Shown: positions 1-64,000 of the stretch, piece after piece
How positions within the stretch are numbered: position 1 is the stretch's first letter
Layout: each line of letters begins with the position of its first letter
Assembly (NCBI GenBank): GCA_001044335.1
Contig: CP011001.1
Location: forward strand, 992,001 to 1,056,000
Reading direction: 5' to 3'
DNA from: Methylophilales bacterium MBRSF5
GTDB lineage: Bacteria > Pseudomonadota > Gammaproteobacteria > Burkholderiales > Methylophilaceae
DNA length: 64,000 nucleotides
Notes under the pieces: generated by a model
Databases searched by the model: none
What the model was told of the DNA's origin: nothing
The model's input: only the letters and a program-made list of their open reading frames with translations
Program-made: the position numbers and the translations under genes

Positions 1-573
1 TATTTTTAAATCCGAGAGATTATGAAGATCCCTTAAGTTTTTGGTATTAGGAGAAGATATATTCACCGTTAAATAATCTGCACATATGTATGCTTCTCTC
101 ATACATGCTATATAGTCATTTATGGAGTCCTCATATGGAGTCAAGGCATTTTTTCCAATATTTATGCCAATAACAAGATTTACTTTGGATTTTTTAATAT
201 TATCAATAAACTTATAAATACCAACATTATTAAAACCAAAAGAATTAATAAGAGCTTCACTTTTGGGATCTCTAAAAATCCTAGGTTTTTTATTACCAGG
301 TTGTGGTTTGGGGGTCACAGTACCTATTTCCAAAAAACCAAATCCAAGATTTTCAAATATTTGCATATGCTCTGCATTTTTATCGAAACCAGCAGCCAAA
401 CCTACCCTATTTTTGAAATTTAATCCCTTGATAAAAAATGGCTTTTCATTTTTTATATCTTTTACTTTCAAAAGTGAAATAAAATTAACGAACTTCAAGA
501 TTTTCAAAATGAAGTGATGAGAAAATTCAGGGGGTAACAGAAATATTACTGATCGGAAGAAGCGATATAACAT
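1..573 (-). CDS. pyrD: Dihydroorotate dehydrogenase (quinone), class 2, N-terminal part
   Basis: This reading frame is open from an ATG at 573 to the window edge and gives 191 residues; the family usually has about 340, so the C-terminal half lies outside. The visible part has the class 2 hallmarks: an N-terminal amphipathic region that docks on the membrane, then AAGFDKNAE, GFLEIGTVTPKPQPGNKKPR and INSFGFNN (FMN/barrel segments), and NISSPNTKNLR near the edge. The family oxidises dihydroorotate to orotate in pyrimidine synthesis, passing electrons to quinone at the inner membrane. It is divergent from roxA with 38 bases between start codons. A second pyrimidine gene, pyrC, lies at 48004 in the same window. 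Confidence 0.93.
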   Translation of the reverse strand, partial: MLYRFFRSVIFLLPPEFSHHFILKILKFVNFISLLKVKDIKNEKPFFIKGLNFKNRVGLAAGFDKNAEHMQIFENLGFGFLEIGTVTPKPQPGNKKPRIFRDPKSEALINSFGFNNVGIYKFIDNIKKSKVNLVIGINIGKNALTPYEDSINDYIACMREAYICADYLTVNISSPNTKNLRDLHNLSDLKI

Positions 574-611
574 AACAACATTCTATCTTTAAAGTAATCT
601 AAAATAAACTT

Positions 612-1652
612 ATGAAATTAGTATTAAATAAAAAATCCTTCGTTAAAAATTATTGGGGCAAAAAACATTTTTTTCTTCCTGGTGGAATAAAAAATTTTAA
701 TGATAACTTTGTTGATTTGGATGATTTAAATTTACCATCAACGAAAGCTTTAGGGAGGAAACTGTTTATTCAAGATGGAAGAAAATACATTAATTTCACT
801 AATGTGAAAAAAAAAATAAATGTAAATACTCCAAAAAGTAAGCTTTTTTATAAAACAAACCATATCCATCAGCTTTCCTTTGAAATAAAAAACTTATTTG
901 ATTTTATCCCACAATATTTGATTGATGATGTCATGATTTCTTTATCTAATAGAAAAGGATCGGTTGGAAAGCATAAGGATAATTACAGTGTTTTTTTGAT
1001 TCAGGGCAAGGGAATTAAGAACTGGAAAATTTATGAAAATAAAAAAGTATTTTCATATACTGTCAAAGAAGGTGACGTTCTATATGTTCCGCCAGGGATT
1101 GATCATTATGGGATCAGTCAATCTGAAATATGCAACACCTACTCGGTTGGATTTAGATCCCCTGACTCTTTAAATTTAAAAGAAATTTTTAATGACTATA
1201 TGTTCAATCTATTAGATCAAACATCAACAATCTTTTTTCAAAATAAAACATTTTCCAAACAAAAGGCATTAATTCCAAATGATATTAAAGATTTTTTTAT
1301 TCGCCACTTGGACTGTAGACCAATAATTCTAGATGAATTTATAGGTATTTACCTTTCAAGCGTTGATGAAGAGTTATTTAAAACAAAAGTTATAAGCTTA
1401 AAAAAATTTAAAGAGCAATTAAAAAAAATGCCTATTTTTTTAAATCAAAGGACAAGGGCTTTATTTTTTGGTAAAAATTTTTATATGAATGGAATTAAAA
1501 TTGATATTGAAACTGAATCAATGGAAGAAATTAGAAAATTTTTCAATGAGTCAACTATAATGGCTAATAACTTAGATAATAAATCTATTTTACTTTTATA
1601 TAAACTATATAAAAAAGAATATATTGTATTTAAAAGAAAATTTGTTATTTAA
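612..1652 (+). CDS. roxA: Ribosomal oxygenase (L16 arginine hydroxylase-type, JmjC/cupin)
   Basis: 346 residues, close to the 373 of E. coli YcfD/RoxA. The JmjC-type 2-oxoglutarate/Fe(II) oxygenase core is seen as an H-x-D pair (H121, D123 in GKHKDNYSVF) and a distal His (H165 in PPGIDHYGIS), the facial triad that holds iron. YPP-type spacing (VLYVPPGIDHYG) is typical of the family. The C-terminal third forms the winged-helix/dimer region. Family members hydroxylate an arginine of ribosomal protein L16; the substrate here is inferred. The last 8 bases overlap the end of the convergent MBL-fold gene, so there is no room for a separate terminator. Confidence 0.85.
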   Translation: MKLVLNKKSFVKNYWGKKHFFLPGGIKNFNDNFVDLDDLNLPSTKALGRKLFIQDGRKYINFTNVKKKINVNTPKSKLFYKTNHIHQLSFEIKNLFDFIPQYLIDDVMISLSNRKGSVGKHKDNYSVFLIQGKGIKNWKIYENKKVFSYTVKEGDVLYVPPGIDHYGISQSEICNTYSVGFRSPDSLNLKEIFNDYMFNLLDQTSTIFFQNKTFSKQKALIPNDIKDFFIRHLDCRPIILDEFIGIYLSSVDEELFKTKVISLKKFKEQLKKMPIFLNQRTRALFFGKNFYMNGIKIDIETESMEEIRKFFNESTIMANNLDNKSILLLYKLYKKEYIVFKRKFVI

Positions 1653-2397
1653 TTTCAGACCAATTAAATATATTTTCTTGGCTTATAAACTCACATTGAA
1701 ATTCATTAAAGTACTCTTTAACTGTATTCTTAATAATCTCTTTTTGATTATTTAATTTACTCAAGTGACAAAATACAATTTTTTTTAATCTTTCTTTATT
1801 TATTTTAGAAATTAATTCAAATGTTAAATCATTGTTTGCATGACCTAATTTGCCATAAATCCTATTCTTTAAACTTATAGGATAGGAGGATTGCATTAGC
1901 AAGTTTGCATCATGATTTGCCTCCAGAACCAAGTAATTTAAATTAGAATAAGACTTAATAATTTTAGGAGTTAATGATCCAAAATCTGTAATTATTCCAA
2001 TTCTTAACGAGTCTTTTTTAAAAATGTAATGGCATGGTTCGCGTGCATCATGAGGAACAGGAACGACTTCGATCTGAAGATCATTTTCTTGTAATGTATC
2101 GCCAGGGTTTATTACATTAACCTTATCAACAATTCCAATTTTTTTTGCTGTGCCATAAGAACAACTTATTTGAATATTCTCTTTCTTGATAATCATCTTA
2201 ATTGCTCTCATGTGATCTTCATGTTCATGAGTGATTAAAATATGGTCAATATCTGAAAAAGTGAGATTTAGGGCTGATAATCTATTTTCTGTTTCTTTGT
2301 AATTGAAACCACAATCCACCATAACGATTGTTTTGTTAGTTTTAACTAAAAAAGAATTGCCTTCGCTACCACTTCCCAAAGATGCAAATAAGAACAT
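1645..2397 (-). CDS. MBL-fold metallo-hydrolase (YycJ/WalJ-like)
   Basis: 250 residues of metallo-beta-lactamase fold. The N-terminus FASLGSGSEGNSFLV is the signature of the YycJ/WalJ group, and the metal site is H57-x-H59-x-D61-H62 (ITHEHEDH), followed by PHDAREPCHYIF and the late HLSKLNN segment. These proteins are proposed 5'-3' exonucleases or hydrolases; the exact substrate is not fixed by sequence. It is the third gene of a dapA-bamC-MBL unit, an order common in betaproteobacteria, and begins 5 bases after the bamC stop. Its 3' end overlaps roxA from the other strand. Confidence 0.82.
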   Translation of the reverse strand: MFLFASLGSGSEGNSFLVKTNKTIVMVDCGFNYKETENRLSALNLTFSDIDHILITHEHEDHMRAIKMIIKKENIQISCSYGTAKKIGIVDKVNVINPGDTLQENDLQIEVVPVPHDAREPCHYIFKKDSLRIGIITDFGSLTPKIIKSYSNLNYLVLEANHDANLLMQSSYPISLKNRIYGKLGHANNDLTFELISKINKERLKKIVFCHLSKLNNQKEIIKNTVKEYFNEFQCEFISQENIFNWSEIK

Positions 2398-2402
2398 TAT
2401 TT

Positions 2403-3782
2403 TTATGTTTTTAGATAATCATAAAGAATATTGATGATAGATTGAGCAGTTTTTGTTTTATTTAATGACTCGTTAGGGTAGTCGATATAGACTTTTGCGC
2501 CATCATCAATCTCAACAATGCGCACTCTGAATCTTTTCTCCCCTTCCGGAACATTTTCTTCATCATCGTCACCCCAGTTTGCGAAGAAAGGAAATTTTTC
2601 TTCCCACGTCTTTTCAGACCATTTTTTATCAGATTTCTCTGGCGAAGCATCGTCCTGATCTTCCCCTTCAATTTCTTTTCTGTACATCTCTTGACCATCA
2701 GGATCTTCCTCTTTCGAGCTATCGTTGTCTTGCCAAAAAGCCAACTTACTAATTAATCCTTTCTTCTTTTTTGGACTCTTTCCATCCTCGTCGATTTCTA
2801 AGTTTGAGTATTTAATGTAAAAAATCCCATCAGAACGGTTTTTGTCTTCAACTAAAAAACCGACCATATCAATGGCCAAGCTTAATCTTCTCCACGCTCT
2901 GCTGTAATTATCGTTTAATTTAATATACCTATAATCATCCTGATTAATCAACTCAGCATTTTTGATTTCAACGGCAGTATCCAGTGACTCTCTCGCGGAA
3001 AGATCACTTGTTCCCAATTTAACCATAAGACGTCGTAGAAGTTCATACTGAATTTCTAAGTCGTCTTCTTTAAAATTACTAACCATAATCTCTTTTTTAT
3101 CATCTTCCCCAGATTTGTATTCAGGAAGAACATATACAGTGTCTGGATTTACCGTATTGTTGTAGTGATTCGCTTTTCTTTCGTAATGTTCATCAAGTCC
3201 TTTAAGCACTGATCTTTGTGACAAATACACTTCTGTTGTTCCGTCTTCAACACCATCCTCAATCCTAGTCCTAAATTTTCGTCTTGTACCTGTATTAGCT
3301 AAGGCATCCAACCAGGCATCAAATCTTCCCAATGTGCCTTCATCTTTCTTTAGATCTGACTCTGCTATCCATTTCGTTTCAATGATTCCTGTTCGTTTGG
3401 ATGATGAAACATCAAAACCCATCTCTTCCCAGAAATTTTCAACGACTGGCCACACTTCTTTTTGTCTGGCAGGAATAACCAACCATCGCATTGACCCTGA
3501 TTTAACAACTTTAATTTTATCTTTTTCATTGTCGATTAGATTAGCCAGATTTTTTTCATTGTCTTTATTCTGATACTGTTTTAACGAGGTTGGCTGACCG
3601 TTGATTGTATATTGGTTAGAAGAGTTAACATCATCAAGATCGGGAGGTATTTCCAATTTTTTTGCTTTTTTTGAACTAACATAATCTGGTTGGGTTACTT
3701 TATCAATGATTGGTATCTCATCAATACTTGAGCAACCGATAAGGAAAATTGATATTAAAATTGCAAGGATTAATTTATACAT
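2403..3782 (-). CDS. bamC: Outer membrane assembly lipoprotein BamC
   Basis: 459 residues from the ATG at 3782; an in-frame TTG at 3791 would add three. A signal peptide (MYKLILAILISIFLIGC) ends in lipobox LIGC-SS. The two helix-grip domains of BamC/NlpB are visible: VKSGSMRWLVIPARQKEVWPVVENFWEEMGF (about 97-127), and later RAWRRLSLAIDMVGFLVEDKNRSDGIFYIKY. An acidic, lysine-rich low-complexity insert of about 80 residues (SPKKKKGLISKLAFWQDND onward) splits the C-terminal domain, so the protein is longer than the roughly 344 residues of E. coli BamC. BamC belongs to the BAM complex that inserts outer-membrane barrels. Its ATG lies in an 8-base overlap (ATGTATAA) with the dapA stop, implying translational coupling. 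Confidence 0.88.
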   Translation of the reverse strand: MYKLILAILISIFLIGCSSIDEIPIIDKVTQPDYVSSKKAKKLEIPPDLDDVNSSNQYTINGQPTSLKQYQNKDNEKNLANLIDNEKDKIKVVKSGSMRWLVIPARQKEVWPVVENFWEEMGFDVSSSKRTGIIETKWIAESDLKKDEGTLGRFDAWLDALANTGTRRKFRTRIEDGVEDGTTEVYLSQRSVLKGLDEHYERKANHYNNTVNPDTVYVLPEYKSGEDDKKEIMVSNFKEDDLEIQYELLRRLMVKLGTSDLSARESLDTAVEIKNAELINQDDYRYIKLNDNYSRAWRRLSLAIDMVGFLVEDKNRSDGIFYIKYSNLEIDEDGKSPKKKKGLISKLAFWQDNDSSKEEDPDGQEMYRKEIEGEDQDDASPEKSDKKWSEKTWEEKFPFFANWGDDDEENVPEGEKRFRVRIVEIDDGAKVYIDYPNESLNKTKTAQSIINILYDYLKT

Positions 3783-4632
3783 ATTTTTCAAATAGTTTAT
3801 GATATTCTGGGTTCAGTGAAATTAGAGGCAGTCTGATACCAGGCTTAATCAACCCCATCTTATTTAAGAGATACTTTACAGGTATTGGATTGGACTCAAC
3901 AAATAATATGTCATGAAGCTCTCCTATTTTCTGATTAATATTGATAGCCTCTTCAAATTGACCCAATGCATTTAACTGACAAATCGAACTCATTTCTTGT
4001 GGTTTAATATTTGCTGTTACAGATATGACTCCATGGCCACCTAGCTTTAAAAATTCACATGCAGTGGCATCATCACCACTGTAAAATAAAAAGCTATCAG
4101 CTACCTTGTTTTTTAAATTTTCAATTCGGCTTAAATCTCCCGTTGCGTCCTTAATTCCTATGATATTTTTTAATTTAGATAACTCAACCACTGTTTCATT
4201 TTCAATGTCTGAACAAGTTCTTGATGGAACATTGTATAAAATCTGAGGAATATCCACCTCATCGTTAATTTTTTTAAAATGACGATACAAGCCCTCTTGA
4301 GGAGGCTTATTGTAATACGGCGACACAATCAGAGCAGCATCAGCACCTAAGTCCTTTGCTGACTTTGTTAAAAAAATTGCCTCTTCAGTTGAATTCGCTC
4401 CAGTTCCAGCAATAACCGGCAACCTTTTTGATGTATATTCAATAGTCTCTTTAATTAGATTAGTATGTTCCTCAAATGTAATTGTTGGGGACTCTCCAGA
4501 GGTGCCAACGATAACAATTCCATTAGAATTATTTTCGCAATGAAAATCAATTAATTTTTTTAATGATTCATAATCAATTGAACCATCTTCAAACATTGGT
4601 GTAACTATTGCAACAAAACTGCCTTTTAACAT
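3775..4632 (-). CDS. dapA: 4-hydroxy-tetrahydrodipicolinate synthase
   Basis: 285 residues, a full-length DapA TIM barrel. Key residues keep E. coli numbering: Y133 in ILYNVPSRT, the Schiff-base lysine K161 in IGIKDATGD, and T44 in VGTSGESPT. The enzyme condenses pyruvate with aspartate semialdehyde in the diaminopimelate/lysine route, feeding the murein genes later in this window. It is first in the dapA-bamC-MBL unit and is divergent from rnfA. Confidence 0.97.
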   Translation of the reverse strand: MLKGSFVAIVTPMFEDGSIDYESLKKLIDFHCENNSNGIVIVGTSGESPTITFEEHTNLIKETIEYTSKRLPVIAGTGANSTEEAIFLTKSAKDLGADAALIVSPYYNKPPQEGLYRHFKKINDEVDIPQILYNVPSRTCSDIENETVVELSKLKNIIGIKDATGDLSRIENLKNKVADSFLFYSGDDATACEFLKLGGHGVISVTANIKPQEMSSICQLNALGQFEEAININQKIGELHDILFVESNPIPVKYLLNKMGLIKPGIRLPLISLNPEYHKLFEKYV

Positions 4633-4808
4633 GTCGTAAACTGGTAACTTAAGTAATAAATAACATTTTACTTGATTTAAGGTATGATCAACATAAATTT
4701 TAATATATTCAAAAGTTATAATTAAATTAGTTTATATTCTTTTTAATTATATTGATTTTGAGATATATTTTCGATAGCTTTTTAAAATTAAATAATATAA
4801 TTAAATAA
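4633..4808. promoter_or_regulatory. Divergent dapA / rnfA intergenic region
   Basis: This is 176 bases of very AT-rich sequence between two divergent operons and must hold promoters for both. Several TATAAT-like stretches occur on both strands, but none has a well-spaced convincing -35, so no single promoter is called. No good Shine-Dalgarno sequence precedes the rnfA ATG. Confidence 0.5.
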
Positions 4809-5390
4809 ATGACTGAATATTTTCTAATCATCATTAGCGTTGTCTTTGTTAACAATATTGTCTTAACGAAAATTTTGGGACTTTGTCCATTCATGGGAGT
4901 CTCAAAAAAACTTGATACATCGATCAGTATGTCAGCTGCAACAGCCTTTGTTTTAACCATTGGCTCTATAACCAGCTGGTTAATAAATTATTTTCTGCTT
5001 GTTCCCTACAATTTAGAGTACTTAAGAACAATTTCCTTTATTGTCGTCATTGCTGCAGTGGTTCAATTTACTGAAATGGTAATGGAAAAGAACTATCCTT
5101 ATTTATATAGAGTTCTAGGAATCTTTCTGCCTCTAATAACAACAAACTGCGCTGTTCTTGGGATCCCCTTGTTAAATGCACAATTGAGTTATAATTTATT
5201 AGAAGCTGCAATTTTTGGACTTGGCGGGGCTCTAGGTTTTTCTTTTGTTCTTATACTATTTGCCTCATTACGGGAAAAATTTGAAGGTGCTAATATACCA
5301 AATGCAATGAAAGGGAGTGCGATCGCTATGCTGACCGCAGGCTTAATGAGTCTATCTTTCATGGGTTTTATAGGACTCGATAGATTATGA
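4809..5390 (+). CDS. rnfA: Rnf electron transport complex subunit A
   Basis: 193 residues with six predicted membrane helices, the usual size of RnfA/NqrE. Family landmarks include [18 protein letters not shown] near the N-terminus and [15 protein letters not shown] in the middle; the cysteines in these half-repeats hold the intramembrane 2Fe-2S cluster shared with RnfE. RnfA is an integral subunit of the ferredoxin:NAD+ (Na+/H+-translocating) oxidoreductase. It is first of six contiguous rnf genes and its stop overlaps rnfB as ATGA. Confidence 0.96.
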
Positions 5391-5938
5391 TTGCAGCGAT
5401 TCTGATCATTCTTTCAATCACAGCATTAATAGGTCTTATCCTTGGTTATGCATCAATCAAATTAAAAACTGATGGTGACCCCATAATAGATAGAATTGAT
5501 AAAATATTACCTCAAACTCAATGTGGACAATGTGGGTATCCTGGATGTAAGCCATACGCCACGGCCATTGCTAATGGTGAAGCGGACATTAATCAATGTC
5601 CACCAGGTGGTGATGATGGCGTGCAAAAGTTAGCCGATTTACTAGGGGTAGAATATAAACCCCTTAATGCCGAACATGGGGAAACTAAACCGAAATCGAT
5701 AGCAATTATTGATGAGTCAACCTGCATAGGTTGTACTTTATGCATCCAAGCTTGTCCTGTTGATGCAATCATTGGAGCAGCTAAACAAATGCATACAATT
5801 GTTGAAAAAGAATGCACAGGTTGTGAGTTATGTTTACCACCATGCCCTGTTGACTGTATTGACATGGTTGAATTACCTGAAACAACTGATAATTGGAAGT
5901 GGAAATATCCAATACACTCTATTAGACAACAGAATTAA
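5387..5938 (+). CDS. rnfB: Rnf electron transport complex subunit B (ferredoxin subunit)
   Basis: 183 residues. An N-terminal membrane anchor (about 1-24) is followed by the four-cysteine 4Fe-4S domain (CGQCGYPGC...CPPGG) and two ferredoxin-type clusters, [16 protein letters not shown] and [16 protein letters not shown]. It carries electrons between soluble donors and the membrane subunits. Translationally coupled to rnfA by a 4-base overlap and followed by rnfC after 3 bases. Confidence 0.96.
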
Positions 5939-5941
5939 TTT

Positions 5942-7453
5942 ATGGAAATTACTGATAAAATTTTTAAATTTTTTGGAGGTATCAAGCCAAATGGGCATAA
6001 AGCGATATCTACAATCAATCCAATCAAAAGATTACCCATACCAAAAAAACTGATTATTCCTGTCAGACAACATGTTGGCAAAGTGCCAAATATAAAAGTT
6101 TCTGTTGGAGATAAGGTTTTGAAGGGTCAAATTTTAGCTGAGCCCATCGCTAATATTTCAGCAGCAACTCACTCCTCCTCATCAGGCACGGTAGTTGCTA
6201 TTGAATCTAATAAAATACCACATCCATCAGGACTGCCTGATCTTTGCATCACCATTGAAACTGATGGTAAAGATGAATGGATCAAAAGAAATAGAATTGA
6301 TCCCTCCAACCTCTCTTCAGAGGCCTTATATGAAACAATGAAGTCTTCTGGTATTGTTGGGTTAGGTGGTGCAACCTTTCCAACACACATAAAATTAAAT
6401 TCTAACAAGATCAAAACTCTTATAGTAAATGCCGCAGAATGTGAGCCATATATCACATGTGATGATATGGCGATGCAAGAAAAAACCAAAGAGTTTATCG
6501 AAGGAATTCAGATTACAATGGATATCCTCAAAATACCTCATGCCATCATTGGTATCGAAGATAACAAACCCAAAGCCATTGAAAAATTAAAAACCGTCTT
6601 AAATAAGTCAAAAAATATATCAATCAAGGTAGTTCCTACAGTTTACCCAAGCGGAGATGAAAAAAGACTCATTTATTTAATGCTTGGATTACAAATCTCA
6701 AAAGAAAAAAGGCCAGTAGATTTTGGTATCCAGGTTTTTAATGTAGCTACTTTAATATCCATAGGGAGGTTTTTTTATCATAGCGAACCAGTGATCAGTA
6801 GAGTTGTTACGGTGACTGGGGCGCTAAAACGACCTAATAACTATGAAGCCTTAATAGGGACTCCTATTCAAGAATTGATCAAGGATGCTGGAGGAAAATC
6901 AGATCAAGAAATTATTATGGGTGGGCCTATGATGGGCTTTAAACTTCCTCATACTAACGTCAGTGTGACTAAGGCGATGAATTGTTTATTAGCCATCACT
7001 GATGAAATGAAGTCTAAAGATACTTTTGAAATGCCTTGCATCAGATGTACAAAATGTGTTGAGGTATGTCCTGCTCAACTTCAGCCACAAGAATTATATT
7101 GGCACGCGAAATCAAATCAATTTGAAAAGTTGACAGAAGATTATAAATTATTTGATTGTATCGAATGCGGTTGCTGCTCCTATGTTTGTCCAAGCAATAT
7201 CCCATTAGTACAATATTATCGTTATGCGAAAAGTGAAATTCGAGATCAACTAAAATCTTCAGAGGTGGCTGACATTGCTAGAGAAAGAAATGAATTCAGA
7301 TTATATCGTCTCGAACGGGAGAAAAAAGAACGTGCTGAGCGCAACGCCCAAAGACGAGCCCAAACAAGCGACAGTGACAAAAAAAAATTAATTGAAGAAA
7401 AAAAAGCAGCTATTGCAGAAGCAATGAAACGTATAGAGGAAAAAGAAAAATAA
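5942..7453 (+). CDS. rnfC: Rnf electron transport complex subunit C (NADH/FMN subunit)
   Basis: 503 residues. Contains the NuoF-like nucleotide and flavin domain (GLGGATFPTHIKL near 135, VNAAECEPYITCDDMAMQE, and VPTVYPSGDEKRLIY) and two 4Fe-4S motifs, CIRCTKCVEVCPAQL and CIECGCCSYVCPSNIPL. It is the peripheral NAD(H)-reacting subunit. The C-terminus is a charged Lys/Glu/Arg helix of about 60 residues and lacks the long Ala-rich repeats that make E. coli RsxC over 700 residues. The stop overlaps the rnfD start by one base (TAATG). Confidence 0.95.
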   Translation: MEITDKIFKFFGGIKPNGHKAISTINPIKRLPIPKKLIIPVRQHVGKVPNIKVSVGDKVLKGQILAEPIANISAATHSSSSGTVVAIESNKIPHPSGLPDLCITIETDGKDEWIKRNRIDPSNLSSEALYETMKSSGIVGLGGATFPTHIKLNSNKIKTLIVNAAECEPYITCDDMAMQEKTKEFIEGIQITMDILKIPHAIIGIEDNKPKAIEKLKTVLNKSKNISIKVVPTVYPSGDEKRLIYLMLGLQISKEKRPVDFGIQVFNVATLISIGRFFYHSEPVISRVVTVTGALKRPNNYEALIGTPIQELIKDAGGKSDQEIIMGGPMMGFKLPHTNVSVTKAMNCLLAITDEMKSKDTFEMPCIRCTKCVEVCPAQLQPQELYWHAKSNQFEKLTEDYKLFDCIECGCCSYVCPSNIPLVQYYRYAKSEIRDQLKSSEVADIARERNEFRLYRLEREKKERAERNAQRRAQTSDSDKKKLIEEKKAAIAEAMKRIEEKEK

Positions 7454-8451
7454 TGGTAATGATTGATTCACCTGCGATAAAAGAAAGATCAACTGTGAGC
7501 ACAGTAATGTTTACAGTAATACTTGGTCTTTTGCCAGCACTCTTCTTGCAAATTGGTTTTTTTGGTTATCAAATATTAGGTAATTTATTTGTTGGTATTG
7601 GATTTGCTTTATTCCTAGAGGCTGTTTGTTTGAAACTAAGAAATTACCCCATTCGCCCATTTATACTTGATGGTTCAGCTTTTGTAACAGCTTGGTTACT
7701 TATAATATCTGTTCCAGCAAACATTCCTATTTGGACTTTACTGATTGGAATCTTTTTCTCAATTGTTGTGGCAAAACATGCCTATGGTGGTATAGGATCT
7801 AATCCGTTCAATCCCGCAATGATTGGCTATGCTGTCCTATTAATTTCTTTCCCTAAGATTATGACTAATTGGCCAATATCTGATGGTTTTGATATTAGAA
7901 ACTTTATCCAATTTTCACAGTTTATCTCTATTGAAAATATTAATGAAGCATATGATGCAATTGTTAGCGCGACCCCTCTTGATCAAATTAAAACCTCTTT
8001 ATTTTTAGGAAAAGAAGTTAATGCTTTAGGTATTTCATTATCAACATTATCTTCTTACCAGATGATTGCAATATTATATTTTCTTGGTGGTCTATTTTTA
8101 GTCTATAAAAAAGTTATCACGTGGCATTTACCTTTATCGCTTATTCTTAGTATCTATATTTTTTCTGGCTTACTTCATCTGTACGATCAAAACACATACA
8201 TGTCTCCACTATTTCATTTATTAAATGGAGCAACTTTTCTTGCTGCATTCTTCATCATCACAGATCCTGTATCAAGCCCAACAACTTTAAAAGGTAAAAT
8301 TATTTTTGGAATTTTAATAGGTCTGATAACAGTCATTATCAGAAACTATGGAGGTTATCCTGATGGTATCGCTTTCGCTGTAATTTTTATGAATATCTGT
8401 GTTCCCCTGATTGAAAAGTTTACTCAACCTAAAGTATTTGGCTATGAATGA
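7453..8451 (+). CDS. rnfD: Rnf electron transport complex subunit D
   Basis: 332 residues with about nine or ten membrane helices. The covalent FMN site is seen as the threonine in VSATPLDQIKT; other landmarks are GGIGSNPFNPAMIGYA and TDPVSSPT, typical of RnfD/NqrB. ApbE-type flavin transferase is needed to load this FMN, and no apbE gene is present in the window. Stop overlaps the rnfG start by 8 bases. Confidence 0.95.
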   Translation: MVMIDSPAIKERSTVSTVMFTVILGLLPALFLQIGFFGYQILGNLFVGIGFALFLEAVCLKLRNYPIRPFILDGSAFVTAWLLIISVPANIPIWTLLIGIFFSIVVAKHAYGGIGSNPFNPAMIGYAVLLISFPKIMTNWPISDGFDIRNFIQFSQFISIENINEAYDAIVSATPLDQIKTSLFLGKEVNALGISLSTLSSYQMIAILYFLGGLFLVYKKVITWHLPLSLILSIYIFSGLLHLYDQNTYMSPLFHLLNGATFLAAFFIITDPVSSPTTLKGKIIFGILIGLITVIIRNYGGYPDGIAFAVIFMNICVPLIEKFTQPKVFGYE

Positions 8452-9058
8452 ATACAAAATTATTCTTAAAACCATAAGCATCATTTCATTACTGGGTTTG
8501 GTATTCGCAGTCAGCCTGAGCATTACCTTTGAAAAAAGTAATCCTTTAATAGAACAAAATAAAATTGAATTTAAAACAAAGTTACTCAATGAGATCTTAG
8601 ATGGCTTAGATTACGACAATGACCTTATTGATTCTTATATAAGTATCAAGCCGAATGAGCTATTAAAAAATAAAACAGAAACAAATGCCTATTTAGCAAA
8701 AAAAAATAATATCCTTCAGGCTGTTTTAATTGAATCCATTGCACCAGATGGATACAGTGGTGATATTACTATATTGACTGCAATCAACAGTAATGATGAA
8801 ATTATTGGATCAAGAATAATTGATCATAAAGAAACACCTGGTCTTGGAGATTACATCGATCAAAAGAAATCAACATGGATTTTTAATTTTAATGGCATGA
8901 GCTTGAGCAACAGAGCTGATCTTGATTGGAGGGTTAAGAAAGATCAAGGTACCTTCGATTACAAAGCAGGAGCTACGATAACACCTCGTGCGGTAATAAA
9001 ATCAGTTAAGAATACTTTAATTTTTTATAAAGAAAATAGAGAGCTGTTTAATGATTAG
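8444..9058 (+). CDS. rnfG: Rnf electron transport complex subunit G
   Basis: 204 residues from the ATG at 8444; the in-frame TTG at 8411 would place 11 unlikely residues inside rnfD, so the ATG is preferred. One N-terminal membrane helix (about 5-25) is followed by an FMN-binding domain. The flavinylation site lies in DYKAGATITPRAV, with the Thr of GAT as the attachment residue. HKETPGLGDYI is another family landmark. RnfG carries covalent FMN on the periplasmic side. Its end overlaps rnfE by 8 bases (ATGATTAG). Confidence 0.94.
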   Translation: MNEYKIILKTISIISLLGLVFAVSLSITFEKSNPLIEQNKIEFKTKLLNEILDGLDYDNDLIDSYISIKPNELLKNKTETNAYLAKKNNILQAVLIESIAPDGYSGDITILTAINSNDEIIGSRIIDHKETPGLGDYIDQKKSTWIFNFNGMSLSNRADLDWRVKKDQGTFDYKAGATITPRAVIKSVKNTLIFYKENRELFND

Positions 9059-9677
9059 GGAACAATTACAGGACGGTTTATGGAAACAGAATGCAGGCTT
9101 GGTTCAGCTCCTTGGGCTGTGCCCAACTCTTGCAGTGACAGTAAATATCACAAATGGTGTTGCACTTGGTGTTGCAACAATTTTTGTAATGATGTTATCT
9201 AACATCTCAATTTCTCCAATACGAAACTATGTACCTGAATCAGCCCGTGTACCCATATTTATTCTGGTCATAGCAGGCTTAGTTACAATTGTTGATCTAA
9301 GTATAAATGCATTATCAAAACCCCTGTATGATGCTTTAGGAATCTTTATTCCACTAATTGTTACTAATTGTATTGTACTAGCTCGAGTTGAAGCATTTGC
9401 ATCAAAAAACTCAACCCTCCCCTCCCTTTATGATGGATTTTTTATGGGGCTCGGTTTAACCTTTGTTCTAATTATTTTGGGAGCAGTTCGTGAAATAGTA
9501 GGTAATGGAACATTATTCCAAAATTTACATTTTTTAATTGGTGATAAATATGAATTTTTAACTATTCAGCTTTTTGATAGTTCGGATGGTTTTCTTTTAG
9601 CTGCGCTTCCTCCTGGAGCTTTTATTGCCCTATCTGCTTTAATTTTATTTCTTAATTTGGTAAATCAAAATAGATAA
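9051..9677 (+). CDS. rnfE: Rnf electron transport complex subunit E
   Basis: 208 residues with six membrane helices, homologous in design to RnfA. Landmarks are VQLLGLCPTLAVTVN near the N-terminus and IFIPLIVTNCIVLARVEAFA in the middle, the two half-repeats contributing cluster cysteines. It completes rnfABCDGE; nth follows after 6 bases, an association also seen in other proteobacteria. Confidence 0.96.
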   Translation: MIREQLQDGLWKQNAGLVQLLGLCPTLAVTVNITNGVALGVATIFVMMLSNISISPIRNYVPESARVPIFILVIAGLVTIVDLSINALSKPLYDALGIFIPLIVTNCIVLARVEAFASKNSTLPSLYDGFFMGLGLTFVLIILGAVREIVGNGTLFQNLHFLIGDKYEFLTIQLFDSSDGFLLAALPPGAFIALSALILFLNLVNQNR

Positions 9678-9683
9678 GCTCAA

Positions 9684-10322
9684 ATGAATTATGAAAAAAG
9701 GTGGGATATTTTTGATGCATTAAAAAATCATATCAAAGAACCGAAAACAGAGCTTGTTTACAAAAATACTTTTGAGCTTCTTATTGCAGTTATACTTTCA
9801 GCCCAAACCACAGATATCCAAGTCAATCGTGTTACAGCAAAACTTTTTAAAATTGCTCCTGATCCACTCAAGTTGTCTAAGCTTTCACTTGATAAAATTG
9901 AATCATTGATTAATTCTATTGGTTTATATAAAAATAAAGCTAAAAATATTCAGCTTACAAGCTCAAAACTAATAACCGAATATAATGGTGAGGTTCCTCA
10001 GTCCAGAAAAGAGCTTGAAAGCCTCCCTGGAGTGGGAAGAAAAACAGCTAATGTTGTTTTAAATACTGTATTTGATCAACCAGTAATTGCAGTCGATACT
10101 CATATTTTTAGGTTAGCAAATCGTATTAATTTAGCTAAAGGAAAAACACCTTTAGAGGTGGAAAAAAAACTGACAAGACTCACACCAACTGAATTCCTTA
10201 TTGACGCTCATCACTTACTAATATTACATGGTCGATACGTGTGTAAAGCCCAAAATCCAGATTGTTCTAATTGTTGTATTTATGATTTTTGTGAATACAA
10301 AAAAAAATTAATCAAAACTTGA
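9684..10322 (+). CDS. nth: Endonuclease III (DNA glycosylase/AP lyase)
   Basis: 212 residues, the normal size. The helix-hairpin-helix LPGVGRKTANVV carries catalytic K120, and D138 is in VDTHIFRLANR, both at E. coli numbering. The C-terminal 4Fe-4S loop is C188-x6-C195-x2-C198-x5-C204. Excises oxidised pyrimidines and cleaves the abasic site. It sits at the end of the rnf operon and overlaps the end of the convergent DUF1289 gene by 15 bases. Confidence 0.97.
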   Translation: MNYEKRWDIFDALKNHIKEPKTELVYKNTFELLIAVILSAQTTDIQVNRVTAKLFKIAPDPLKLSKLSLDKIESLINSIGLYKNKAKNIQLTSSKLITEYNGEVPQSRKELESLPGVGRKTANVVLNTVFDQPVIAVDTHIFRLANRINLAKGKTPLEVEKKLTRLTPTEFLIDAHHLLILHGRYVCKAQNPDCSNCCIYDFCEYKKKLIKT

Positions 10323-10484
10323 TTCTGCTCTACTATCAAGTTGAAGCATGACAGACTTTCTCTCATCATCAGACATATCAAACCAATTAACTATCTCGTC
10401 ACACGTTCTATAACATCCGACACAAAGGCCATCAGCATTATAAGAACAAATTCCAATGCAAGGGGTAATGATTTCTTTATTCAT
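10308..10484 (-). CDS. DUF1289 small cysteine-rich protein
   Basis: 58 residues from the ATG at 10484, whose A is the last base of the secA stop (TAATG). A longer form starting at 10505 would overlap secA by 22 bases and is less likely. The sequence TPCIGICSYN...GLCVGCYRTCDEIVNWFDMSDDERK is the DUF1289 pattern with four cysteines in two CxxxC/CxxC pairs, probably binding a metal. Function is unknown. It appears to be translated together with secA. Confidence 0.8.
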   Translation of the reverse strand: MNKEIITPCIGICSYNADGLCVGCYRTCDEIVNWFDMSDDERKSVMLQLDSRAESSFD

Positions 10485-13159
10485 TAACTCAACACACCAT
10501 GACAATGTTTATATTTTTTACCACTGCCGCAGGGACAGCTCTCATTCCTACCAATTTTTCTTTGCTGATTAGTCTGATTATCTTGATTTTGTGAATCCAT
10601 GCTCGCTTTATCTACTTCTTGTTGATTTTTTTGGTCTATTTTTTTGGTTTGCTCTTCTGTTTTTACTTCAACCAGCATCACAACCTTTGCAATTTCATTT
10701 TTTATATTAGATAAAAGAACCTCAAACATATTAAAAGCTTCACGTTTAAATTCTTGTTTTGGGTCTTTACCGCCATAAGCGCGCATACTTACCCCTTGTC
10801 GTAAGTGATCCAAGGCGGTTAAATGAGATCGCCAGTGGTGGTCAATAATCTGCAGCATGATTGACTTCTCAAAATGGCGAACAGACTCTTTCCCGGCAAT
10901 AGTCTCTTTTTTAAAGTAATCACTTTGCGCTTGTTCAACAATTTTGTTGGCGATTATTTCAATCTCAATATTAGGTTCTTTATCAAGCCATTTCTTTATA
11001 TTGATACTTAAGTTGTATTCAAGCTGAAGTCGATTTTCCAAGCCAGAGATATCCCACATTTCCTCAACACTATCCAATGGAATATATTCATAGACGATAT
11101 TTGATATCGATTCATGAAGGATATTTTTGATCATCACTTCAGATTCGTCAGAATTTAAAACATCATTGCGTTGTTCATATATTACTTTTCTCTGACTGTT
11201 GGGCACCTCATCGAACTCAAGCAGTTGCTTACGAATTTCAAAGTTTCTTCCCTCAACTTTTTTCTGAGCACTCTCAATTGATCTAGTTACCCAGCTATGT
11301 TCAATAGGTTCATTATCTGGCATATTCAATTTTTGCATGATGCTTGAAATACGATCTGATGCAAAAATTCTCATTAATGAGTCTTCCAAGGATAAATAGA
11401 AACAGCTTGATCCAGGATCACCTTGCCTTCCTGAACGCCCCCTTAATTGATTATCAATTCTTCTGGATTCATGACGTTCAGTCCCTATGATGTGAAGGCC
11501 ACCGGCAGCCAAAACCACTTCATGATCTTTTTTCCATTCATCTTTTAAGGCTTTAATTTTTTTTGTCACCGCTTCTGTCTTTTTTGACTCGTTTGACAGA
11601 CGTTCAATTTCAGGGTCTATATTTCCACCTAGAACTATATCTGTACCTCTACCAGCCATATTAGTAGCAATTGTAATCATCCCTGGTTTTCCGGCCTGCT
11701 CAATAATATGAGCTTCTTTTTCATGTTGTTTGGCATTAAGAACCTGGTGTTTCAATTTATGTTTATTTAATATTTTGCTAATAAACTCTGAACTCTCAAT
11801 TGATGTTGTGCCGATAAGTATCGGTTGTGACTTTTTGTTTCTGTCTAAGATATCATTGATTACCGCCTTATATCTTTCATCAGAGGTTCGGTAAATTTTA
11901 TCCATTAAATCGGCTCTAGTAATTTGCCGATGTGGAGGGATGACTAATGTTTCCAAATTATAAATATGTTTAAATTCTTCAGCTTCCGTTTCCGCAGTTC
12001 CTGTCATTCCGGATATCTTGTTATAGAGGCGGAAGTAATTTTGAAATGTAATGCCTGCAAGAGTTTTTGATTCTCTTTGAATTTTAACCTTCTCCTTTGC
12101 TTCGATAGCCTGATGAAGCCCATCTGACCATCTTCGACCAGGCATCATACGACCGGTAAATTCATCGATAATTACAACTGCCCCATCTTTAACTACATAG
12201 TCTTTATCCTTGATAAATAAATTATGTGCTTTTAAAGCTGATTGGACATAATGCAATAAACTTATATTTTCAGGATCATATAAATTTGAATTTTTCTCCA
12301 AGACCCCAAGCTTAGTTAACACTTCTTCAACATTATTGTGTCCACTTTCAGATAAGATAACTCCAGTCGTTTTTTCATCAATCCAATAGTCTCCATCACC
12401 ATCTTCTTTATCTTGTCTTTTTAAGCTTGGAACAATTTTGTCAAGTTTTCCGTAAAGATTGACATCAACATCTGATTGACCTGAGATAACTAATGGCGTT
12501 CTTGCCTCATCAATCAATATGGAATCCACTTCATCAATTAAAGCGAAATTTAGTCCTCTTTGAACTTTTTGATCTTGTGAGTAAACCATATTATCTCTCA
12601 AATAATCAAAACCAAATTCATTATTGGTTCCATAGGTGATATCTGCAGCGTAGGCTTTTAATTTCTCCTCAGTTGGTAACTGTGCTTGGTTGATGCCTAC
12701 AGTTAAACCTAAAAACTCATAAACCTTCCCCATCCACTCGGCATCACGTCTTGCGAGATAATCGTTTACTGTAATAACGTGTACTCCATTTTCTGTAAGT
12801 GCGTTTAAGTAAGCTGGCAAAGTAGCAACTAAAGTTTTTCCCTCGCCTGTTTTCATTTCAGCAACCTTACCATTATGGAGCGCAATTCCGCCAATCATTT
12901 GCTCATCAAAATGTCTTAGCCCCAAAGTTCTCACACTAGCCTCACGCACCAGCGCAAATGCCTCTATCATTAAATTGTCTGAAAAACCATCTTTCTTATA
13001 TAGCTCCTTTAACTCACTTGTTTTTTTAATGAAGTCTTTATCTTTTAATTTTTGTATGTCAGTTTCTAATTCATTAATCTTATTAACAATTGATGAATAT
13101 TTTTTTAATAATCTTTGATTGCTGTTACCAATTACAGCATTGATAAGTTTCTTTAACAT
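10484..13159 (-). CDS. secA: Preprotein translocase ATPase SecA
   Basis: 891 residues, full length. Walker A is MKTGEGKT, Walker B/DEAD region is LIDEVDSILIDEARTPL, and the second motor domain has TNMAGRGTDIVLGGN and GRSGRQGDPG. The HWRSHLTALDHLRQG two-helix finger region is intact. The C-terminal zinc/SecB-binding tail CPCGSGKKYKHCHG is present. SecA drives protein export through SecYEG at the inner membrane. The gene follows an M23 peptidase after 3 bases. Confidence 0.98.
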   Translation of the reverse strand: MLKKLINAVIGNSNQRLLKKYSSIVNKINELETDIQKLKDKDFIKKTSELKELYKKDGFSDNLMIEAFALVREASVRTLGLRHFDEQMIGGIALHNGKVAEMKTGEGKTLVATLPAYLNALTENGVHVITVNDYLARRDAEWMGKVYEFLGLTVGINQAQLPTEEKLKAYAADITYGTNNEFGFDYLRDNMVYSQDQKVQRGLNFALIDEVDSILIDEARTPLVISGQSDVDVNLYGKLDKIVPSLKRQDKEDGDGDYWIDEKTTGVILSESGHNNVEEVLTKLGVLEKNSNLYDPENISLLHYVQSALKAHNLFIKDKDYVVKDGAVVIIDEFTGRMMPGRRWSDGLHQAIEAKEKVKIQRESKTLAGITFQNYFRLYNKISGMTGTAETEAEEFKHIYNLETLVIPPHRQITRADLMDKIYRTSDERYKAVINDILDRNKKSQPILIGTTSIESSEFISKILNKHKLKHQVLNAKQHEKEAHIIEQAGKPGMITIATNMAGRGTDIVLGGNIDPEIERLSNESKKTEAVTKKIKALKDEWKKDHEVVLAAGGLHIIGTERHESRRIDNQLRGRSGRQGDPGSSCFYLSLEDSLMRIFASDRISSIMQKLNMPDNEPIEHSWVTRSIESAQKKVEGRNFEIRKQLLEFDEVPNSQRKVIYEQRNDVLNSDESEVMIKNILHESISNIVYEYIPLDSVEEMWDISGLENRLQLEYNLSINIKKWLDKEPNIEIEIIANKIVEQAQSDYFKKETIAGKESVRHFEKSIMLQIIDHHWRSHLTALDHLRQGVSMRAYGGKDPKQEFKREAFNMFEVLLSNIKNEIAKVVMLVEVKTEEQTKKIDQKNQQEVDKASMDSQNQDNQTNQQRKIGRNESCPCGSGKKYKHCHGVLS

Positions 13160-13162
13160 GAT

Positions 13163-14059
13163 TTATTTTTTCTTTAGATATTTTCTCGGATCTAGAGATC
13201 TGCCATTAAGCCTTATTTCATAATGCAGATGAGGCCCAGTCGATCTTCCAGTGTTACCAACTAATGCAATGACTTGGTCTTTGTTAACTAAGTCGCCTTT
13301 TTTCACTAATAATTTTGATGCATGGGCATAACGTGTTTCAATTCCGCCTCCATGTTTAATTTTAACGTAATTACCATAATCTGGTGCCTTACCAGCTGCG
13401 ATTACAATACCTGAGGCAGTAGCCTTAATATCATCTCCTTCCGCAGCAGAGAAATCCAACCCTTCATGAAATGATCGAACTCCAAGCATTGGATCAATCC
13501 TCCAACCATAACTTGATGAACGATAGCCAACACTGACTGGATATAAATCTGGCAAAGTATCTTTAATAACACTCTGTTTGAGAAGGATAGACTCTGTTTC
13601 GTTAAAAATATCCTCTCTTTTTTGCATTCGATTCATCAAAGTCTGTAACGCAATTTGAACATCCTGTTCTGTCAAATTATTATTTATGAATGGTCCACCT
13701 TGATTTTCAAACTCTTTCTCTTTTTTAGGCAATTTAGGTAGTTTTTGTTTGCCTACAATCTGCTTCTTCAAAATACCTTGAAGTCTTTCAGTTTGATTAT
13801 CTAAGTCAGTGAGGCGAGCGTTCATTTCACCAATTTGCTGGATATATAACTGAAGACTTCTTTGATAACTTACAAAATCTAAATCTAATTTTAAAGTTTC
13901 GATTTTCTCTTCAGAACGTTGTGTTGCAATTTTTATGCTTAAGTTATAGACGTAAGCACTTATTGAAGATACGAAGACAATAATAAAAAAAACGAACAAA
14001 TATATGTTTATAGATACAGGTTTTTTTGTATTATTTTTACTAATAAATAAAATTTTCAT
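13163..14059 (-). CDS. M23 family membrane-anchored murein metallopeptidase
   Basis: 298 residues: an N-terminal membrane anchor (about 18-40), a coiled coil (about 45-105) and a C-terminal LytM/peptidase M23 domain (about 180-295). The zinc ligands expected for an active enzyme are present, in SFHEGLDFSA (H-x3-D) and HLHYEIRLNG (H-x-H), so it is probably a true DD-endopeptidase rather than an EnvC-like activator. It is upstream of secA in the same operon, a frequent betaproteobacterial arrangement, and divergent from the DciA-like gene with 20 bases between starts. Confidence 0.9.
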   Translation of the reverse strand: MKILFISKNNTKKPVSINIYLFVFFIIVFVSSISAYVYNLSIKIATQRSEEKIETLKLDLDFVSYQRSLQLYIQQIGEMNARLTDLDNQTERLQGILKKQIVGKQKLPKLPKKEKEFENQGGPFINNNLTEQDVQIALQTLMNRMQKREDIFNETESILLKQSVIKDTLPDLYPVSVGYRSSSYGWRIDPMLGVRSFHEGLDFSAAEGDDIKATASGIVIAAGKAPDYGNYVKIKHGGGIETRYAHASKLLVKKGDLVNKDQVIALVGNTGRSTGPHLHYEIRLNGRSLDPRKYLKKK

Positions 14060-14079
14060 AATTTAGTATCATATTATAT

Positions 14080-14481
14080 ATGGATTCACTTAAAAAATTG
14101 CTGAAAACTGATCAATTTAAAGAAATATCAATCAACAACGAAATTATAAAAGGAATTCGATTGAATCTCATAAAAATGATTGGAGATAAGCAATCAAAAC
14201 TTACCATTCGAGACAACTCACTTTTTATAACATTTAGTAAAAATTCTTTTGCTAGTAAATTTAAAATAATTAAAAAAGAAGTATTGAAAGAGCTTAATCT
14301 GATTCAGAATAAAATTATATTCACAGATATTTATTCAAAAGTGGATCCATCAATTGTAAAAAGAGAAATAAAGTTAACTTCAAATAAAAAACTATCAAAT
14401 AAAGCAGCTAAAATCTGGTCCAATCTCTCTAAAACCCTGGATGATTCTCCTCTAAAAGATTATTTTTCAAGCAAAAAATGA
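14080..14481 (+). CDS. DUF721 / DciA-like protein
   Basis: 133 residues, lysine-rich. The N-terminal helix MDSLKKLLKTDQF and the beta-rich segment SKLTIRDNSLFITFSKNSFASKFKIIKKEVLKEL fit the DUF721/DciA fold (KH-like domain that binds nucleic acid and, in DciA, loads replicative helicase DnaB). Its position next to an M23 peptidase and secA is usual for this family. Sequence similarity is modest, so the helicase-loader role is inferred. Its stop overlaps the following permease gene as ATGA. Confidence 0.62.
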   Translation: MDSLKKLLKTDQFKEISINNEIIKGIRLNLIKMIGDKQSKLTIRDNSLFITFSKNSFASKFKIIKKEVLKELNLIQNKIIFTDIYSKVDPSIVKREIKLTSNKKLSNKAAKIWSNLSKTLDDSPLKDYFSSKK

Positions 14482-15272
14482 TTGAAATACTAATACTTTG
14501 TTCAACTGGTATTGTGGTTGGTTTCTTAGCAGGATTGTTTGGTATCGGCGGTGGATTAATTATTGTCCCAATTGTTACTTTTTTGATGATTCATTTCAAC
14601 GATTTACCCAGTGCGGATGCTTATGCTTATGGAATTGGATCCTCTATGCTATCGATCATTTTTACTGGATCCATGGCTACTATTTTTCATATTAAAAATA
14701 ATAATTTTAATTTTTCTTACATATCTAATATAATTGGGTATTTATTTTTTGGATCTTTAATTGGTAGTTATATTATCTTCTTTGCAAATTTTTCTTTTCT
14801 AAAATATTTTTTTATATTTTATTGTTTTTTTTCTGCTCTTAAATTATTAAATCGAGCAAATCTAAATTTTTTATATTCTTTACCTTTAAAGCCCATTAGC
14901 TTTATTTTTGGAGCATTATCATCCATCGTAGGAATTGGTGGTGGCACCTTGTTTGTGCCTTACTTAGAAGCAAAAAAAATTGATATAAAGCTTGCTATAT
15001 CAAGCAGCTCACTTCTCGGTGTTGTAATTGGCATCGGCACATTACTAGGTTTTGTTTCTCAGAAACTTATTTTAGAAACCACCCCTTTATTAAATTCTTT
15101 TTTTGACTATGGAAATATTTACATTAAATCTTTTATATTTTTAACTTTACCTAGCATCTTTACAATCTTCATCTCAACCAAACTCTTGGTTTCTTTGAAT
15201 CAAAATATTATTAAAAAATTATTTGCATATCTTTTGATATGCATAGGTCTTATAAGTCTTTTTAACTTATGA
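14478..15272 (+). CDS. TauE/SafE family sulfite/anion exporter permease
   Basis: 264 residues with about eight membrane helices. Two internally repeated signatures, GLFGIGGGLIIVPIV near residue 20 and VGIGGGTLFVPYL near residue 155, are diagnostic of the TauE/SafE (DUF81) family. Members export sulfite, sulfoacetate or related organic acids; the substrate here cannot be told. Coupled by ATGA overlap to the DciA-like gene. Confidence 0.87.
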   Translation: MIEILILCSTGIVVGFLAGLFGIGGGLIIVPIVTFLMIHFNDLPSADAYAYGIGSSMLSIIFTGSMATIFHIKNNNFNFSYISNIIGYLFFGSLIGSYIIFFANFSFLKYFFIFYCFFSALKLLNRANLNFLYSLPLKPISFIFGALSSIVGIGGGTLFVPYLEAKKIDIKLAISSSSLLGVVIGIGTLLGFVSQKLILETTPLLNSFFDYGNIYIKSFIFLTLPSIFTIFISTKLLVSLNQNIIKKLFAYLLICIGLISLFNL

Positions 15273-15334
15273 GGAATAATGTCCAAATCACCTTAAATAT
15301 GAGATAATTGCTTTTTTTTGAAATATGTAACTCA

Positions 15335-15340
15335 GGGAGG
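15335..15340 (+). promoter_or_regulatory. Strong Shine-Dalgarno of hppA
   Basis: GGGAGG lies 4 bases upstream of the ATG at 15345 and fixes that codon as the start, instead of an in-frame TTG at 15318. Such a strong site is rare in this window, consistent with high expression. Confidence 0.8.
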
Positions 15341-15344
15341 AAGT

Positions 15345-17372
15345 ATGTCGGAAATCCAAATGGCATTAGCAGCTGCGGTAATTGCTGTTATATATGGTGC
15401 CTTAGTTTCAAAGTCTATTCTTAGCCTACCGGCAGGAAATAAGAAAATGCAAGATATTGCAAACGCCATCCAAAAAGGTGCGTCTGCATACTTGTCACGT
15501 CAATACAAAACAATCGCTATTGTTGGTATTGTTTTAACTATATTAATTGCCCAATTTATTGACCTTGATACAGCAATCGGTTTTGTTATTGGTGCTGTTT
15601 TATCAGGTGCTTGTGGTTTTATAGGAATGAATGTTTCAGTTCGTTCCAATGTAAGAACAGCTCAAGCGGCAACCAAAGGAATTGTTCCAGCTTTTGATGT
15701 GGCTTTTAAAGGTGGTGCAATCACAGGTATGCTGGTTGTTGGATTGGGTTTGTTAGGCGTTGCAGGTTTTTATTTATACCTCGGCGGTACTGAAGCTGAA
15801 AACCTTAATCCATTGATTGGTCTTGCGTTTGGCTCATCCTTGATCTCTATTTTTGCAAGACTAGGTGGCGGTATTTTTACTAAAGGTGCTGATGTTGGTG
15901 CTGACTTAGTTGGTAAAGTTGAAGCAGGAATTCCTGAAGACGACCCTAGAAATCCTGCAGTCATCGCAGACAATGTTGGTGACAATGTTGGTGATTGCGC
16001 AGGTATGGCTGCTGATTTATTTGAAACTTATGCAGTTACTATCATCGCTACTATGGTTTTAGGTGGTTTAATGATTACTGGCGATAGTGTTAATGGTGTT
16101 CTGTATCCACTATTGTTAGGTGCTGTTTCAATTATTGCATCTATCATTGGTTGTTTCTTTGTTAAAGCTAACAATAAGATGACAAATGTAATGCCTGCAC
16201 TTTACAGAGGTTTAGCTATTGCGGGTCTTTTATCACTAATTGCTTTCTACTACGTTTCTGAGTATTTATTCCCATCTGGTATTGTTGTCGATGGTATTAC
16301 TTACCCAGCATTAGGTTTGTTTGGCTCAGCTGCAATTGGATTAGTGTTAACTGCTGCATTAGTATTTATCACTGAATATTACACTGGTACAGAATATAAA
16401 CCAGTTCAACATGTAGCTAAGGCTTCTGAAACTGGTCATGCTACAAACATTATTGCTGGTATTGGTATCTCAATGAAAGCCACTGCGCTTCCTGTGATAT
16501 CTGTTTGTTTGGCAATCTTTCTTTCATACTCATTTGCGAACCTTTACGGCGTTGCTGTAGCAGCGACATCAATGTTAAGCATGGCGGGTATTATTGTGGC
16601 ACTTGACGCTTACGGACCGATTACTGACAATGCAGGTGGTATTGCAGAAATGTCCGGTCTTCCACAAAAAGTGAGGGACATTACTGATCCACTTGATGCG
16701 GTTGGTAACACTACAAAAGCTGTAACTAAAGGTTATGCTATTGGCTCAGCTGGCCTAGCATCATTAGTTCTTTTTGCAGACTACACGCACAAACTTGATG
16801 TTTACGGAATCATTGCTACATTTGATCTTAGTGAGCCAAACGTAATCATTGGTCTAATCATCGGTGGTCTGATCCCATATCTTTTTGCAGCTATGGCGAT
16901 GGAGGCTGTTGGAAGAGCGGCCGGTTCTGTAGTTGAAGAAGTTAGAAGACAGTTTAAAACAATCAAGGGAATTATGACTGGCAAAGGCCAACCTGATTAC
17001 GCTAAAGCTGTTGATTTATTAACCTCATCTGCAATCAAAGAGATGGTTGTTCCATCATTACTACCTGTTGCTGTTCCTGTCATTGTTGGTTTATCACCAC
17101 TAGGTGCTCAAGGCTTGGGTGGTTTACTGATGGGTACAATTGTTACTGGTCTTTTCGTGGCAATTTCAATGTGTACTGGCGGCGGTGCTTGGGATAATGC
17201 TAAAAAACATATTGAAGATGGACACCATGGCGGTAAAGGTTCTGAAGCTCACAAAGCTTCTGTAACAGGTGATACTGTTGGAGATCCATACAAAGATACA
17301 GCTGGTCCAGCAATCAACCCTCTAATTAAGATTATTAACATCGTTGCGCTTCTAATTGTGCCGTTGCTATAA
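15345..17372 (+). CDS. hppA: K+-independent proton-pumping membrane pyrophosphatase
   Basis: 675 residues with about 16 membrane helices. The substrate-binding loop [20 protein letters not shown] and the following [19 protein letters not shown] are textbook H+-PPase motifs. The sequence [17 protein letters not shown] has Lys and Thr where K+-dependent enzymes have Ala, so it belongs to the K+-insensitive H+-pumping class (motif knowledge from this family). The enzyme hydrolyses cytoplasmic pyrophosphate and pumps protons out. It is a monocistronic unit with a strong ribosome site and its own terminator. Confidence 0.97.
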
Positions 17373-17384
17373 GTTTTAATTATC

Positions 17385-17417
17385 AAAAAAAAGCCCATTT
17401 TTAAATGGGCTTTTTTT
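17385..17417. terminator. Bidirectional rho-independent terminator, hppA / TspO-like gene
   Basis: The arms AAGCCCATTT and AAATGGGCTT are perfectly complementary around a two-base loop, with A-run and T-run flanks on either side, so it works on both strands. It lies 12 bases after the hppA stop and touches the stop codon of the convergent TspO-like gene. Confidence 0.92.
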
Positions 17418-17874
17418 ATAGGTGAACGTTTATCAATAAGAAAGTTACAAATAAAACCCACAATGATGTTAATACAATCAGTAACGATAAAATTTTAGAT
17501 TCGATATAAATTAAACCTGCAGTAAATGAGCTAAACATTAATGTTGTCAAATTACCAAGAATAATCATACTGAGGATAGAAAAACCCAAAGTATAAATTG
17601 GATATAAAAAACAATTCAAAATAAGTATCAAAACAAGCAATGAACTAAATTGAGATTTTAAAGATTTAAAAACAATTGTTTGAAGAATCACTAAAAGTGT
17701 CCAGGTGAGTCCTATAAAATATCCTTTTGGGAAGAAACGATTATTTTCTAAAGCTATTTTTTGAGTTACGCCTTCAAACCCAAAATTTAAAATAATAAAG
17801 TTAGAGGTACATAAAATAATTAATGCAACTATCAATAATATTATTAATGACCTTTTTTTTAAAAAGCTGATCAT
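17416..17874 (-). CDS. TspO/MBR-like tryptophan-poor membrane protein
   Basis: 152 residues with about five membrane helices, the size and topology of TspO/MBR proteins. The segment [20 protein letters not shown] matches the family pattern F-x-P-P-G-W-x-F-x-x-V-W-T-x-L-Y, and the last helix [13 protein letters not shown] matches the final W-x-x-F-A-x-x-L-N helix. Several signature residues are changed (second Pro to Lys, Trp to Tyr), so it is a divergent member. TspO proteins bind porphyrins or sterols and modulate stress and photo-responses; no such role can be proved here. The start overlaps the purC stop by one base. Confidence 0.55.
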
Positions 17875-18749
17875 TATTGATTTAATAAAAGATGTTGAAC
17901 ATGCTGATACTTTTGTTTTGTCATCTCGATGACATCACTTGGAAGAGATGGTGGTGGAGGTTGTTTGTTCCAATCTATTGACTCAAGCCAGTCTCTCAAG
18001 AATTGTTTATCAAAACTCTGGGGGGACGTGCCTATTTTATATAAATCTGCATCCCAAAATCTTGAGGAATCAGGTGTAAGAATTTCATCCATTAAAATTA
18101 AATCACCTTGATCATCTAATCCAAATTCAAATTTTGTATCTGCAATAATGATGCCCCGATGAAGAGCATAGTCTCTCGCAAAATTATATATTTCAATACT
18201 TTTGTCTTTTATATTTTTGGCTCTATCTTCCCCAATCACATTGGACATTTGATCAAATGAAATATTCTCATCGTGATCCCCTACGGCAGCTTTAGTTGAC
18301 GGAGTAAAAATTGGTTCGGCGAGTTTTTCAGCTTGTTGTAAATTTTTTGGCAATGTAATTCCTGATACACTTCCACTTGATTGGTAATCTTTCCAACCAC
18401 TTCCAATCAGATACCCTCTCACAATCGACTCGACAGGAAGAGGCTGCAATCTTTTCACAACAACAGATCTATCTTTAATAAGTGGTATTTCATGATCTTT
18501 GACAACGGATTCAGGTGCAATGTCAGTTAAATGATTCTTGATAATGGATTCTGTTTTGTGAAACCAGAAATTTGAAACCCGTGATAAGATCTTTCCTTTT
18601 GACTCAACAGCTTCATTCATAATGACATCAAAGGCTGAAATACGATCACTGGTCACCATTAAAAAATGCTCATCATCCACAACATAAGTATCTCTGACTT
18701 TGCCTTGATGAAATAATTGAAGACTCTGAATAGTTGTTGTCATATTCAT
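17874..18749 (-). CDS. purC: Phosphoribosylaminoimidazole-succinocarboxamide synthase
   Basis: 291 residues, the longer Ade1-like form. Motifs seen are HQGKVRDTYVVDDEHFLMVTSDR at the N-terminus, EVVVKRLQPLPVESIVRGYL-type region (VVVKRLQPLPVESIVRGYL), and DTKFEFGLDDQGDLILMDE with LTPDSSRFW. It joins aspartate to CAIR in purine synthesis. An ATG two codons in (18743) is an alternative start. It follows pgk directly; in related genomes pyk and fba usually lie between. Confidence 0.95.
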   Translation of the reverse strand: MNMTTTIQSLQLFHQGKVRDTYVVDDEHFLMVTSDRISAFDVIMNEAVESKGKILSRVSNFWFHKTESIIKNHLTDIAPESVVKDHEIPLIKDRSVVVKRLQPLPVESIVRGYLIGSGWKDYQSSGSVSGITLPKNLQQAEKLAEPIFTPSTKAAVGDHDENISFDQMSNVIGEDRAKNIKDKSIEIYNFARDYALHRGIIIADTKFEFGLDDQGDLILMDEILTPDSSRFWDADLYKIGTSPQSFDKQFLRDWLESIDWNKQPPPPSLPSDVIEMTKQKYQHVQHLLLNQ

Positions 18750-18754
18750 TTGAT

Positions 18755-19921
18755 TTATTGTTCTAGCATTTCAATAGCAGGCAATTTCTTTCCTTCAGCA
18801 AATTCAAGAAAAGCGCCACCGGCGGTTGAAATGTATGATATTTTTTTACAAACCTTATACTTTTCTATTGCGGCAATCGTATCCCCTCCGCCAGCTAATG
18901 AGAATGCCTCACAATCGGCGATTGAACAAGATAAGGCTTCAGTTCCTGAGCTAAACTGTTCAAACTCAAACACACCTAAAGGTCCATTCCACATGATTGT
19001 TGAGACTTTGGATAAATGATCTGTAATATTCTTCAAGGTTTTGGGGCCTAAATCAAAAATCATATCTTCAGATTCAACGTCATCAATTTTTTTTAATTCA
19101 GCATGTGCGTTGACATCAAATTCTTTTGCACAAATAACATCTTCAATGGTGGGGAAAAATATTTGTCTATTTTTAATCTCATCAAGAATAACTTTTGCCT
19201 CATCAACAAAATCATGTTCATACAATGACTTTCCAATATTGAATCCTTGGGCTGCTATAAAAGTATTAAGGATACCGCCACCTAAAATTAAACCATCAAC
19301 ACGATTAACAAGATTTTTTAAAACAGATAACTTTGTTGAAACTTTACTACCACCCACAATGGCTAGCATTGGTTTTTTTGGTTGATTAAATGTTTTCGTT
19401 AGAGCATCAACTTCATCATAAAAAAGCAATCCAGCACATTTTTCACCAATATATTTTCCAATACCATATGTGCTGGCTTCGGTTCGGTGTGCTGTTCCAA
19501 ATGCATCCATGACAAACACGTCGGCTATAGAAGCATATTTTACTGATAACTCATCAGAACATTTTTTTTCACCAAGGTTAAACCTTACGTTTTCAAGAAC
19601 ATGAAGCATTCCAGGCTCAAAAGATTGACCTTTTTCAAAATCCCGATGAAGCATTATTTTAAGATTTAATTTTTCTTCAAGATAGTCGACTATAGGCTTA
19701 AGTGATAGAGAGTTATCAAAATTTCCCTCTTCAGGCCTTCCTAAATGTGAGGTCAGGATCACAACCTGAGCATTATCTAGTGCATATTGAATGGTCGGAA
19801 TAGATGCATCAATTCTACTGGTGGAAGAGATTGTAGAACCATCAATTGGGACATTTAGATCTGCACGAATAAAGACCTTTTTATTTTGAAGATTTAAATG
19901 GCTAATGCTTCGAATAGACAT
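18755..19921 (-). CDS. pgk: Phosphoglycerate kinase
   Basis: 388 residues from the ATG at 19921, which overlaps the gap stop by one base (TAATG); upstream in-frame codons lie inside gap. Landmarks are KKVFIRADLNVPIDG, ILTSHLGRPEEGNF and the C-terminal nucleotide-binding motif SLAGGGDTIAAIEKY. It transfers phosphate between 1,3-bisphosphoglycerate and ADP/ATP. Third gene of tkt-gap-pgk-purC. Confidence 0.97.
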   Translation of the reverse strand: MSIRSISHLNLQNKKVFIRADLNVPIDGSTISSTSRIDASIPTIQYALDNAQVVILTSHLGRPEEGNFDNSLSLKPIVDYLEEKLNLKIMLHRDFEKGQSFEPGMLHVLENVRFNLGEKKCSDELSVKYASIADVFVMDAFGTAHRTEASTYGIGKYIGEKCAGLLFYDEVDALTKTFNQPKKPMLAIVGGSKVSTKLSVLKNLVNRVDGLILGGGILNTFIAAQGFNIGKSLYEHDFVDEAKVILDEIKNRQIFFPTIEDVICAKEFDVNAHAELKKIDDVESEDMIFDLGPKTLKNITDHLSKVSTIMWNGPLGVFEFEQFSSGTEALSCSIADCEAFSLAGGGDTIAAIEKYKVCKKISYISTAGGAFLEFAEGKKLPAIEMLEQ

Positions 19922-20940
19922 TAATTTGCATTCATCATTGCCACTGCGGTATCCAACATGCGACAACTAAAGCCGTATTCGTTATCATACCAACCAAAGA
20001 CTTTCACTAAACCACCCGATGAGGACACTTTTGTTAACAAAGAATCAAAGTATGATGATGCTGGAGTGTGATTATAATCAACTGATACAAGGGGAATATC
20101 AGAATAAACAAGAATATCTTTTAATTCATTATCAGCTGCATTTTTCACTAGTGCATTCACTTCTTCAGCCGTTACTTTTTCTTCAATATTTAAAGTGAGG
20201 TCAACCAAGGAAACATTGTTAGTTGGTACACGAATTGCCACCCCATCAAGCTTTCCTTTCAATTTAGGAATAACCAAACCCACAGCAGACGCTGCGCCAG
20301 TTTTCGTGGGTACCATAGATGAACTTGCTGTTCTTGCCCTGCGGATATCTTTGTGAATATTGTCCAACAAGGCCTGATCATTAGTGAATGAATGAATCGT
20401 ATTCATTAACCCAGATTTAATTGTGTAGTTTTCATTTAACACATGAACAATTGGAGCTAATCCATTTGTGGTACATGATGCATTAGAGACAACTGTATGT
20501 GATGACTGAAGAGTTTCATGATTAACACCGTACACAATTGTGGCATCAACATCGGATTCTCCGGGAGCTGAAATCAAAACTTTTTTTGCGCCCTGATGAA
20601 GATGGACCATATTTAATTTTTTGCTTCTGAAAGCACCCGTACATTCTAAAACTACATCCACATCTAATTCACCCCATGGAAGTTCTTTAGGGTCTCGAGT
20701 GGCATAATATTTAATGGTATCGCCATTAATAGAAAATTCATGCTCACCCATAGAAATATCGCAATCAAATCGACCATGGGCTGAGTCATACTTTAATAAA
20801 TGTAAATTTGATTCCATGGTGCCACGACTGCTTCCGTTAATCGCCACCACTTTTACATCGGATCTCTTTTCCTCATAAATTGCTCGTAGCACTAAACGAC
20901 CAATTCTTCCAAAACCTGTAATTGCGACTCTCACTGTCAT
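19921..20940 (-). CDS. gap: Glyceraldehyde-3-phosphate dehydrogenase, GapB-like cofactor site
   Basis: 339 residues. The Rossmann start [12 protein letters not shown] and the active site [12 protein letters not shown] (C156) with H183 in [10 protein letters not shown] show a working GAPDH. Where NAD-specific enzymes have Asp after VAIN (AIND), this protein has Gly36 (VVAINGSS), like the NADP-linked GapB group (AINAS). NADP or dual specificity is therefore inferred. The gene follows tkt, separated by a terminator, and is translationally coupled to pgk. Confidence 0.94.
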
Positions 20941-20966
20941 ATTTCTAGCTCATCCTAAATTAAAAT

Positions 20967-21002
20967 AAAAAAGGTATTCCTATAACCTAGGAATACCTTT
21001 TT
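20967..21002 (-). terminator. Rho-independent terminator between tkt and gap
   Basis: Read on the minus strand, AAAAAGGTATTCCT and AGGAATACCTTTTTT form a long stem around a short loop, followed by more T. It begins 14 bases after the tkt stop and precedes the gap start, so tkt may be transcribed at a higher level than gap-pgk-purC. Confidence 0.88.
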
Positions 21003-21016
21003 GTGGATCGATCAAA

Positions 21017-23002
21017 TTAAAGAACAGACTTAACTGTCTTAACCACATTCTCGACTGTGAAGCCAAAGTGTTCAAATAATTTACCGCCTGGCGCTGATTC
21101 ACCGTAAGTATTAATGCCAACGGAAGCTCCATCTAGACCAACGTATTTTGTCCAGTAATCCGTCACACCAGCTTCAATAGAAACACGTTTTACTCCAGGA
21201 GTAAGAACAGAATCTTTATAAGCCTGATCTTGGCGATCAAATGCATGAGTACACGGCATTGAAACTACTCTTGATGCAATACCCTCAGCCTTTAAAGCCT
21301 CACATGATTTCATAGCGAGATCTAGCTCTGAACCTGTAGCAATTAGAATAACTTTGTAGTCATCACAATCACAAAGAACATAACCCCCTTTTTTAATACC
21401 CTCAAGTTGCTCATTTGTTCTTTCATTAAATCCAACACCTTGACGAGTTAGAATAAGGCTGGTTGGATTGCTTGTATTTGCCACAGCTTGAGTCCAAGCC
21501 ACCGCTGTTTCTGTTGCATCACCTGGTCTCCACACTTCCATATTCGGAATAAATCTTAAGCCAGATGTTGTTTCAATAGGTTGGTGAGTTGGTCCATCTT
21601 CACCTTGGCCAATTGAATCGTGGGTCAATACATAGATAACTCTCTGCTTCATCAACGCTGACATTCTCATACCATTTCTCATATAGTCTGTGAACATGTG
21701 GAATGTTCCACCATAAGGTAAGATACCTCCATGCAGAGCCATACCATTCATAATGGCCGCCATACCAAATTCACGAACACCGTATGAAATGTAGTTACCT
21801 GGTTTCTTGCCGCTGACGTGTTCAAAACTTCCGCAGCTGGTTAAGTTTGACCCAGTCAAGTCAGCAGATCCTCCAACAAATTCAGGTAATGTTTCCGCAA
21901 GTTTAGTGATAACGTTTTGTGATGCTTTTCGTGTAGCTACTTTATCGCCAGCAGCATTTGTTTCTTTAATTAACGCATCCACTTTTTGCTGCCAATCGGC
22001 TGGTAATTCATTTGCCATACGGCGTTTGAATTCAGCAGCTAATTCTGGGAATTCTTTTTCATATGCTGCGAATTTATCATTCCATGCAGCCTCGCTTTGT
22101 TGACCTTTATCTTTTTGATTCCAACCATCATAAATATCTTGAGGTATCACAAATGGATCATGCTCCCAACCAAGCTCTTTTCTGGTAAGTGCAACTTCTT
22201 CTTCACCTAGTGCCGCTCCATGACAATCATGTGAACCTGATTTGTTAGGTGAACCTTTACCAATAATTGTTTTACAACAAATTAATGTCGGCTTGTCAGA
22301 TACCGACTTAGCTTCTTGGATGGCTTTGTCAATTGCTTCAAAGTCATGACCGTCAACATCTCTGACTACATGCCAACCATATGACTCAAATCGACCCGCT
22401 GTGTCATCGGTATACCAACCCTCGATGTGACCATCAATTGAAATGCCATTATCATCCCAGAATGCAATTAATTTACCTAAACCCCAAGTTCCAGCAAGTG
22501 CACAAGTTTCATGAGAAACGCCTTCCATCAAACAACCATCGCCCATAAACACATAAGTGTAATGATCAACAATATCGTGACCCGGTTTATTGAATTGGTT
22601 GGCCAATAATTTCTCAGCCATTGCGAAACCAACAGCATTACTAATACCCTGACCGAGAGGCCCAGTGGTTGTTTCAACTCCAGGTGCATAGCCATATTCT
22701 GGGTGACCTGCACACTTAGAATGCAACTGTCGAAAGGATTGGATCTCACTCATTGGAAGGTCGTAACCTGTTAAGTGTAAGAGAGAATAAATTAACATTG
22801 AGCCATGACCGTTAGATAAAATAAATCTATCTCTGTTTGCCCAATCAGGATTATTAGGATTATGGTTCATGTGGTTATTCCAAAGAACTTCTCCTATTTC
22901 TGCCATGCCCATAGGAGCACCAGGGTGTCCTGAGTTTGCTTTTTGAACCGCATCCATGGATAAGGCACGGATCGCATTTGCTAATTCTTGTCTACTTGCC
23001 AT
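21017..23002 (-). CDS. tkt: Transketolase
   Basis: 661 residues from the ATG at 23002 ([17 protein letters not shown]), which has a GGGAGA ribosome site; a longer frame to 23047 lacks one. Thiamine-diphosphate motif [13 protein letters not shown]...[11 protein letters not shown]-terminal [12 protein letters not shown], and the pyrimidine-domain segments [14 protein letters not shown] and [11 protein letters not shown] are intact. It shuffles two-carbon units in the pentose-phosphate and ribulose-monophosphate regeneration routes, which are central in methylotrophs of this type. Confidence 0.97.
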
Positions 23003-23010
23003 TCTTTGTT

Positions 23011-23016
23011 TCTCCC
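23011..23016 (-). promoter_or_regulatory. Shine-Dalgarno of tkt
   Basis: GGGAGA on the minus strand lies 8 bases before the ATG at 23002 and decides this start over upstream in-frame codons. Confidence 0.7.
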
Positions 23017-23126
23017 TATGTTTTGGTGAATAATTTTCTTTATTCAAGCCTGATAAATGTACAACCTGTAATTTTATTTGTATTAGGTATTCGAACGTAT
23101 AATTATTGCCTAAACAGCATTATTCT

Positions 23127-23696
23127 TCAAGGATTTGTTGCAGATTCTTTCCATTTTATAGAGCAACCAATACTTGGTATTTGATCAATAGGGCCCTTTT
23201 GTGACTGCGCAATCATTTTCATTGCGTTAAACAAATCTCTTTCATTGTTATCTGACAGCTCACCCCGTCCTGTTGAGTCAAAACGGCCTCGATACTGAAG
23301 CTCATAATTGTTATTAAAACCAAAAAAATCAGGTGTACAAATTGCATCGTAACTTTTTGCAACCGCCTGTGTTTCATCAAAACAATAATCAAATGGAAAT
23401 TCATGCTCTTTGGCTAATTTTTGCATGTTTTCAAAAGAATCTTCTGGGTAATTGATTACATCATTTGATGATATTGCAACAGTATTAATTCCCAATGTCT
23501 TTAACTCTCTAGTATCATGAATCAATCTTGGTAAAATAGCTTTTACATATGGACAATGATTGCAGATGAACATCACCAATAAACCATTAGACCCCATTGC
23601 ATCTTCTAGGCTTATCAATTCATTATTAGTTGATACTAATTTAAAAGTTTTTGCTTTCCAGCCAAAATTACAGACCGGTGTAGTTAGGCTCACCAC
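23127..23696 (-). CDS. Thioredoxin-fold (AhpC/TSA-like) protein
   Basis: 189 residues if translation begins at a GTG at 23696; the ATG at 23759 lies inside the divergent rsmE gene and gives an N-terminus unlike the family, whose members begin just before TPVCNFGWKAKTF. A CAGGGA element precedes the GTG pair at 23696/23693. The thioredoxin fold has C-x-x-C in MFICNHCPYVKAILP, then SSNDVINYPEDSFENM and CTPDFFGFN with the cis-Pro. It is probably a cytoplasmic thiol peroxidase or redoxin; the substrate is unknown. Confidence 0.72.
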   Translation of the reverse strand: MVSLTTPVCNFGWKAKTFKLVSTNNELISLEDAMGSNGLLVMFICNHCPYVKAILPRLIHDTRELKTLGINTVAISSNDVINYPEDSFENMQKLAKEHEFPFDYCFDETQAVAKSYDAICTPDFFGFNNNYELQYRGRFDSTGRGELSDNNERDLFNAMKMIAQSQKGPIDQIPSIGCSIKWKESATNP

Positions 23697-23722
23697 TATG
23701 TATTCCCTGTTGAATTTTAAAG

Positions 23723-24463
23723 ATGAATAGATTTTACCATCCAGACAGTATTTCAGCACATAGCGAAATCAATCTATCTGACGATGCCTCAAAACACCTG
23801 GTTAAGTCATTGCGATTAAAGCCATCAGACAGGATCATATTATTTAATGGTGATGGATATGATTATCATGGAGAGGTATCTGACATTGATAAAAAAAACG
23901 TCAAGATTGCTGTTAATGAAAAAAAACTCAACACTAGTGAAGCAGATATTGATATTAGCATCCTGCAATCAGTAACCTCTCGAGATAAACTTGACTTTAT
24001 TTTTCAAAAAAATACAGAACTAGGAATAAAAAATTTCTATTTAATTAATACCGAAAGGGTAAACTTTAAAATTCCTCAAAGCAAAACAGCAAATAGAATT
24101 GAGCATCTGAAAAAAGTCATTATCTCTGCATGCGAGCAGAGCGGACGGTCAAAAATACCAACTGTTCATGAAATAATTCTTAGCTTAAATAAGTTAACAA
24201 ATGAAGATGATCATTCATGTAAGTTAATTTTGAACCCCTACACAGATTACTCACTATCAAATTTAAGAAATAATGATTTAAAAAGTAAAAAAAGTTTTCA
24301 GATTTTAATTGGACCAGAAGGGGGCTTTTCAGAAGCTGAAATCAAAGTTGCAGAAAATGCTGGGTTCAAATCACTATCTTTAGGGAAAAGAGTATTGCGA
24401 ACTGAGACCGCCTCCTTATCAATTGCAAGTGCGATATTAGCCTTAACCAATAATTTTGTATAA
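23723..24463 (+). CDS. rsmE: 16S rRNA (uracil(1498)-N3)-methyltransferase
   Basis: 246 residues. N-terminal PUA-like domain starts MNRFYHPDSI...HLVKSLRLKPSDRIILFNGDG, and the SPOUT knot domain has LIGPEGGFSEAEIKVAENAGF and SLGKRVLRTETA, the SAM-binding signatures of RsmE. It methylates U1498 of 16S rRNA. It ends 50 bases before argA and is divergent from the thioredoxin-fold gene. Confidence 0.95.
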   Translation: MNRFYHPDSISAHSEINLSDDASKHLVKSLRLKPSDRIILFNGDGYDYHGEVSDIDKKNVKIAVNEKKLNTSEADIDISILQSVTSRDKLDFIFQKNTELGIKNFYLINTERVNFKIPQSKTANRIEHLKKVIISACEQSGRSKIPTVHEIILSLNKLTNEDDHSCKLILNPYTDYSLSNLRNNDLKSKKSFQILIGPEGGFSEAEIKVAENAGFKSLSLGKRVLRTETASLSIASAILALTNNFV

Positions 24464-24477
24464 ATTACATATATTTA

Positions 24478-24515
24478 TATAAAAATAAATATAAATATTG
24501 TAAAATTTACAATAT
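24478..24515 (+). promoter_or_regulatory. argA promoter region with 21-bp palindrome over the start codon
   Basis: Positions 24495-24515 form a perfect inverted repeat: arm ATATTGTAAA, one central A, arm TTTACAATAT. The last two bases are the first two of the argA ATG (24514). A -10-like TATAAA lies at 24478-24483, 16 bases after TTGTAT at 24456, and a second at 24490. No Shine-Dalgarno sequence is present. Because the gene product has its own XRE helix-turn-helix domain, the palindrome is a natural autoregulatory operator; this is an inference from position and symmetry. Confidence 0.65.
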
Positions 24516-26016
24516 GAATCTTAAACAACTTAGAACTGATAGAAAGTTAACTATTGCCAACCTCAGTCAAATCCTTGATTTAGATCCTGGCAATCTTTCG
24601 AAAATAGAACAAGGAAAACTGAAACCTTCCTTGCCTGTTCTAATGAAATATTCAAATTACTTCAAAGTCTCCATTGATAATTTAGTGGGACAATCAAGTG
24701 TCGACTTCATATCAGCCTTTAGATCGGCTGCACCATATATTCATCATTATAGAAATAAGATTTTCGTTATTGCATTTGACGGTTTTGCCCTTGAGAGTAT
24801 CTCTTTTGTTAATTTATGTACGGACATTAATCTACTTCATTCCTTAGGGATTAAAATCATCCTAATTCATGGCATCAGGCCTTTTATCGACTTAAGATTG
24901 GATAAAAATAATATTAAATCAAGATTTCATAAGCATCAAAGAATCACAACAGCAGAGATGATGCCTCATATTATTGAAGCTAATGGGTTGGTTAAGACAA
25001 AAATTGAGGCAGCTTTATCTTCCAACATTTACCACAATAATATTTTTAAAAGTGAGTTGAAAATTTCATCTGGCAATTTTCTTATGGCTAAACCTAGAGG
25101 AGTTATTGATGGAGTTGATATGGAACAGACGGGAGTTATTAGGGAGATTAATCATGAGGCAATCATTGAAAAACTTAACCACAATGAAATCGTGATCATG
25201 TCCCCAATTGGATACTCTCCTATTGGGGAAATCTTTAATTTATCCTTTGAATCATCGGCAAGCAAGATTGCTTCTTCCATTAAGGCTGAAAAATTAATTT
25301 ATATCACTGAAAATAATGGGGTACAAAATATCAGAGGTGAATTTATATCTGAAATGACGAGCATCAAATTGAACAATTTGATATCCCATATCAAAGAATC
25401 AGAGCATCCAGAATTTATAGAAAAAAATACACTACCAATATTGGAGGGTGCGGCTCAAGGTTTAAGAGAGGGCTTAGCAAAGATTCATTTAGTCAATAGG
25501 CACATTAATGGTTCATTAATTATGGAATTATTCACTAACCAGGGACAAGGGACTGTCATTACAACAGAAAAAATAGAAAAATTTAGATCTGCCGACATAC
25601 AAGACGCCAAAGTGATTGAAAAAATGATTAATCCTCTAATAAAGACTCAAATCATTGCAGATAGGAGTCTTGAAAAGATAGAGATGGAAATACAACATTT
25701 CCACATTTTAGAATTTGATAATAAGATACTTGGGTGTGCGCAAGTTAAACATTATGATGGAATTTCTGAAATTGCCTGTTTTGCAATAAATGAAAATTAC
25801 CAAAACATGGGTTATGGGAAAAAACTTTTAGAATATTGTGAAAATGAGTGTAAAAAAGTGAATAACAAGACATTTATTATGACAACTCAATCCAGCCACT
25901 GGTTTATGGAAAATGATTTTAAACAAGGCAACATTAATGATTTGCCAGATGAGAAAAAAAGGGAATACTCCCTACAACGAAATTCAAAAATATTTTTAAA
26001 GGAATTGGAGCAATAA
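24514..26016 (+). CDS. argA: N-acetylglutamate synthase with N-terminal XRE helix-turn-helix domain
   Basis: 500 residues in three parts. Residues 3-58 are a clear XRE/Cro-type DNA-binding domain ([43 protein letters not shown]). Residues about 66-350 are the amino-acid-kinase-like, arginine-sensing domain of ArgA ([48 protein letters not shown]). Residues about 355-495 are the GNAT acetyltransferase with the acetyl-CoA loop QNMGYG (430-435) and [11 protein letters not shown]. coli ArgA has about 443 residues and no HTH; here the extra 60 residues are the fusion. It makes N-acetylglutamate, the first step of arginine synthesis. argB follows with a TAATG overlap. Confidence 0.93.
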
Positions 26017-26882
26017 TGGCACCCAACGACAAAGCAAAAATACTTAGTGAAGCATTACCTTACATAAAGCAATTTTTTGATAAAACCATTGTGATTAAGT
26101 TTGGTGGCAATGCAATGATAGATGAGCAACTAAAGAGCTCTTTTGCTATGGATGTAGTGTTATTGAAATTAGTGGGAATGAATCCAGTTGTTGTACATGG
26201 AGGTGGTCCACAGATCAATGAACACCTAGAGAAAATCGGCAAGAAGGGTGAATTTATTAACGGGGTCAGAGTGACTGATGAAGAGACCATGGATGTTGTG
26301 GAAATGATTTTAGGAGGTCAAATAAATAAAGAAATTGTTCATCAAATAAATATTCATGGTGGAAAAGCAGTAGGCCTTACCGGGCAAGATGGAAACTTCA
26401 TTCATGCTTCAAAGCTTGATAAAGATAAAGATGGGAAAAAAATAGACCTTGGTTATGTGGGTAAAATTGAGTCCATCGATCCCAGCCTCATCGATTTTCT
26501 AGATACTGGTGACTTTATTCCTGTAATCGCTCCAATTGGAATTGGTTCAGATGGAAAAACATACAACATCAATGCAGATGTTGTTGCAGGCAAGTTAGCT
26601 GAAGTTCTCATGGCAGAAAAATTAATCCTTATGACTAACACCAAAGGTGTTCTTGATAACCAAAATCACCTGATTACAGGAATTAAGCCAAATGATATTG
26701 AAACATTGATTAAAGATGGCACATTAAGTGGTGGCATGTTGCCTAAAATAGAATCGGCTATGGATGCCGCAAAAGGCGGAGTCAATAGTGTACATATTAT
26801 TGACGGCAGAGTTGAGCATGCATTGTTATTAGAAATTTTAACCAATCAAGGTGTAGGTACATTAATCAAAGGAAAAAACTAA
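26016..26882 (+). CDS. argB: Acetylglutamate kinase
   Basis: 288 residues. Amino-acid-kinase motifs are [12 protein letters not shown] (about 26-37), [17 protein letters not shown] (about 59-75) and [18 protein letters not shown] near the C-terminus. Phosphorylates N-acetylglutamate in arginine synthesis. It is translationally coupled to the HTH-argA gene (TAATG), so the two sequential pathway enzymes share one transcript. Confidence 0.97.
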
Positions 26883-26887
26883 AACTA

Positions 26888-27502
26888 CTGTGGGCATTTG
26901 ATCTTGATGACACGCTTCATCATGCCAGTCCACATATTTTTGAGTTTATCAATAGAGATATGACTCAATACATATCTGAAAATTTAAGTATTTCGCATGA
27001 AAAGGCGAATTGTTTAAGAATCGACTATTGGAAGAAGTATGGTTCAACATTGAGAGGATTAATGATCCATCATCAAATTGATCCCCATGATTTCTTACTT
27101 AAGACGCACAACTTAAAAGACATTGAAGAGAAAATAGAGCCTGTAAAAAATTTAAAGATGGTTTTAAAAAGTATTAATGACGATAAAATTATCCTCACAA
27201 ACGCACCAACACATTATGCAAAATTCATTTTAAAAAAATTGGATATACATTATTTCTTCAAACAGATTATTTGTATTGAAGATAATTCATTCATACCTAA
27301 ACCCGATATTCGTATTTTTAGAAAAATTAAACGAATGCCTTATCAAAAAATTATACTGATTGACGATTCACATGAGAATTTAAAAAGCGCCTACCATGTA
27401 GGACTGGAAACAGTTCATATTTCAAATGAAAGAATAAATAAAAACTATGCAAGTAAAAAGCTACATGGGCTTGGTGAATTACTCAAATTGAAAAGATTCT
27501 AA
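26888..27502 (+). CDS. HAD-family pyrimidine 5'-nucleotidase, probable CTG start
   Basis: The first ATG in frame (26960) would delete the essential HAD motif I, since FDLDDTLHH is encoded just upstream. The frame opened further back contains no ATG, GTG or TTG near there; CTG at 26888, 5 bases after the argB stop, gives MWAFDLDDTLHH and 204 residues, matching family length; ATT at 26861 is another option. Motif II (ILTNAPTHY), the motif III lysine (FIPKPDIRIF) and motif IV (ILIDDSHENLKSA) are present. The SDT1/YjjG-like group dephosphorylates pyrimidine nucleotides. Position after argB is common in betaproteobacteria. Confidence 0.75.
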   Translation: MWAFDLDDTLHHASPHIFEFINRDMTQYISENLSISHEKANCLRIDYWKKYGSTLRGLMIHHQIDPHDFLLKTHNLKDIEEKIEPVKNLKMVLKSINDDKIILTNAPTHYAKFILKKLDIHYFFKQIICIEDNSFIPKPDIRIFRKIKRMPYQKIILIDDSHENLKSAYHVGLETVHISNERINKNYASKKLHGLGELLKLKRF

Positions 27503-28576
27503 AAAATTAAGTCTCTGTTTATTGATATGTTCTGCAATGTCTTTCCCAGTTTGATTTGAAGGAATACTTATTGGTTTATTTTTGAAAAAATTTTCTAACT
27601 TATCGTGATAAGTCAATAAAGATATATTTAAGTCGTTTTGATCAATTAATAAATCTAATCTTATTAACTCCAATATTTTATCTAACTTATCGTCTTTACC
27701 AAAAAAACCGACTCTATTTAAAACAAACAATTGATCCACCGAGGAAAGATTTCTAAAATTAAGAAGATCTTTAATTAATTCTTTAAAAGTCTTGATTATA
27801 TCGAGATCCTTTTTTGAAAAATTAACTGAATACTGTTTGCAGAATTTAAAGTTGAATTTCTCTTGAAAGAAAAGCCAGCACAGATTAAAGTTCTTAAAAT
27901 AACGACCATGTTTGAAAAAGGATTGAAAACACTCTGATAATTTTCTTTTGTTATTGTTTTCAAAAATTTGATCAATAGCGCCAATATCTTCCAATGTCTT
28001 AAAAAAAATATATCCTTCTTTAAGTTGAAAGACTTTTTTAATCTCAATGATGATTCGATCATAGCTCAAATACTTCAATTCTCCCTCATTAATCATGGTT
28101 TTTAATAATGCCAAGGTCTCTTCTGCAATTTTAAAATCTGGTAATTTTGCTTTAAACCTCGCAAGTCGCAATATTCTTAAAGGATCTTCCTTGAATGCAT
28201 CTGAAACATGACGGAGTATTTTTTTACTAATGTCATTAATACCATTGAATGGATCAATGTATTTATTCTGATCATCTTTTGCTATTGCATTGATTGTTAA
28301 GTCTCTTCGGACCAAATCTTCTTCTAACGAAATAGTTGGGCTGGTATAAAAAATAAAATCTTTATATCCAAATCCATTCTTTTTTTCTGTCCTAGCTAAT
28401 GCATATTCCTCGTGAGTATCAGGATGTAAAAAAACGGGGAAACTTTTACCAACAGGTTTAAATTTTTTCTCAATCATCTCCTCCGGAGTTGACCCAACCA
28501 CAACGTAATCTTTTTCCGTATAAGGCTGATTTAATATTTCGTCACGAACTGCCCCGCCTACTAAATAAATTTTCAT
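27479..28576 (-). CDS. cca: CCA-adding tRNA nucleotidyltransferase, HD domain degenerate
   Basis: 365 residues. The nucleotidyltransferase head is intact: YLVGGAVRDEILNQPYTEKDYVVVG with the acidic pair in the EKDYVVVG strand, then RRDLTINAIAKD and RILRLARFKAKL. Related E. coli-type enzymes have about 410 residues with a C-terminal HD phosphohydrolase domain; here the corresponding region (around HGRYFKNFNLCWLF) has no HD doublet and is shorter. It is likely a pure CCA-adding enzyme. It overlaps the convergent nucleotidase by 24 bases and the upstream NDUFA9-like gene by 4. Confidence 0.88.
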   Translation of the reverse strand: MKIYLVGGAVRDEILNQPYTEKDYVVVGSTPEEMIEKKFKPVGKSFPVFLHPDTHEEYALARTEKKNGFGYKDFIFYTSPTISLEEDLVRRDLTINAIAKDDQNKYIDPFNGINDISKKILRHVSDAFKEDPLRILRLARFKAKLPDFKIAEETLALLKTMINEGELKYLSYDRIIIEIKKVFQLKEGYIFFKTLEDIGAIDQIFENNNKRKLSECFQSFFKHGRYFKNFNLCWLFFQEKFNFKFCKQYSVNFSKKDLDIIKTFKELIKDLLNFRNLSSVDQLFVLNRVGFFGKDDKLDKILELIRLDLLIDQNDLNISLLTYHDKLENFFKNKPISIPSNQTGKDIAEHINKQRLNFLESFQFE

Positions 28577-29457
28577 AACTTGTTAATATGTGTCTCTAAT
28601 TCATTTAATTCTGATAGAAACTCATAAGAGTGATTAATTTCACATACATTATCCACTTGCAATGATTTCAAATTATCTCTCGTAATAATTTTCCTAGGGC
28701 TTAATTCCAGCACTGCAACCAATATTTTGTCGAACACCTTAGGCAAACTAAGTAAAATACATCTTAATTTTTTTATTTTTTTAATGGCTTTTAAGATATC
28801 AATAAACGAATAAGTTTTCGGACCGCCTAATTCAAAAGTACGACTTTTAAAGGAATTGTTTTGTACTAAAGCAGTAATTATTAATACCAAGTCCTTGACT
28901 GATATTGGCTGAAATAAGGAATTAGGTGAAATAACTGCCATGATTGGACTGATTTTCATTACCTTAAAAAACATATTAATAAAATTATCATCTGCCCCAA
29001 AAATAATTGATGGCTTAAGAATAAAGGTTTTTAATTGGTGATTTTTTTGGGAAAGTTGTTTTTCCCCCATATGTTTTGACTCTAAATAATTACTTGCATT
29101 TGTTTCAGATTTTAAAGCACTCATATGAATAAATTTTTTAACTTTATTTTTAATGCACAGATTTTGAATTATTTTTGGATAGATTGTATGAATCGTTTTA
29201 AATAGATTTTTTTTATCCTCATGTAAAATTCCCATTAAATTTATGACAATTTCTGATCCCCTGATATATCTCTCAATCGCTGCGGAATTAAAAGAATTTA
29301 TCTCGTGAAAACGAACATTAGGAAGTACTTTTAAGGGGTGGATGTTTTTTTTGTTTCTAGTGATGACATCAATTTGAAAATTTTTATAGTTTGCTAATTT
29401 GATTATCAGCTCAGAACCTATAAATCCAGAGCCTCCAAAAATTACTATCTTGCTCAT
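28573..29457 (-). CDS. NDUFA9-like NAD(P)-binding epimerase/dehydratase-type protein
   Basis: 294 residues of extended short-chain dehydrogenase fold. N-terminal nucleotide loop IVIFGGSGFIGSELI and later VINLMGILHE, HMSALKSETNASNYLESKHMGEKQL (SDR Y-x3-K replaced by Y-L-E-S-K) and ILKPSIIFGADDNFINMF place it in the complex-I NDUFA9 subunit-like group. In bacteria the role is unclear; it may act on quinones or lipids. The last 4 bases overlap cca. Confidence 0.78.
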   Translation of the reverse strand: MSKIVIFGGSGFIGSELIIKLANYKNFQIDVITRNKKNIHPLKVLPNVRFHEINSFNSAAIERYIRGSEIVINLMGILHEDKKNLFKTIHTIYPKIIQNLCIKNKVKKFIHMSALKSETNASNYLESKHMGEKQLSQKNHQLKTFILKPSIIFGADDNFINMFFKVMKISPIMAVISPNSLFQPISVKDLVLIITALVQNNSFKSRTFELGGPKTYSFIDILKAIKKIKKLRCILLSLPKVFDKILVAVLELSPRKIITRDNLKSLQVDNVCEINHSYEFLSELNELETHINKL

Positions 29458-29458
29458 G

Positions 29459-29638
29459 TCAAAGATGCGTTATTCTCATAAAAATATAAATAACAACGAC
29501 AATTAAAAAAGCTGTTATCGTATATCTAGTAATTTTTTTAACTAACTCTAGATAATTTTTATTTTTTGTTACTACATATAAAACTAGCAAGACAATCAAT
29601 AGTAATGCTAATAAAAAAGCAACTGTCCTAAAAATCAT
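29459..29638 (-). CDS. Small two-helix membrane protein, unrecognised
   Basis: 59 residues, below usual ORF cut-offs. Start ATG at 29638 sits in an ATGA overlap with the lpxC stop, and the TGA at 29459-29461 is one base before the start of the NDUFA9-like gene, so it fills the gap exactly. It has two hydrophobic segments, FRTVAFLLALLLIVLLVLYVV (about 3-22) and TAFLIVVVIYIFM (about 42-54), joined by a basic stretch KNKNYLELVKKITR. I do not recognise the family. The coupling to lpxC and the lack of stop codons support a real gene. Confidence 0.7.
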   Translation of the reverse strand: MIFRTVAFLLALLLIVLLVLYVVTKNKNYLELVKKITRYTITAFLIVVVIYIFMRITHL

Positions 29639-30576
29639 ACTAGAGCTGCCTCATTTTGAATTAATTCGAGCTGTTCATTATGATTAATGATATTTTGATA
29701 AACTCTATCTGATTCTGTCAATGAAACTAAATCATAGGAATCTTTATCTTTCATCAGCAATCTCAACAGTTGGTTATTTATTTCATGGCCTGACTTGAAT
29801 GCAGTAAACTTTCCAAGAAGTGCATGACCTGTTAAATATAAATCACCAAACGCATCAAGCACTTTGTGTCTGACAAACTCGTCTTCATACCTTAATCGGT
29901 CGTTATTTATGATTTTATACTCATCCATCACAATAGCATTATCCAAAGAACCACCTTTGGCTAACCCATTAGATCTTAAATATTCAACCTCCTGCATAAA
30001 ACCAAAAGTTCTAGCACGCGCAATTTCATCCACATAGGAGTCGTTGTAATAATCAATAGTTATTGAATTATTTCGATCAGCAAATACAGGATGAGGAAAA
30101 TCAATTGAAAAATCAATCTTAAAGCCATCATAGGGTTCCAACATTGCAAATTTACCGTCAATTTCATATTTAAGGGCTTTTTTAACCTTAATGAATTTCT
30201 TTTCTCTTTCTTGATTAATTGGTTCGCCAGATTGGATTAGATAAATAAATGGATTTGAGCTACCGTCTAAAATAGGTACTTCAATGCCAGATATTTCAAT
30301 GATAATGTTGTCAATTGAATAAGCATATAAAGCTGACATGAGGTGCTCCACCGTCATTACCTTTGCTGATTCTTTTTCAAGTGTTGAACACAGCCTAGTA
30401 TCAGACACCAAATATGGATCTACCTTAATCGTATTATTAGAATTTAAATCTTTTCTTACAAAGGTTATTCCGCTGTCAGGTTTTGCTGGCATAAGAGATA
30501 GAGTAACGGTGTCTCCAGAATGCAGGCCAACGCCTTGAATAGATACTTTTTTCGAAATTGTTTTTTGAAAAATCAT
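29635..30576 (-). CDS. lpxC: UDP-3-O-acyl-N-acetylglucosamine deacetylase
   Basis: 313 residues. Zinc ligands H78 (TVEHLMSALYA), H237 and D241 (RHKVLDAFGDLYLTG) and catalytic H264 (SGHEINNQL) are in place. It catalyses the committed step of lipid A synthesis, showing that the cell makes LPS. It is the last large gene of the division/cell-wall cluster and its start overlaps ftsZ by 4 bases. Confidence 0.97.
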   Translation of the reverse strand: MIFQKTISKKVSIQGVGLHSGDTVTLSLMPAKPDSGITFVRKDLNSNNTIKVDPYLVSDTRLCSTLEKESAKVMTVEHLMSALYAYSIDNIIIEISGIEVPILDGSSNPFIYLIQSGEPINQEREKKFIKVKKALKYEIDGKFAMLEPYDGFKIDFSIDFPHPVFADRNNSITIDYYNDSYVDEIARARTFGFMQEVEYLRSNGLAKGGSLDNAIVMDEYKIINNDRLRYEDEFVRHKVLDAFGDLYLTGHALLGKFTAFKSGHEINNQLLRLLMKDKDSYDLVSLTESDRVYQNIINHNEQLELIQNEAALV

Positions 30577-31757
30577 TTATTTCTTCGTAAAAATGATGGG
30601 ATGTCGTACTCGTCTTCAGAAACAGCTCCATTATCAACCAAACCAGACTCATCACCTCCATCAAAAAAAACATTTGAAAAATCAGACTCATTACTTGTAG
30701 GTTTTTCAATTACATTAGTAGCATTTGCATCATCAAATGATCGATCATGATCAATAGCTTCATCATCTGGTAAGGGTGGTTGGTCTTTTATTTCTGAAAT
30801 ATAGTTATCGTCAAGACCAGTCGCAACAATGGTCACTTTTATTTTATTCTCAAGTTCATCATCAATAACATTACCAACAATGACAGTAGCATCATTTGCA
30901 GTGATACTTTTAACTTCATTCATCACATCAATATATTCTTTCATTTTAAATGAACTGCTTGCTGAAATATTGACAAGAATTCCCTTCGCATTTTTTAACT
31001 CAATATTCTCTAGCAAAGGGCTGTTAATTGCTAACTGAGCTGCTTTCACAGCTCTATTATCTCCTTCAAACACACCTGAGCCTATGATTGCTGAACCCAT
31101 TTCAGCCATCACTGTTTTCACATCAGAAAAATCAACATTGATTAATCCAGTGTGATTTATTATGTCGGAAATACCAGAGACAGAGTTATAAAGTACTTCA
31201 TTAGCTGCTGAAAACGCATTAATAAAGGTAACATCGGCTCCTAGTACATTCATTAATTTTTCGTTAGGAATTACGATCAACGAGTCCACAAAGTTTCTTA
31301 GCTCTTTCAAACCTTCTTCAGCAATTTGATTTCTTTTGCCTTCAAAACTAAACGGTTTGGTAACAACAGCAACTGTCAAAATACCTAATTCTTTTGCAAT
31401 TTCAGCAATCACTGGAGCTGCACCGGTTCCAGTGCCTCCGCCCATGCCGGCGGTTATAAAAAGCATATCTGCATCTTTAATTGCATCTTTTAATTTTTCT
31501 TTATCTTCAATTGCTGCTTGTTTTCCAGAGTCCGGCCTGGCCCCAGAACCCAGACCTTTTGTGAGATGCAACCCAATTTGCACAATGTTGTTTGCTTGGG
31601 ATTTTTTTAAAGACTGTAAATCTGTATTCACAGAGATAAAATCCACTCCGTGAATATTTCTTTCAATCATGTAATCCACAGCATTATTACCACATCCACC
31701 AACGCCAACAACCTTAATCAGTGCCTCTTGTTTTTTATTATCAATAACTTCAAACAT
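30573..31757 (-). CDS. ftsZ: Cell division protein FtsZ
   Basis: 394 residues. GTP-binding tubulin signature GGGTGTGAAPVIAEIAKE, N-terminal IKVVGVGGCGNNAVDYMIE, and T7 loop VDFSDVKTVM are present. An acidic linker of about 60 residues leads to the C-terminal peptide YDIPSFLRR, which binds FtsA/ZipA. It forms the Z ring. It lies 3 bases after ftsA. Confidence 0.98.
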   Translation of the reverse strand: MFEVIDNKKQEALIKVVGVGGCGNNAVDYMIERNIHGVDFISVNTDLQSLKKSQANNIVQIGLHLTKGLGSGARPDSGKQAAIEDKEKLKDAIKDADMLFITAGMGGGTGTGAAPVIAEIAKELGILTVAVVTKPFSFEGKRNQIAEEGLKELRNFVDSLIVIPNEKLMNVLGADVTFINAFSAANEVLYNSVSGISDIINHTGLINVDFSDVKTVMAEMGSAIIGSGVFEGDNRAVKAAQLAINSPLLENIELKNAKGILVNISASSSFKMKEYIDVMNEVKSITANDATVIVGNVIDDELENKIKVTIVATGLDDNYISEIKDQPPLPDDEAIDHDRSFDDANATNVIEKPTSNESDFSNVFFDGGDESGLVDNGAVSEDEYDIPSFLRRNK

Positions 31758-31760
31758 TAT

Positions 31761-32999
31761 TTAAAAGTTTCCTTGAAACCATAATTTCATTTTTTCAAAA
31801 ATTTGTACTAAAGAATTACCCTCAATTTTTCTTTTTTTATCATTATCAAAATCCATTTTACCCCTTTTTATAAGTCCAATTCCTGTCGCATATCTCGGAT
31901 TTTCAATAATTTGTTTTAAGCCACTTATTCCCTGTGGATACCCTATTCTAACTGATTGATTAAAGTTTTTCTCGGCTACATCAGTAATATTATTCATGAG
32001 AGAAGATCCTCCTGTTATTACAATGCCAGATGCAATCTTATTATTTAATTTAGAGCGAATTAATTCATTACTAACAAGCTCAAAAAGTTCATTTACCCTC
32101 GGCTCAATAATCTCAGATAAATCTTTAATTGTTATTTTTTTCGGGGTTCGACCATCAACAAGAGGGACGTCAATCATTTCTTTAGGGCTGGCTTTTTCTG
32201 AATCACAGCAGCCATAATTAATTTTGATCTCTTCAGCCGATTGTTGTGGAGTTCTGAAAGCAACCGATATATCGTTAGTTATTTGATCTCCAGCTATGGG
32301 GATAACGGCGGTATGTTTAACAGATCCATCCTTGTACACAATAATATCTGTAGTACCGCCGCCAATATCAATCAAACATACGCCCAATTCTTTTTCATCG
32401 TTAGTTAAAACTGCATCGGCTGATGCCAGGGGCTGAAGAATCAATTCCATTACATCCAAACCAGATCTTTTAATACATTTCACAATATTTTGAGCTGCTG
32501 CGATTGCACCAGAAACAATATGGACTTTCACTTCAAGCCTCATGCCACTCATTCCTCGCGGCTCTCTGATGTCATATTGATCATCAATGATATATTCCTG
32601 TACTAGTGTATGAAGGACCTGCTGATCGGGGGGAAGTGTAATTGCTTGAGCTGTTTCTATTACCCTTTCTACATCAGAATTATCAACTTCAAGATCACGT
32701 ATTTTAACCATGCCAGTTGAATTAATGCTTCTAATATGACTTCCTGCAATTCCTGTGTAGACCTCTTTAATCTTACAATCAGCCATGAGCTCTGCTTCTT
32801 CAAGAGATCTTTGAATGGCTTGCATTGTTGATTCAATATTTACCACCACTCCTTTTTTTAAACCTCGTGAAACATGCTGGCCAATACCAAGAATTTGTAT
32901 TTCTCCATCATTTTTAATTTCGGAAACAATGGTTACTATTTTTGATGTTCCGATATCAAGACCTACAATTAAATTTTTTTCTTCTTTTTGTTTGATCAT
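31761..32999 (-). CDS. ftsA: Cell division protein FtsA
   Basis: 412 residues, actin-like fold. GLDIGTSKIVTIV (phosphate 1), CLIDIGGGTTDIIVYKDG (phosphate 2) and GIVITGGSSLMNNI (adenosine) motifs are clear. The C-terminal amphipathic membrane-targeting helix is MKLWFQGNF-like. It tethers FtsZ to the membrane. The start overlaps the ftsQ stop by ATGA. Confidence 0.97.
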   Translation of the reverse strand: MIKQKEEKNLIVGLDIGTSKIVTIVSEIKNDGEIQILGIGQHVSRGLKKGVVVNIESTMQAIQRSLEEAELMADCKIKEVYTGIAGSHIRSINSTGMVKIRDLEVDNSDVERVIETAQAITLPPDQQVLHTLVQEYIIDDQYDIREPRGMSGMRLEVKVHIVSGAIAAAQNIVKCIKRSGLDVMELILQPLASADAVLTNDEKELGVCLIDIGGGTTDIIVYKDGSVKHTAVIPIAGDQITNDISVAFRTPQQSAEEIKINYGCCDSEKASPKEMIDVPLVDGRTPKKITIKDLSEIIEPRVNELFELVSNELIRSKLNNKIASGIVITGGSSLMNNITDVAEKNFNQSVRIGYPQGISGLKQIIENPRYATGIGLIKRGKMDFDNDKKRKIEGNSLVQIFEKMKLWFQGNF

Positions 33000-33706
33000 A
33001 ATTTATGGTTAATTTTTTTTATTGTATCTGAAGATACAGCAAAACCATCTCTGTATCTAAGGTCCACACTAGTTATACGTTTATTCATACTCTTAAGAAC
33101 AATCTGAAAATTATCAACAAATCTTTTTAAAACCTCAGCGGATTTATCATCATTTAATTTAATTATCATGCCGTCAGAAGTGTTAATTACCCAGTCATCT
33201 TTTCTGGTGTATGTAATTTTGTGAATTTTAATAAATTCAGTATGTAAAATTTCATTAAAAATAAAAAATTTAGATGTTATGTAGGGTAATTTCTCTTTTG
33301 GCCCATATATTATTGGTAAATAATCCTCATAGGCTGCTCCAAAAAATTCGCCCTCCTCATTTATCAAGCCCTGCATTCCATAGCGAGCTATAGGTTGGTG
33401 TTGCATTATTAGCATTGTAATTCTATTTGGCCATTTTCGATATATGTCCACATCCTTTATCCATGGAAGCTTTTTCATCCCCTCCCTTAATTTATGAATA
33501 TTTAATGAAAAAAAGTTTCCTTCCAGGTAATTATTAGCGACCATTTGAACCTGCTCTCTTTCTATGTATTTATATTCGCCACTGAGGACAATCTCATCGA
33601 TAGGGAACCATTTGTCAAATGTGAATGGTGTTGCTAATTTTACAACTAAAATTAGAATGCCAATTAAACAAAGTCTGAAAAGAAACTTATATAGTATTTT
33701 TTCCAA
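32996..33706 (-). CDS. ftsQ: Cell division protein FtsQ
   Basis: 236 residues: one N-terminal membrane helix (about 8-27), POTRA domain (FPIDEIVLSGEYKYIEREQV) and beta domain with LPWIKDVDIYRKWPNRITMLI, the FtsQ signature. The start is a TTG at 33706 because no in-frame ATG or GTG precedes the membrane helix; no Shine-Dalgarno is evident. A weak start fits the low copy number usual for FtsQ. It follows ddl by 4 bases. Confidence 0.93.
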   Translation of the reverse strand: MEKILYKFLFRLCLIGILILVVKLATPFTFDKWFPIDEIVLSGEYKYIEREQVQMVANNYLEGNFFSLNIHKLREGMKKLPWIKDVDIYRKWPNRITMLIMQHQPIARYGMQGLINEEGEFFGAAYEDYLPIIYGPKEKLPYITSKFFIFNEILHTEFIKIHKITYTRKDDWVINTSDGMIIKLNDDKSAEVLKRFVDNFQIVLKSMNKRITSVDLRYRDGFAVSSDTIKKINHKL

Positions 33707-33710
33707 TGTA

Positions 33711-34607
33711 TTATTCGATTAAATCAACTATTTGTTGGACTGTTTCCTCAAAATTTAATCCTGCATTTCTAGCGGCCAAAGGAAACAAACTATGGTCAGT
33801 CATTCCAGGAACAGTATTCACCTCTATCAGATATAAATTAAATTTCTTGTCCATCATGAAATCTACCCTTCCCCAGCCACTACACCCAATTGATGTAAAT
33901 GCGGATAAAGCAATATTTTCCATTTTTTCTAATACTTCTGGATTTAGATCTGCTGGTTTAGAAAATATAGTTTCATTTGAAACATATTTTGCATTGTAAT
34001 CATAGAATTCGTTCTTAGGAGTAATCTCTAAAACACCTAGTGATTTATTACCTAAAATTGATACCGTAAATTCTCTACCTTCGATAAATTCTTCGGCTAT
34101 GACTGTTGGGTCATATTTGGATGCATCAGTAAAAGCTAAAATTAAATCATCCTTATTTTTTACTAAATTAATTCCAAAAGATGAACCTGAAGATGATGGT
34201 TTAACAATGAATGGATCCCTCAGATGTGTAATTATATTTTTATAATCTAGATTGGTTTTATTTAGTATGAGAAATTTCGGAGTTATTAATGCATGGTCAT
34301 TCCAAACTAACTTTGAGTAGAACTTGTTCATAGCAAGCATTGATGCTGTTGATGCCGATCCAGTGAAGGGAACTTTTAATAACTCAAGTAAAGATTGTAT
34401 TTTTCCATCTTCTCCATTTTTACCATGCAGGCAAATAAAAGCAGCATCATAATTAACTAATGCACATAGATCTGTATTTATAGGATCAATTAAAGATACT
34501 TCATAATTTAAATTTTTTAGGGCTTGGTATACAGCCAATCCACTTTTAATCGAAATATCTCTCTCTTCTGAATCACCCCCACTCAATAATGCAATTTTTT
34601 TAATCAA
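33711..34607 (-). CDS. ddlB: D-alanine--D-alanine ligase
   Basis: 298 residues from TTG at 34607, which has GGAGA six bases before it and overlaps the murB stop by 8 bases; TTG at 34619 is the longer alternative. ATP-grasp landmarks: IALLSGGDSEERDISIKSG, CLHGKNGEDGKIQSLLEL, PFIVKPSSSGSSFGI and LIEVNTVPGMTDHSLFP. It makes D-Ala-D-Ala for the peptidoglycan stem. Confidence 0.95.
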   Translation of the reverse strand: MIKKIALLSGGDSEERDISIKSGLAVYQALKNLNYEVSLIDPINTDLCALVNYDAAFICLHGKNGEDGKIQSLLELLKVPFTGSASTASMLAMNKFYSKLVWNDHALITPKFLILNKTNLDYKNIITHLRDPFIVKPSSSGSSFGINLVKNKDDLILAFTDASKYDPTVIAEEFIEGREFTVSILGNKSLGVLEITPKNEFYDYNAKYVSNETIFSKPADLNPEVLEKMENIALSAFTSIGCSGWGRVDFMMDKKFNLYLIEVNTVPGMTDHSLFPLAARNAGLNFEETVQQIVDLIE

Positions 34608-35481
34608 TATTTTCTCCAATAATCTTTACTTCTAATTGCAAACGAATTTTTTTTAATTCCTCTACTTTTTCTTGGGCAAGATAAATTAATTGCTCTATAT
34701 CTTTTGCAGTGGCCTCTCCAATATTTTCAATAAAGTTTGCATGTTTATTGGATATTCTTGCATCTCCAATTTGGTAACCTTTTAATCCCACTTCTTCAAT
34801 TAATTTAGCAGCAAAATTTTTTTCTGGATTCCTGAATGTTGAGCCAGCAGTTGGCCAATTTAGTGGCTGACTGCTCCTTCTTAATTTAAGTAAATCATCA
34901 ATTTTATGCTCTTCGTTTTCATCATCATTTTCTTTTGATGGGAAATCAAACCATGCACCAATAAATATTTCATCTTCTTTCTTTTTTACACTTCTATATC
35001 CAATTTCGAAAGATTGTTTATCTTTTATATGAATGTCACCTTCATGATTCATAATTTTTACCTTGGAAACAAACTGCCAAATTTCACCACCATAGCAACC
35101 GGCATTCATCGCAAGTGCGCCGCCCACAGACCCGGGAATTCCAGCCAGAAATGCACAATTTTTTTTGTTATTTTTTGCTGAGAATCTTGCCAATGATGAG
35201 CATGAGATCCCGCATTCTGCAAAGATCAAATGTTGATCTATAAAAATACTTTTCAATCCTCGAGATAAATTTATTACGGTCCCTTTTATTCCACCATCAC
35301 GAATAAGCAAGTTAGAACCAACACCGATGACTGTGATAGGTTTTTTAACTTTATTTATTGAAAATATTTTTTGTAACGCCTCCTCAGAGCTTACTTCAAT
35401 ATAATTTTCAGCAAGACCTCCTACACGCCATGAATTATATTTTTTCATAGACACATCGCTATAAATTACATCTTTATCCAT
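34600..35481 (-). CDS. murB: UDP-N-acetylenolpyruvoylglucosamine reductase
   Basis: 293 residues from ATG at 35481, in an 8-base overlap (ATGGATAA) with the murC stop; longer in-frame extension would run into murC. FAD motifs: TVIGVGSNLLIRDGG, FLAGIPGSVGGALAMNAGCYGGE and WPTAGSTFRNP (catalytic Ser). Reduces enolpyruvyl-UDP-GlcNAc to UDP-MurNAc. An acidic loop (KENDDENEEHK) is inserted near the middle. Confidence 0.95.
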   Translation of the reverse strand: MDKDVIYSDVSMKKYNSWRVGGLAENYIEVSSEEALQKIFSINKVKKPITVIGVGSNLLIRDGGIKGTVINLSRGLKSIFIDQHLIFAECGISCSSLARFSAKNNKKNCAFLAGIPGSVGGALAMNAGCYGGEIWQFVSKVKIMNHEGDIHIKDKQSFEIGYRSVKKKEDEIFIGAWFDFPSKENDDENEEHKIDDLLKLRRSSQPLNWPTAGSTFRNPEKNFAAKLIEEVGLKGYQIGDARISNKHANFIENIGEATAKDIEQLIYLAQEKVEELKKIRLQLEVKIIGENID

Positions 35482-36859
35482 CCATGTCACCCAAGAGTTG
35501 ATGTTTTGCCCAATTTCCAACCGAACCAGCACCCATTACTAATAGAATTTCATCATCCTTAATCTTATCCTCAATCAATAATCGGGCTTTAGCCATATCA
35601 TCAAGCACATACTTCTCATTTTTAATATTTTTTATTAATTCGTTGCTGCTTATTCCTTCAATTGCTTGCTCTCCTGCCGCATATATTTCAAATAAAAATA
35701 ATCTGTCCACCGTTGCTAAAATTTGAACAAACTGTTCGAACAAATCTTTAGTTCTAGAATATCTGTGAGGTTGAAAAACTAAATTTATTTTTTTCCCAGG
35801 GAATCCTTTCTTAATAGAATCTAAGACAGCTTTTATTTCTGTTGGATGATGACCGTAATCATCTATCAAGTTAATATTTTTTTCTCCTAATTTAAATTGT
35901 TCATATAAATCAAATCGCCTAGAAACCCCTTTAAATTTTTTTAGAGCTTTACTAATAACTAAAGGTTTTATGTTGAGGGATAAGGCTATGGCAATGGCAC
36001 CTAATGTATTTAAAATGTAATGCCTACCAGGCATATCAATTTCAACTGAAAATGATCTCATTTTTTTTGAAATTGAATTTACTCTAAATGAAGATTTATT
36101 TTTTTTTATTACAACCCTATCAGGATAATAGTCAGCTTTTTTTGAAAATCCATAAGTAATGATTGGTCTAGCAATTAGTTTTTGTATTGATTTGATATTT
36201 TTGTCATCAATGCACAAAAAAACTTCATTATAAAAAGGTATTTGATGGATAAAATCAACAAATGTTTGCTTCAGTCTTTCTTCATCATGACCATATGTTT
36301 CCATATGATCATTATCAATATTTGTCACCAACACATTACTTGGATTTAAATGTAAAAATGATGCGTCCGACTCATCTGCTTCTACAATCATATATTTACT
36401 TTTACCAAGTCTTGCGCTTTGTCTGAGCGAATTAATTCTGCCGCCAATCACATAGGTTGGATCTAATCCAGCATCATTCATAATTGTAGCAAGAATGCTT
36501 GTGGTCGATGTTTTTCCATGAGTTCCAGCGATGGCAATACCCTCTTTAAAACGCATCAACTCTGAAAGCATTTCTGCCCTCGGAATTATGGGAATATTTT
36601 GTTTTTTAGCTGCAACTATTTCAGGGTTATTTTTTGGTATCGCTGTCGATGTAACAACCACATCCGCTTTTTGAATATTTTTGTCTTCATGTTTTGAAAA
36701 AATTGGAATCCCTCTTTTTCTTAAATGCTCAATTACCGAGGATTGATTAGGATCTGATCCAGAAACAACAAAATTCATATTGTGCATAATTTCAGCGATA
36801 CCTGACATACCTGAACCACCAATACCAACAAAATGAATATATTTGATTTTATTTTCCAT
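35474..36859 (-). CDS. murC: UDP-N-acetylmuramate--L-alanine ligase
   Basis: 461 residues. HFVGIGGSGMSGIAEIM (UDP-binding start), AIAGTHGKTSTTSILA (ATP P-loop), IVEADESDASFLHLNP and DDYGHHPTEIKAVLD are the standard MurC motifs. Adds L-Ala to UDP-MurNAc. It lies 1 base after murG. Confidence 0.98.
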   Translation of the reverse strand: MENKIKYIHFVGIGGSGMSGIAEIMHNMNFVVSGSDPNQSSVIEHLRKRGIPIFSKHEDKNIQKADVVVTSTAIPKNNPEIVAAKKQNIPIIPRAEMLSELMRFKEGIAIAGTHGKTSTTSILATIMNDAGLDPTYVIGGRINSLRQSARLGKSKYMIVEADESDASFLHLNPSNVLVTNIDNDHMETYGHDEERLKQTFVDFIHQIPFYNEVFLCIDDKNIKSIQKLIARPIITYGFSKKADYYPDRVVIKKNKSSFRVNSISKKMRSFSVEIDMPGRHYILNTLGAIAIALSLNIKPLVISKALKKFKGVSRRFDLYEQFKLGEKNINLIDDYGHHPTEIKAVLDSIKKGFPGKKINLVFQPHRYSRTKDLFEQFVQILATVDRLFLFEIYAAGEQAIEGISSNELIKNIKNEKYVLDDMAKARLLIEDKIKDDEILLVMGAGSVGNWAKHQLLGDMDG

Positions 36860-36860
36860 A

Positions 36861-37913
36861 TTATTTTATTTTATTGTAAATTTCTTCCACAGCATTTTTA
36901 TGTCTTAAAGACTTCATAGCTTCAGACATTTTCATACATTCATTTAATGAAATTTTATTGAGCATACTCTCTAATTGTGAATCAATCTCGTCTTGTTTAC
37001 ATATTAAGGCTCCCCCTTTATCAACACAGTACTCTGCATTCTTTTGCTGATGGTTATCAATTGCAAATGGGAATGGAATAAAAATAGCAGGTAAACCAAC
37101 TTGTTCTAATTCAGCAACTGTCATTGCACCAGATCTAGCAATAACTAAATCAGCCCATTTATAATATTTTTCAATGTCATCAATAAATTCTATGATATTA
37201 ATTTTTTTATCATAAAGTTTCTCTAGAGTTATTTTTTTTCCTTTGCCACATTGATGAACAACATCGTATTTTTTTAACTTATTTAAAATAATTGGTATTT
37301 TTTCATTGATAACTTGAGCGCCCAAACTTCCACCTAAAATCAAAATATTAATTTTATTTTTACCCTGATTAACTGTTTTATTTATATTAGCTATTTTTCC
37401 TCTAATGGGATTTCCACATACATTAACGGATTGATTAATTTTTAATGGAAAAGCAGAAAAAATTTTTTCTGCAAACGGAGCTAGTAATTTATTACTTGTT
37501 CCCATGATCGTATTCTGCTCATGAATGAATAATTTTTTTCTCATCAGCTTTGCTGCAAACCCCACTGGGAGTGAAATATACCCACCGAAGACAAGTACTC
37601 GAGATATTTTGAATTTCTGAATCACCCACATTACCTTCATAAGACATAATGCAAATTTAAATGGATAGCTAATTAATGAAATAACCTTCTTTCCACGAAA
37701 TCCACCGATAGCAAGAGAAATAAAAAATATCTTTTTTTTATCAACAATTCTATTTTCCATGCCATTTGGCGTTCCAGCCCAAAATAAATTAAATTTTTTA
37801 TTGATTAATTTATCAGCAACTGCCATTGCGGGCATGATATGTCCACCGGTACCTGCGGCAGCAATCAGAATTGATTTAGTATTAATTTCTTTTAGATTTG
37901 ATTTTATTTTCAT
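36861..37913 (-). CDS. murG: Undecaprenyldiphospho-muramoylpentapeptide GlcNAc transferase
   Basis: 350 residues from ATG at 37913 (an in-frame TTG lies two codons upstream). GT28 motifs: AAAGTGGHIMPAMAVAD, LFIHEQNTIMGTSNKLLAPFA, LILGGSLGAQVIN and IARSGAMTVAELEQVGLPAIFIPFP. It makes lipid II from lipid I at the inner membrane. The first 32 bases overlap the end of ftsW. Confidence 0.97.
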   Translation of the reverse strand: MKIKSNLKEINTKSILIAAAGTGGHIMPAMAVADKLINKKFNLFWAGTPNGMENRIVDKKKIFFISLAIGGFRGKKVISLISYPFKFALCLMKVMWVIQKFKISRVLVFGGYISLPVGFAAKLMRKKLFIHEQNTIMGTSNKLLAPFAEKIFSAFPLKINQSVNVCGNPIRGKIANINKTVNQGKNKINILILGGSLGAQVINEKIPIILNKLKKYDVVHQCGKGKKITLEKLYDKKINIIEFIDDIEKYYKWADLVIARSGAMTVAELEQVGLPAIFIPFPFAIDNHQQKNAEYCVDKGGALICKQDEIDSQLESMLNKISLNECMKMSEAMKSLRHKNAVEEIYNKIK

Positions 37914-39027
37914 AATCAATTCTCATCAAAATTCCACTCGCAATAAATGTTACTAACAATGCGCTGCCTCCGTATGATACAAAGGGTAAAGTAAGTCCCT
38001 TGGTTGGAAAAAATCCAACATTCACACCAATATTAATAGTTGCTTGTATGCCAAACCATATAGCAATGCCCTGCGCCAAAAGAGCAGAAAAATTTTTTCT
38101 TAATTGAGTGGATATTTTACTTATTCCGAAAATTCTAATTATCATCAAAATATACAGACAAATAATTAAGGTAAAACCAAATAATCCCAACTCTTCTGAA
38201 AGTATAGCTAAAACAAAATCTGTATGGGCCTCGGGAAGATATTGTAGTTTTTGAATACTTTCGCCTAGACCAACCCCAAAAAAATCACCGCGCCCAATCG
38301 CGATTAATGAATGAGACAGCTGCCACCCTTTTCCATAGAGGTCTTCAAAAGGTGCCAAAAATCCAGTTATTCGATCCATTCGGTATGGGGCAATCTTTAA
38401 TAATGCATACACGCCTATTGGGACTGAAAGTGTAAGACCAAGTATTATTTTTAATGATATTCCACCCAGGAATAAAATTCCTAAAGATATACATACAACC
38501 ACAACTAATGCACCGAAGTCTGGTTGATTGATTAATAATGTACCAACAATTGCAATCGCTAAAGAGATAGGTAGAAAACCTTTTGTAAATGTTCCGATTT
38601 GACGAGATTTTCTCAAGACATAATCTGCAGCATAAATTATTGTAAATAATTTTACTATTTCAGATGGCTGAAAATTCATAAAGCCCAAAGGTATCCATCG
38701 TTGACTGCCATTAACTATTTTTCCAATTCCTGGTATGAGAACAGCTATCAACAATATTAATCCTAGGATAAAAAAGGAAGGGGCAAATTTTTGCCAGAAA
38801 CTGATTGGAATTAGAAATGCAATAAATCCACAAAACACAGATATGATGAGATATATAAAATGCCTTAGCAAATAATAGTAATTTTGATAATTAGATATCT
38901 GTTTTAAGGCTGCTACATCAACTGATGCAGAATAAACCATGACTAGACCAACCCCAGATAAAATCAAAATTATCCACAATAACAGCGGGTCATAATTAGG
39001 CTGATTATAATTATTTCTTAACTGCAT
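37882..39027 (-). CDS. ftsW: Lipid II polymerase FtsW (SEDS family)
   Basis: 381 residues with about ten membrane helices. SEDS signatures include GSQRWIPLGFMNFQPSEIVKL, LINQPDFGALVVV, LPEAHTDFVLAILSEELGL and FPTKGLTLPFVSYGGSALL. It polymerises glycan strands at the septum together with FtsI. The start overlaps the murD stop by one base. Confidence 0.97.
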   Translation of the reverse strand: MQLRNNYNQPNYDPLLLWIILILSGVGLVMVYSASVDVAALKQISNYQNYYYLLRHFIYLIISVFCGFIAFLIPISFWQKFAPSFFILGLILLIAVLIPGIGKIVNGSQRWIPLGFMNFQPSEIVKLFTIIYAADYVLRKSRQIGTFTKGFLPISLAIAIVGTLLINQPDFGALVVVVCISLGILFLGGISLKIILGLTLSVPIGVYALLKIAPYRMDRITGFLAPFEDLYGKGWQLSHSLIAIGRGDFFGVGLGESIQKLQYLPEAHTDFVLAILSEELGLFGFTLIICLYILMIIRIFGISKISTQLRKNFSALLAQGIAIWFGIQATINIGVNVGFFPTKGLTLPFVSYGGSALLVTFIASGILMRIDYENKIKSKRN

Positions 39028-40352
39028 TAAAAAATTTTTTTACATAGTTCAACAAATTGCTTGCCCCTATCTTTATAATTCTTAAACATATCTTGACTTG
39101 CACAGCCTGGTGATAAGAGGATTATTTCATCTTTTTTAACTATCTTCTTGATTGACTCTAAAATAGCTTCTAACGAAACGAAACACTTCATATCAAATTT
39201 AATTTTTTTGTTCATAAGGTAGTCTTTGATAATCACAGCATCTTTTCCATATAAATTTAAAGAAATCAATTTTTCATTAAAAAATTTTTCTATTCCATCC
39301 AACGGCTGATTCTTTAAGTCACCGCCAAATAGCAAATGAATTTTTCCATCCAAAGAATTCAATGCCGATATAGAGGAAGCAAGATTGGTAGCTTTTGAAT
39401 CATTAATAAAAATATAATTTTTATCTATTGAAACATGTTCAAAACGATGTGGTATTCCTTTTTGATTTCTGAAAAAATTCCTTACCTTTTCAAATGAAAT
39501 GTTGCAATTCATAATTTCTAGTAGTTTCAACAAATACATAATATTTTTCACATTATGAACACCTTTTAAATATGGGGTGTCAATCCTGTAAATTTTATTT
39601 TGGTTTTTAAATGTAAAAAAATCAGCATTTATTTCTTTGATGTGAAAATCATTGAAGGCTATGGGAAAAGCATTAATATGTTCATTAATAACTGAAGTTT
39701 CTTTGTCATAGAGGATGGTTTTGGAATGATGAGCTAACTTTAACTTAGCATTTTTATAATCTACAAAGGAATCATATCTGTCTAAATGATCTGGCTCTAT
39801 ATTAAGAATGACACCGTAATCAAAAACTGTGCCCTTATCTAATACTTCAATCTGATAGCTTGATAACTCTACTATAATATAATCAAATTCATTTGGATTC
39901 GTTAATATATTTAAAATTGGTACACCAATATTACCAACAGCTATAGATTTTAAATCATCGAATGATAAGATCGATGCAAGCAATGAACAGAATGTAGTTT
40001 TTCCATTTGTGCCAGTAATTCCAATTAATTTAGTTTTCTTCCTGTCAATTTGATTTAAGAAAAAAGTATCATTACGAATAGGGATCTTATTTTTTATACA
40101 TTCTTGAAAAAATGATTTTCTTAGATCCACTCCGGGGCTTACAAAGCACTGCTCAATAATTGATAGGTCATTGATCTCATTTTCATTTTCAATGCATTCA
40201 ATATTATTATTTTTAAAGAAACTTTTCTGGTCTTCTGATAATTTTTTATTATCTATTACTATCAGCTTATGATTTTTTTTTAATAAATAAGAAACGATTG
40301 ATTGGCCAGTAATACCGAAACCATAAACAATCGTTTTTTTTTGAAAATTCAT
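39027..40352 (-). CDS. murD: UDP-N-acetylmuramoylalanine--D-glutamate ligase
   Basis: 441 residues. VYGFGITGQSIVSYLL at the N-terminus, IGITGTNGKTTFCSLLA P-loop, ELSSYQIEVLDKG and the late FINDSKATNLASSISAL motif identify MurD. Adds D-Glu to UDP-MurNAc-L-Ala. One-base TAATG overlap with mraY upstream. Confidence 0.97.
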   Translation of the reverse strand: MNFQKKTIVYGFGITGQSIVSYLLKKNHKLIVIDNKKLSEDQKSFFKNNNIECIENENEINDLSIIEQCFVSPGVDLRKSFFQECIKNKIPIRNDTFFLNQIDRKKTKLIGITGTNGKTTFCSLLASILSFDDLKSIAVGNIGVPILNILTNPNEFDYIIVELSSYQIEVLDKGTVFDYGVILNIEPDHLDRYDSFVDYKNAKLKLAHHSKTILYDKETSVINEHINAFPIAFNDFHIKEINADFFTFKNQNKIYRIDTPYLKGVHNVKNIMYLLKLLEIMNCNISFEKVRNFFRNQKGIPHRFEHVSIDKNYIFINDSKATNLASSISALNSLDGKIHLLFGGDLKNQPLDGIEKFFNEKLISLNLYGKDAVIIKDYLMNKKIKFDMKCFVSLEAILESIKKIVKKDEIILLSPGCASQDMFKNYKDRGKQFVELCKKIF

Positions 40353-41452
40353 TAGCGAATTTTTAAACTAGCTAATCCAATTAAAACGAGCACCATAGTA
40401 ATAATCCAAAACCTTATTACCACCTGATTCTCATTCCATCCTTTTTTTTCATAATGATGATGCACCGGTGCCATTAAAAATATTCTTTTACCTGTGCCAT
40501 ATTTATTCTTTGTATATCTAAAATATAAAATCTGGCTTGCTACTGAAAGTGTTTCCATCACAAAAACACCACCCATAATAAATAATACTAATTCCTGTTT
40601 TACCATAATTGCAATTGCTCCAAGAACAGCACCCAATGATAATGAACCGATATCACCCATAAAAACTTCTGCAGGATAGGCGTTAAACCAAAGAAAACCT
40701 AAACCTGCACCTGCAATTGCTGCACAAAATATTGTGATTTCTCCAACTCCATTAAGAAAGGGTAATTGAAGGTAATTTGCAAAAATTTGATTTCCGGTAA
40801 CGTAGGCAAAAACAGCTAATGCTGATGCAATCATGACTGTAGGCATAATTGCTAAGCCATCTAAACCATCTGTTAAATTTACTGCGTTACTGCTTCCTAC
40901 AATAACTAAATAAGACAAGATAATAAATCCGATAGTGCCAAGATATAAATAGGTAGACTTGATGTAAGGAATCAGTAAATTCATGTCACCCGAATTACTG
41001 TTATATTTTAGTAAAAAATAAATAGCAATAAGAGCAATAGCTGATTGAGATACATATTTAACTCCTGCCGACAAGCCTTCAGAGTTTTTTTCTTTTATTT
41101 TTTTTAAATCATCTAAGAAGCCAATTAAACCAAATCCTAACAAGATAAAGAGCAATTGCCATAAATACGAATTTTTTAAGTCTCCCCACAAAAGAACTGA
41201 TGCAACAATCGAAATTATGATTAATAAACCTCCCATTGTTGGAGTGCCCATCTTTTTTTGATGATCTGGACCGTATTGTCTTACATACTGAGAAAGACTG
41301 TATTCGCCCATGATTTTTATAAATAAAGATCCAAAAAATAGAGAAAATCCAAGTGCGGTAATAATGGCTAATACAGCTCTAAATGTAATGTAATTAAAAA
41401 CATTTAAAAAATTAAGATCTAATTGCAGATATCTGAGTAATTCTAAAATCAT
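40352..41452 (-). CDS. mraY: Phospho-N-acetylmuramoyl-pentapeptide-transferase
   Basis: 366 residues with ten membrane helices. Catalytic motifs are GFLDDLKKIKEKNSEGLSAG (the Asp pair), NAVNLTDGLDGLAIMP, FMGDIGSLSLGA and MAPVHHHYEKKGW. Makes lipid I from UDP-MurNAc-pentapeptide and undecaprenyl phosphate. Confidence 0.98.
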   Translation of the reverse strand: MILELLRYLQLDLNFLNVFNYITFRAVLAIITALGFSLFFGSLFIKIMGEYSLSQYVRQYGPDHQKKMGTPTMGGLLIIISIVASVLLWGDLKNSYLWQLLFILLGFGLIGFLDDLKKIKEKNSEGLSAGVKYVSQSAIALIAIYFLLKYNSNSGDMNLLIPYIKSTYLYLGTIGFIILSYLVIVGSSNAVNLTDGLDGLAIMPTVMIASALAVFAYVTGNQIFANYLQLPFLNGVGEITIFCAAIAGAGLGFLWFNAYPAEVFMGDIGSLSLGAVLGAIAIMVKQELVLFIMGGVFVMETLSVASQILYFRYTKNKYGTGKRIFLMAPVHHHYEKKGWNENQVVIRFWIITMVLVLIGLASLKIR

Positions 41453-42804
41453 TGGAGCTGCCTTTTTAGTTGAGAAACAATATTTTCAAATCCCATAAAT
41501 CTTGATGCTTTTACCAGGATAATTGTATCTTTTTTTATTGCAGGAAGGGCTTTATCTAACAAATCCTCATGTGTCGACAAATTTAAAATTGCATTTCCAT
41601 CAATTCTATTGATAGCAGCCTTAAATGCCTCACCCATAGTTAAAACAACATTAATCTTAGTTTTTGATATTTTTTCAATTATTTGACGATGATATTGATC
41701 TGTTAATTCACCTAACTCTCCCATATCGCCGATGATCAATATCTTGTTCTTTTCTGACTGATTTATATGATCAATAGCAGATATTAATGAGGATGGATTT
41801 GAGTTATAACTATCATCGATTAACTCAACGTTTTCTTTGAAAATATATTTTTTAAATCTACCATTGGTAGACTCAAAGTTACCAAAATACTTTTCTAAAT
41901 CTTGAAAATCTATTCCCATATTTATCAAAGCAGCGCATGCCATGGCGAAGTTTTGAAGATTATGTTGTCCAGTTAATTGGAATTTAATCCTGATTGATTG
42001 TGACTGATAAGCTAATTCGATTATATTAAGTCCACAGTACTTAAAACTTAATACATCTAAGTTATCACTGTTATTTGAAATACAGAATGTTTTACCAGGA
42101 GATTGATTTAAGATCTGAAAATATTCATCATCTTTATTTATAATTTTAAATTCATTCGTCTTTAAGAAATGAAATATTTGTTTTTTTTCTTCTGCAATTT
42201 TTTCTTTTGAACCAAAATTACCTATGTGTGCATCACCAATATTCGTAATAATTGAAATATTGGGACGAATAATATCAGCTAAATGAATAATCTCACCAGG
42301 GTGATTTGTTCCTATTTCAAATACAGCAAATTTTTCAGTACCTTGAGACTGTAAAATAGATAATGGCAATCCAATTTCGTTGTTGTAATTACCTCTGGTA
42401 AACAAAACAGTATCATCATTGAATTTATTTTTTAAAAAGTGGACAATTAAATCTTTAGTGGTTGTTTTACCATTGCTACCTGTGATAGCCACTTTAGTTA
42501 GGGATAATTTTTTAAGAATTAATTTCGATAATTCAATTAAAAATTTTTTACCTGATTCAACAACTGCATATCTTGCAGTGCAGTCTTGTTCTTTATTTGT
42601 AATAAAAAATAATGGCTTTTGTTTTAATATATCATCAATAAAATTATTCCCATCATATTTATCTCCTTCAAGCGCTAGGAAAATTTCATTACCTTTAAAA
42701 GTCCTCGAGTCTGTATTGATACCTGATGAATCAAACAACAAATCATCAGCAAGATCATTGGATTTAATAAATAGGTGCTTAATGTCTCTTATATGGAGCT
42801 TCAT
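41449..42804 (-). CDS. murF: UDP-N-acetylmuramoyl-tripeptide--D-alanyl-D-alanine ligase
   Basis: 451 residues. AITGSNGKTTTKDLIVHFL P-loop, FEIGTNHPGEIIHLADIIRP, TNIGDAHIGNFGS and LIDDSYNSNPSSLISAID are the MurF set. Adds D-Ala-D-Ala made by DdlB. It overlaps mraY by 4 bases and lies 7 bases after murE. Confidence 0.97.
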   Translation of the reverse strand: MKLHIRDIKHLFIKSNDLADDLLFDSSGINTDSRTFKGNEIFLALEGDKYDGNNFIDDILKQKPLFFITNKEQDCTARYAVVESGKKFLIELSKLILKKLSLTKVAITGSNGKTTTKDLIVHFLKNKFNDDTVLFTRGNYNNEIGLPLSILQSQGTEKFAVFEIGTNHPGEIIHLADIIRPNISIITNIGDAHIGNFGSKEKIAEEKKQIFHFLKTNEFKIINKDDEYFQILNQSPGKTFCISNNSDNLDVLSFKYCGLNIIELAYQSQSIRIKFQLTGQHNLQNFAMACAALINMGIDFQDLEKYFGNFESTNGRFKKYIFKENVELIDDSYNSNPSSLISAIDHINQSEKNKILIIGDMGELGELTDQYHRQIIEKISKTKINVVLTMGEAFKAAINRIDGNAILNLSTHEDLLDKALPAIKKDTIILVKASRFMGFENIVSQLKRQLQ

Positions 42805-42811
42805 GATTATT

Positions 42812-44236
42812 TTAATTTATATCCATTACTACTTTTTTATCAGAAAAATCAATTTTTTTATTTTTAATAATTTGGTATTTTTCATGACCTTTGCCAGCAA
42901 TGACTACGATCGGGTAGTTGGTTTTTTTGATGGCATATTCAATTGCTTTTTTTCGATCTAAGATAATTTTTTTTAAACATGAAATATCTTCACATATTTG
43001 ATCTGCAATCTGATTAGGATTCTCATTTCTAGGATTGTCATTTGTGATGCAAACAAAATCAGCGTAATGATTTGCTACATTTCCCATCAATTTTCTTTTC
43101 CCCTTATCCCGGTCTCCACCACAGCCAAACACAAGCAATATTTTGCCTTGATATATTTTTTTTATTGTTTGAAGAAGTTTTTTTAGCCCATCTGGTGTGT
43201 GTGCATAATCAATGATTACTTTCTTCGGTATGTTATTTATAGTTTTATTAATTACGTTCATTCGCCCATCAGGTACGGGAAGTCTTTTAATAACTTCCGT
43301 AACTTTATGTATGTCTATTTTTTTTAAATAACAAATACAAATGGCACTTATTAAATTATATAAATTAAATTCTCCGATTATATTGGTTTTAAAAGTATGA
43401 ATTTTATTGGCTATTTGTAAACTAAATTCCGAATACTTATCAGTCAAAGACTGTTGCTTAATGTTAATAATTTTTACGTTAGCTTCTTTACTAAACCCAA
43501 ATGTAAAAATTTTTTTGTTAAGTCTTATCAAATTATTTGCCAGTCTTATGCCATAAGAATTATCAATATTTATTACAGATTCTTTTTTTACGTTTTCTAT
43601 GAAAAACCTTTCTTTGGATAGAAAATAATTATTCATTGTTTTGTGATAGTCCAAATGGTCACGGCTTAAATTGGTAAAGATTCCATATTCAAAATTTAGC
43701 TCATGAATTCTCCCTTGATCAATCCCATGCGAGGAAACCTCTAATACAAAATTTTTAATATTTTTTTGTATCCCTTTGTTAAAAAGACTGTATAAAACAA
43801 AAAGGTCAGGGGTGGTATTGATTATGACTTTATCTTTAGAGATCGTACCGATCAATTTTGATGGCTTTTCAAGTTTACTTAATAGATGGTTTAACCAAAA
43901 AGCGGTTGATGTTTTACCATTTGTTCCTGTTACGCCATATAGTTTGATATGCCTATTTAAATTACCATACGCTCTATCCAATACCTTTTTTTGTTTCCAG
44001 GCGAGATCGCGAACCCCTAAAAATTTTATTTTTGGATACTTTTTTAAATAAGTACTTGCATCAAAATTAGCCTCCTCATACATAATTAATGAGGCTCCAT
44101 TGCTAATTGCATGATCTATAAAATTACGACCATCGCTGATTTTTCCCGGATAAGCACAAAAGGCATACCCTCTTTTGACATGAATACTATTGTTTGTGAT
44201 TTTTTGAGAACTTGGGAGAGATCTATAATTTTGCAT
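42812..44236 (-). CDS. murE: UDP-N-acetylmuramoyl-tripeptide synthetase (meso-DAP adding)
   Basis: 474 residues from ATG at 44236 (a GTG directly before it is possible). P-loop LYGVTGTNGKTSTAFWLN, EVSSHGIDQGRIHEL, and DNPRNENPNQIADQI. The DNPR-x-E motif selects meso-diaminopimelate, which ties it to dapA at the start of the window. Overlaps the end of ftsI by 14 bases. Confidence 0.97.
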   Translation of the reverse strand: MQNYRSLPSSQKITNNSIHVKRGYAFCAYPGKISDGRNFIDHAISNGASLIMYEEANFDASTYLKKYPKIKFLGVRDLAWKQKKVLDRAYGNLNRHIKLYGVTGTNGKTSTAFWLNHLLSKLEKPSKLIGTISKDKVIINTTPDLFVLYSLFNKGIQKNIKNFVLEVSSHGIDQGRIHELNFEYGIFTNLSRDHLDYHKTMNNYFLSKERFFIENVKKESVINIDNSYGIRLANNLIRLNKKIFTFGFSKEANVKIINIKQQSLTDKYSEFSLQIANKIHTFKTNIIGEFNLYNLISAICICYLKKIDIHKVTEVIKRLPVPDGRMNVINKTINNIPKKVIIDYAHTPDGLKKLLQTIKKIYQGKILLVFGCGGDRDKGKRKLMGNVANHYADFVCITNDNPRNENPNQIADQICEDISCLKKIILDRKKAIEYAIKKTNYPIVVIAGKGHEKYQIIKNKKIDFSDKKVVMDIN

Positions 44237-45953
44237 CACCAGTTTGTGGTTTCACCATTTTATTCATTAGATTTTCATTTAACTCTTTATCATAGGGTAC
44301 ATCGTAAAGTTTAAGAGCGTCTTTCATTATATCTTTAAAAACAGGTGCAGCTACTGTACCCCCGTAATAACTATCTTTTGATGGATCATCAATCATTACC
44401 GCTAATATAAATTTTGGGTTATTACTTGGAGCCATGCCAACAAAAGATGCCACGTATTGATTTACATACTGTCCATTTATGACTTTTTTTGCTGTTCCTG
44501 TCTTTCCAGCAACGGTATAGCCTGGAATTTTGGCTTTTCCACCTGTGCCGCCATCTTCTTCAACAACTGCTTGCATAAATGCTCTCATTTTTTTTGAAAC
44601 ATTTGGTGAGATTACTTTTTCTCCCACTTTTATTTCTTCATTGGGATAAAGTTTTGGTTTTAATACAACACCGTCATTTGCAAAGATAGTATAAGCTTGA
44701 GTCAGCTGAAGAAGATTTACACTTACACCATAACCATATGGCATTCTTGAGTGATCAATATCTCTCCAAGCTGTATACGTCCTTAGTTTTCCACTTACCT
44801 CACCTGGAATCTGGCTATGAATTTTTTTGCCAAATCCTAATTTATCATAAGCTCCCCAAAGCTCTTTCGGAGTTAACCTTGTCCCAATAATTGAAGCACC
44901 AACGTTTGAAGAAGTTTTTATTACATCTTTGATTGTTAATTCATTTTCTGGATGATCATCTCTAATATAAGTCCGGCCAACTTTTAATAAACCATTATTT
45001 GTATTGATAATTTCATTTGTTCTTACTTTTTTCTTTTCAAGAGCATATGCAATTGAGATTGGTTTTAAAGTCGAACCAGGTTCAAAAGTATCCGTAACTG
45101 ACCTATTTCTCATTGTATCTAGGTTTGTCACTGAAGCATTAGGGTTGTATGAAGGATAATTTGCCATTACAAGAATATCTCCATTTTTTGCATCAACCAA
45201 AACAGCAGAACCAGATCTAGCTTCATATCTTTCAATATATTTTTTTAGAGACTCATAAGCAGTATGCTGAAGTCTACTATCTATTGTTGTAAAAATATCA
45301 GAACCATTTTTTGGTAGTTTAAAATCATGTAAATCATCTATTATTCTTCTACTGCCATCTATTACAACTTTTTTATGACCCTTCTCTCCAGTTAAAATAG
45401 AATCCCATTGTTTCTCTAATCCTTCATGCCCAATACCATCAAGGTTGGTTTTCCCAATAATATGTGCTGCAGATTCCCTATTTGGATAAAAACGGCGGTA
45501 TTGTTTATCAAGATTCAAACCAGCTATCTTAAGTTCTGATATTTTTTTGGCTGATTCTGGAGAAACGCTCCTTTTAATGTATATAAAACCTTTATTTTTA
45601 TTTTTGATTTTTTGTTGAAGATTTTTTTCATTTATTTTTAGAATTGTTGCAATATCACGAATATTTTCATTTTTAATATGATTATTGATTGTTAAGCCGA
45701 CATCATAAGTAGGGCTACTAACAGCTAATAATTTATGATTTCGATCATAGATCTTTCCTCTGTAGGAATGTAGTATTTCATTTCGAACACTAAATCCATC
45801 ACCCTTATTTTGTAAGAAATCTTTTTTTATTTGCTGGAGATAAAGTGCTCTAGAAAATAACATTAAAAATAACAACAATATTAGAGACAGAACAACTCGC
45901 CTTCTATTTTTTGATAATTCAAAAATATCACTCTGGTGGCTAAATTTTTTCAT
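44223..45953 (-). CDS. ftsI: Septal transpeptidase FtsI (PBP3)
   Basis: 576 residues. One N-terminal membrane helix (about 20-42), PBP dimer domain with YRRFYPNRESAAHIIG and GLEKQWDSILTG, then the transpeptidase with active-site serine in FEPGSTLKPISIAYALE, SSN in KTSSNVGAS and KTG in VAGKTGTAKK. It crosslinks septal murein with FtsW. ATGA overlap with ftsL. Confidence 0.97.
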   Translation of the reverse strand: MKKFSHQSDIFELSKNRRRVVLSLILLLFLMLFSRALYLQQIKKDFLQNKGDGFSVRNEILHSYRGKIYDRNHKLLAVSSPTYDVGLTINNHIKNENIRDIATILKINEKNLQQKIKNKNKGFIYIKRSVSPESAKKISELKIAGLNLDKQYRRFYPNRESAAHIIGKTNLDGIGHEGLEKQWDSILTGEKGHKKVVIDGSRRIIDDLHDFKLPKNGSDIFTTIDSRLQHTAYESLKKYIERYEARSGSAVLVDAKNGDILVMANYPSYNPNASVTNLDTMRNRSVTDTFEPGSTLKPISIAYALEKKKVRTNEIINTNNGLLKVGRTYIRDDHPENELTIKDVIKTSSNVGASIIGTRLTPKELWGAYDKLGFGKKIHSQIPGEVSGKLRTYTAWRDIDHSRMPYGYGVSVNLLQLTQAYTIFANDGVVLKPKLYPNEEIKVGEKVISPNVSKKMRAFMQAVVEEDGGTGGKAKIPGYTVAGKTGTAKKVINGQYVNQYVASFVGMAPSNNPKFILAVMIDDPSKDSYYGGTVAAPVFKDIMKDALKLYDVPYDKELNENLMNKMVKPQTGDAKL

Positions 45954-46213
45954 TTGTTTTCCAAATGAATGATATTGTCAGGATTAGCTTCAATCATATT
46001 TAATTTATTTTTGGCAAATTCTTCAATACGCTTACTGCCTGATTGATCCGTATTTTCAAGCTCTAACTTGGTCTGCTCTTCTTTTAACTCAATTTCTCTC
46101 TTTTGTTCCGAGTCTAATTGAGAAAAATTTTTTCGATACAAGTGTTCTGAGTTAACTTTGAGTAATGCAAAGATAATAAGAATTACAAATAAGAATAAAT
46201 TTAATTTGATCAT
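45950..46213 (-). CDS. ftsL: Cell division protein FtsL
   Basis: 87 residues: a membrane helix at about 3-18 followed by a coiled coil (EQKREIELKEEQTKLELENTDQ) and a short periplasmic end. Length and position between rsmH and ftsI define FtsL, although sequence conservation in the family is low. It scaffolds the FtsQLB complex. Both ends overlap neighbours by 4 bases (ATGA). Confidence 0.88.
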   Translation of the reverse strand: MIKLNLFLFVILIIFALLKVNSEHLYRKNFSQLDSEQKREIELKEEQTKLELENTDQSGSKRIEEFAKNKLNMIEANPDNIIHLENK

Positions 46214-47129
46214 TTTTTTTCTACACCCCTTAACCTTGCACTTCTTGACCGGGGATTGGCCTCTAACTCTTCATCCGAGGCAACTAAATTACAAATAACA
46301 TTTGCTTTGGTCTCCTCGTGATGATCTGCGTTGCGGATTGGTATAAATTTTGGAATTGTGTCTGGAGGTAGTTTTGTTATTTCTTTGATAAAATTTTTAA
46401 CTATGCGATCCTCTAATGAATGAAACGTCAGAGCCAAAAGCCTTCCTTGTGGTTTTAGTGCATCAAATAACAGGGGGAGTGCATCTTTTAATTCATTTAA
46501 TTCTTGATTTACTTCAATTCGTAAGGCCTGAAAAACTTTCGTAGCTGGATGTTTTCTGGAATTAGTAAAAGGCACAGATTTTTTTACTATATCTACAAGC
46601 TCTAAAGTTGTCGTAATATTTTTTTCATCTCTAACCTTGTAAATATTAGAAGCTATTCTTCTAGCAAACTTTTCTTCGCCATAGTCTCTAAATATTTTTA
46701 TTAAATCTGATTCGTCATATTTATTTACAACCTCACTTGCATCAAGTGTTTGTGATTGATCCATTCTCATGTCAAGCGGGCCGTTATGCATAAAACTAAA
46801 ACCTCTTGATGCATCATCTAATTGGGGTGATGAAACACCTAAATCCATAAATATCCCATCAAGACTTTTTTTTTTAAAGATTTTGCAAAATTTAATATAG
46901 ATGAATGATGAATTTCAAAACGCTCATCCTGTATTAATTTGGCTGAATTAATTGCCTCATGATCTTTATCAATGGCGATTAATTGGCCCTTTTGTTCCAA
47001 GCTGTCTAATATGATTTTGGAATGGCCGCCACGCCCAAAAGTGCAATCTAAATATTTACCATTTTTATCAATAATTAAATGTTCGTTTACCTCATATGGC
47101 ATTATTGGAAGATGTCTAAAATTATTCAT
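46210..47129 (-). CDS. rsmH: 16S rRNA (cytosine(1402)-N4)-methyltransferase, split by a frameshift
   Basis: Two adjacent frames encode one RsmH. The first (47129 to 46839) reads MPYEVNEHLIIDKNGKYLD, DCTFGRGGHSKIIL (SAM site), then SLKKK and ends in a false tail. The second frame (ends 46210) continues with MDLGVSSPQLDDASRGFSFM, RKHPATKVFQALRI and LTFHSLEDRIVKNF. The junction is a run of ten A on the coding strand (46866-46875): one extra A restores SLKKKSLDGIFMDLGVSSPQ, exactly the family sequence. Everything else is intact, so this may be a real frameshift rescued by slippage, or a one-base sequencing error. The gene modifies C1402 of 16S rRNA, as rsmI does. Confidence 0.88.
46866..46875 (-). 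other. A10 homopolymer at the rsmH frameshift
   Basis: Ten consecutive A on the coding strand (T on the plus strand), preceded by TCTTT. Length 10 puts translation out of frame; 11 restores it. Long A runs are known sites of RNA-polymerase slippage in AT-rich genomes, giving a fraction of in-frame transcripts. Confidence 0.9.
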
Positions 47130-47569
47130 AAAGAAAATCCTTCAAGTTCATGAAAGTTTTCAAGATTTAATTTTTTCACTGTACTGTTAATTTTTTTGGA
47201 CCAAGCGCTCCTGTCCCATATTTCAAAATGAGATCCTTGACCTAACATGATTATTTCTTGCTGGATTCCTGCAAATTCTCTTAGGGAGGCTGATAACAAA
47301 ATTCTACCTGCTTTATCTGGGTCAACTTCATCCGCATACCCAACCAGGAGTCTTTGGAGTGTGCTAATTTTTGGATCAAAGCTTGAGAGTGACATTAATT
47401 TTTTTTCTATTGGTGACCAGCTGAGAAGGTTATATAACACTAAACATTTATCTGGATGAGCGGTAACGATAAGAGAAGAATTTTGCTCAAAAAGTTTGTC
47501 CCGAAATTTTTTCGGTACGGCCAATCTAAATTTATCATCCAAAGCAACGATGCTTGAACCTCTGAACAT
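47126..47569 (-). CDS. mraZ: Transcriptional regulator MraZ
   Basis: 147 residues with two SpoVT/AbrB-like MraZ repeats: MFRGSSIVALDDKFRLAVPKKFRD and the second centred on DEVDPDKAGRILLSASLREFAG. MraZ represses its own dcw operon by binding direct repeats upstream. It is the first gene of the cluster, and the repeats are visible at 47634-47660. Overlaps rsmH by 4 bases. Confidence 0.96.
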   Translation of the reverse strand: MFRGSSIVALDDKFRLAVPKKFRDKLFEQNSSLIVTAHPDKCLVLYNLLSWSPIEKKLMSLSSFDPKISTLQRLLVGYADEVDPDKAGRILLSASLREFAGIQQEIIMLGQGSHFEIWDRSAWSKKINSTVKKLNLENFHELEGFSL

Positions 47570-47576
47570 CTGAAAT

Positions 47577-47594
47577 CCCCTATTGTTTGAGGGG
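47577..47594 (-). promoter_or_regulatory. Hairpin enclosing the mraZ Shine-Dalgarno
   Basis: On the minus strand CCCCT and AGGGG pair around an 8-base loop, and the AGGGG arm is the only ribosome-binding candidate, 7 bases before the mraZ ATG. Folding would hide it, so the leader may limit mraZ translation. Only five base pairs, so the effect is uncertain. Confidence 0.4.
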
Positions 47595-47633
47595 AATGTG
47601 AAATAGCTAACAACCCTTAGTAATGTTAATTAT

Positions 47634-47660
47634 TTCCCATTTATTACCACTTTTTCCCCT
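47634..47660 (-). promoter_or_regulatory. MraZ-binding repeats (three, 10-bp spacing)
   Basis: Minus-strand elements AGGGGAA, GTGGTAA and ATGGGAA start exactly 10 bases apart, matching the known MraZ operator design of TGGG-type repeats one helical turn apart. They lie between the predicted transcription start and mraZ, where MraZ binding would repress the whole cluster. Confidence 0.75.
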
Positions 47661-47667
47661 CACTTAT

Positions 47668-47696
47668 ACTATAGGCAAAAAAAAAGCGCTTTGCAA
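47668..47696 (-). promoter_or_regulatory. Predicted mraZ/dcw promoter
   Basis: Minus-strand TTGCAA (47691-47696) and TATAGT (47668-47673) are separated by 17 bases. The -35 lies inside the loop of the rnpB terminator hairpin, so terminator and promoter overlap. Transcription would begin just before the MraZ repeats. Confidence 0.55.
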
Positions 47697-47707
47697 GCGC
47701 TTTTTTT
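47677..47707 (-). terminator. rnpB rho-independent terminator
   Basis: Stem AAGCGCTT/AAGCGCTT around a three-base loop (47684-47702), with a run of T after it on the minus strand and A before. It starts about 13 bases after the mature RNase P RNA end. It is symmetrical enough to act on both strands. Confidence 0.85.
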
Positions 47708-47719
47708 AATAAAGTCAAT

Positions 47720-47996
47720 AAGTTAGCCTATAAGCCGGGTTCTGTATTTGTGCAGTCATTCATCTTGAATAATGATTACTCATTATCTCTAGCGGCCTAC
47801 CCGATGACAGTACGAGCCATACTATCGTCATCCTATTTGGCCTTGCTCCTGGTGGAGGTTACCGCGTTTCACCGTAACTAAATACGCTCGTCTCTGTGGC
47901 CCTATTCCTCATTTCACAATGGTTGGCTGTTAGCCAACACCATGCTCTTTGGAGCCCGGACTTTCCTCTATAAATAGCGACTGCCCGGCTAACTCG
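47720..47996 (-). ncRNA. rnpB: RNase P RNA, compact form
   Basis: About 277 bases. Universal segments are readable on the minus strand: GAGGAAAGTCCGGGCT (CR I), GGAGCAAGGCCAAATAGG, CGGGTAGGCCGCT, AGATGAATGACTGC, and ACAGAACCCGGCTTATAGG (CR V). The end pairs GTTAGCC/GGCTAAC form P1. It is clearly shorter than the roughly 377-base E. coli RNA; the stretch between CAGTCGC and GAGGAAAG is only TATTTATA, so P3 is nearly absent, and the P12 region is short. It processes tRNA 5' ends. Confidence 0.93.
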
Positions 47997-48002
47997 GGGT
48001 TT

Positions 48003-48008
48003 ATTATA
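48003..48008 (-). promoter_or_regulatory. rnpB -10 box overlapping the pyrC stop codon
   Basis: A perfect TATAAT on the minus strand contains the pyrC TAA stop. It lies 7 bases before the expected RNA 5' end. The -35 region falls within the pyrC 3' coding sequence and is not a clear match. Confidence 0.65.
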
Positions 48009-49041
48009 ACTCCTTTGCTATAGACCATGTTATCTTTTGATTGGCCATAAATGGAATGATTTCTTGATCACCAACAACGTATGATGACTGAACTTCAAGA
48101 AACTCTTTTTTGAATGTTATTTCTTTATCTGTTTTTACTAAATTATAAAAATCAGAACTATTATTCACAGAAAAATCTTCAAATTTATCTAACGCCCCAG
48201 CCTTATCAAATGCTTCTAAATAAATAACCAATGCCGTTGATGCAGAAAAAATACCTGCGCACCCACATGAGCTTTGTTTTTGATTTTTATAATGTGGTGC
48301 ACTATCCGTCCCTAAAAAAAACTTTTTATTACCCGAAAACGCAGCTTCAGCTATTGCTTTTCTATGTCCTTCTCTTTTAACTACCGGTAAACAATAATGA
48401 TGGGGCTTTAAACCTCCAGACAATAAATCATTTCTATTCAGAACCATATGCTGAGGAGTAATAGTGGCTGCAACTAGATCAGAAGATTCTTTAATAAAGT
48501 CAACAGCATCTTTTGTTGAAATATGTTCAAAGATTACTCTTAATTTAGGAAAATTCTGAGTGATTGATATCAATTCATCGATGAACAATTTTTCTCGATC
48601 GAATATATCTGTTTCTGGATTATTCACTTCCCCATGAACTAATAAGGGCAAATCATACTTCTCCATCCATTCAAAGATCTTATAACAGTCTTTAATATTA
48701 CCAACACCATTGGAAGAGTTTGTTGTTACTCCTGCTGGATAAAGCTTTACACCAATCAATCTTGGGTCTGATGCCCCCTCACTTATATCAATTTCTTTAA
48801 TGTCTCCTGTTAAATACATGGTTACAAGAGGTTTAAAGTGTGAATATTTTGAAACTGAAACAATTTGGTCAAAATACTTTAAAGCTTTTTTATAGTTTGT
48901 AATTGGATCTTTAAGATTAGGCATAGCTACAGCATGATGAAAATGTTCTGCAGTAGCATTAACCGCAAAATCTAATAAATCACCTTCCCTGAAATGCACA
49001 TGCATATCATTGGGAAGTTTGATTGTAATTAATTCACTCAT
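48004..49041 (-). CDS. pyrC: Dihydroorotase (class II)
   Basis: 345 residues from ATG at 49041, in an 8-base overlap (ATGAGTGA) with rsmI. Metal and substrate residues: HVHFREGD, carbamylated Lys in GVKLYPAGVTTNS, LLVHGEV, EHISTKDAV and FLGTDSAPHYKNQK. Closes dihydroorotate in pyrimidine synthesis, the step before PyrD. Confidence 0.97.
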   Translation of the reverse strand: MSELITIKLPNDMHVHFREGDLLDFAVNATAEHFHHAVAMPNLKDPITNYKKALKYFDQIVSVSKYSHFKPLVTMYLTGDIKEIDISEGASDPRLIGVKLYPAGVTTNSSNGVGNIKDCYKIFEWMEKYDLPLLVHGEVNNPETDIFDREKLFIDELISITQNFPKLRVIFEHISTKDAVDFIKESSDLVAATITPQHMVLNRNDLLSGGLKPHHYCLPVVKREGHRKAIAEAAFSGNKKFFLGTDSAPHYKNQKQSSCGCAGIFSASTALVIYLEAFDKAGALDKFEDFSVNNSSDFYNLVKTDKEITFKKEFLEVQSSYVVGDQEIIPFMANQKITWSIAKEL

Positions 49042-49876
49042 TTTTAAGTTCAATTCCTATATTATAAAGATCCTTCTTATTGCTATTATAAAACTCTGAG
49101 ACAATCGCAGCAGCTTTCTTTAATGGTAATTCTTTCATCAATATTTTTAAGAGAGTAATTTCCTCATTAGATATTAATTTCTCTTTAATCTTGTTAGGAA
49201 TTACTATAATAACAAACTCACCCTTTAATTCTTGAGGGATATCCTTAAAGTAACGAAATAAGTTTTCTGCAGAATCTGAATAATAGGTCTCAAATAATTT
49301 TGTCATCTCCCTTGCTATGAATACTTTGGTTGATGGCGATATAAAATTGACTACATTCTTCAAAAAACTTAAAACTCTTTTTGGTGATTCATAGAATATG
49401 GTTGGCTTTTGTTGTTGATCAATTAAATTCAAGGTTTCTTGAATGGCAATTAATTTGGTTGGTAAAAACCCTACAAAATTAAATCTTCCATCATCGATTC
49501 CTGATACTGAAAATGCTGCAGTAATAGCAGAAGGGCCAGGTATTGGTTCTATTTTAATTTTCAAAGAACGTGCTTGAGTCACTAAAAACATTCCTGGATC
49601 ACTGATACATGGCGTTCCAGCATCCGTTACATAAGCAATTGATTCACCCTTTAAAACAGCTTCATGGATAATTTTTTCTGCAGCAGACTTTTCATTATGC
49701 TGATGAATTGTGTATATTTTTTTATTTTGAATACCCAAATGATTCAAAAGTTTTTTTGTTACTCTTGTATCCTCACAGACTATAATTGAACATAATTGAA
49801 GAGTTTCTATGGCTCTTAAAGTGATGTCTTTTAAATTTCCAATTGGAGTAGCAACAATATATAGTTTAGTTGACAT
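49034..49876 (-). CDS. rsmI: 16S rRNA (cytidine(1402)-2'-O)-methyltransferase
   Basis: 280 residues. LYIVATPIGNLKDITLRAIE at the N-terminus, IVCEDTRVTKKLL, YVTDAGTPCISDPG and EPIPGPSAITAAFSVSG are the tetrapyrrole-methylase-fold motifs of RsmI. It acts on the same nucleotide as RsmH, 2'-O instead of N4. Divergent from dolP; in E. coli lpoA, yraN and diaA lie between. Confidence 0.96.
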   Translation of the reverse strand: MSTKLYIVATPIGNLKDITLRAIETLQLCSIIVCEDTRVTKKLLNHLGIQNKKIYTIHQHNEKSAAEKIIHEAVLKGESIAYVTDAGTPCISDPGMFLVTQARSLKIKIEPIPGPSAITAAFSVSGIDDGRFNFVGFLPTKLIAIQETLNLIDQQQKPTIFYESPKRVLSFLKNVVNFISPSTKVFIAREMTKLFETYYSDSAENLFRYFKDIPQELKGEFVIIVIPNKIKEKLISNEEITLLKILMKELPLKKAAAIVSEFYNSNKKDLYNIGIELKNE

Positions 49877-49940
49877 TTTTTTACCTTGTTAAGATAACTC
49901 TAGTATACAATTTAAAAAATATTAATAATTTTATTAACAT

Positions 49941-50528
49941 ATGCCTATTAAACTATTATCAATAATACTTATATTTTTTACTTTATCGGCCTGCGCACCA
50001 ACAGCTGTTTTAACAGTTCCTGCCTCCATTGCAGATAGAAGAACAACTGGTGCTCAAGTAGAAGATCAAACTATTGAATTCAAAGCAACATATGAATTTC
50101 AGCAGATTGATGGCAACTTTAGCGCAAGCGCAACAAGCTACAACCAAAATGTTTTGTTGACAGGTGAGTCTGAATCTCAGGAATTAAAAGACAAGGTTGA
50201 ATCTTCAGTTGCAAAAATAGAAGGCGTCAAGGCAATATATAACGAAATCTTAGTAACCAAGCCCCTTGCGCTAAAAGATAAAGTCAAATCAAAAGCTAAA
50301 GACTATGGCATTACTACCAATGTTAAGGCGAGACTGTTTAAAGAAGAAACAAAATCAAACCTATCCCCAATGCATATTAAAGTAGTAACCGAAAGACAAA
50401 TTGTTCACCTCATGGGGATTGTTTCTGACAAAGAAGCAGAAGAGGCTGAAAAAATTGCAAAAACAAGTAAAGGTGTTGTAAAGGTTAAAACCTATTTTGA
50501 GATTGACAATCACTACAAAAAGAATTGA
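49941..50528 (+). CDS. dolP: BON-domain outer membrane lipoprotein (DolP/YraP-like)
   Basis: 195 residues. A signal peptide ends in lipobox LSAC (residues 14-17). Two BON domains follow, about 46-112 and 118-190, with NQNVLLTGESESQELKDKVE and IVHLMGIVSDKEAEEAEKIA as the key strands. DolP supports outer-membrane integrity and BAM function at lipid domains. Position next to rsmI supports the name. Confidence 0.85.
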   Translation: MPIKLLSIILIFFTLSACAPTAVLTVPASIADRRTTGAQVEDQTIEFKATYEFQQIDGNFSASATSYNQNVLLTGESESQELKDKVESSVAKIEGVKAIYNEILVTKPLALKDKVKSKAKDYGITTNVKARLFKEETKSNLSPMHIKVVTERQIVHLMGIVSDKEAEEAEKIAKTSKGVVKVKTYFEIDNHYKKN

Positions 50529-50553
50529 TTTATTTTAGAAAAGTTTTTATAAT
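50525..50553 (+). promoter_or_regulatory. Predicted trxA-rho promoter
   Basis: TTGATT (50525-50530) and TATAAT (50548-50553) with a 17-base spacer. The -35 overlaps the dolP stop codon. This gives a leader of about 55 bases before trxA. Confidence 0.65.
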
Positions 50554-50614
50554 AAACCTACAATTCAGCAACACCATATTCTTTCAATAAATTAACATCC
50601 AAACTAAAACAATC

Positions 50615-50941
50615 ATGAGTGATAATATTTTAAATGTAACTGATTCAACTTTTGAACAAGAGGTTCTAGGTTCTGAAATACCGGTTTTACTTGACTACTG
50701 GGCAGAGTGGTGTGGACCATGCAAGATGATAGCACCTATTTTGAACGATATTGCTGATGAATACTCAGGCAAAATCAAAGTTGCAAAGCTCAATATTGAT
50801 GAAAATCCAGGCACTCCAGCTAAATTTGGAGTTCGAGGAATACCCACGTTAATGATTTTCAAATCTGGGTCCATTGAAGCAACTAAGGTAGGGGCTATGT
50901 CAAAATCTCAATTATCTGCATTTATTGATTCGACAATTTAA
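50615..50941 (+). CDS. trxA: Thioredoxin 1
   Basis: 108 residues. Active site [10 protein letters not shown] with C33 and C36, and cis-Pro in [13 protein letters not shown] general cytoplasmic protein disulfide reductant. rho follows after 2 bases, the common trxA-rho pair. Confidence 0.97.
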
Positions 50942-50943
50942 TT

Positions 50944-52203
50944 ATGCAAATCTCAGATCTCAAACATTTACCAGTAACAAACCTCATTGACCTAGCAAAT
51001 GAAAGTAAAGTTGATAATGCAGGTCGAATGCGAAAGCAAGATCTAATCTTCGCAATTTTAAAAACTAAGGCTAAAAATGGTGAGACTTTATATGGTCAAG
51101 GTACTCTAGAAGTTTTACCAGATGGGTTTGGTTTTCTTAGATCAGCTGACACGTCATACCTTGCTGGTCCTGATGATATTTATGTATCGCCATCCCAGAT
51201 AAGAAGATTTAATCTTCACACTGGAGATACAGTGGCTGGAGAAATAAGAACTCCGAAAGATAGTGAAAGATATTTTGCATTAGTAAAAGTTGAAAAAGTT
51301 AATGAAGAGCCGCCTGAAAATACAAAGAATAAAATTCTTTTTGAAAATCTTACACCTTTATTTCCAACTGAGAGACTGAACCTCGAAAGAGACATATCCA
51401 GCGAAGAGAATATTACAGGAAGAATAATTGATATGATTGCCCCTATTGGAAAAGGGCAAAGGGGCCTGATAGTTGCGAGTCCGAAAAGTGGTAAAACAGT
51501 CATGATGCAAAATATTGCTCATGCCATCACCGCAAATCATCCTGACACAGAGCTTATTGTCTTACTCATTGATGAAAGACCAGAAGAAGTTACTGAAATG
51601 ACCCGATCTGTTAAAGGTGAAGTGGTTGCCTCAACATTTGATGAACCAGCCACACGTCATGTTCAAGTTGCTGAAATGGTAATTGAAAAAGCAAAAAGAA
51701 TGGTTGAGCATAAAAAAGATGTTGTGATTCTGCTTGACTCTATTACTAGATTAGCCAGAGCTTATAACACTGTTATTCCATCATCAGGAAAAGTTTTAAC
51801 AGGTGGTGTTGATGCGAACGCATTACATAAACCTAAAAGATTCTTTGGTGCTGCCAGAAATACTGAAGAAAGTGGCTCATTAACTATCCTTGCTACAGCT
51901 TTAATTGATACAGGTTCAAAAATGGATGACGTGATTTACGAAGAGTTCAAAGGTACTGGTAATATGGAAATCCATCTGGATAGAAGAATGGCAGAAAAAC
52001 GTTTATATCCAGCTATTAACGTTAATAAGTCTGGTACTAGACGTGAAGAATTATTGATAAGCCAGGAAGTACTTCAGAAAATTTGGGTCTTAAGAAAACT
52101 GCTCTATCCAATGGATGATATTGAAGCTATGGAATTCCTCATGGATAAAATTAAATCAACCAAGACGAATGATAACTTTTTTGACAGTATGAGGCGTGGA
52201 TAA
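50944..52203 (+). CDS. rho: Transcription termination factor Rho
   Basis: 419 residues. Rho-N and RNA-binding OB domain (about 1-125; [23 protein letters not shown]), Walker [17 protein letters not shown], Walker [18 protein letters not shown], and Q-loop/R-loop region [27 protein letters not shown]. Hexameric RNA helicase. Given few hairpin terminators in the window, many units probably depend on it. Confidence 0.98.
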
Positions 52204-52205
52204 TC

Positions 52206-52234
52206 TTGCTTTTTTAGCAAATTAATACGATAAT
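52206..52234 (+). promoter_or_regulatory. Predicted rpmE promoter
   Basis: TTGCTT (52206-52211) and GATAAT (52229-52234) with a 17-base spacer, giving a leader of about 26 bases before rpmE. Confidence 0.45.
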
Positions 52235-52266
52235 ACGCAACTTAATTTATATTTAAACCAATTATT

Positions 52267-52467
52267 ATGAAAAAAGATACACATCCAAAATATCCTGAAA
52301 TAAATGTTACTTGCAGTTGTGGCAATACCTTCACGACTAAGTCAACAGCAGGTAAAGATTTAAATATTGAAGTCTGTTCTCAATGTCATCCTTTTTACAC
52401 AGGTAAACAGAAAATTGTTGATACCGCAGGTCGTGTTGAGAAGTTTAAGCAAAAATATGGCATGTAA
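52267..52467 (+). CDS. rpmE: 50S ribosomal protein L31, zinc form
   Basis: 66 residues. The zinc cysteines are present (CSCGN near 16-18 and [12 protein letters not shown] near 37-40), so it is the C+ form that holds zinc. [15 protein letters not shown] is typical of the family. Confidence 0.97.
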
Positions 52468-52487
52468 ATCATTTTTATATAAAAATT

Positions 52488-52512
52488 AGGCAGCAAAGCT
52501 GCCTTTTTTTTT
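52488..52512 (+). terminator. Rho-independent terminator after rpmE
   Basis: AGGCAGC and GCTGCCT pair around AAA and are followed by nine T. It is 20 bases after the rpmE stop. Confidence 0.93.
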
Positions 52513-52561
52513 GTATATTACTTTTATGAAATATTTTTTAGATCATGATTGGCAAGGAAAT

Positions 52562-54148
52562 ATGCAAACCCCGAAGAAGAAAGTTGGGGAAAAAGCCAAA
52601 ATCAATTTTCTAGTCATTTTTGCAACAATATACTTAGTTTTTGGGCTATTTTCTCATAGTCCATGGAGACCCCTTGAAACAAACTCTTTTAGTATATTTA
52701 CTAATATTTTTTTTAATGGTGACATTTTAGCTCCTCATCTTGCTAGCATTAATGGTTTTGATCACGGTCACATCTATGAAACTCTTGGAGCGATTTTTGC
52801 AAAAATTATTTTTTTTCTAGAGCCCCACAATGCTGCACGCTTGAGCAATCTTTTTTGGGTTGCTTTAACAATGATAAGCATTGGTCTAACTAATCGCGAG
52901 TTAAGAGGCTTTGGTTACGGAAGACAAAGTAATATTATCTTTTTATCATCTGTTGGACTTTTTTTTACGCTTCACACTTTCACACATGAAATAGCGATCT
53001 TAACTGCAGCAAGCATAAGCCTCTATTCATTTTCTCTTTCACACAGAAGACCTTTTCGCGCTTCTATTTTATTAGGCATTTCTTTAATTATTGGTTTACT
53101 ATCCAAAGGATTAATATATTTAATTCCAATAATTGGAGTCGCTGCCACACTGGCAACACTTCCTAGTTGGAATTATAAGCGAACTATTATTTTTGTTGGG
53201 TTGGGCCTGTTATCAAGTCTTTTTTTTATAGGTATCTGGTTGTTTCTATTATCTTTATATCATCCTGATAGTTTAGAAAATTTCTTATCTCCAACAATAA
53301 ATTTTTCAACCGAAAATATTAAATACTATTTTATAAACATACTTTGGTTTGCATGGCCGGCAGTGCCATTATTTATTTTCACATTATTTACAGAACTCTC
53401 CACTTTTCTAAAATATAAAAGAACAAACTTACCTTTTGTTTTTATTGCATGGTTTTTCTTTCTTTTAATATGCGAAAGTCAAGCTAGTCAAATTAAGTTG
53501 ATGGTTTTGCTTCCTGCTATAGCAATCATGGCAAGTACGTCCATTGATACTCTTCAAAGAGGAGCATCGGCGGCATTAAATTGGTTTGGGATTCTTATTT
53601 TTTCTGCAATAACGTTAATACTCTGGGTTGGTTGGTTTGCATTAAACTTTGGTATTCCATATAAAATTCATGAAAGAATGGTTTATCTTTCTGGAAACTT
53701 CATGCCTGAACTTAACTTTTTTCAAATTTTTATGGCTTTAATTTTCCTTATAGTATGGGTCATTTCACTTTGGAAAAATAATCTCACTAATCGATCCTCT
53801 GTCACTAATTGGGCCCTAGGCATTACTCTTGCATGGGTGACTACGACTCTACTATGGTTTCCTATGATTGAAAATCGGAAAGACTATGGCCAGATTTTCA
53901 AAAAAATCACTGCTATTGATATCCCAAAAAATGAATGCATGTCAACAAATGATGTGAATGATAGTTACATTGATCTAGTTTTTTATTTTACCCAAATTGA
54001 TATTAGGAAAAATGATAAAAATTGTAAATATACAATAGCTCATAAAGACATTAGACGTTTATCAAATGATACAGAATTTAAAAGTAGCATTTTATGGGAA
54101 GGTAAAATGCCTAATGATAAAAAGACATTTTATATAACAAAAAACTAA
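52562..54148 (+). CDS. ArnT-like membrane glycosyltransferase (GT-C/PMT fold)
   Basis: 528 residues from ATG at 52562, preceded by AAGGAA; an ATG at 52526 would add 12 and has no ribosome site. About eleven to twelve membrane helices. The first loop after helix 1 has SHSPWRPLETNSFSIF, in the place where GT-C enzymes carry the acidic D/E of the active site (E in PLET), and SKGLIYLIPIIGV later is typical of the ArnT/PMT-2 group. Likely transfers a sugar from a polyprenyl carrier to lipid A or a glycan. The soluble C-terminal domain is short. Confidence 0.72.
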   Translation: MQTPKKKVGEKAKINFLVIFATIYLVFGLFSHSPWRPLETNSFSIFTNIFFNGDILAPHLASINGFDHGHIYETLGAIFAKIIFFLEPHNAARLSNLFWVALTMISIGLTNRELRGFGYGRQSNIIFLSSVGLFFTLHTFTHEIAILTAASISLYSFSLSHRRPFRASILLGISLIIGLLSKGLIYLIPIIGVAATLATLPSWNYKRTIIFVGLGLLSSLFFIGIWLFLLSLYHPDSLENFLSPTINFSTENIKYYFINILWFAWPAVPLFIFTLFTELSTFLKYKRTNLPFVFIAWFFFLLICESQASQIKLMVLLPAIAIMASTSIDTLQRGASAALNWFGILIFSAITLILWVGWFALNFGIPYKIHERMVYLSGNFMPELNFFQIFMALIFLIVWVISLWKNNLTNRSSVTNWALGITLAWVTTTLLWFPMIENRKDYGQIFKKITAIDIPKNECMSTNDVNDSYIDLVFYFTQIDIRKNDKNCKYTIAHKDIRRLSNDTEFKSSILWEGKMPNDKKTFYITKN

Positions 54149-54354
54149 ATCGATTTTATCGCGTCTAGAACTAATTGATGGATGTTATCTATTTTACCTT
54201 GGTCAGCAATTTCTTTTAATTTAACTCTCATTTTTGGAGACCAAAATTTCTTGAGATGCCCAGAAACTCCATCAATTGCCTCTGCTTGGTCCGGATAGGC
54301 CTCGAAAAAACTGGCAATTTGGTTTGCCATATTTACTATGTGTTGATCTTCCAT
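54145..54354 (-). CDS. fdsD: NAD-dependent formate dehydrogenase delta subunit
   Basis: 69 residues. The segment VNMANQIASFFEAYPDQAEAIDGVSGHLKKFWSPKMR-type (HLKKFWSPKMRVKLKEI) is the FdsD pattern. A small subunit needed for active formate dehydrogenase assembly. It is last in fdsGBA-fdhD-fdsD; its end overlaps the convergent ArnT-like gene by 4 bases. Confidence 0.92.
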   Translation of the reverse strand: MEDQHIVNMANQIASFFEAYPDQAEAIDGVSGHLKKFWSPKMRVKLKEIADQGKIDNIHQLVLDAIKSI

Positions 54355-54364
54355 GAACGATATT

Positions 54365-55168
54365 CTACTCGATTATTCTTTTCTTGTGGCTGTATACAAC
54401 GAATCTTTTATCTCTAGCAAAGCCAATTACTGAAAGATTATGTTGCAAAGCTAAATTTACTGCCATTGATGTAGGTGCTGAAATAGCAATCAAAATTGGA
54501 ATTTCTGTAACCAACACTTTTTGCACCATCTCATAACTTGCTCGGCTTGAGCATACAATAAAAGAGCCGTCTAAATTATCAACTAACTTTCTTCCAATCA
54601 ATTTATCTAATGCGTTATGACGACCAACATCTTCCCTGATACTTAAAAGATTTCCATCTACATCAAATAATGCTGCAGCATGAATCGATCCTGTTTTCGC
54701 TTGACCTTTTTGGCTTAATTTAAAAGCATCTAAACTTACTGTAATTTGCTCACTTTTAATCTGGTGTTCTATCTTTTCAGGGTAATTTAACTTTAATCTA
54801 TTATTGAAATACTCGAGACTCTCGATACCACAAATACCACATCCTGTTTTTCCAGATAAATTTCTTTTTAGATGTTTTAATTTTTGAAATGGCTCTTGAG
54901 CAATCTCAACTTCAACATCTATCCCATAATCATTTTTAGATATTTCAATATCAAATACATCACCAATAGAAGAAATTATTCCCTCAGTAAATGAAAAACC
55001 AATAACAAAATCTTCCAAATCCATTGGAGTAGCCATCATGACAACATGGCTAATGCCATTAAAACTTATTGCTACAGGAAATTCATTGGATAAAAAATCG
55101 GTTCTATTTTGTTCAAGATTGTCTGAGTCAGAAACTTTATATTCAGAATATAGGTTCTGTTGATTCAA
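54365..55168 (-). CDS. fdhD: Formate dehydrogenase accessory sulfurtransferase
   Basis: 267 residues. The sulfur-carrying cysteine motif is TGCGICGIESLE, and EFPVAISFNGISHVVMMATP, FSFTEGIIS, TGSIHAAALF and REDVGRHNALDKLIG are the FdhD landmarks. It transfers sulfur to the molybdenum cofactor before insertion into FdsA. It occupies the fdsC position in the operon, 3 bases after fdsA. Confidence 0.96.
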   Translation of the reverse strand: MNQQNLYSEYKVSDSDNLEQNRTDFLSNEFPVAISFNGISHVVMMATPMDLEDFVIGFSFTEGIISSIGDVFDIEISKNDYGIDVEVEIAQEPFQKLKHLKRNLSGKTGCGICGIESLEYFNNRLKLNYPEKIEHQIKSEQITVSLDAFKLSQKGQAKTGSIHAAALFDVDGNLLSIREDVGRHNALDKLIGRKLVDNLDGSFIVCSSRASYEMVQKVLVTEIPILIAISAPTSMAVNLALQHNLSVIGFARDKRFVVYSHKKRIIE

Positions 55169-55171
55169 AAG

Positions 55172-58012
55172 TTATACTTTTTCCTTCTTAGATTCTACAA
55201 AAGATATTTGTTCTTCACTAAAGGATTTGTATTTCTCTTGCCACGAAGACAGCTGGGAAACTTTTGTTAATTGAACAGCAGTCACTTTGAATTCTGGACA
55301 GTTCGTTGCCCAATCTGAGTTGTCAGTTGTGATTACATTAGCGCCAGAGAATGGATGATGGAAGGTGGTATAAACTACCCCAGGTTGCACACGCTCTGTC
55401 ACTTTACATCTTAGGACAGTCTCACCGGCTCGACTTGTAATCCCAACCCAATCACCTTCATTAATGCCTCTTTCTTCCGCATCATGTGGATGAACTTCTA
55501 TTAGATCCTCATCATGCCATTTACTATTCTCTGTTCTTCTGGTTTGAGCACCAACGTTATACTGAGATAAAATTCTTCCAGTGGTGAGAATTAATGGAAA
55601 ACGTTTATTCACTTTTTCTGTTGTCGGGATAAATTCAGTAATAAAGAACTTACCTTTGCCGCGGACAAATTCATCAACATGCATTGTTGGAGTACCATCT
55701 GGATGATCATCATTACATGGCCATTGAATACTGCCTTGTTGATCTAGTTTCTCAAATGAAACATTGGTAAATGTTGGAGTAATTTTTGCAATTTCATCAA
55801 GAATTTCTGAGGCATGAGAATAGTTCATTTTATAACCAAGAGCATTCGATAACATTTGAGTCACTTCCCAGTCCTCATAGCCATTTTTTGGTGTCATAAC
55901 TTTTCTAACAGGTTGTATTCTTCTTTCTGCATTTGTAAATGTTCCATTTTTTTCCAAAAATGACGACCCTGGCAAAAAGACATGTGCATACATTGCTGTT
56001 TCATTCAAAAAGAGATCTTGAACAATGACACACTCCATAGATTCTAGTGCATGGGTAACGTGTTGTGTATTTGGATCAGATTGGGCAATATCTTCGCCTT
56101 GGCAGTATAGAGCTTTGAAAGAACCATCAATTGCTGAATCGAGCATATTTGGAATTCTTAAACCAGGTTCAGACTGAAGCGATACTCCCCATGTTTTCTC
56201 AAGCAACTCTCTTGTTTCTGAGTCAGACACATGTCGGTACCCAGGAAACTCATGAGGGAACGATCCCATGTCGCATGATCCCTGAACATTATTTTGGCCC
56301 CTTAAAGGATTAACACCAACACCCTCACGACCAATATTTCCTGTTGCCATTGCTAAATTGGCAATACCCATAACCATTGTTGAACCTTGGCTATGTTCTG
56401 TTACACCTAGACCGTAGTATATTGAGCCATTATTTTCTGTTGCAAAAAGTCTTGCTGCTTGCCTAACAATCTCGGCTGGAACTCCTGTTTCTAAATATAA
56501 TGATTCAGGAGAATTTTTTTCAAGGCTTACAAAATCAGCCCATTTTTTAAATGAATCTGTTTCACAACGAGCATCAACAAAATCTTGTTTCACTAAACTC
56601 TCTGTCACTACAACATGCGCTATCGCATTGATGATAGCAACATTGGTTCCCGGCTTAAGTTTTAAGTGATAATTAGCTCGTATATGTGGAGATTTATTCA
56701 CAAGATCAATCTCTCTTGGGTCAACAACAATCAATTTTGCGCCTTGTCGCAATCTTCTCTTCATTTGAGATCCGAAAACTGGATGACCGTCAGTTGGGTT
56801 TGCACCAATTACCATGATCACATCTGATTTCATTACTGAATCAAAATTCTGCGTTCCTGCTGACTCACCAAGGGTTTGCTTTAACCCATAACCTGTAGGG
56901 GAATGACAAACTCGAGCACAAGTATCAATATTGTTATTACCAAAACCAGCTCGAACTAATTTTTGAACCAAGAATGTTTCCTCGTTTGTACATCTTGAGG
57001 AGTTGATAGCGCCTACAGAATCCGTTCCATATTTTTTTTGAATTCTTTTAATTTCACTGGCAGCATAGTTGATAGCTTCATCCCAGGTCACCTCTTGCCA
57101 AGGGTCATGAATGCTTTTTCTAATCATTGGAGTTGTGATTCTGTCTTTATGAGTAGCGTAACCCCATGCAAATCGACCTTTAACGCATGAATGTCCATGA
57201 TTCGCACCTCCATTTTTATTTGGAGTCATTCTAACTAATTCTTCACCCTTCATTTCTGCATTAAATGAGCATCCCACTCCACAGTAAGCACAAGTTGTGG
57301 TCACTGACTTTTCTGGGACGCCAGATTCAATAACTGAATTTTCCATTAACGTTGCCGTTGGGCATGCCTGTACGCAGGCACCACAAGAAACACATTCGGA
57401 ATCAAAGAAGTTTTTATTACCAGCAGAAACTTTTGATTGAAAACCACGGCTGTCAATGGTTAAAGCAAATGTTCCTTGAGTTTCTTCACAGGCTCTAACA
57501 CACCTTGAGCAAACAATACATTTGGATGGATCAAAGGTAAAATATGGATTGGTTTCATCTTTTTCAGAACTAAGGTGATTTTCACCTTCATACCCATAAC
57601 GTACCTCTCTTAAACCAACGGCTCCAGCCATGTCTTGTAATTCACAATCACCATTAGTGGAGCAAGTAAGGCAGTCTAGTGGGTGGTCTGAAATATAGAG
57701 CTCCATCACACCTTTTCTGATATCTGCAAGTTTAGGTGTTTGGGTCGAGACAACCATGCCTTCATCAACTGGGGTTGTACATGATGCAGGGTATCCGCGA
57801 CGACCTTCAATTTCAACCAAACATAAGCGACAAGAACCAAAGGGTTCCAGAGAATCTGTCGCACAAAGTTTTGGAATGTTTGAACCAAGCTCAGATGCGG
57901 CTCGCATTATTGAAGTTCCTTGAGGCACAGAAACTTTTTGACCATCAATAGTTAACGTCACCATTGTGGCGCTATCTTTTTTTGGTGTTCCGTAATCTCT
58001 AGCATCATCCAT
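55172..58012 (-). CDS. fdsA: NAD-dependent formate dehydrogenase alpha (molybdopterin) subunit
   Basis: 946 residues. In order: 2Fe-2S domain (CATDSLEPFGSCRLCLVEIEG), NuoG-like cluster HPLDCLTCSTNGDCEL, two 4Fe-4S motifs (CIVCSRCVRACEE and CVSCGACVQACPT), then the bis-MGD domain with its own cluster CAYCGVGC. The molybdenum ligand is cysteine, not selenocysteine, in CARVCHSPTGYG. An arginine and His follow as in formate enzymes. It oxidises formate in the cytoplasm, passing electrons to FdsB. Confidence 0.97.
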   Translation of the reverse strand: MDDARDYGTPKKDSATMVTLTIDGQKVSVPQGTSIMRAASELGSNIPKLCATDSLEPFGSCRLCLVEIEGRRGYPASCTTPVDEGMVVSTQTPKLADIRKGVMELYISDHPLDCLTCSTNGDCELQDMAGAVGLREVRYGYEGENHLSSEKDETNPYFTFDPSKCIVCSRCVRACEETQGTFALTIDSRGFQSKVSAGNKNFFDSECVSCGACVQACPTATLMENSVIESGVPEKSVTTTCAYCGVGCSFNAEMKGEELVRMTPNKNGGANHGHSCVKGRFAWGYATHKDRITTPMIRKSIHDPWQEVTWDEAINYAASEIKRIQKKYGTDSVGAINSSRCTNEETFLVQKLVRAGFGNNNIDTCARVCHSPTGYGLKQTLGESAGTQNFDSVMKSDVIMVIGANPTDGHPVFGSQMKRRLRQGAKLIVVDPREIDLVNKSPHIRANYHLKLKPGTNVAIINAIAHVVVTESLVKQDFVDARCETDSFKKWADFVSLEKNSPESLYLETGVPAEIVRQAARLFATENNGSIYYGLGVTEHSQGSTMVMGIANLAMATGNIGREGVGVNPLRGQNNVQGSCDMGSFPHEFPGYRHVSDSETRELLEKTWGVSLQSEPGLRIPNMLDSAIDGSFKALYCQGEDIAQSDPNTQHVTHALESMECVIVQDLFLNETAMYAHVFLPGSSFLEKNGTFTNAERRIQPVRKVMTPKNGYEDWEVTQMLSNALGYKMNYSHASEILDEIAKITPTFTNVSFEKLDQQGSIQWPCNDDHPDGTPTMHVDEFVRGKGKFFITEFIPTTEKVNKRFPLILTTGRILSQYNVGAQTRRTENSKWHDEDLIEVHPHDAEERGINEGDWVGITSRAGETVLRCKVTERVQPGVVYTTFHHPFSGANVITTDNSDWATNCPEFKVTAVQLTKVSQLSSWQEKYKSFSEEQISFVESKKEKV

Positions 58013-58042
58013 AGTTATAACCTTTTATTCAACATCTTTATT

Positions 58043-59596
58043 TTATGTCTCTGATGGCTTAGATTCAACCCCAAAGTCATTAGGGAAATACTTTAGTGCA
58101 CTCATGACTGGAAAGGGCGTCATCCCTCCCATTGCACAGAGTGATCCATTTACCATGGTGTCGCATAAATTTTCTAACAATGCTACGTTTTTTGGCTGCT
58201 CATCTTTGGCTACGATCTTATCGATTACTTCCATGCCACGGGTTGATCCAATCCTACATGGAGTACATTTACCACATGATTCTATTGCACAAAACTCAAA
58301 TGAATATCTTGCCATTTCAGCCATATTGACATCCTCATCAAATGCGACGATACCTCCGTGACCAACAACCGCATTTAATTTTGAATAGGCCTCATAATCT
58401 AATTCGATATCAAAATTTTCCTCGGCAATAAATGCTCCAAGCGGCCCACCAACTTGAACAGCTTTTATCTTCTTACCTGAAGCTGAACCTCCACCATAGT
58501 CGTAAAGAAGTTCTCTAAGAGTGATACCAAAAGCTTTTTCAATTAAGCCTGTTTGTTTCAGATTTCCAGCTAGCTGAATTGGTAATGTACCCTTTGATCT
58601 TCCAACACCAAAATCAGCATAATATTTGGCTCCTTTTGACATAATTATTGGGATTGTGGCTAAGGACACGACGTTGTTAACAACTGTGGGTTTTCCAAAC
58701 AAGCCCTCAATTGCAGGAAGTGGTGGTTTGTACCTTACTAATCCTCGCTTCCCTTCCAAACTTTCAAGTAACGACGTTTCTTCACCGCAAATATAAGCTC
58801 CGGCGGCTCTTGTCACTTCTAATGTGAAGTTTTTGTTAGAATTCAATATATTTTGTCCCAAATAATTATTTTCAGTAGCAATTTTGATTGCCTTATTTAG
58901 TACATCTTGCGCATGAGGATATTCAGATCTTAAGTAAATGTATCCATGGTCTGCATTAACTGCGAGACCTGCGATGATCATTCCTTCAATCAGCATGAAT
59001 GGATCGTTTTCCATAGTCATGCGATCGGAGTATGTGCCAGAATCTCCTTCATCTGCATTACAAACAATATATTTTTGGGTCGATTCAGTATCTAAAACAG
59101 TTTGCCATTTAATACCCGTTGGGAAAGCTGCCCCGCCTCTTCCTCGCAAACCAGAATCTTTTACTTCGTTGACAATCTGTTGCGCTTCCATGTTAATAGC
59201 TTTTTTAAGTCCCACAAAACCTTCATGATCCATATAATCTTTTAATGAAAGCGGGTCTGTAATTCCAACTCTAGCAAACGTTAGTCTTTCTTGATTTTTT
59301 AACCAAGCAATCTCATCTGTTTTTCCAAGGTATTTGTCATGCTTGCCACCTTCAAAAAACTTAGCGTCAAATAAACTAGAGATATCATCCTCATTGATCG
59401 GGCCATAAGCTATTCGCTCGCCATTGTATTCAACTTCAACAAGAGGTTCTAACCAGAAAAGACCTCTTGATCCGTTTCTAACAAGATCAATTTCTAAATT
59501 TCTTTTTTGAGCTTCAAATTCAATTTTGTGAGCAATCTCATTCGAACCTAAGGATTGTGCAGTTGAATCAATTGGAACAAAAATCTTGATAGTCAT
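58043..59596 (-). CDS. fdsB: NAD-dependent formate dehydrogenase beta subunit (FMN/NAD)
   Basis: 517 residues. An N-terminal thioredoxin-like 2Fe-2S-associated region (about 1-100) is fused to a NuoF-like core: SGLRGRGGAAFPTGIKW (FMN), CNADEGDSGTYSDR, AAGAYICGEETSLLESLEG (NADH), and 4Fe-4S ligands in ESCGKCTPCRIGSTR plus CDTMVNGSLC. Reduces NAD+ with electrons from FdsA. One base separates it from fdsG. Confidence 0.97.
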   Translation of the reverse strand: MTIKIFVPIDSTAQSLGSNEIAHKIEFEAQKRNLEIDLVRNGSRGLFWLEPLVEVEYNGERIAYGPINEDDISSLFDAKFFEGGKHDKYLGKTDEIAWLKNQERLTFARVGITDPLSLKDYMDHEGFVGLKKAINMEAQQIVNEVKDSGLRGRGGAAFPTGIKWQTVLDTESTQKYIVCNADEGDSGTYSDRMTMENDPFMLIEGMIIAGLAVNADHGYIYLRSEYPHAQDVLNKAIKIATENNYLGQNILNSNKNFTLEVTRAAGAYICGEETSLLESLEGKRGLVRYKPPLPAIEGLFGKPTVVNNVVSLATIPIIMSKGAKYYADFGVGRSKGTLPIQLAGNLKQTGLIEKAFGITLRELLYDYGGGSASGKKIKAVQVGGPLGAFIAEENFDIELDYEAYSKLNAVVGHGGIVAFDEDVNMAEMARYSFEFCAIESCGKCTPCRIGSTRGMEVIDKIVAKDEQPKNVALLENLCDTMVNGSLCAMGGMTPFPVMSALKYFPNDFGVESKPSET

Positions 59597-60049
59597 TTAT
59601 TTTATATCCTCAATAAGTTTATCTATTTTTTCTTTATCCACTCTACCGAAAACATCATCATTTATCATAATTGATGGGGAACATGCACAGTTTCCTAGGC
59701 AATATACTGGTTCTAAACTAAATTTTTCATCATCTGTCATTTCGTGATAATCAATACCTAATTTATCTTTTAAATAGGCTTCAATTGATTTAGAATTCAT
59801 TGCCTGACAGGACTCTGCACGACAAACTTGAATAATATTTTTTCCTGCTTTCCTTGTACGGAAGTGATGATAGAAACTAACAAATCCATGTATTTCTGCC
59901 ACGGACAAACTCATCTCTTGTGAAATGAGTGGATAGCTTTCCTCAGGAATGTAACCTAAATCGTCCTGAATAGAATGCATCAAAGGAAGTAGCCCACCAG
60001 CTACATCTTTATATTTCTGAATATGTTGTTGTATTTTAATCTTATCCAT
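59597..60049 (-). CDS. fdsG: NAD-dependent formate dehydrogenase gamma subunit
   Basis: 150 residues, NuoE-like thioredoxin fold with a 2Fe-2S site: [11 protein letters not shown] and [15 protein letters not shown] give the four cysteines. N-terminal [19 protein letters not shown] is typical. First gene of the fds operon. Confidence 0.95.
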
Positions 60050-60063
60050 TTAGCCTAAATTAG

Positions 60064-60091
60064 TTGACCTTCTCAATACCCCCATTATACT
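60064..60091 (+). promoter_or_regulatory. Predicted moaA promoter
   Basis: TTGACC (60064-60069) and TATACT (60086-60091) with a 16-base spacer. The start would be near 60098, leaving a leader of about 48 bases. Confidence 0.65.
60084..60089 (-). promoter_or_regulatory. Predicted fds operon -10 box
   Basis: A perfect TATAAT on the minus strand overlaps four bases of the moaA -10 on the other strand. It would start transcription about 28 bases before fdsG. The matching -35 is weak, which suggests an activator. Confidence 0.5.
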
Positions 60092-60145
60092 GAATGTAAG
60101 AGACTTTTTTACTAATAGAAATCATTAAAGATAAGCATTATTTGC

Positions 60146-61117
60146 ATGTTACAAGACCCTTTTAAACGGAAAATAAGTTATTTAAGATTGTCGGTGACGG
60201 ATCGCTGTGACTTTCGATGTCAATATTGCATGAGTGAAGACATTGAGTTCATGCCAAAACATCAAATGTTGACGATCGAAGAGATGAATCGACTCGCGAA
60301 TATTTTCATTAATTTAGGTGTTGAGAAAATAAGACTCACCGGTGGCGAGCCTCTTGTCAGGAGAGGGGTGAACGAATTAATCAATAAGCTTAGCCACAAT
60401 AAAAAACTTAAAGAGCTTACCTTAACGACCAATGGATCCCAACTTGATCAAAAACTTGACGTGCTTAAACACTCAAAAATTAAACGCATCAATGTCAGCT
60501 TGGATAGTTTGTGTTCTGAAAATTTCAAAAAAATCACCAGAATTGGTAATTTAAATGAAGTGCTTGCTAACCTTGAGGTTGCAAAGGAATACTTTCAAAT
60601 AAAATTGAATACTGTTTTGATGAAAAATATTAATGATCATGAGATTATTGATTTAGTCTCTTACGCAATAGAGCAAAATTTTAATATCAGTTTTATCGAA
60701 CAGATGCCTTTAGGTGAGATTGGCTATGATCGATCCACAAGTTTCATCAACAGCAACGAGGCAAAAAAAATCATAGAAAAAAAGTACATTCTTGAAGAAA
60801 ATAATAAAAAAACTGGCGGTCCAGCAGTGTATTGGAAAATAAAAGGCAGTAATTCTTTTGTAGGATTTATTTCTCCTCACAGTCATAATTTTTGCGACTC
60901 ATGTAACAGAGTGAGAGTGAGTGCCGATGGATATCTGCATTTGTGTTTAGGTCATGATGAGAAAGTAAATTTAATTGACCCTTTAAGAGCTCATGATACT
61001 GACCATGCCGTTGAAAGATTAATTATTGACTCTTTATCCAGCAAACCTAAATCTCATGAATTTAATCTAAAAAATAAAACCAATGTGATTAGATTCATGT
61101 CCCACACAGGAGGATAA
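60146..61117 (+). CDS. moaA: GTP 3',8-cyclase
   Basis: 323 residues. Radical-SAM cluster C21-x3-C25-x2-C28 (RCDFRCQYCM), second cluster CDSCNRVRVSADGYLHLC, and a C-terminal Gly-Gly (SHTGG) required in the family. First step of molybdopterin synthesis. First gene of moaA-mobA-moeA, divergent from the molybdenum-dependent formate dehydrogenase. Confidence 0.97.
   Translation: MLQDPFKRKISYLRLSVTDRCDFRCQYCMSEDIEFMPKHQMLTIEEMNRLANIFINLGVEKIRLTGGEPLVRRGVNELINKLSHNKKLKELTLTTNGSQLDQKLDVLKHSKIKRINVSLDSLCSENFKKITRIGNLNEVLANLEVAKEYFQIKLNTVLMKNINDHEIIDLVSYAIEQNFNISFIEQMPLGEIGYDRSTSFINSNEAKKIIEKKYILEENNKKTGGPAVYWKIKGSNSFVGFISPHSHNFCDSCNRVRVSADGYLHLCLGHDEKVNLIDPLRAHDTDHAVERLIIDSLSSKPKSHEFNLKNKTNVIRFMSHTGG
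61108..61113 (+). promoter_or_regulatory. Shine-Dalgarno of mobA
   Basis: An AGGAGG-type site in the last codons of moaA, 4 bases before the TTG at 61118; it supports that non-ATG start. Confidence 0.75.
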
Positions 61118-61684
61118 TTGAGAGTTGATGGTCTTATTATTGCTGGAGGGCAATCATCCAGAATGGGGCAATTTAAAGCCTCAGTTAATTTTTTAGGACA
61201 GCCATTAATTAATCATGTGTTTGAGCGCCTTCAAACTCAAGTCGACAATATTTTTATTAACAGTAATCGCCAAATACCTAGTCTTAATTTAAAAACAAAA
61301 ATGATAGAAGATGAAATATCAAATTATCAAGGTCCACTTGCAGGCCTACAAGCCGGTTTAAGACAAATCAATTGCCAATGGTTACAAATTGCTCCATGTG
61401 ACACCCCTTTTATTCCTCTAGATTTGACAGAAAAACTGATATCCACAGCGATTAATACAGATAATCCAATCATCGTTCCATCAGTCAATGACAGATTGCA
61501 TCCTACTCTGGGATTAATGAATCAATCCATACTGCCTCTTTTGGATCAATTTTTAGAAACGGGGCAAAGGGGTTTTATCCAATTCATTGAGCATGTTGGC
61601 TACTTATCTACCCCATTTGCTGATGAAAAATCTTTTATCAATATTAATTCACATGATGATGTAAAAAAATATGAAAAAAATTAA
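61118..61684 (+). CDS. mobA: Molybdenum cofactor guanylyltransferase
   Basis: 188 residues, TTG start with a perfect ribosome site. LIIAGGQSSRMGQFKASVNF is the nucleotidyltransferase loop, LAGLQAGLRQI and APCDTPFIPLDL carry the metal Asp. Adds GMP to make the bis-MGD cofactor that FdsA needs. Ends 14 bases inside moeA. Confidence 0.93.
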   Translation: MRVDGLIIAGGQSSRMGQFKASVNFLGQPLINHVFERLQTQVDNIFINSNRQIPSLNLKTKMIEDEISNYQGPLAGLQAGLRQINCQWLQIAPCDTPFIPLDLTEKLISTAINTDNPIIVPSVNDRLHPTLGLMNQSILPLLDQFLETGQRGFIQFIEHVGYLSTPFADEKSFININSHDDVKKYEKN

Positions 61685-62945
61685 CTTAACAGATCTTTAT
61701 GAAGACAAGGGGTGTTTATCTGAGTATGATCCCAATTCTCTAAGCTATAACAAAGCTATTCTTTATCTTGAGCAGCTCATTCAACCCATAAAAAAAACTA
61801 AAAAAATTTCTATTGAAGATGCAGAAGGGTATATTTTAGCCACAGATGTGAAGTCATCCATAAATGTTCCAAATTATGATAATTCGGCAATGGATGGCTA
61901 TGTTTTTCGACATCAATCACTAAAAAAAAATAATAATAAAGTTAAGTTGTTTGGCAAAATATTAGCTGGTCATCCAGTCGACTCTAACAAAATAAGTAAT
62001 GTCTGTTTCAAAATTATGACTGGTGGAATGATCCCAAAAGGGTTCGATACCGTCATACCTCAAGAGCTAGTCAAAATTGATAATGATTTTATCTGTTTTG
62101 ATTTTCTGCCAAAAAAGGGGGCGAACATTCGCAAAACTGGTGAAGACATATCAAAAAATGAAATTGCATTAAAAAAGGGGGCATACATAAATCCCTTACA
62201 TATTGGCTTATTAGCCTCTTTAGGAATTTCTCAAATAAAGGTATTTGAGCATTTAAAAATTGGTTTCTTTAGTACTGGAGATGAAGTAGTTCAACTCGGT
62301 GAGAAAATTAAGCCTGGTCAGGTTTATGATAGCAATCGATATCTGATTAAATCATTCATTCACAAAATGAATCTTCATTTTAATGATTATGGAAACCTAT
62401 CAGATAATAAACCTAAGCTGGAAAAACAACTTAAAAAAGCCTCCGAAGAGAATGATTTAATTATTACAACCGGCGGAGTATCAGTGGGTGAAGCTGATTA
62501 CATGAAAGAGGTTCTGTCAAACATAGGAAAGGTCCTTTTTTGGAAAATGTCTATTAAACCTGGTAGGCCGATGGCTTTTGGTAAGATTAAAAAATCTTTT
62601 TATTTTGGATTGCCCGGAAACCCAGTTTCTGCTGCCGTGACCTTCCTTCAATTTGTCAAACCAAGCATTAAGCTCATGATGGGTAATTCTCGGTTTGAAC
62701 CAACCCCAACTCTGGAAGCAAAATTAGGACAAAAAATCATTCGAAAAAAAGGTCGAACTGAATTTATTCGAGCTCATTTGGAAAAAACTGTGAAAGGTTA
62801 TCATGTAAAACCATTGGCTCAGCAAGGCTCCGGCATGTTGAAATCGATGTCAGATGCAAATTGTTTTATTTTCATGGCTGAAAAAGAGGAAGTTTTAGAA
62901 AAAAACACCAACGTTAAAGTCATACTTTTTGATGGTTTAATTTAG
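61671..62945 (+). CDS. moeA: Molybdopterin molybdenumtransferase
   Basis: 424 residues. VPNYDNSAMDGYVFR, MTGGMIPKGFDTVIPQE, FFSTGDEVVQLGE, TTGGVSVGEADYMKEVL and FGLPGNPVSAAVTF are the MoeA motifs. Inserts molybdate into molybdopterin. Third gene of the cofactor operon. Confidence 0.96.
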   Translation: MKKINLTDLYEDKGCLSEYDPNSLSYNKAILYLEQLIQPIKKTKKISIEDAEGYILATDVKSSINVPNYDNSAMDGYVFRHQSLKKNNNKVKLFGKILAGHPVDSNKISNVCFKIMTGGMIPKGFDTVIPQELVKIDNDFICFDFLPKKGANIRKTGEDISKNEIALKKGAYINPLHIGLLASLGISQIKVFEHLKIGFFSTGDEVVQLGEKIKPGQVYDSNRYLIKSFIHKMNLHFNDYGNLSDNKPKLEKQLKKASEENDLIITTGGVSVGEADYMKEVLSNIGKVLFWKMSIKPGRPMAFGKIKKSFYFGLPGNPVSAAVTFLQFVKPSIKLMMGNSRFEPTPTLEAKLGQKIIRKKGRTEFIRAHLEKTVKGYHVKPLAQQGSGMLKSMSDANCFIFMAEKEEVLEKNTNVKVILFDGLI

Positions 62946-62980
62946 AGAATTTACCAAAAAATACTATAATTAACCCTTCA

Positions 62981-63679
62981 ATGATGCCCGCAACACAAAA
63001 ATACGAAGTGAAGTTCCTTGAGACAGTAATCTTGTCTCTGTTGATGCATGCTTCTTTGCTGGTCATTATTCCTAAAATGCAGCAGGATGACTTTGTTATC
63101 CCAGAGATCTTAAATATTGAAATTGATCTAACTCAATCTGAACCACCCCAAATTATCGAACAACCTAAGAAGATTGATCCACCGAAACCTGAAAAAAAAC
63201 CTGAACCATTAAAAGAGATAGCACCCATTCAAGAGGAAGTTTTTGAGGAATTGCTGGAGCCTATCGTCGAAGAAATTTCGGAGTACATTGAGCCCGAAGA
63301 GAGTAATCTAACAGAATCAGAAGAAGCTGCTCCCATAGAAGAAGTACAGGAATATATTCCACCACAACCTTCTCCAGAAGTGGTTAAACAAGCAACTGAC
63401 AGCTATACAAACCAATTGACCAGGGCTATTGCTAAACAAAAAAAATATCCTAAAATTGCCCAGATGCGTCAATGGCAAGGTGAGGTTTTATTAAATATCG
63501 AAATCGATCCTCAAGGTAATCTTATAAAAGCAGATATTCTTGAGGAGTCACGATATAAGATACTTAATAATGAGGCGATCGATATGGTGAAAAGAGCATC
63601 GCCATTTCCCCAACCTCCAGAAGAATTAAGACTTAAAAATTTCACCGTATTAGTGCCAATATCTTTTAAACTTGAGTAA
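62981..63679 (+). CDS. tonB: Energy transducer TonB
   Basis: 232 residues. Signal anchor at about 12-30 (ETVILSLLMHASLLVII), Pro/Glu/Lys-rich periplasmic spacer at about 45-130, and a TonB C-terminal domain (KQKKYPKIAQMRQWQGEVLL, GNLIKADILEESRYKILNNEAIDMVKRASPFP-type). It transmits proton-motive energy to outer-membrane receptors. A TATAAT lies 11 bases before the ATG, without a clear -35. No exbBD is adjacent. Confidence 0.92.
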   Translation: MMPATQKYEVKFLETVILSLLMHASLLVIIPKMQQDDFVIPEILNIEIDLTQSEPPQIIEQPKKIDPPKPEKKPEPLKEIAPIQEEVFEELLEPIVEEISEYIEPEESNLTESEEAAPIEEVQEYIPPQPSPEVVKQATDSYTNQLTRAIAKQKKYPKIAQMRQWQGEVLLNIEIDPQGNLIKADILEESRYKILNNEAIDMVKRASPFPQPPEELRLKNFTVLVPISFKLE

Positions 63680-63727
63680 AGTTTGATTGTCATAAAGTTG
63701 TAGTAATTTTTAGGTAAAATAAAAAAA

Positions 63728-64000
63728 ATGAAATTAAAAAACTTTTCGCTTCAGGGCACCAATGATCTCAATTTTGAATTAAATAACTTTTCTGGAAAAA
63801 AATTAGTCATTTATTTTTACCCAAAAGATTCAACTCCAGGATGCACCAATGAGGGAATTGATTTTTCAGCCAAGCTGCCAGAGTTTAAAGCCAAAAATTG
63901 TGAGGTGTTTGGAATCTCAAGAGATAGCTTAAAATCTCACGAAAACTTCAAAAAGAAATACGACTTTGATTTCGAATTGCTTTCAGATCCCGAAGAGATT
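63728..64000 (+). CDS. bcp: Thioredoxin-dependent thiol peroxidase (Bcp), N-terminal part
   Basis: 91 residues to the window edge; full proteins have about 150. VIYFYPKDSTPGCTNEG carries peroxidatic C39, then GISRDSLKSHENFKKKYDFDFELLSDP. The position five residues after C39 that holds the resolving Cys in E. coli Bcp is not Cys here, so it may be a 1-Cys type. Confidence 0.93.
   Translation, partial: MKLKNFSLQGTNDLNFELNNFSGKKLVIYFYPKDSTPGCTNEGIDFSAKLPEFKAKNCEVFGISRDSLKSHENFKKKYDFDFELLSDPEEI

Follow-up and report, generated by a model that had tools for sequence, protein, structure and literature searches.

The window, a 64,000-nucleotide stretch taken from the single-contig, 1.35-Mb genome of Methylophilales bacterium MBRSF5, encodes an N-acetylglutamate synthase (NAGS, ArgA) preceded in the same frame by a helix-turn-helix (HTH) domain. 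The features of the locus, in window coordinates, are as follows.

24455..24471, unstranded: distal predicted operator TTTGTATAAATTACATA, overlapping the end of rsmE and the -35-like TTGTAT
24456-24461: -35-like TTGTAT, overlapped by the distal predicted operator
24478..24483, + strand: -10-like TATAAA, 16 bp after TTGTAT; weak in AT-rich DNA and without a chance control
24497..24513, unstranded: proximal predicted operator ATTGTAAAATTTACAAT, the centre of a perfect 10+1+10 inverted repeat
24514..26016, + strand: XRE-ArgA fusion gene, N-acetylglutamate synthase with N-terminal HTH, 500 aa (ORF with ATG start; Pfam, NCBIfam and relatives)
24520..24678, + strand: XRE/Cro HTH domain, residues 3-55 (Pfam HTH_3, E 9.3e-9)
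24583-24615, + strand: HTH recognition helix, about residues 24-34 (column conservation; AlphaFold helices)
24757..25497, + strand: amino-acid-kinase-like regulatory domain, residues 82-328 (Pfam PF00696, AA_kinase, 3.7e-20)
25291-25293, + strand: K260, partner of the arginine-binding loop (alignment to N. gonorrhoeae NAGS)
25525..25554, + strand: arginine-binding loop, residues 338-347 (alignment to N. gonorrhoeae NAGS; motif from PMC4490483)
25687..25887, + strand: GNAT acetyltransferase domain, Pfam core, residues 392-458 (Acetyltransf_1, 2.5e-10)
26016..26882, + strand: argB, N-acetylglutamate kinase, whose ATG shares one base with the argA stop codon

The one-base overlap suggests that argA and argB are probably co-transcribed. 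Elsewhere in the window, a HAD protein of 180 aa is encoded at 26960-27502 (+); it resembles pyrimidine 5'-nucleotidase (TIGR01993), which it matches below cut-off over model positions 26-181 of 183. It is perhaps N-terminally shortened, and its end overlaps a convergent gene at 27479-28576. The RNase P RNA (bacterial class A) lies at 47715-47996 (-), with a score of 237.9 bits.

The fusion and its distribution

The first-pass annotation described a single uninterrupted 500-residue frame joining an XRE HTH to ArgA, a description borne out by the ORF, by Pfam and NCBIfam, and by family loci (51/51 and 59/60). All three domains, HTH_3, AA_kinase and Acetyltransf_1, exceed their curated Pfam cut-offs, with HTH_3 at 35.6 bits against a cut-off of 23. 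Residues 61-498 correspond to the NCBIfam amino-acid N-acetyltransferase equivalog PRK05279 (E 5.1e-142, 473.8 bits, cut-off 344), and the protein also matches TIGR01890 (409.2 bits, cut-off 202.85). The classical ArgA layout, an AAK domain followed by a GNAT domain, is present above the family cut-off, and the HTH consists of about 60 additional N-terminal residues ahead of it. The closest named relatives are found in LSUCC-series isolates of Methylophilaceae and in beta proteobacterium KB13, where identity is 98% over the protein. Separation of the HTH from argA in close relatives was looked for and is not the case: the match covers residues 1-500 in six of seven close-relative loci, and the seventh is interrupted by a contig end.

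Among 150 genomes searched from Methylophilaceae, a family of methanol users, 146 contained a match to ArgA. We examined a first set of 51 family loci, comprising the window, 6 relatives, 24 further close matches and 20 genus representatives, and in all 51 the HTH shares the ArgA frame. A second set of 60 was picked against the fusion claim, since it was drawn from unexamined full-length family matches with an alignment start beyond residue 16, together with 13 others. The HTH is present in 59 of these, and the exception (L234) has unresolved bases at that position, an assembly gap. Searches of the order and class returned ArgA in 236/250 and 249/370 genomes, respectively. In most matches listed outside the family the alignment starts close to residue 60, and most have a frame of 440-480 aa; some start at residues 27-50 or belong to longer frames. 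The family HTH profile was then applied to 70 fetched non-family ArgA loci, 30 from the order and class searches and 40 selected from the matches listed for a start at residues 27-50 or a long frame, and none was fused (0/70). Because this count covers fetched loci among the matches listed, a rare independent HTH-ArgA fusion may exist outside the family. When a maximum-likelihood tree was built from the ArgA part with the HTH left out, all 51 fused rows grouped together as a single clade (97/100, one change), which points to a single origin of the fusion near the base of Methylophilaceae.

Constraint on the HTH is evident from substitution patterns. Its dN/dS was 0.04-0.38 in eight of nine pairs, the ninth giving no usable dS. 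Across the 51 fused proteins, mean column conservation reached 0.86 in the recognition-helix region (residues 24-34, consensus D-x-GNLSRIERG), compared with 0.60 for residues 1-58 and 0.66 for the ArgA part, making this the best-kept HTH stretch among those tested. An AlphaFold model built with seven sequences gave a fairly confident five-helix HTH (residues 2-9, 14-21, 25-32, 40-50 and 54-58; block pLDDT 60-91 over residues 1-60), with a poor model outside it (mean pLDDT 45). A chance open frame or annotation accident is ruled out by the family-wide frame and by purifying selection on the HTH. Unfused ArgA may also be made from a separate internal start: at least one ATG, GTG or TTG lies between the HTH and ArgA in 43 of the 51 fused members. 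The other 8 have none, so an internal start cannot be general.

The enzyme part appears complete. The alignment of residues 64-498 spans almost all of gonococcal NAGS (2r8v_A, E 1.6e-69), for which residue roles and the arginine-loop motif were taken from PMC4490483. The equivalents of gonococcal R316, E353, S392, R425 and S427 are R384, E419, T457, R489 and S491, and those of the arginine-site residues K201 and E270 are K260 and E338. The proposed general base (the E353 equivalent) is kept in 51/51 fused proteins, as are the substrate residues equivalent to R316 and R425, and the S427 equivalent is kept in 50/51. The proposed general acid Ser is replaced by Thr in all 51 and likewise in 18/21 unfused relatives. 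At the regulatory site, the Lys and Glu are kept in 51/51, and the arginine loop E-(L/I)-(F/M)-(T/S)-X-X-G-X-G-T is present in the window protein and in 49/51; the two exceptions, L018 and L019, read ELYTDxGSGT. Judged from these alignments, the fusion is a complete ArgA with its catalytic and arginine-binding residues intact.

Paired inverted repeats before argA

A symmetrical 17-bp motif, TTTGC-N7-GCAAA with an A/T-rich centre of 7, was learnt from 36 family upstreams; it drifts to TTTGT/ACAAA in AT-rich genomes. Most family argA promoters carry two copies, one distal (near -60 from the ATG) and one proximal (near -30). In most genus representatives the gap between the proximal site and the ATG is about 10-18 bp, and in the window's group the site touches the ATG. 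In the window it takes the form ATTGT-N7-ACAAT, abutting the ATG, and the perfect 10+1+10 inverted repeat around it (24495-24515) touches the argA start codon. The 15-bp core of this repeat has one perfect occurrence in the genome; a search for TTGTAAANTTTACAA allowing 2 mismatches returned background (45 vs 43).

The motif is recovered well beyond its training data. In leave-one-out tests with near relatives removed from training, 34 of the 36 upstreams had a top site matched by at most 15/300 Markov shuffles, L018 and L024 failing. Among 59 held-out family upstreams, the top single site was matched by at most 5/100 shuffles in 54; the five without a significant site include L234, whose start was not placeable. 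Two of 30 unfused controls from other families passed the same single-site test. A site pair above 20 bits occurred in 45/59 held-out upstreams, and in all 45 the start-to-start spacing was 28-32 bp, from an allowed range of 26-55 bp. Unfused controls are far richer in GC (medians 0.50 and 0.55 vs 0.24 for fused upstreams), so that a valid comparison can be made through shuffle tests only and not through raw bit scores; the pair test was therefore repeated against shuffles of each upstream itself. By this measure 57/59 fused upstreams passed, 56 with a spacing of 28-32 and one of 40, the failures being L234 (start not placed) and L273. The unfused controls passed in 0/30 and 6/40 cases (6/70), at scattered spacings of 31, 39, 43 and 53. 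Species of the same genus are not independent in these upstream counts; among the genus representatives, 18/20 had a pair above 20 bits at a spacing of 29-31 (L038, L040-L052, L054-L057). The spacing is 41-42 in the window's close group and mostly 50-52 in other small-genome (streamlined) lineages, values suggestive of roughly whole extra helical turns.

These conserved paired inverted repeats, identified by sequence footprinting, are the predicted operators of the fusion protein, XRE/Cro regulators being expected to bind inverted-repeat operators. Their occurrence with fused argA is supported by the comparison above and fits the expectation for an autoregulator. The added unfused controls strengthen the operator-pair case and leave the arginine question unaffected. 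With respect to the promoter, a -35-like TTGC/TTGT hexamer coincides with the distal left half-site, and a -10 match follows in 32/36 promoters, a count without a chance control and weak in AT-rich DNA. Given that the distal half-site lies on the -35-like hexamer, usually with a -10-like element after it, bound protein would cover the promoter.

Several loci deviate in the recognition helix. In L018 and L019 (genomes G147 and G092) it reads NISSLCRIE/NTSSLSRIE, with the Asn replaced and the HTH frame retained, and the L018 promoter has no recognizable operator. In L233, L235, L236, L270, L271, L273 and L274, Ser replaces the recognition-helix Gly (DASN/DTSN), and their argA upstreams carry lower-scoring sites in which the left half TTTGCA is kept and the right half is altered. 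Both sets of cases fit protein-operator co-evolution, each possibly representing a single event. L020 and L023, which combine the Ser variant with a good distal site, are a poor fit to simple co-evolution.

Reach of the predicted switch and its signal

Other arginine genes were scanned with the same motif. No sites were found in argC upstreams (0/21 at ≤10/200 Markov shuffles), argF upstreams (0/17), argD upstreams (0/16) or argG upstreams (0/17; for two of these, L302 and L314, the scoring was done at a neighbouring gene). Four of 29 argB upstreams passed at ≤5/100 simple shuffles (L170, L178, L185, L186), and only the L185 site (genome G016) scores like argA sites. The argB start lies within 200 bp after argA in 14 of the 29. 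This strong operator-like site in G016 (L185/L142), TTTGCGTATTTTACATT at 14.4 bits, lies about 28-45 bp before an argB that does not adjoin argA and is perhaps a second target in this genome alone; however, a -10-like TAAAAT overlaps it, and it is absent from most other argB loci. In most family members examined (L283-L299; argD by eye), argD, argF and argG lie near each other and away from argA-argB.

Across 11 genomes, the single-site pattern gave 67 matches vs 35 for its reversed control. Eight are argA sites, 41 of 62 examined single-site matches fall inside genes, and the excess beyond argA, mostly within genes, weighs against the operator reading. The recurrent neighbours are argA (argB being linked via ArgA similarity) and the dnaA-rpmH stretch, where the pattern occurs in L105, L131 and L159 (gene names recognized by eye); these copies are probably origin-related repeats and not ArgA sites. 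Since no sites were found at argC, argD, argF or argG in the loci scanned, the system has the look of a switch for argA(-argB) rather than of a repressor for the pathway, with a predicted regulon of argA plus argB where operonic.

The narrow reach bears on ArgR, which the first-pass annotation thought the fusion might replace. ArgR was not found in the window's genome at E 0.001, and its Pfam family (PF01316) is not among the fusion protein's own Pfam matches. The same family scored over cut-off in 0/150 Methylophilaceae genomes and in 0/150 order genomes, most of the latter outside the family, with partial sub-threshold matches in two genomes of each set; the positive control was over cut-off in 8/14 control genomes. 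In PMC5343134, ArgR is likewise described as conserved in many gammaproteobacterial groups and absent in other classes. The lack of ArgR is thus wider than the fusion, and with no sites at argC, argD, argF or argG (16-21 loci each), replacement of ArgR as a pathway-wide regulator is not upheld.

The fusion, its single origin, the conservation of its residues, and the operator pair with its association with fused argA are established at the level of sequence, and from them we infer DNA binding, repression and arginine as the signal. We consider it likely that Methylophilaceae ArgA is an autogenously regulated trigger enzyme that catalyses the first step of arginine synthesis and also represses transcription from its own promoter, with arginine most likely as signal. 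This agrees in part with the first-pass proposal of enzyme and repressor in one protein: the fusion, the intact residues and a fusion-specific promoter repeat pair speak for it, and the repressor half is read from site position.

Structural precedent suggests how such a switch could work. According to PMC4490483, the N-terminal helices of neighbouring subunits of gonococcal NAGS interlace across a two-fold axis of the hexamer, and arginine moves this helix and reshapes the hexamer; E. coli NAGS is described as a hexamer with arginine and as mixed oligomers without it (PMC5146650). The HTH is placed just ahead of the helix equivalent to the arginine-moved one. HTHs paired by the ArgA oligomer would bind the two 17-bp inverted repeats flanking the argA promoter: each inverted repeat would accommodate one two-fold HTH pair, and a hexamer, with three such pairs, would suit two operators lying side by side. 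Occupancy of the distal site over the -35-like hexamer and of the proximal site over the start region would shut off argA, and argB with it where the two are operonic, as in the window. Arginine on the kinase-like domain would move the N-terminal helix that tethers the HTH, inhibiting the enzyme and favouring DNA binding. Because the HTH adjoins the arginine-moved helix and two-fold HTH pairs fit inverted repeats, arginine is the probable co-repressor of argA. A more specific version is put forward tentatively, at a little under an even chance: one arginine site would control both activity and transcription, the HTH pairs of the hexameric ring gripping two operators on one DNA face and a single conformational change, brought about by arginine, ending catalysis and starting repression, family-wide and without ArgR.

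The signal is where a competing explanation has most to offer. The HTH could autoregulate argA independently of arginine, with binding set by the amount of free enzyme (ArgA homeostasis) or by substrates such as glutamate or acetyl-CoA. Across the 51 fused proteins, the linker joining the HTH to ArgA (window columns 56 to 65) ranges in length from 9 to 54 residues, which argues against rigid mechanical coupling, so allosteric coupling need not be strong and simple concentration-dependent autorepression remains if the linker tells against tight coupling; single-target autoregulation by itself would also account for the narrow predicted regulon. We nonetheless regard arginine-free control as unlikely, given that the HTH directly precedes the helix shifted by arginine in gonococcal NAGS (PMC4490483) and that the arginine-site Lys and Glu are invariant (51/51). 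The sign of regulation is inferred from site position: the fusion protein could act as an activator at the same predicted sites, and some activators do bind where the distal site lies, but this site sits on a -35-like hexamer and the proximal one near or touching the ATG, as is typical of steric repression, and feedback logic speaks for repressing the first committed step, making activation highly improbable. That the repeats serve another regulator or are mere promoter elements, the HTH being a passenger or oligomerization part, is scarcely credible: the distal left half-site does coincide with a -35-like TTGC/TTGT hexamer, but both half-sites and both sites recur at nearly fixed spacing (57/59 fused vs 6/70 unfused, the latter scattered), and the recognition helix is the best-kept HTH stretch tested in a domain under purifying selection.

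Comparison with known systems

The trigger-enzyme reading places ArgA beside enzymes with a second role in transcription, among them NadR, which has an XRE-type HTH. The fusion is predicted to resemble NadR, BirA, PutA, PepA and PyrH as a metabolic enzyme that also controls transcription. These five are the E. coli trigger enzymes named in PMC8249747, and none of them is an N-acetylglutamate synthase. Classical hexameric NAGS (N. gonorrhoeae; E. coli ArgA) is alike in its near-full alignment and in its catalytic and arginine-binding residues; no DNA-binding domain is described for it, whereas the fusion adds the N-terminal XRE HTH. The first-pass annotation knew of no described example, and we likewise found no NAGS with an HTH in the open-licence PMC literature, judged by titles and the starts of abstracts. 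Enzyme-repressors as such are already known (PutA, BirA, NadR; PMC8249747), and the NAGS version with an HTH appears, as far as that literature goes, to be new.

ArgR/AhrC, a hexameric arginine-linked regulator of arg genes (PMC7248756), is an unrelated protein that would share with the fusion the proposed arginine-linked control of arg genes. ArgR has many arg genes under its control (PMC5343134), whereas the fusion is predicted to control only argA(-argB). If true, the proposal would show how a single protein can govern the first step of arginine synthesis in bacteria lacking ArgR, and would suggest how streamlined ocean methylotrophs retain feedback control of gene expression. A parallel in scope is PutA, which in gSELEX binds only the putA-putP spacer and is a single-target autoregulator (PMC8249747). 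The signal for PutA is the substrate of a degradative pathway; for the ArgA fusion it would be the end product of a biosynthetic one, and the short list of trigger enzymes would, if this holds, gain an end-product-sensing biosynthetic enzyme.
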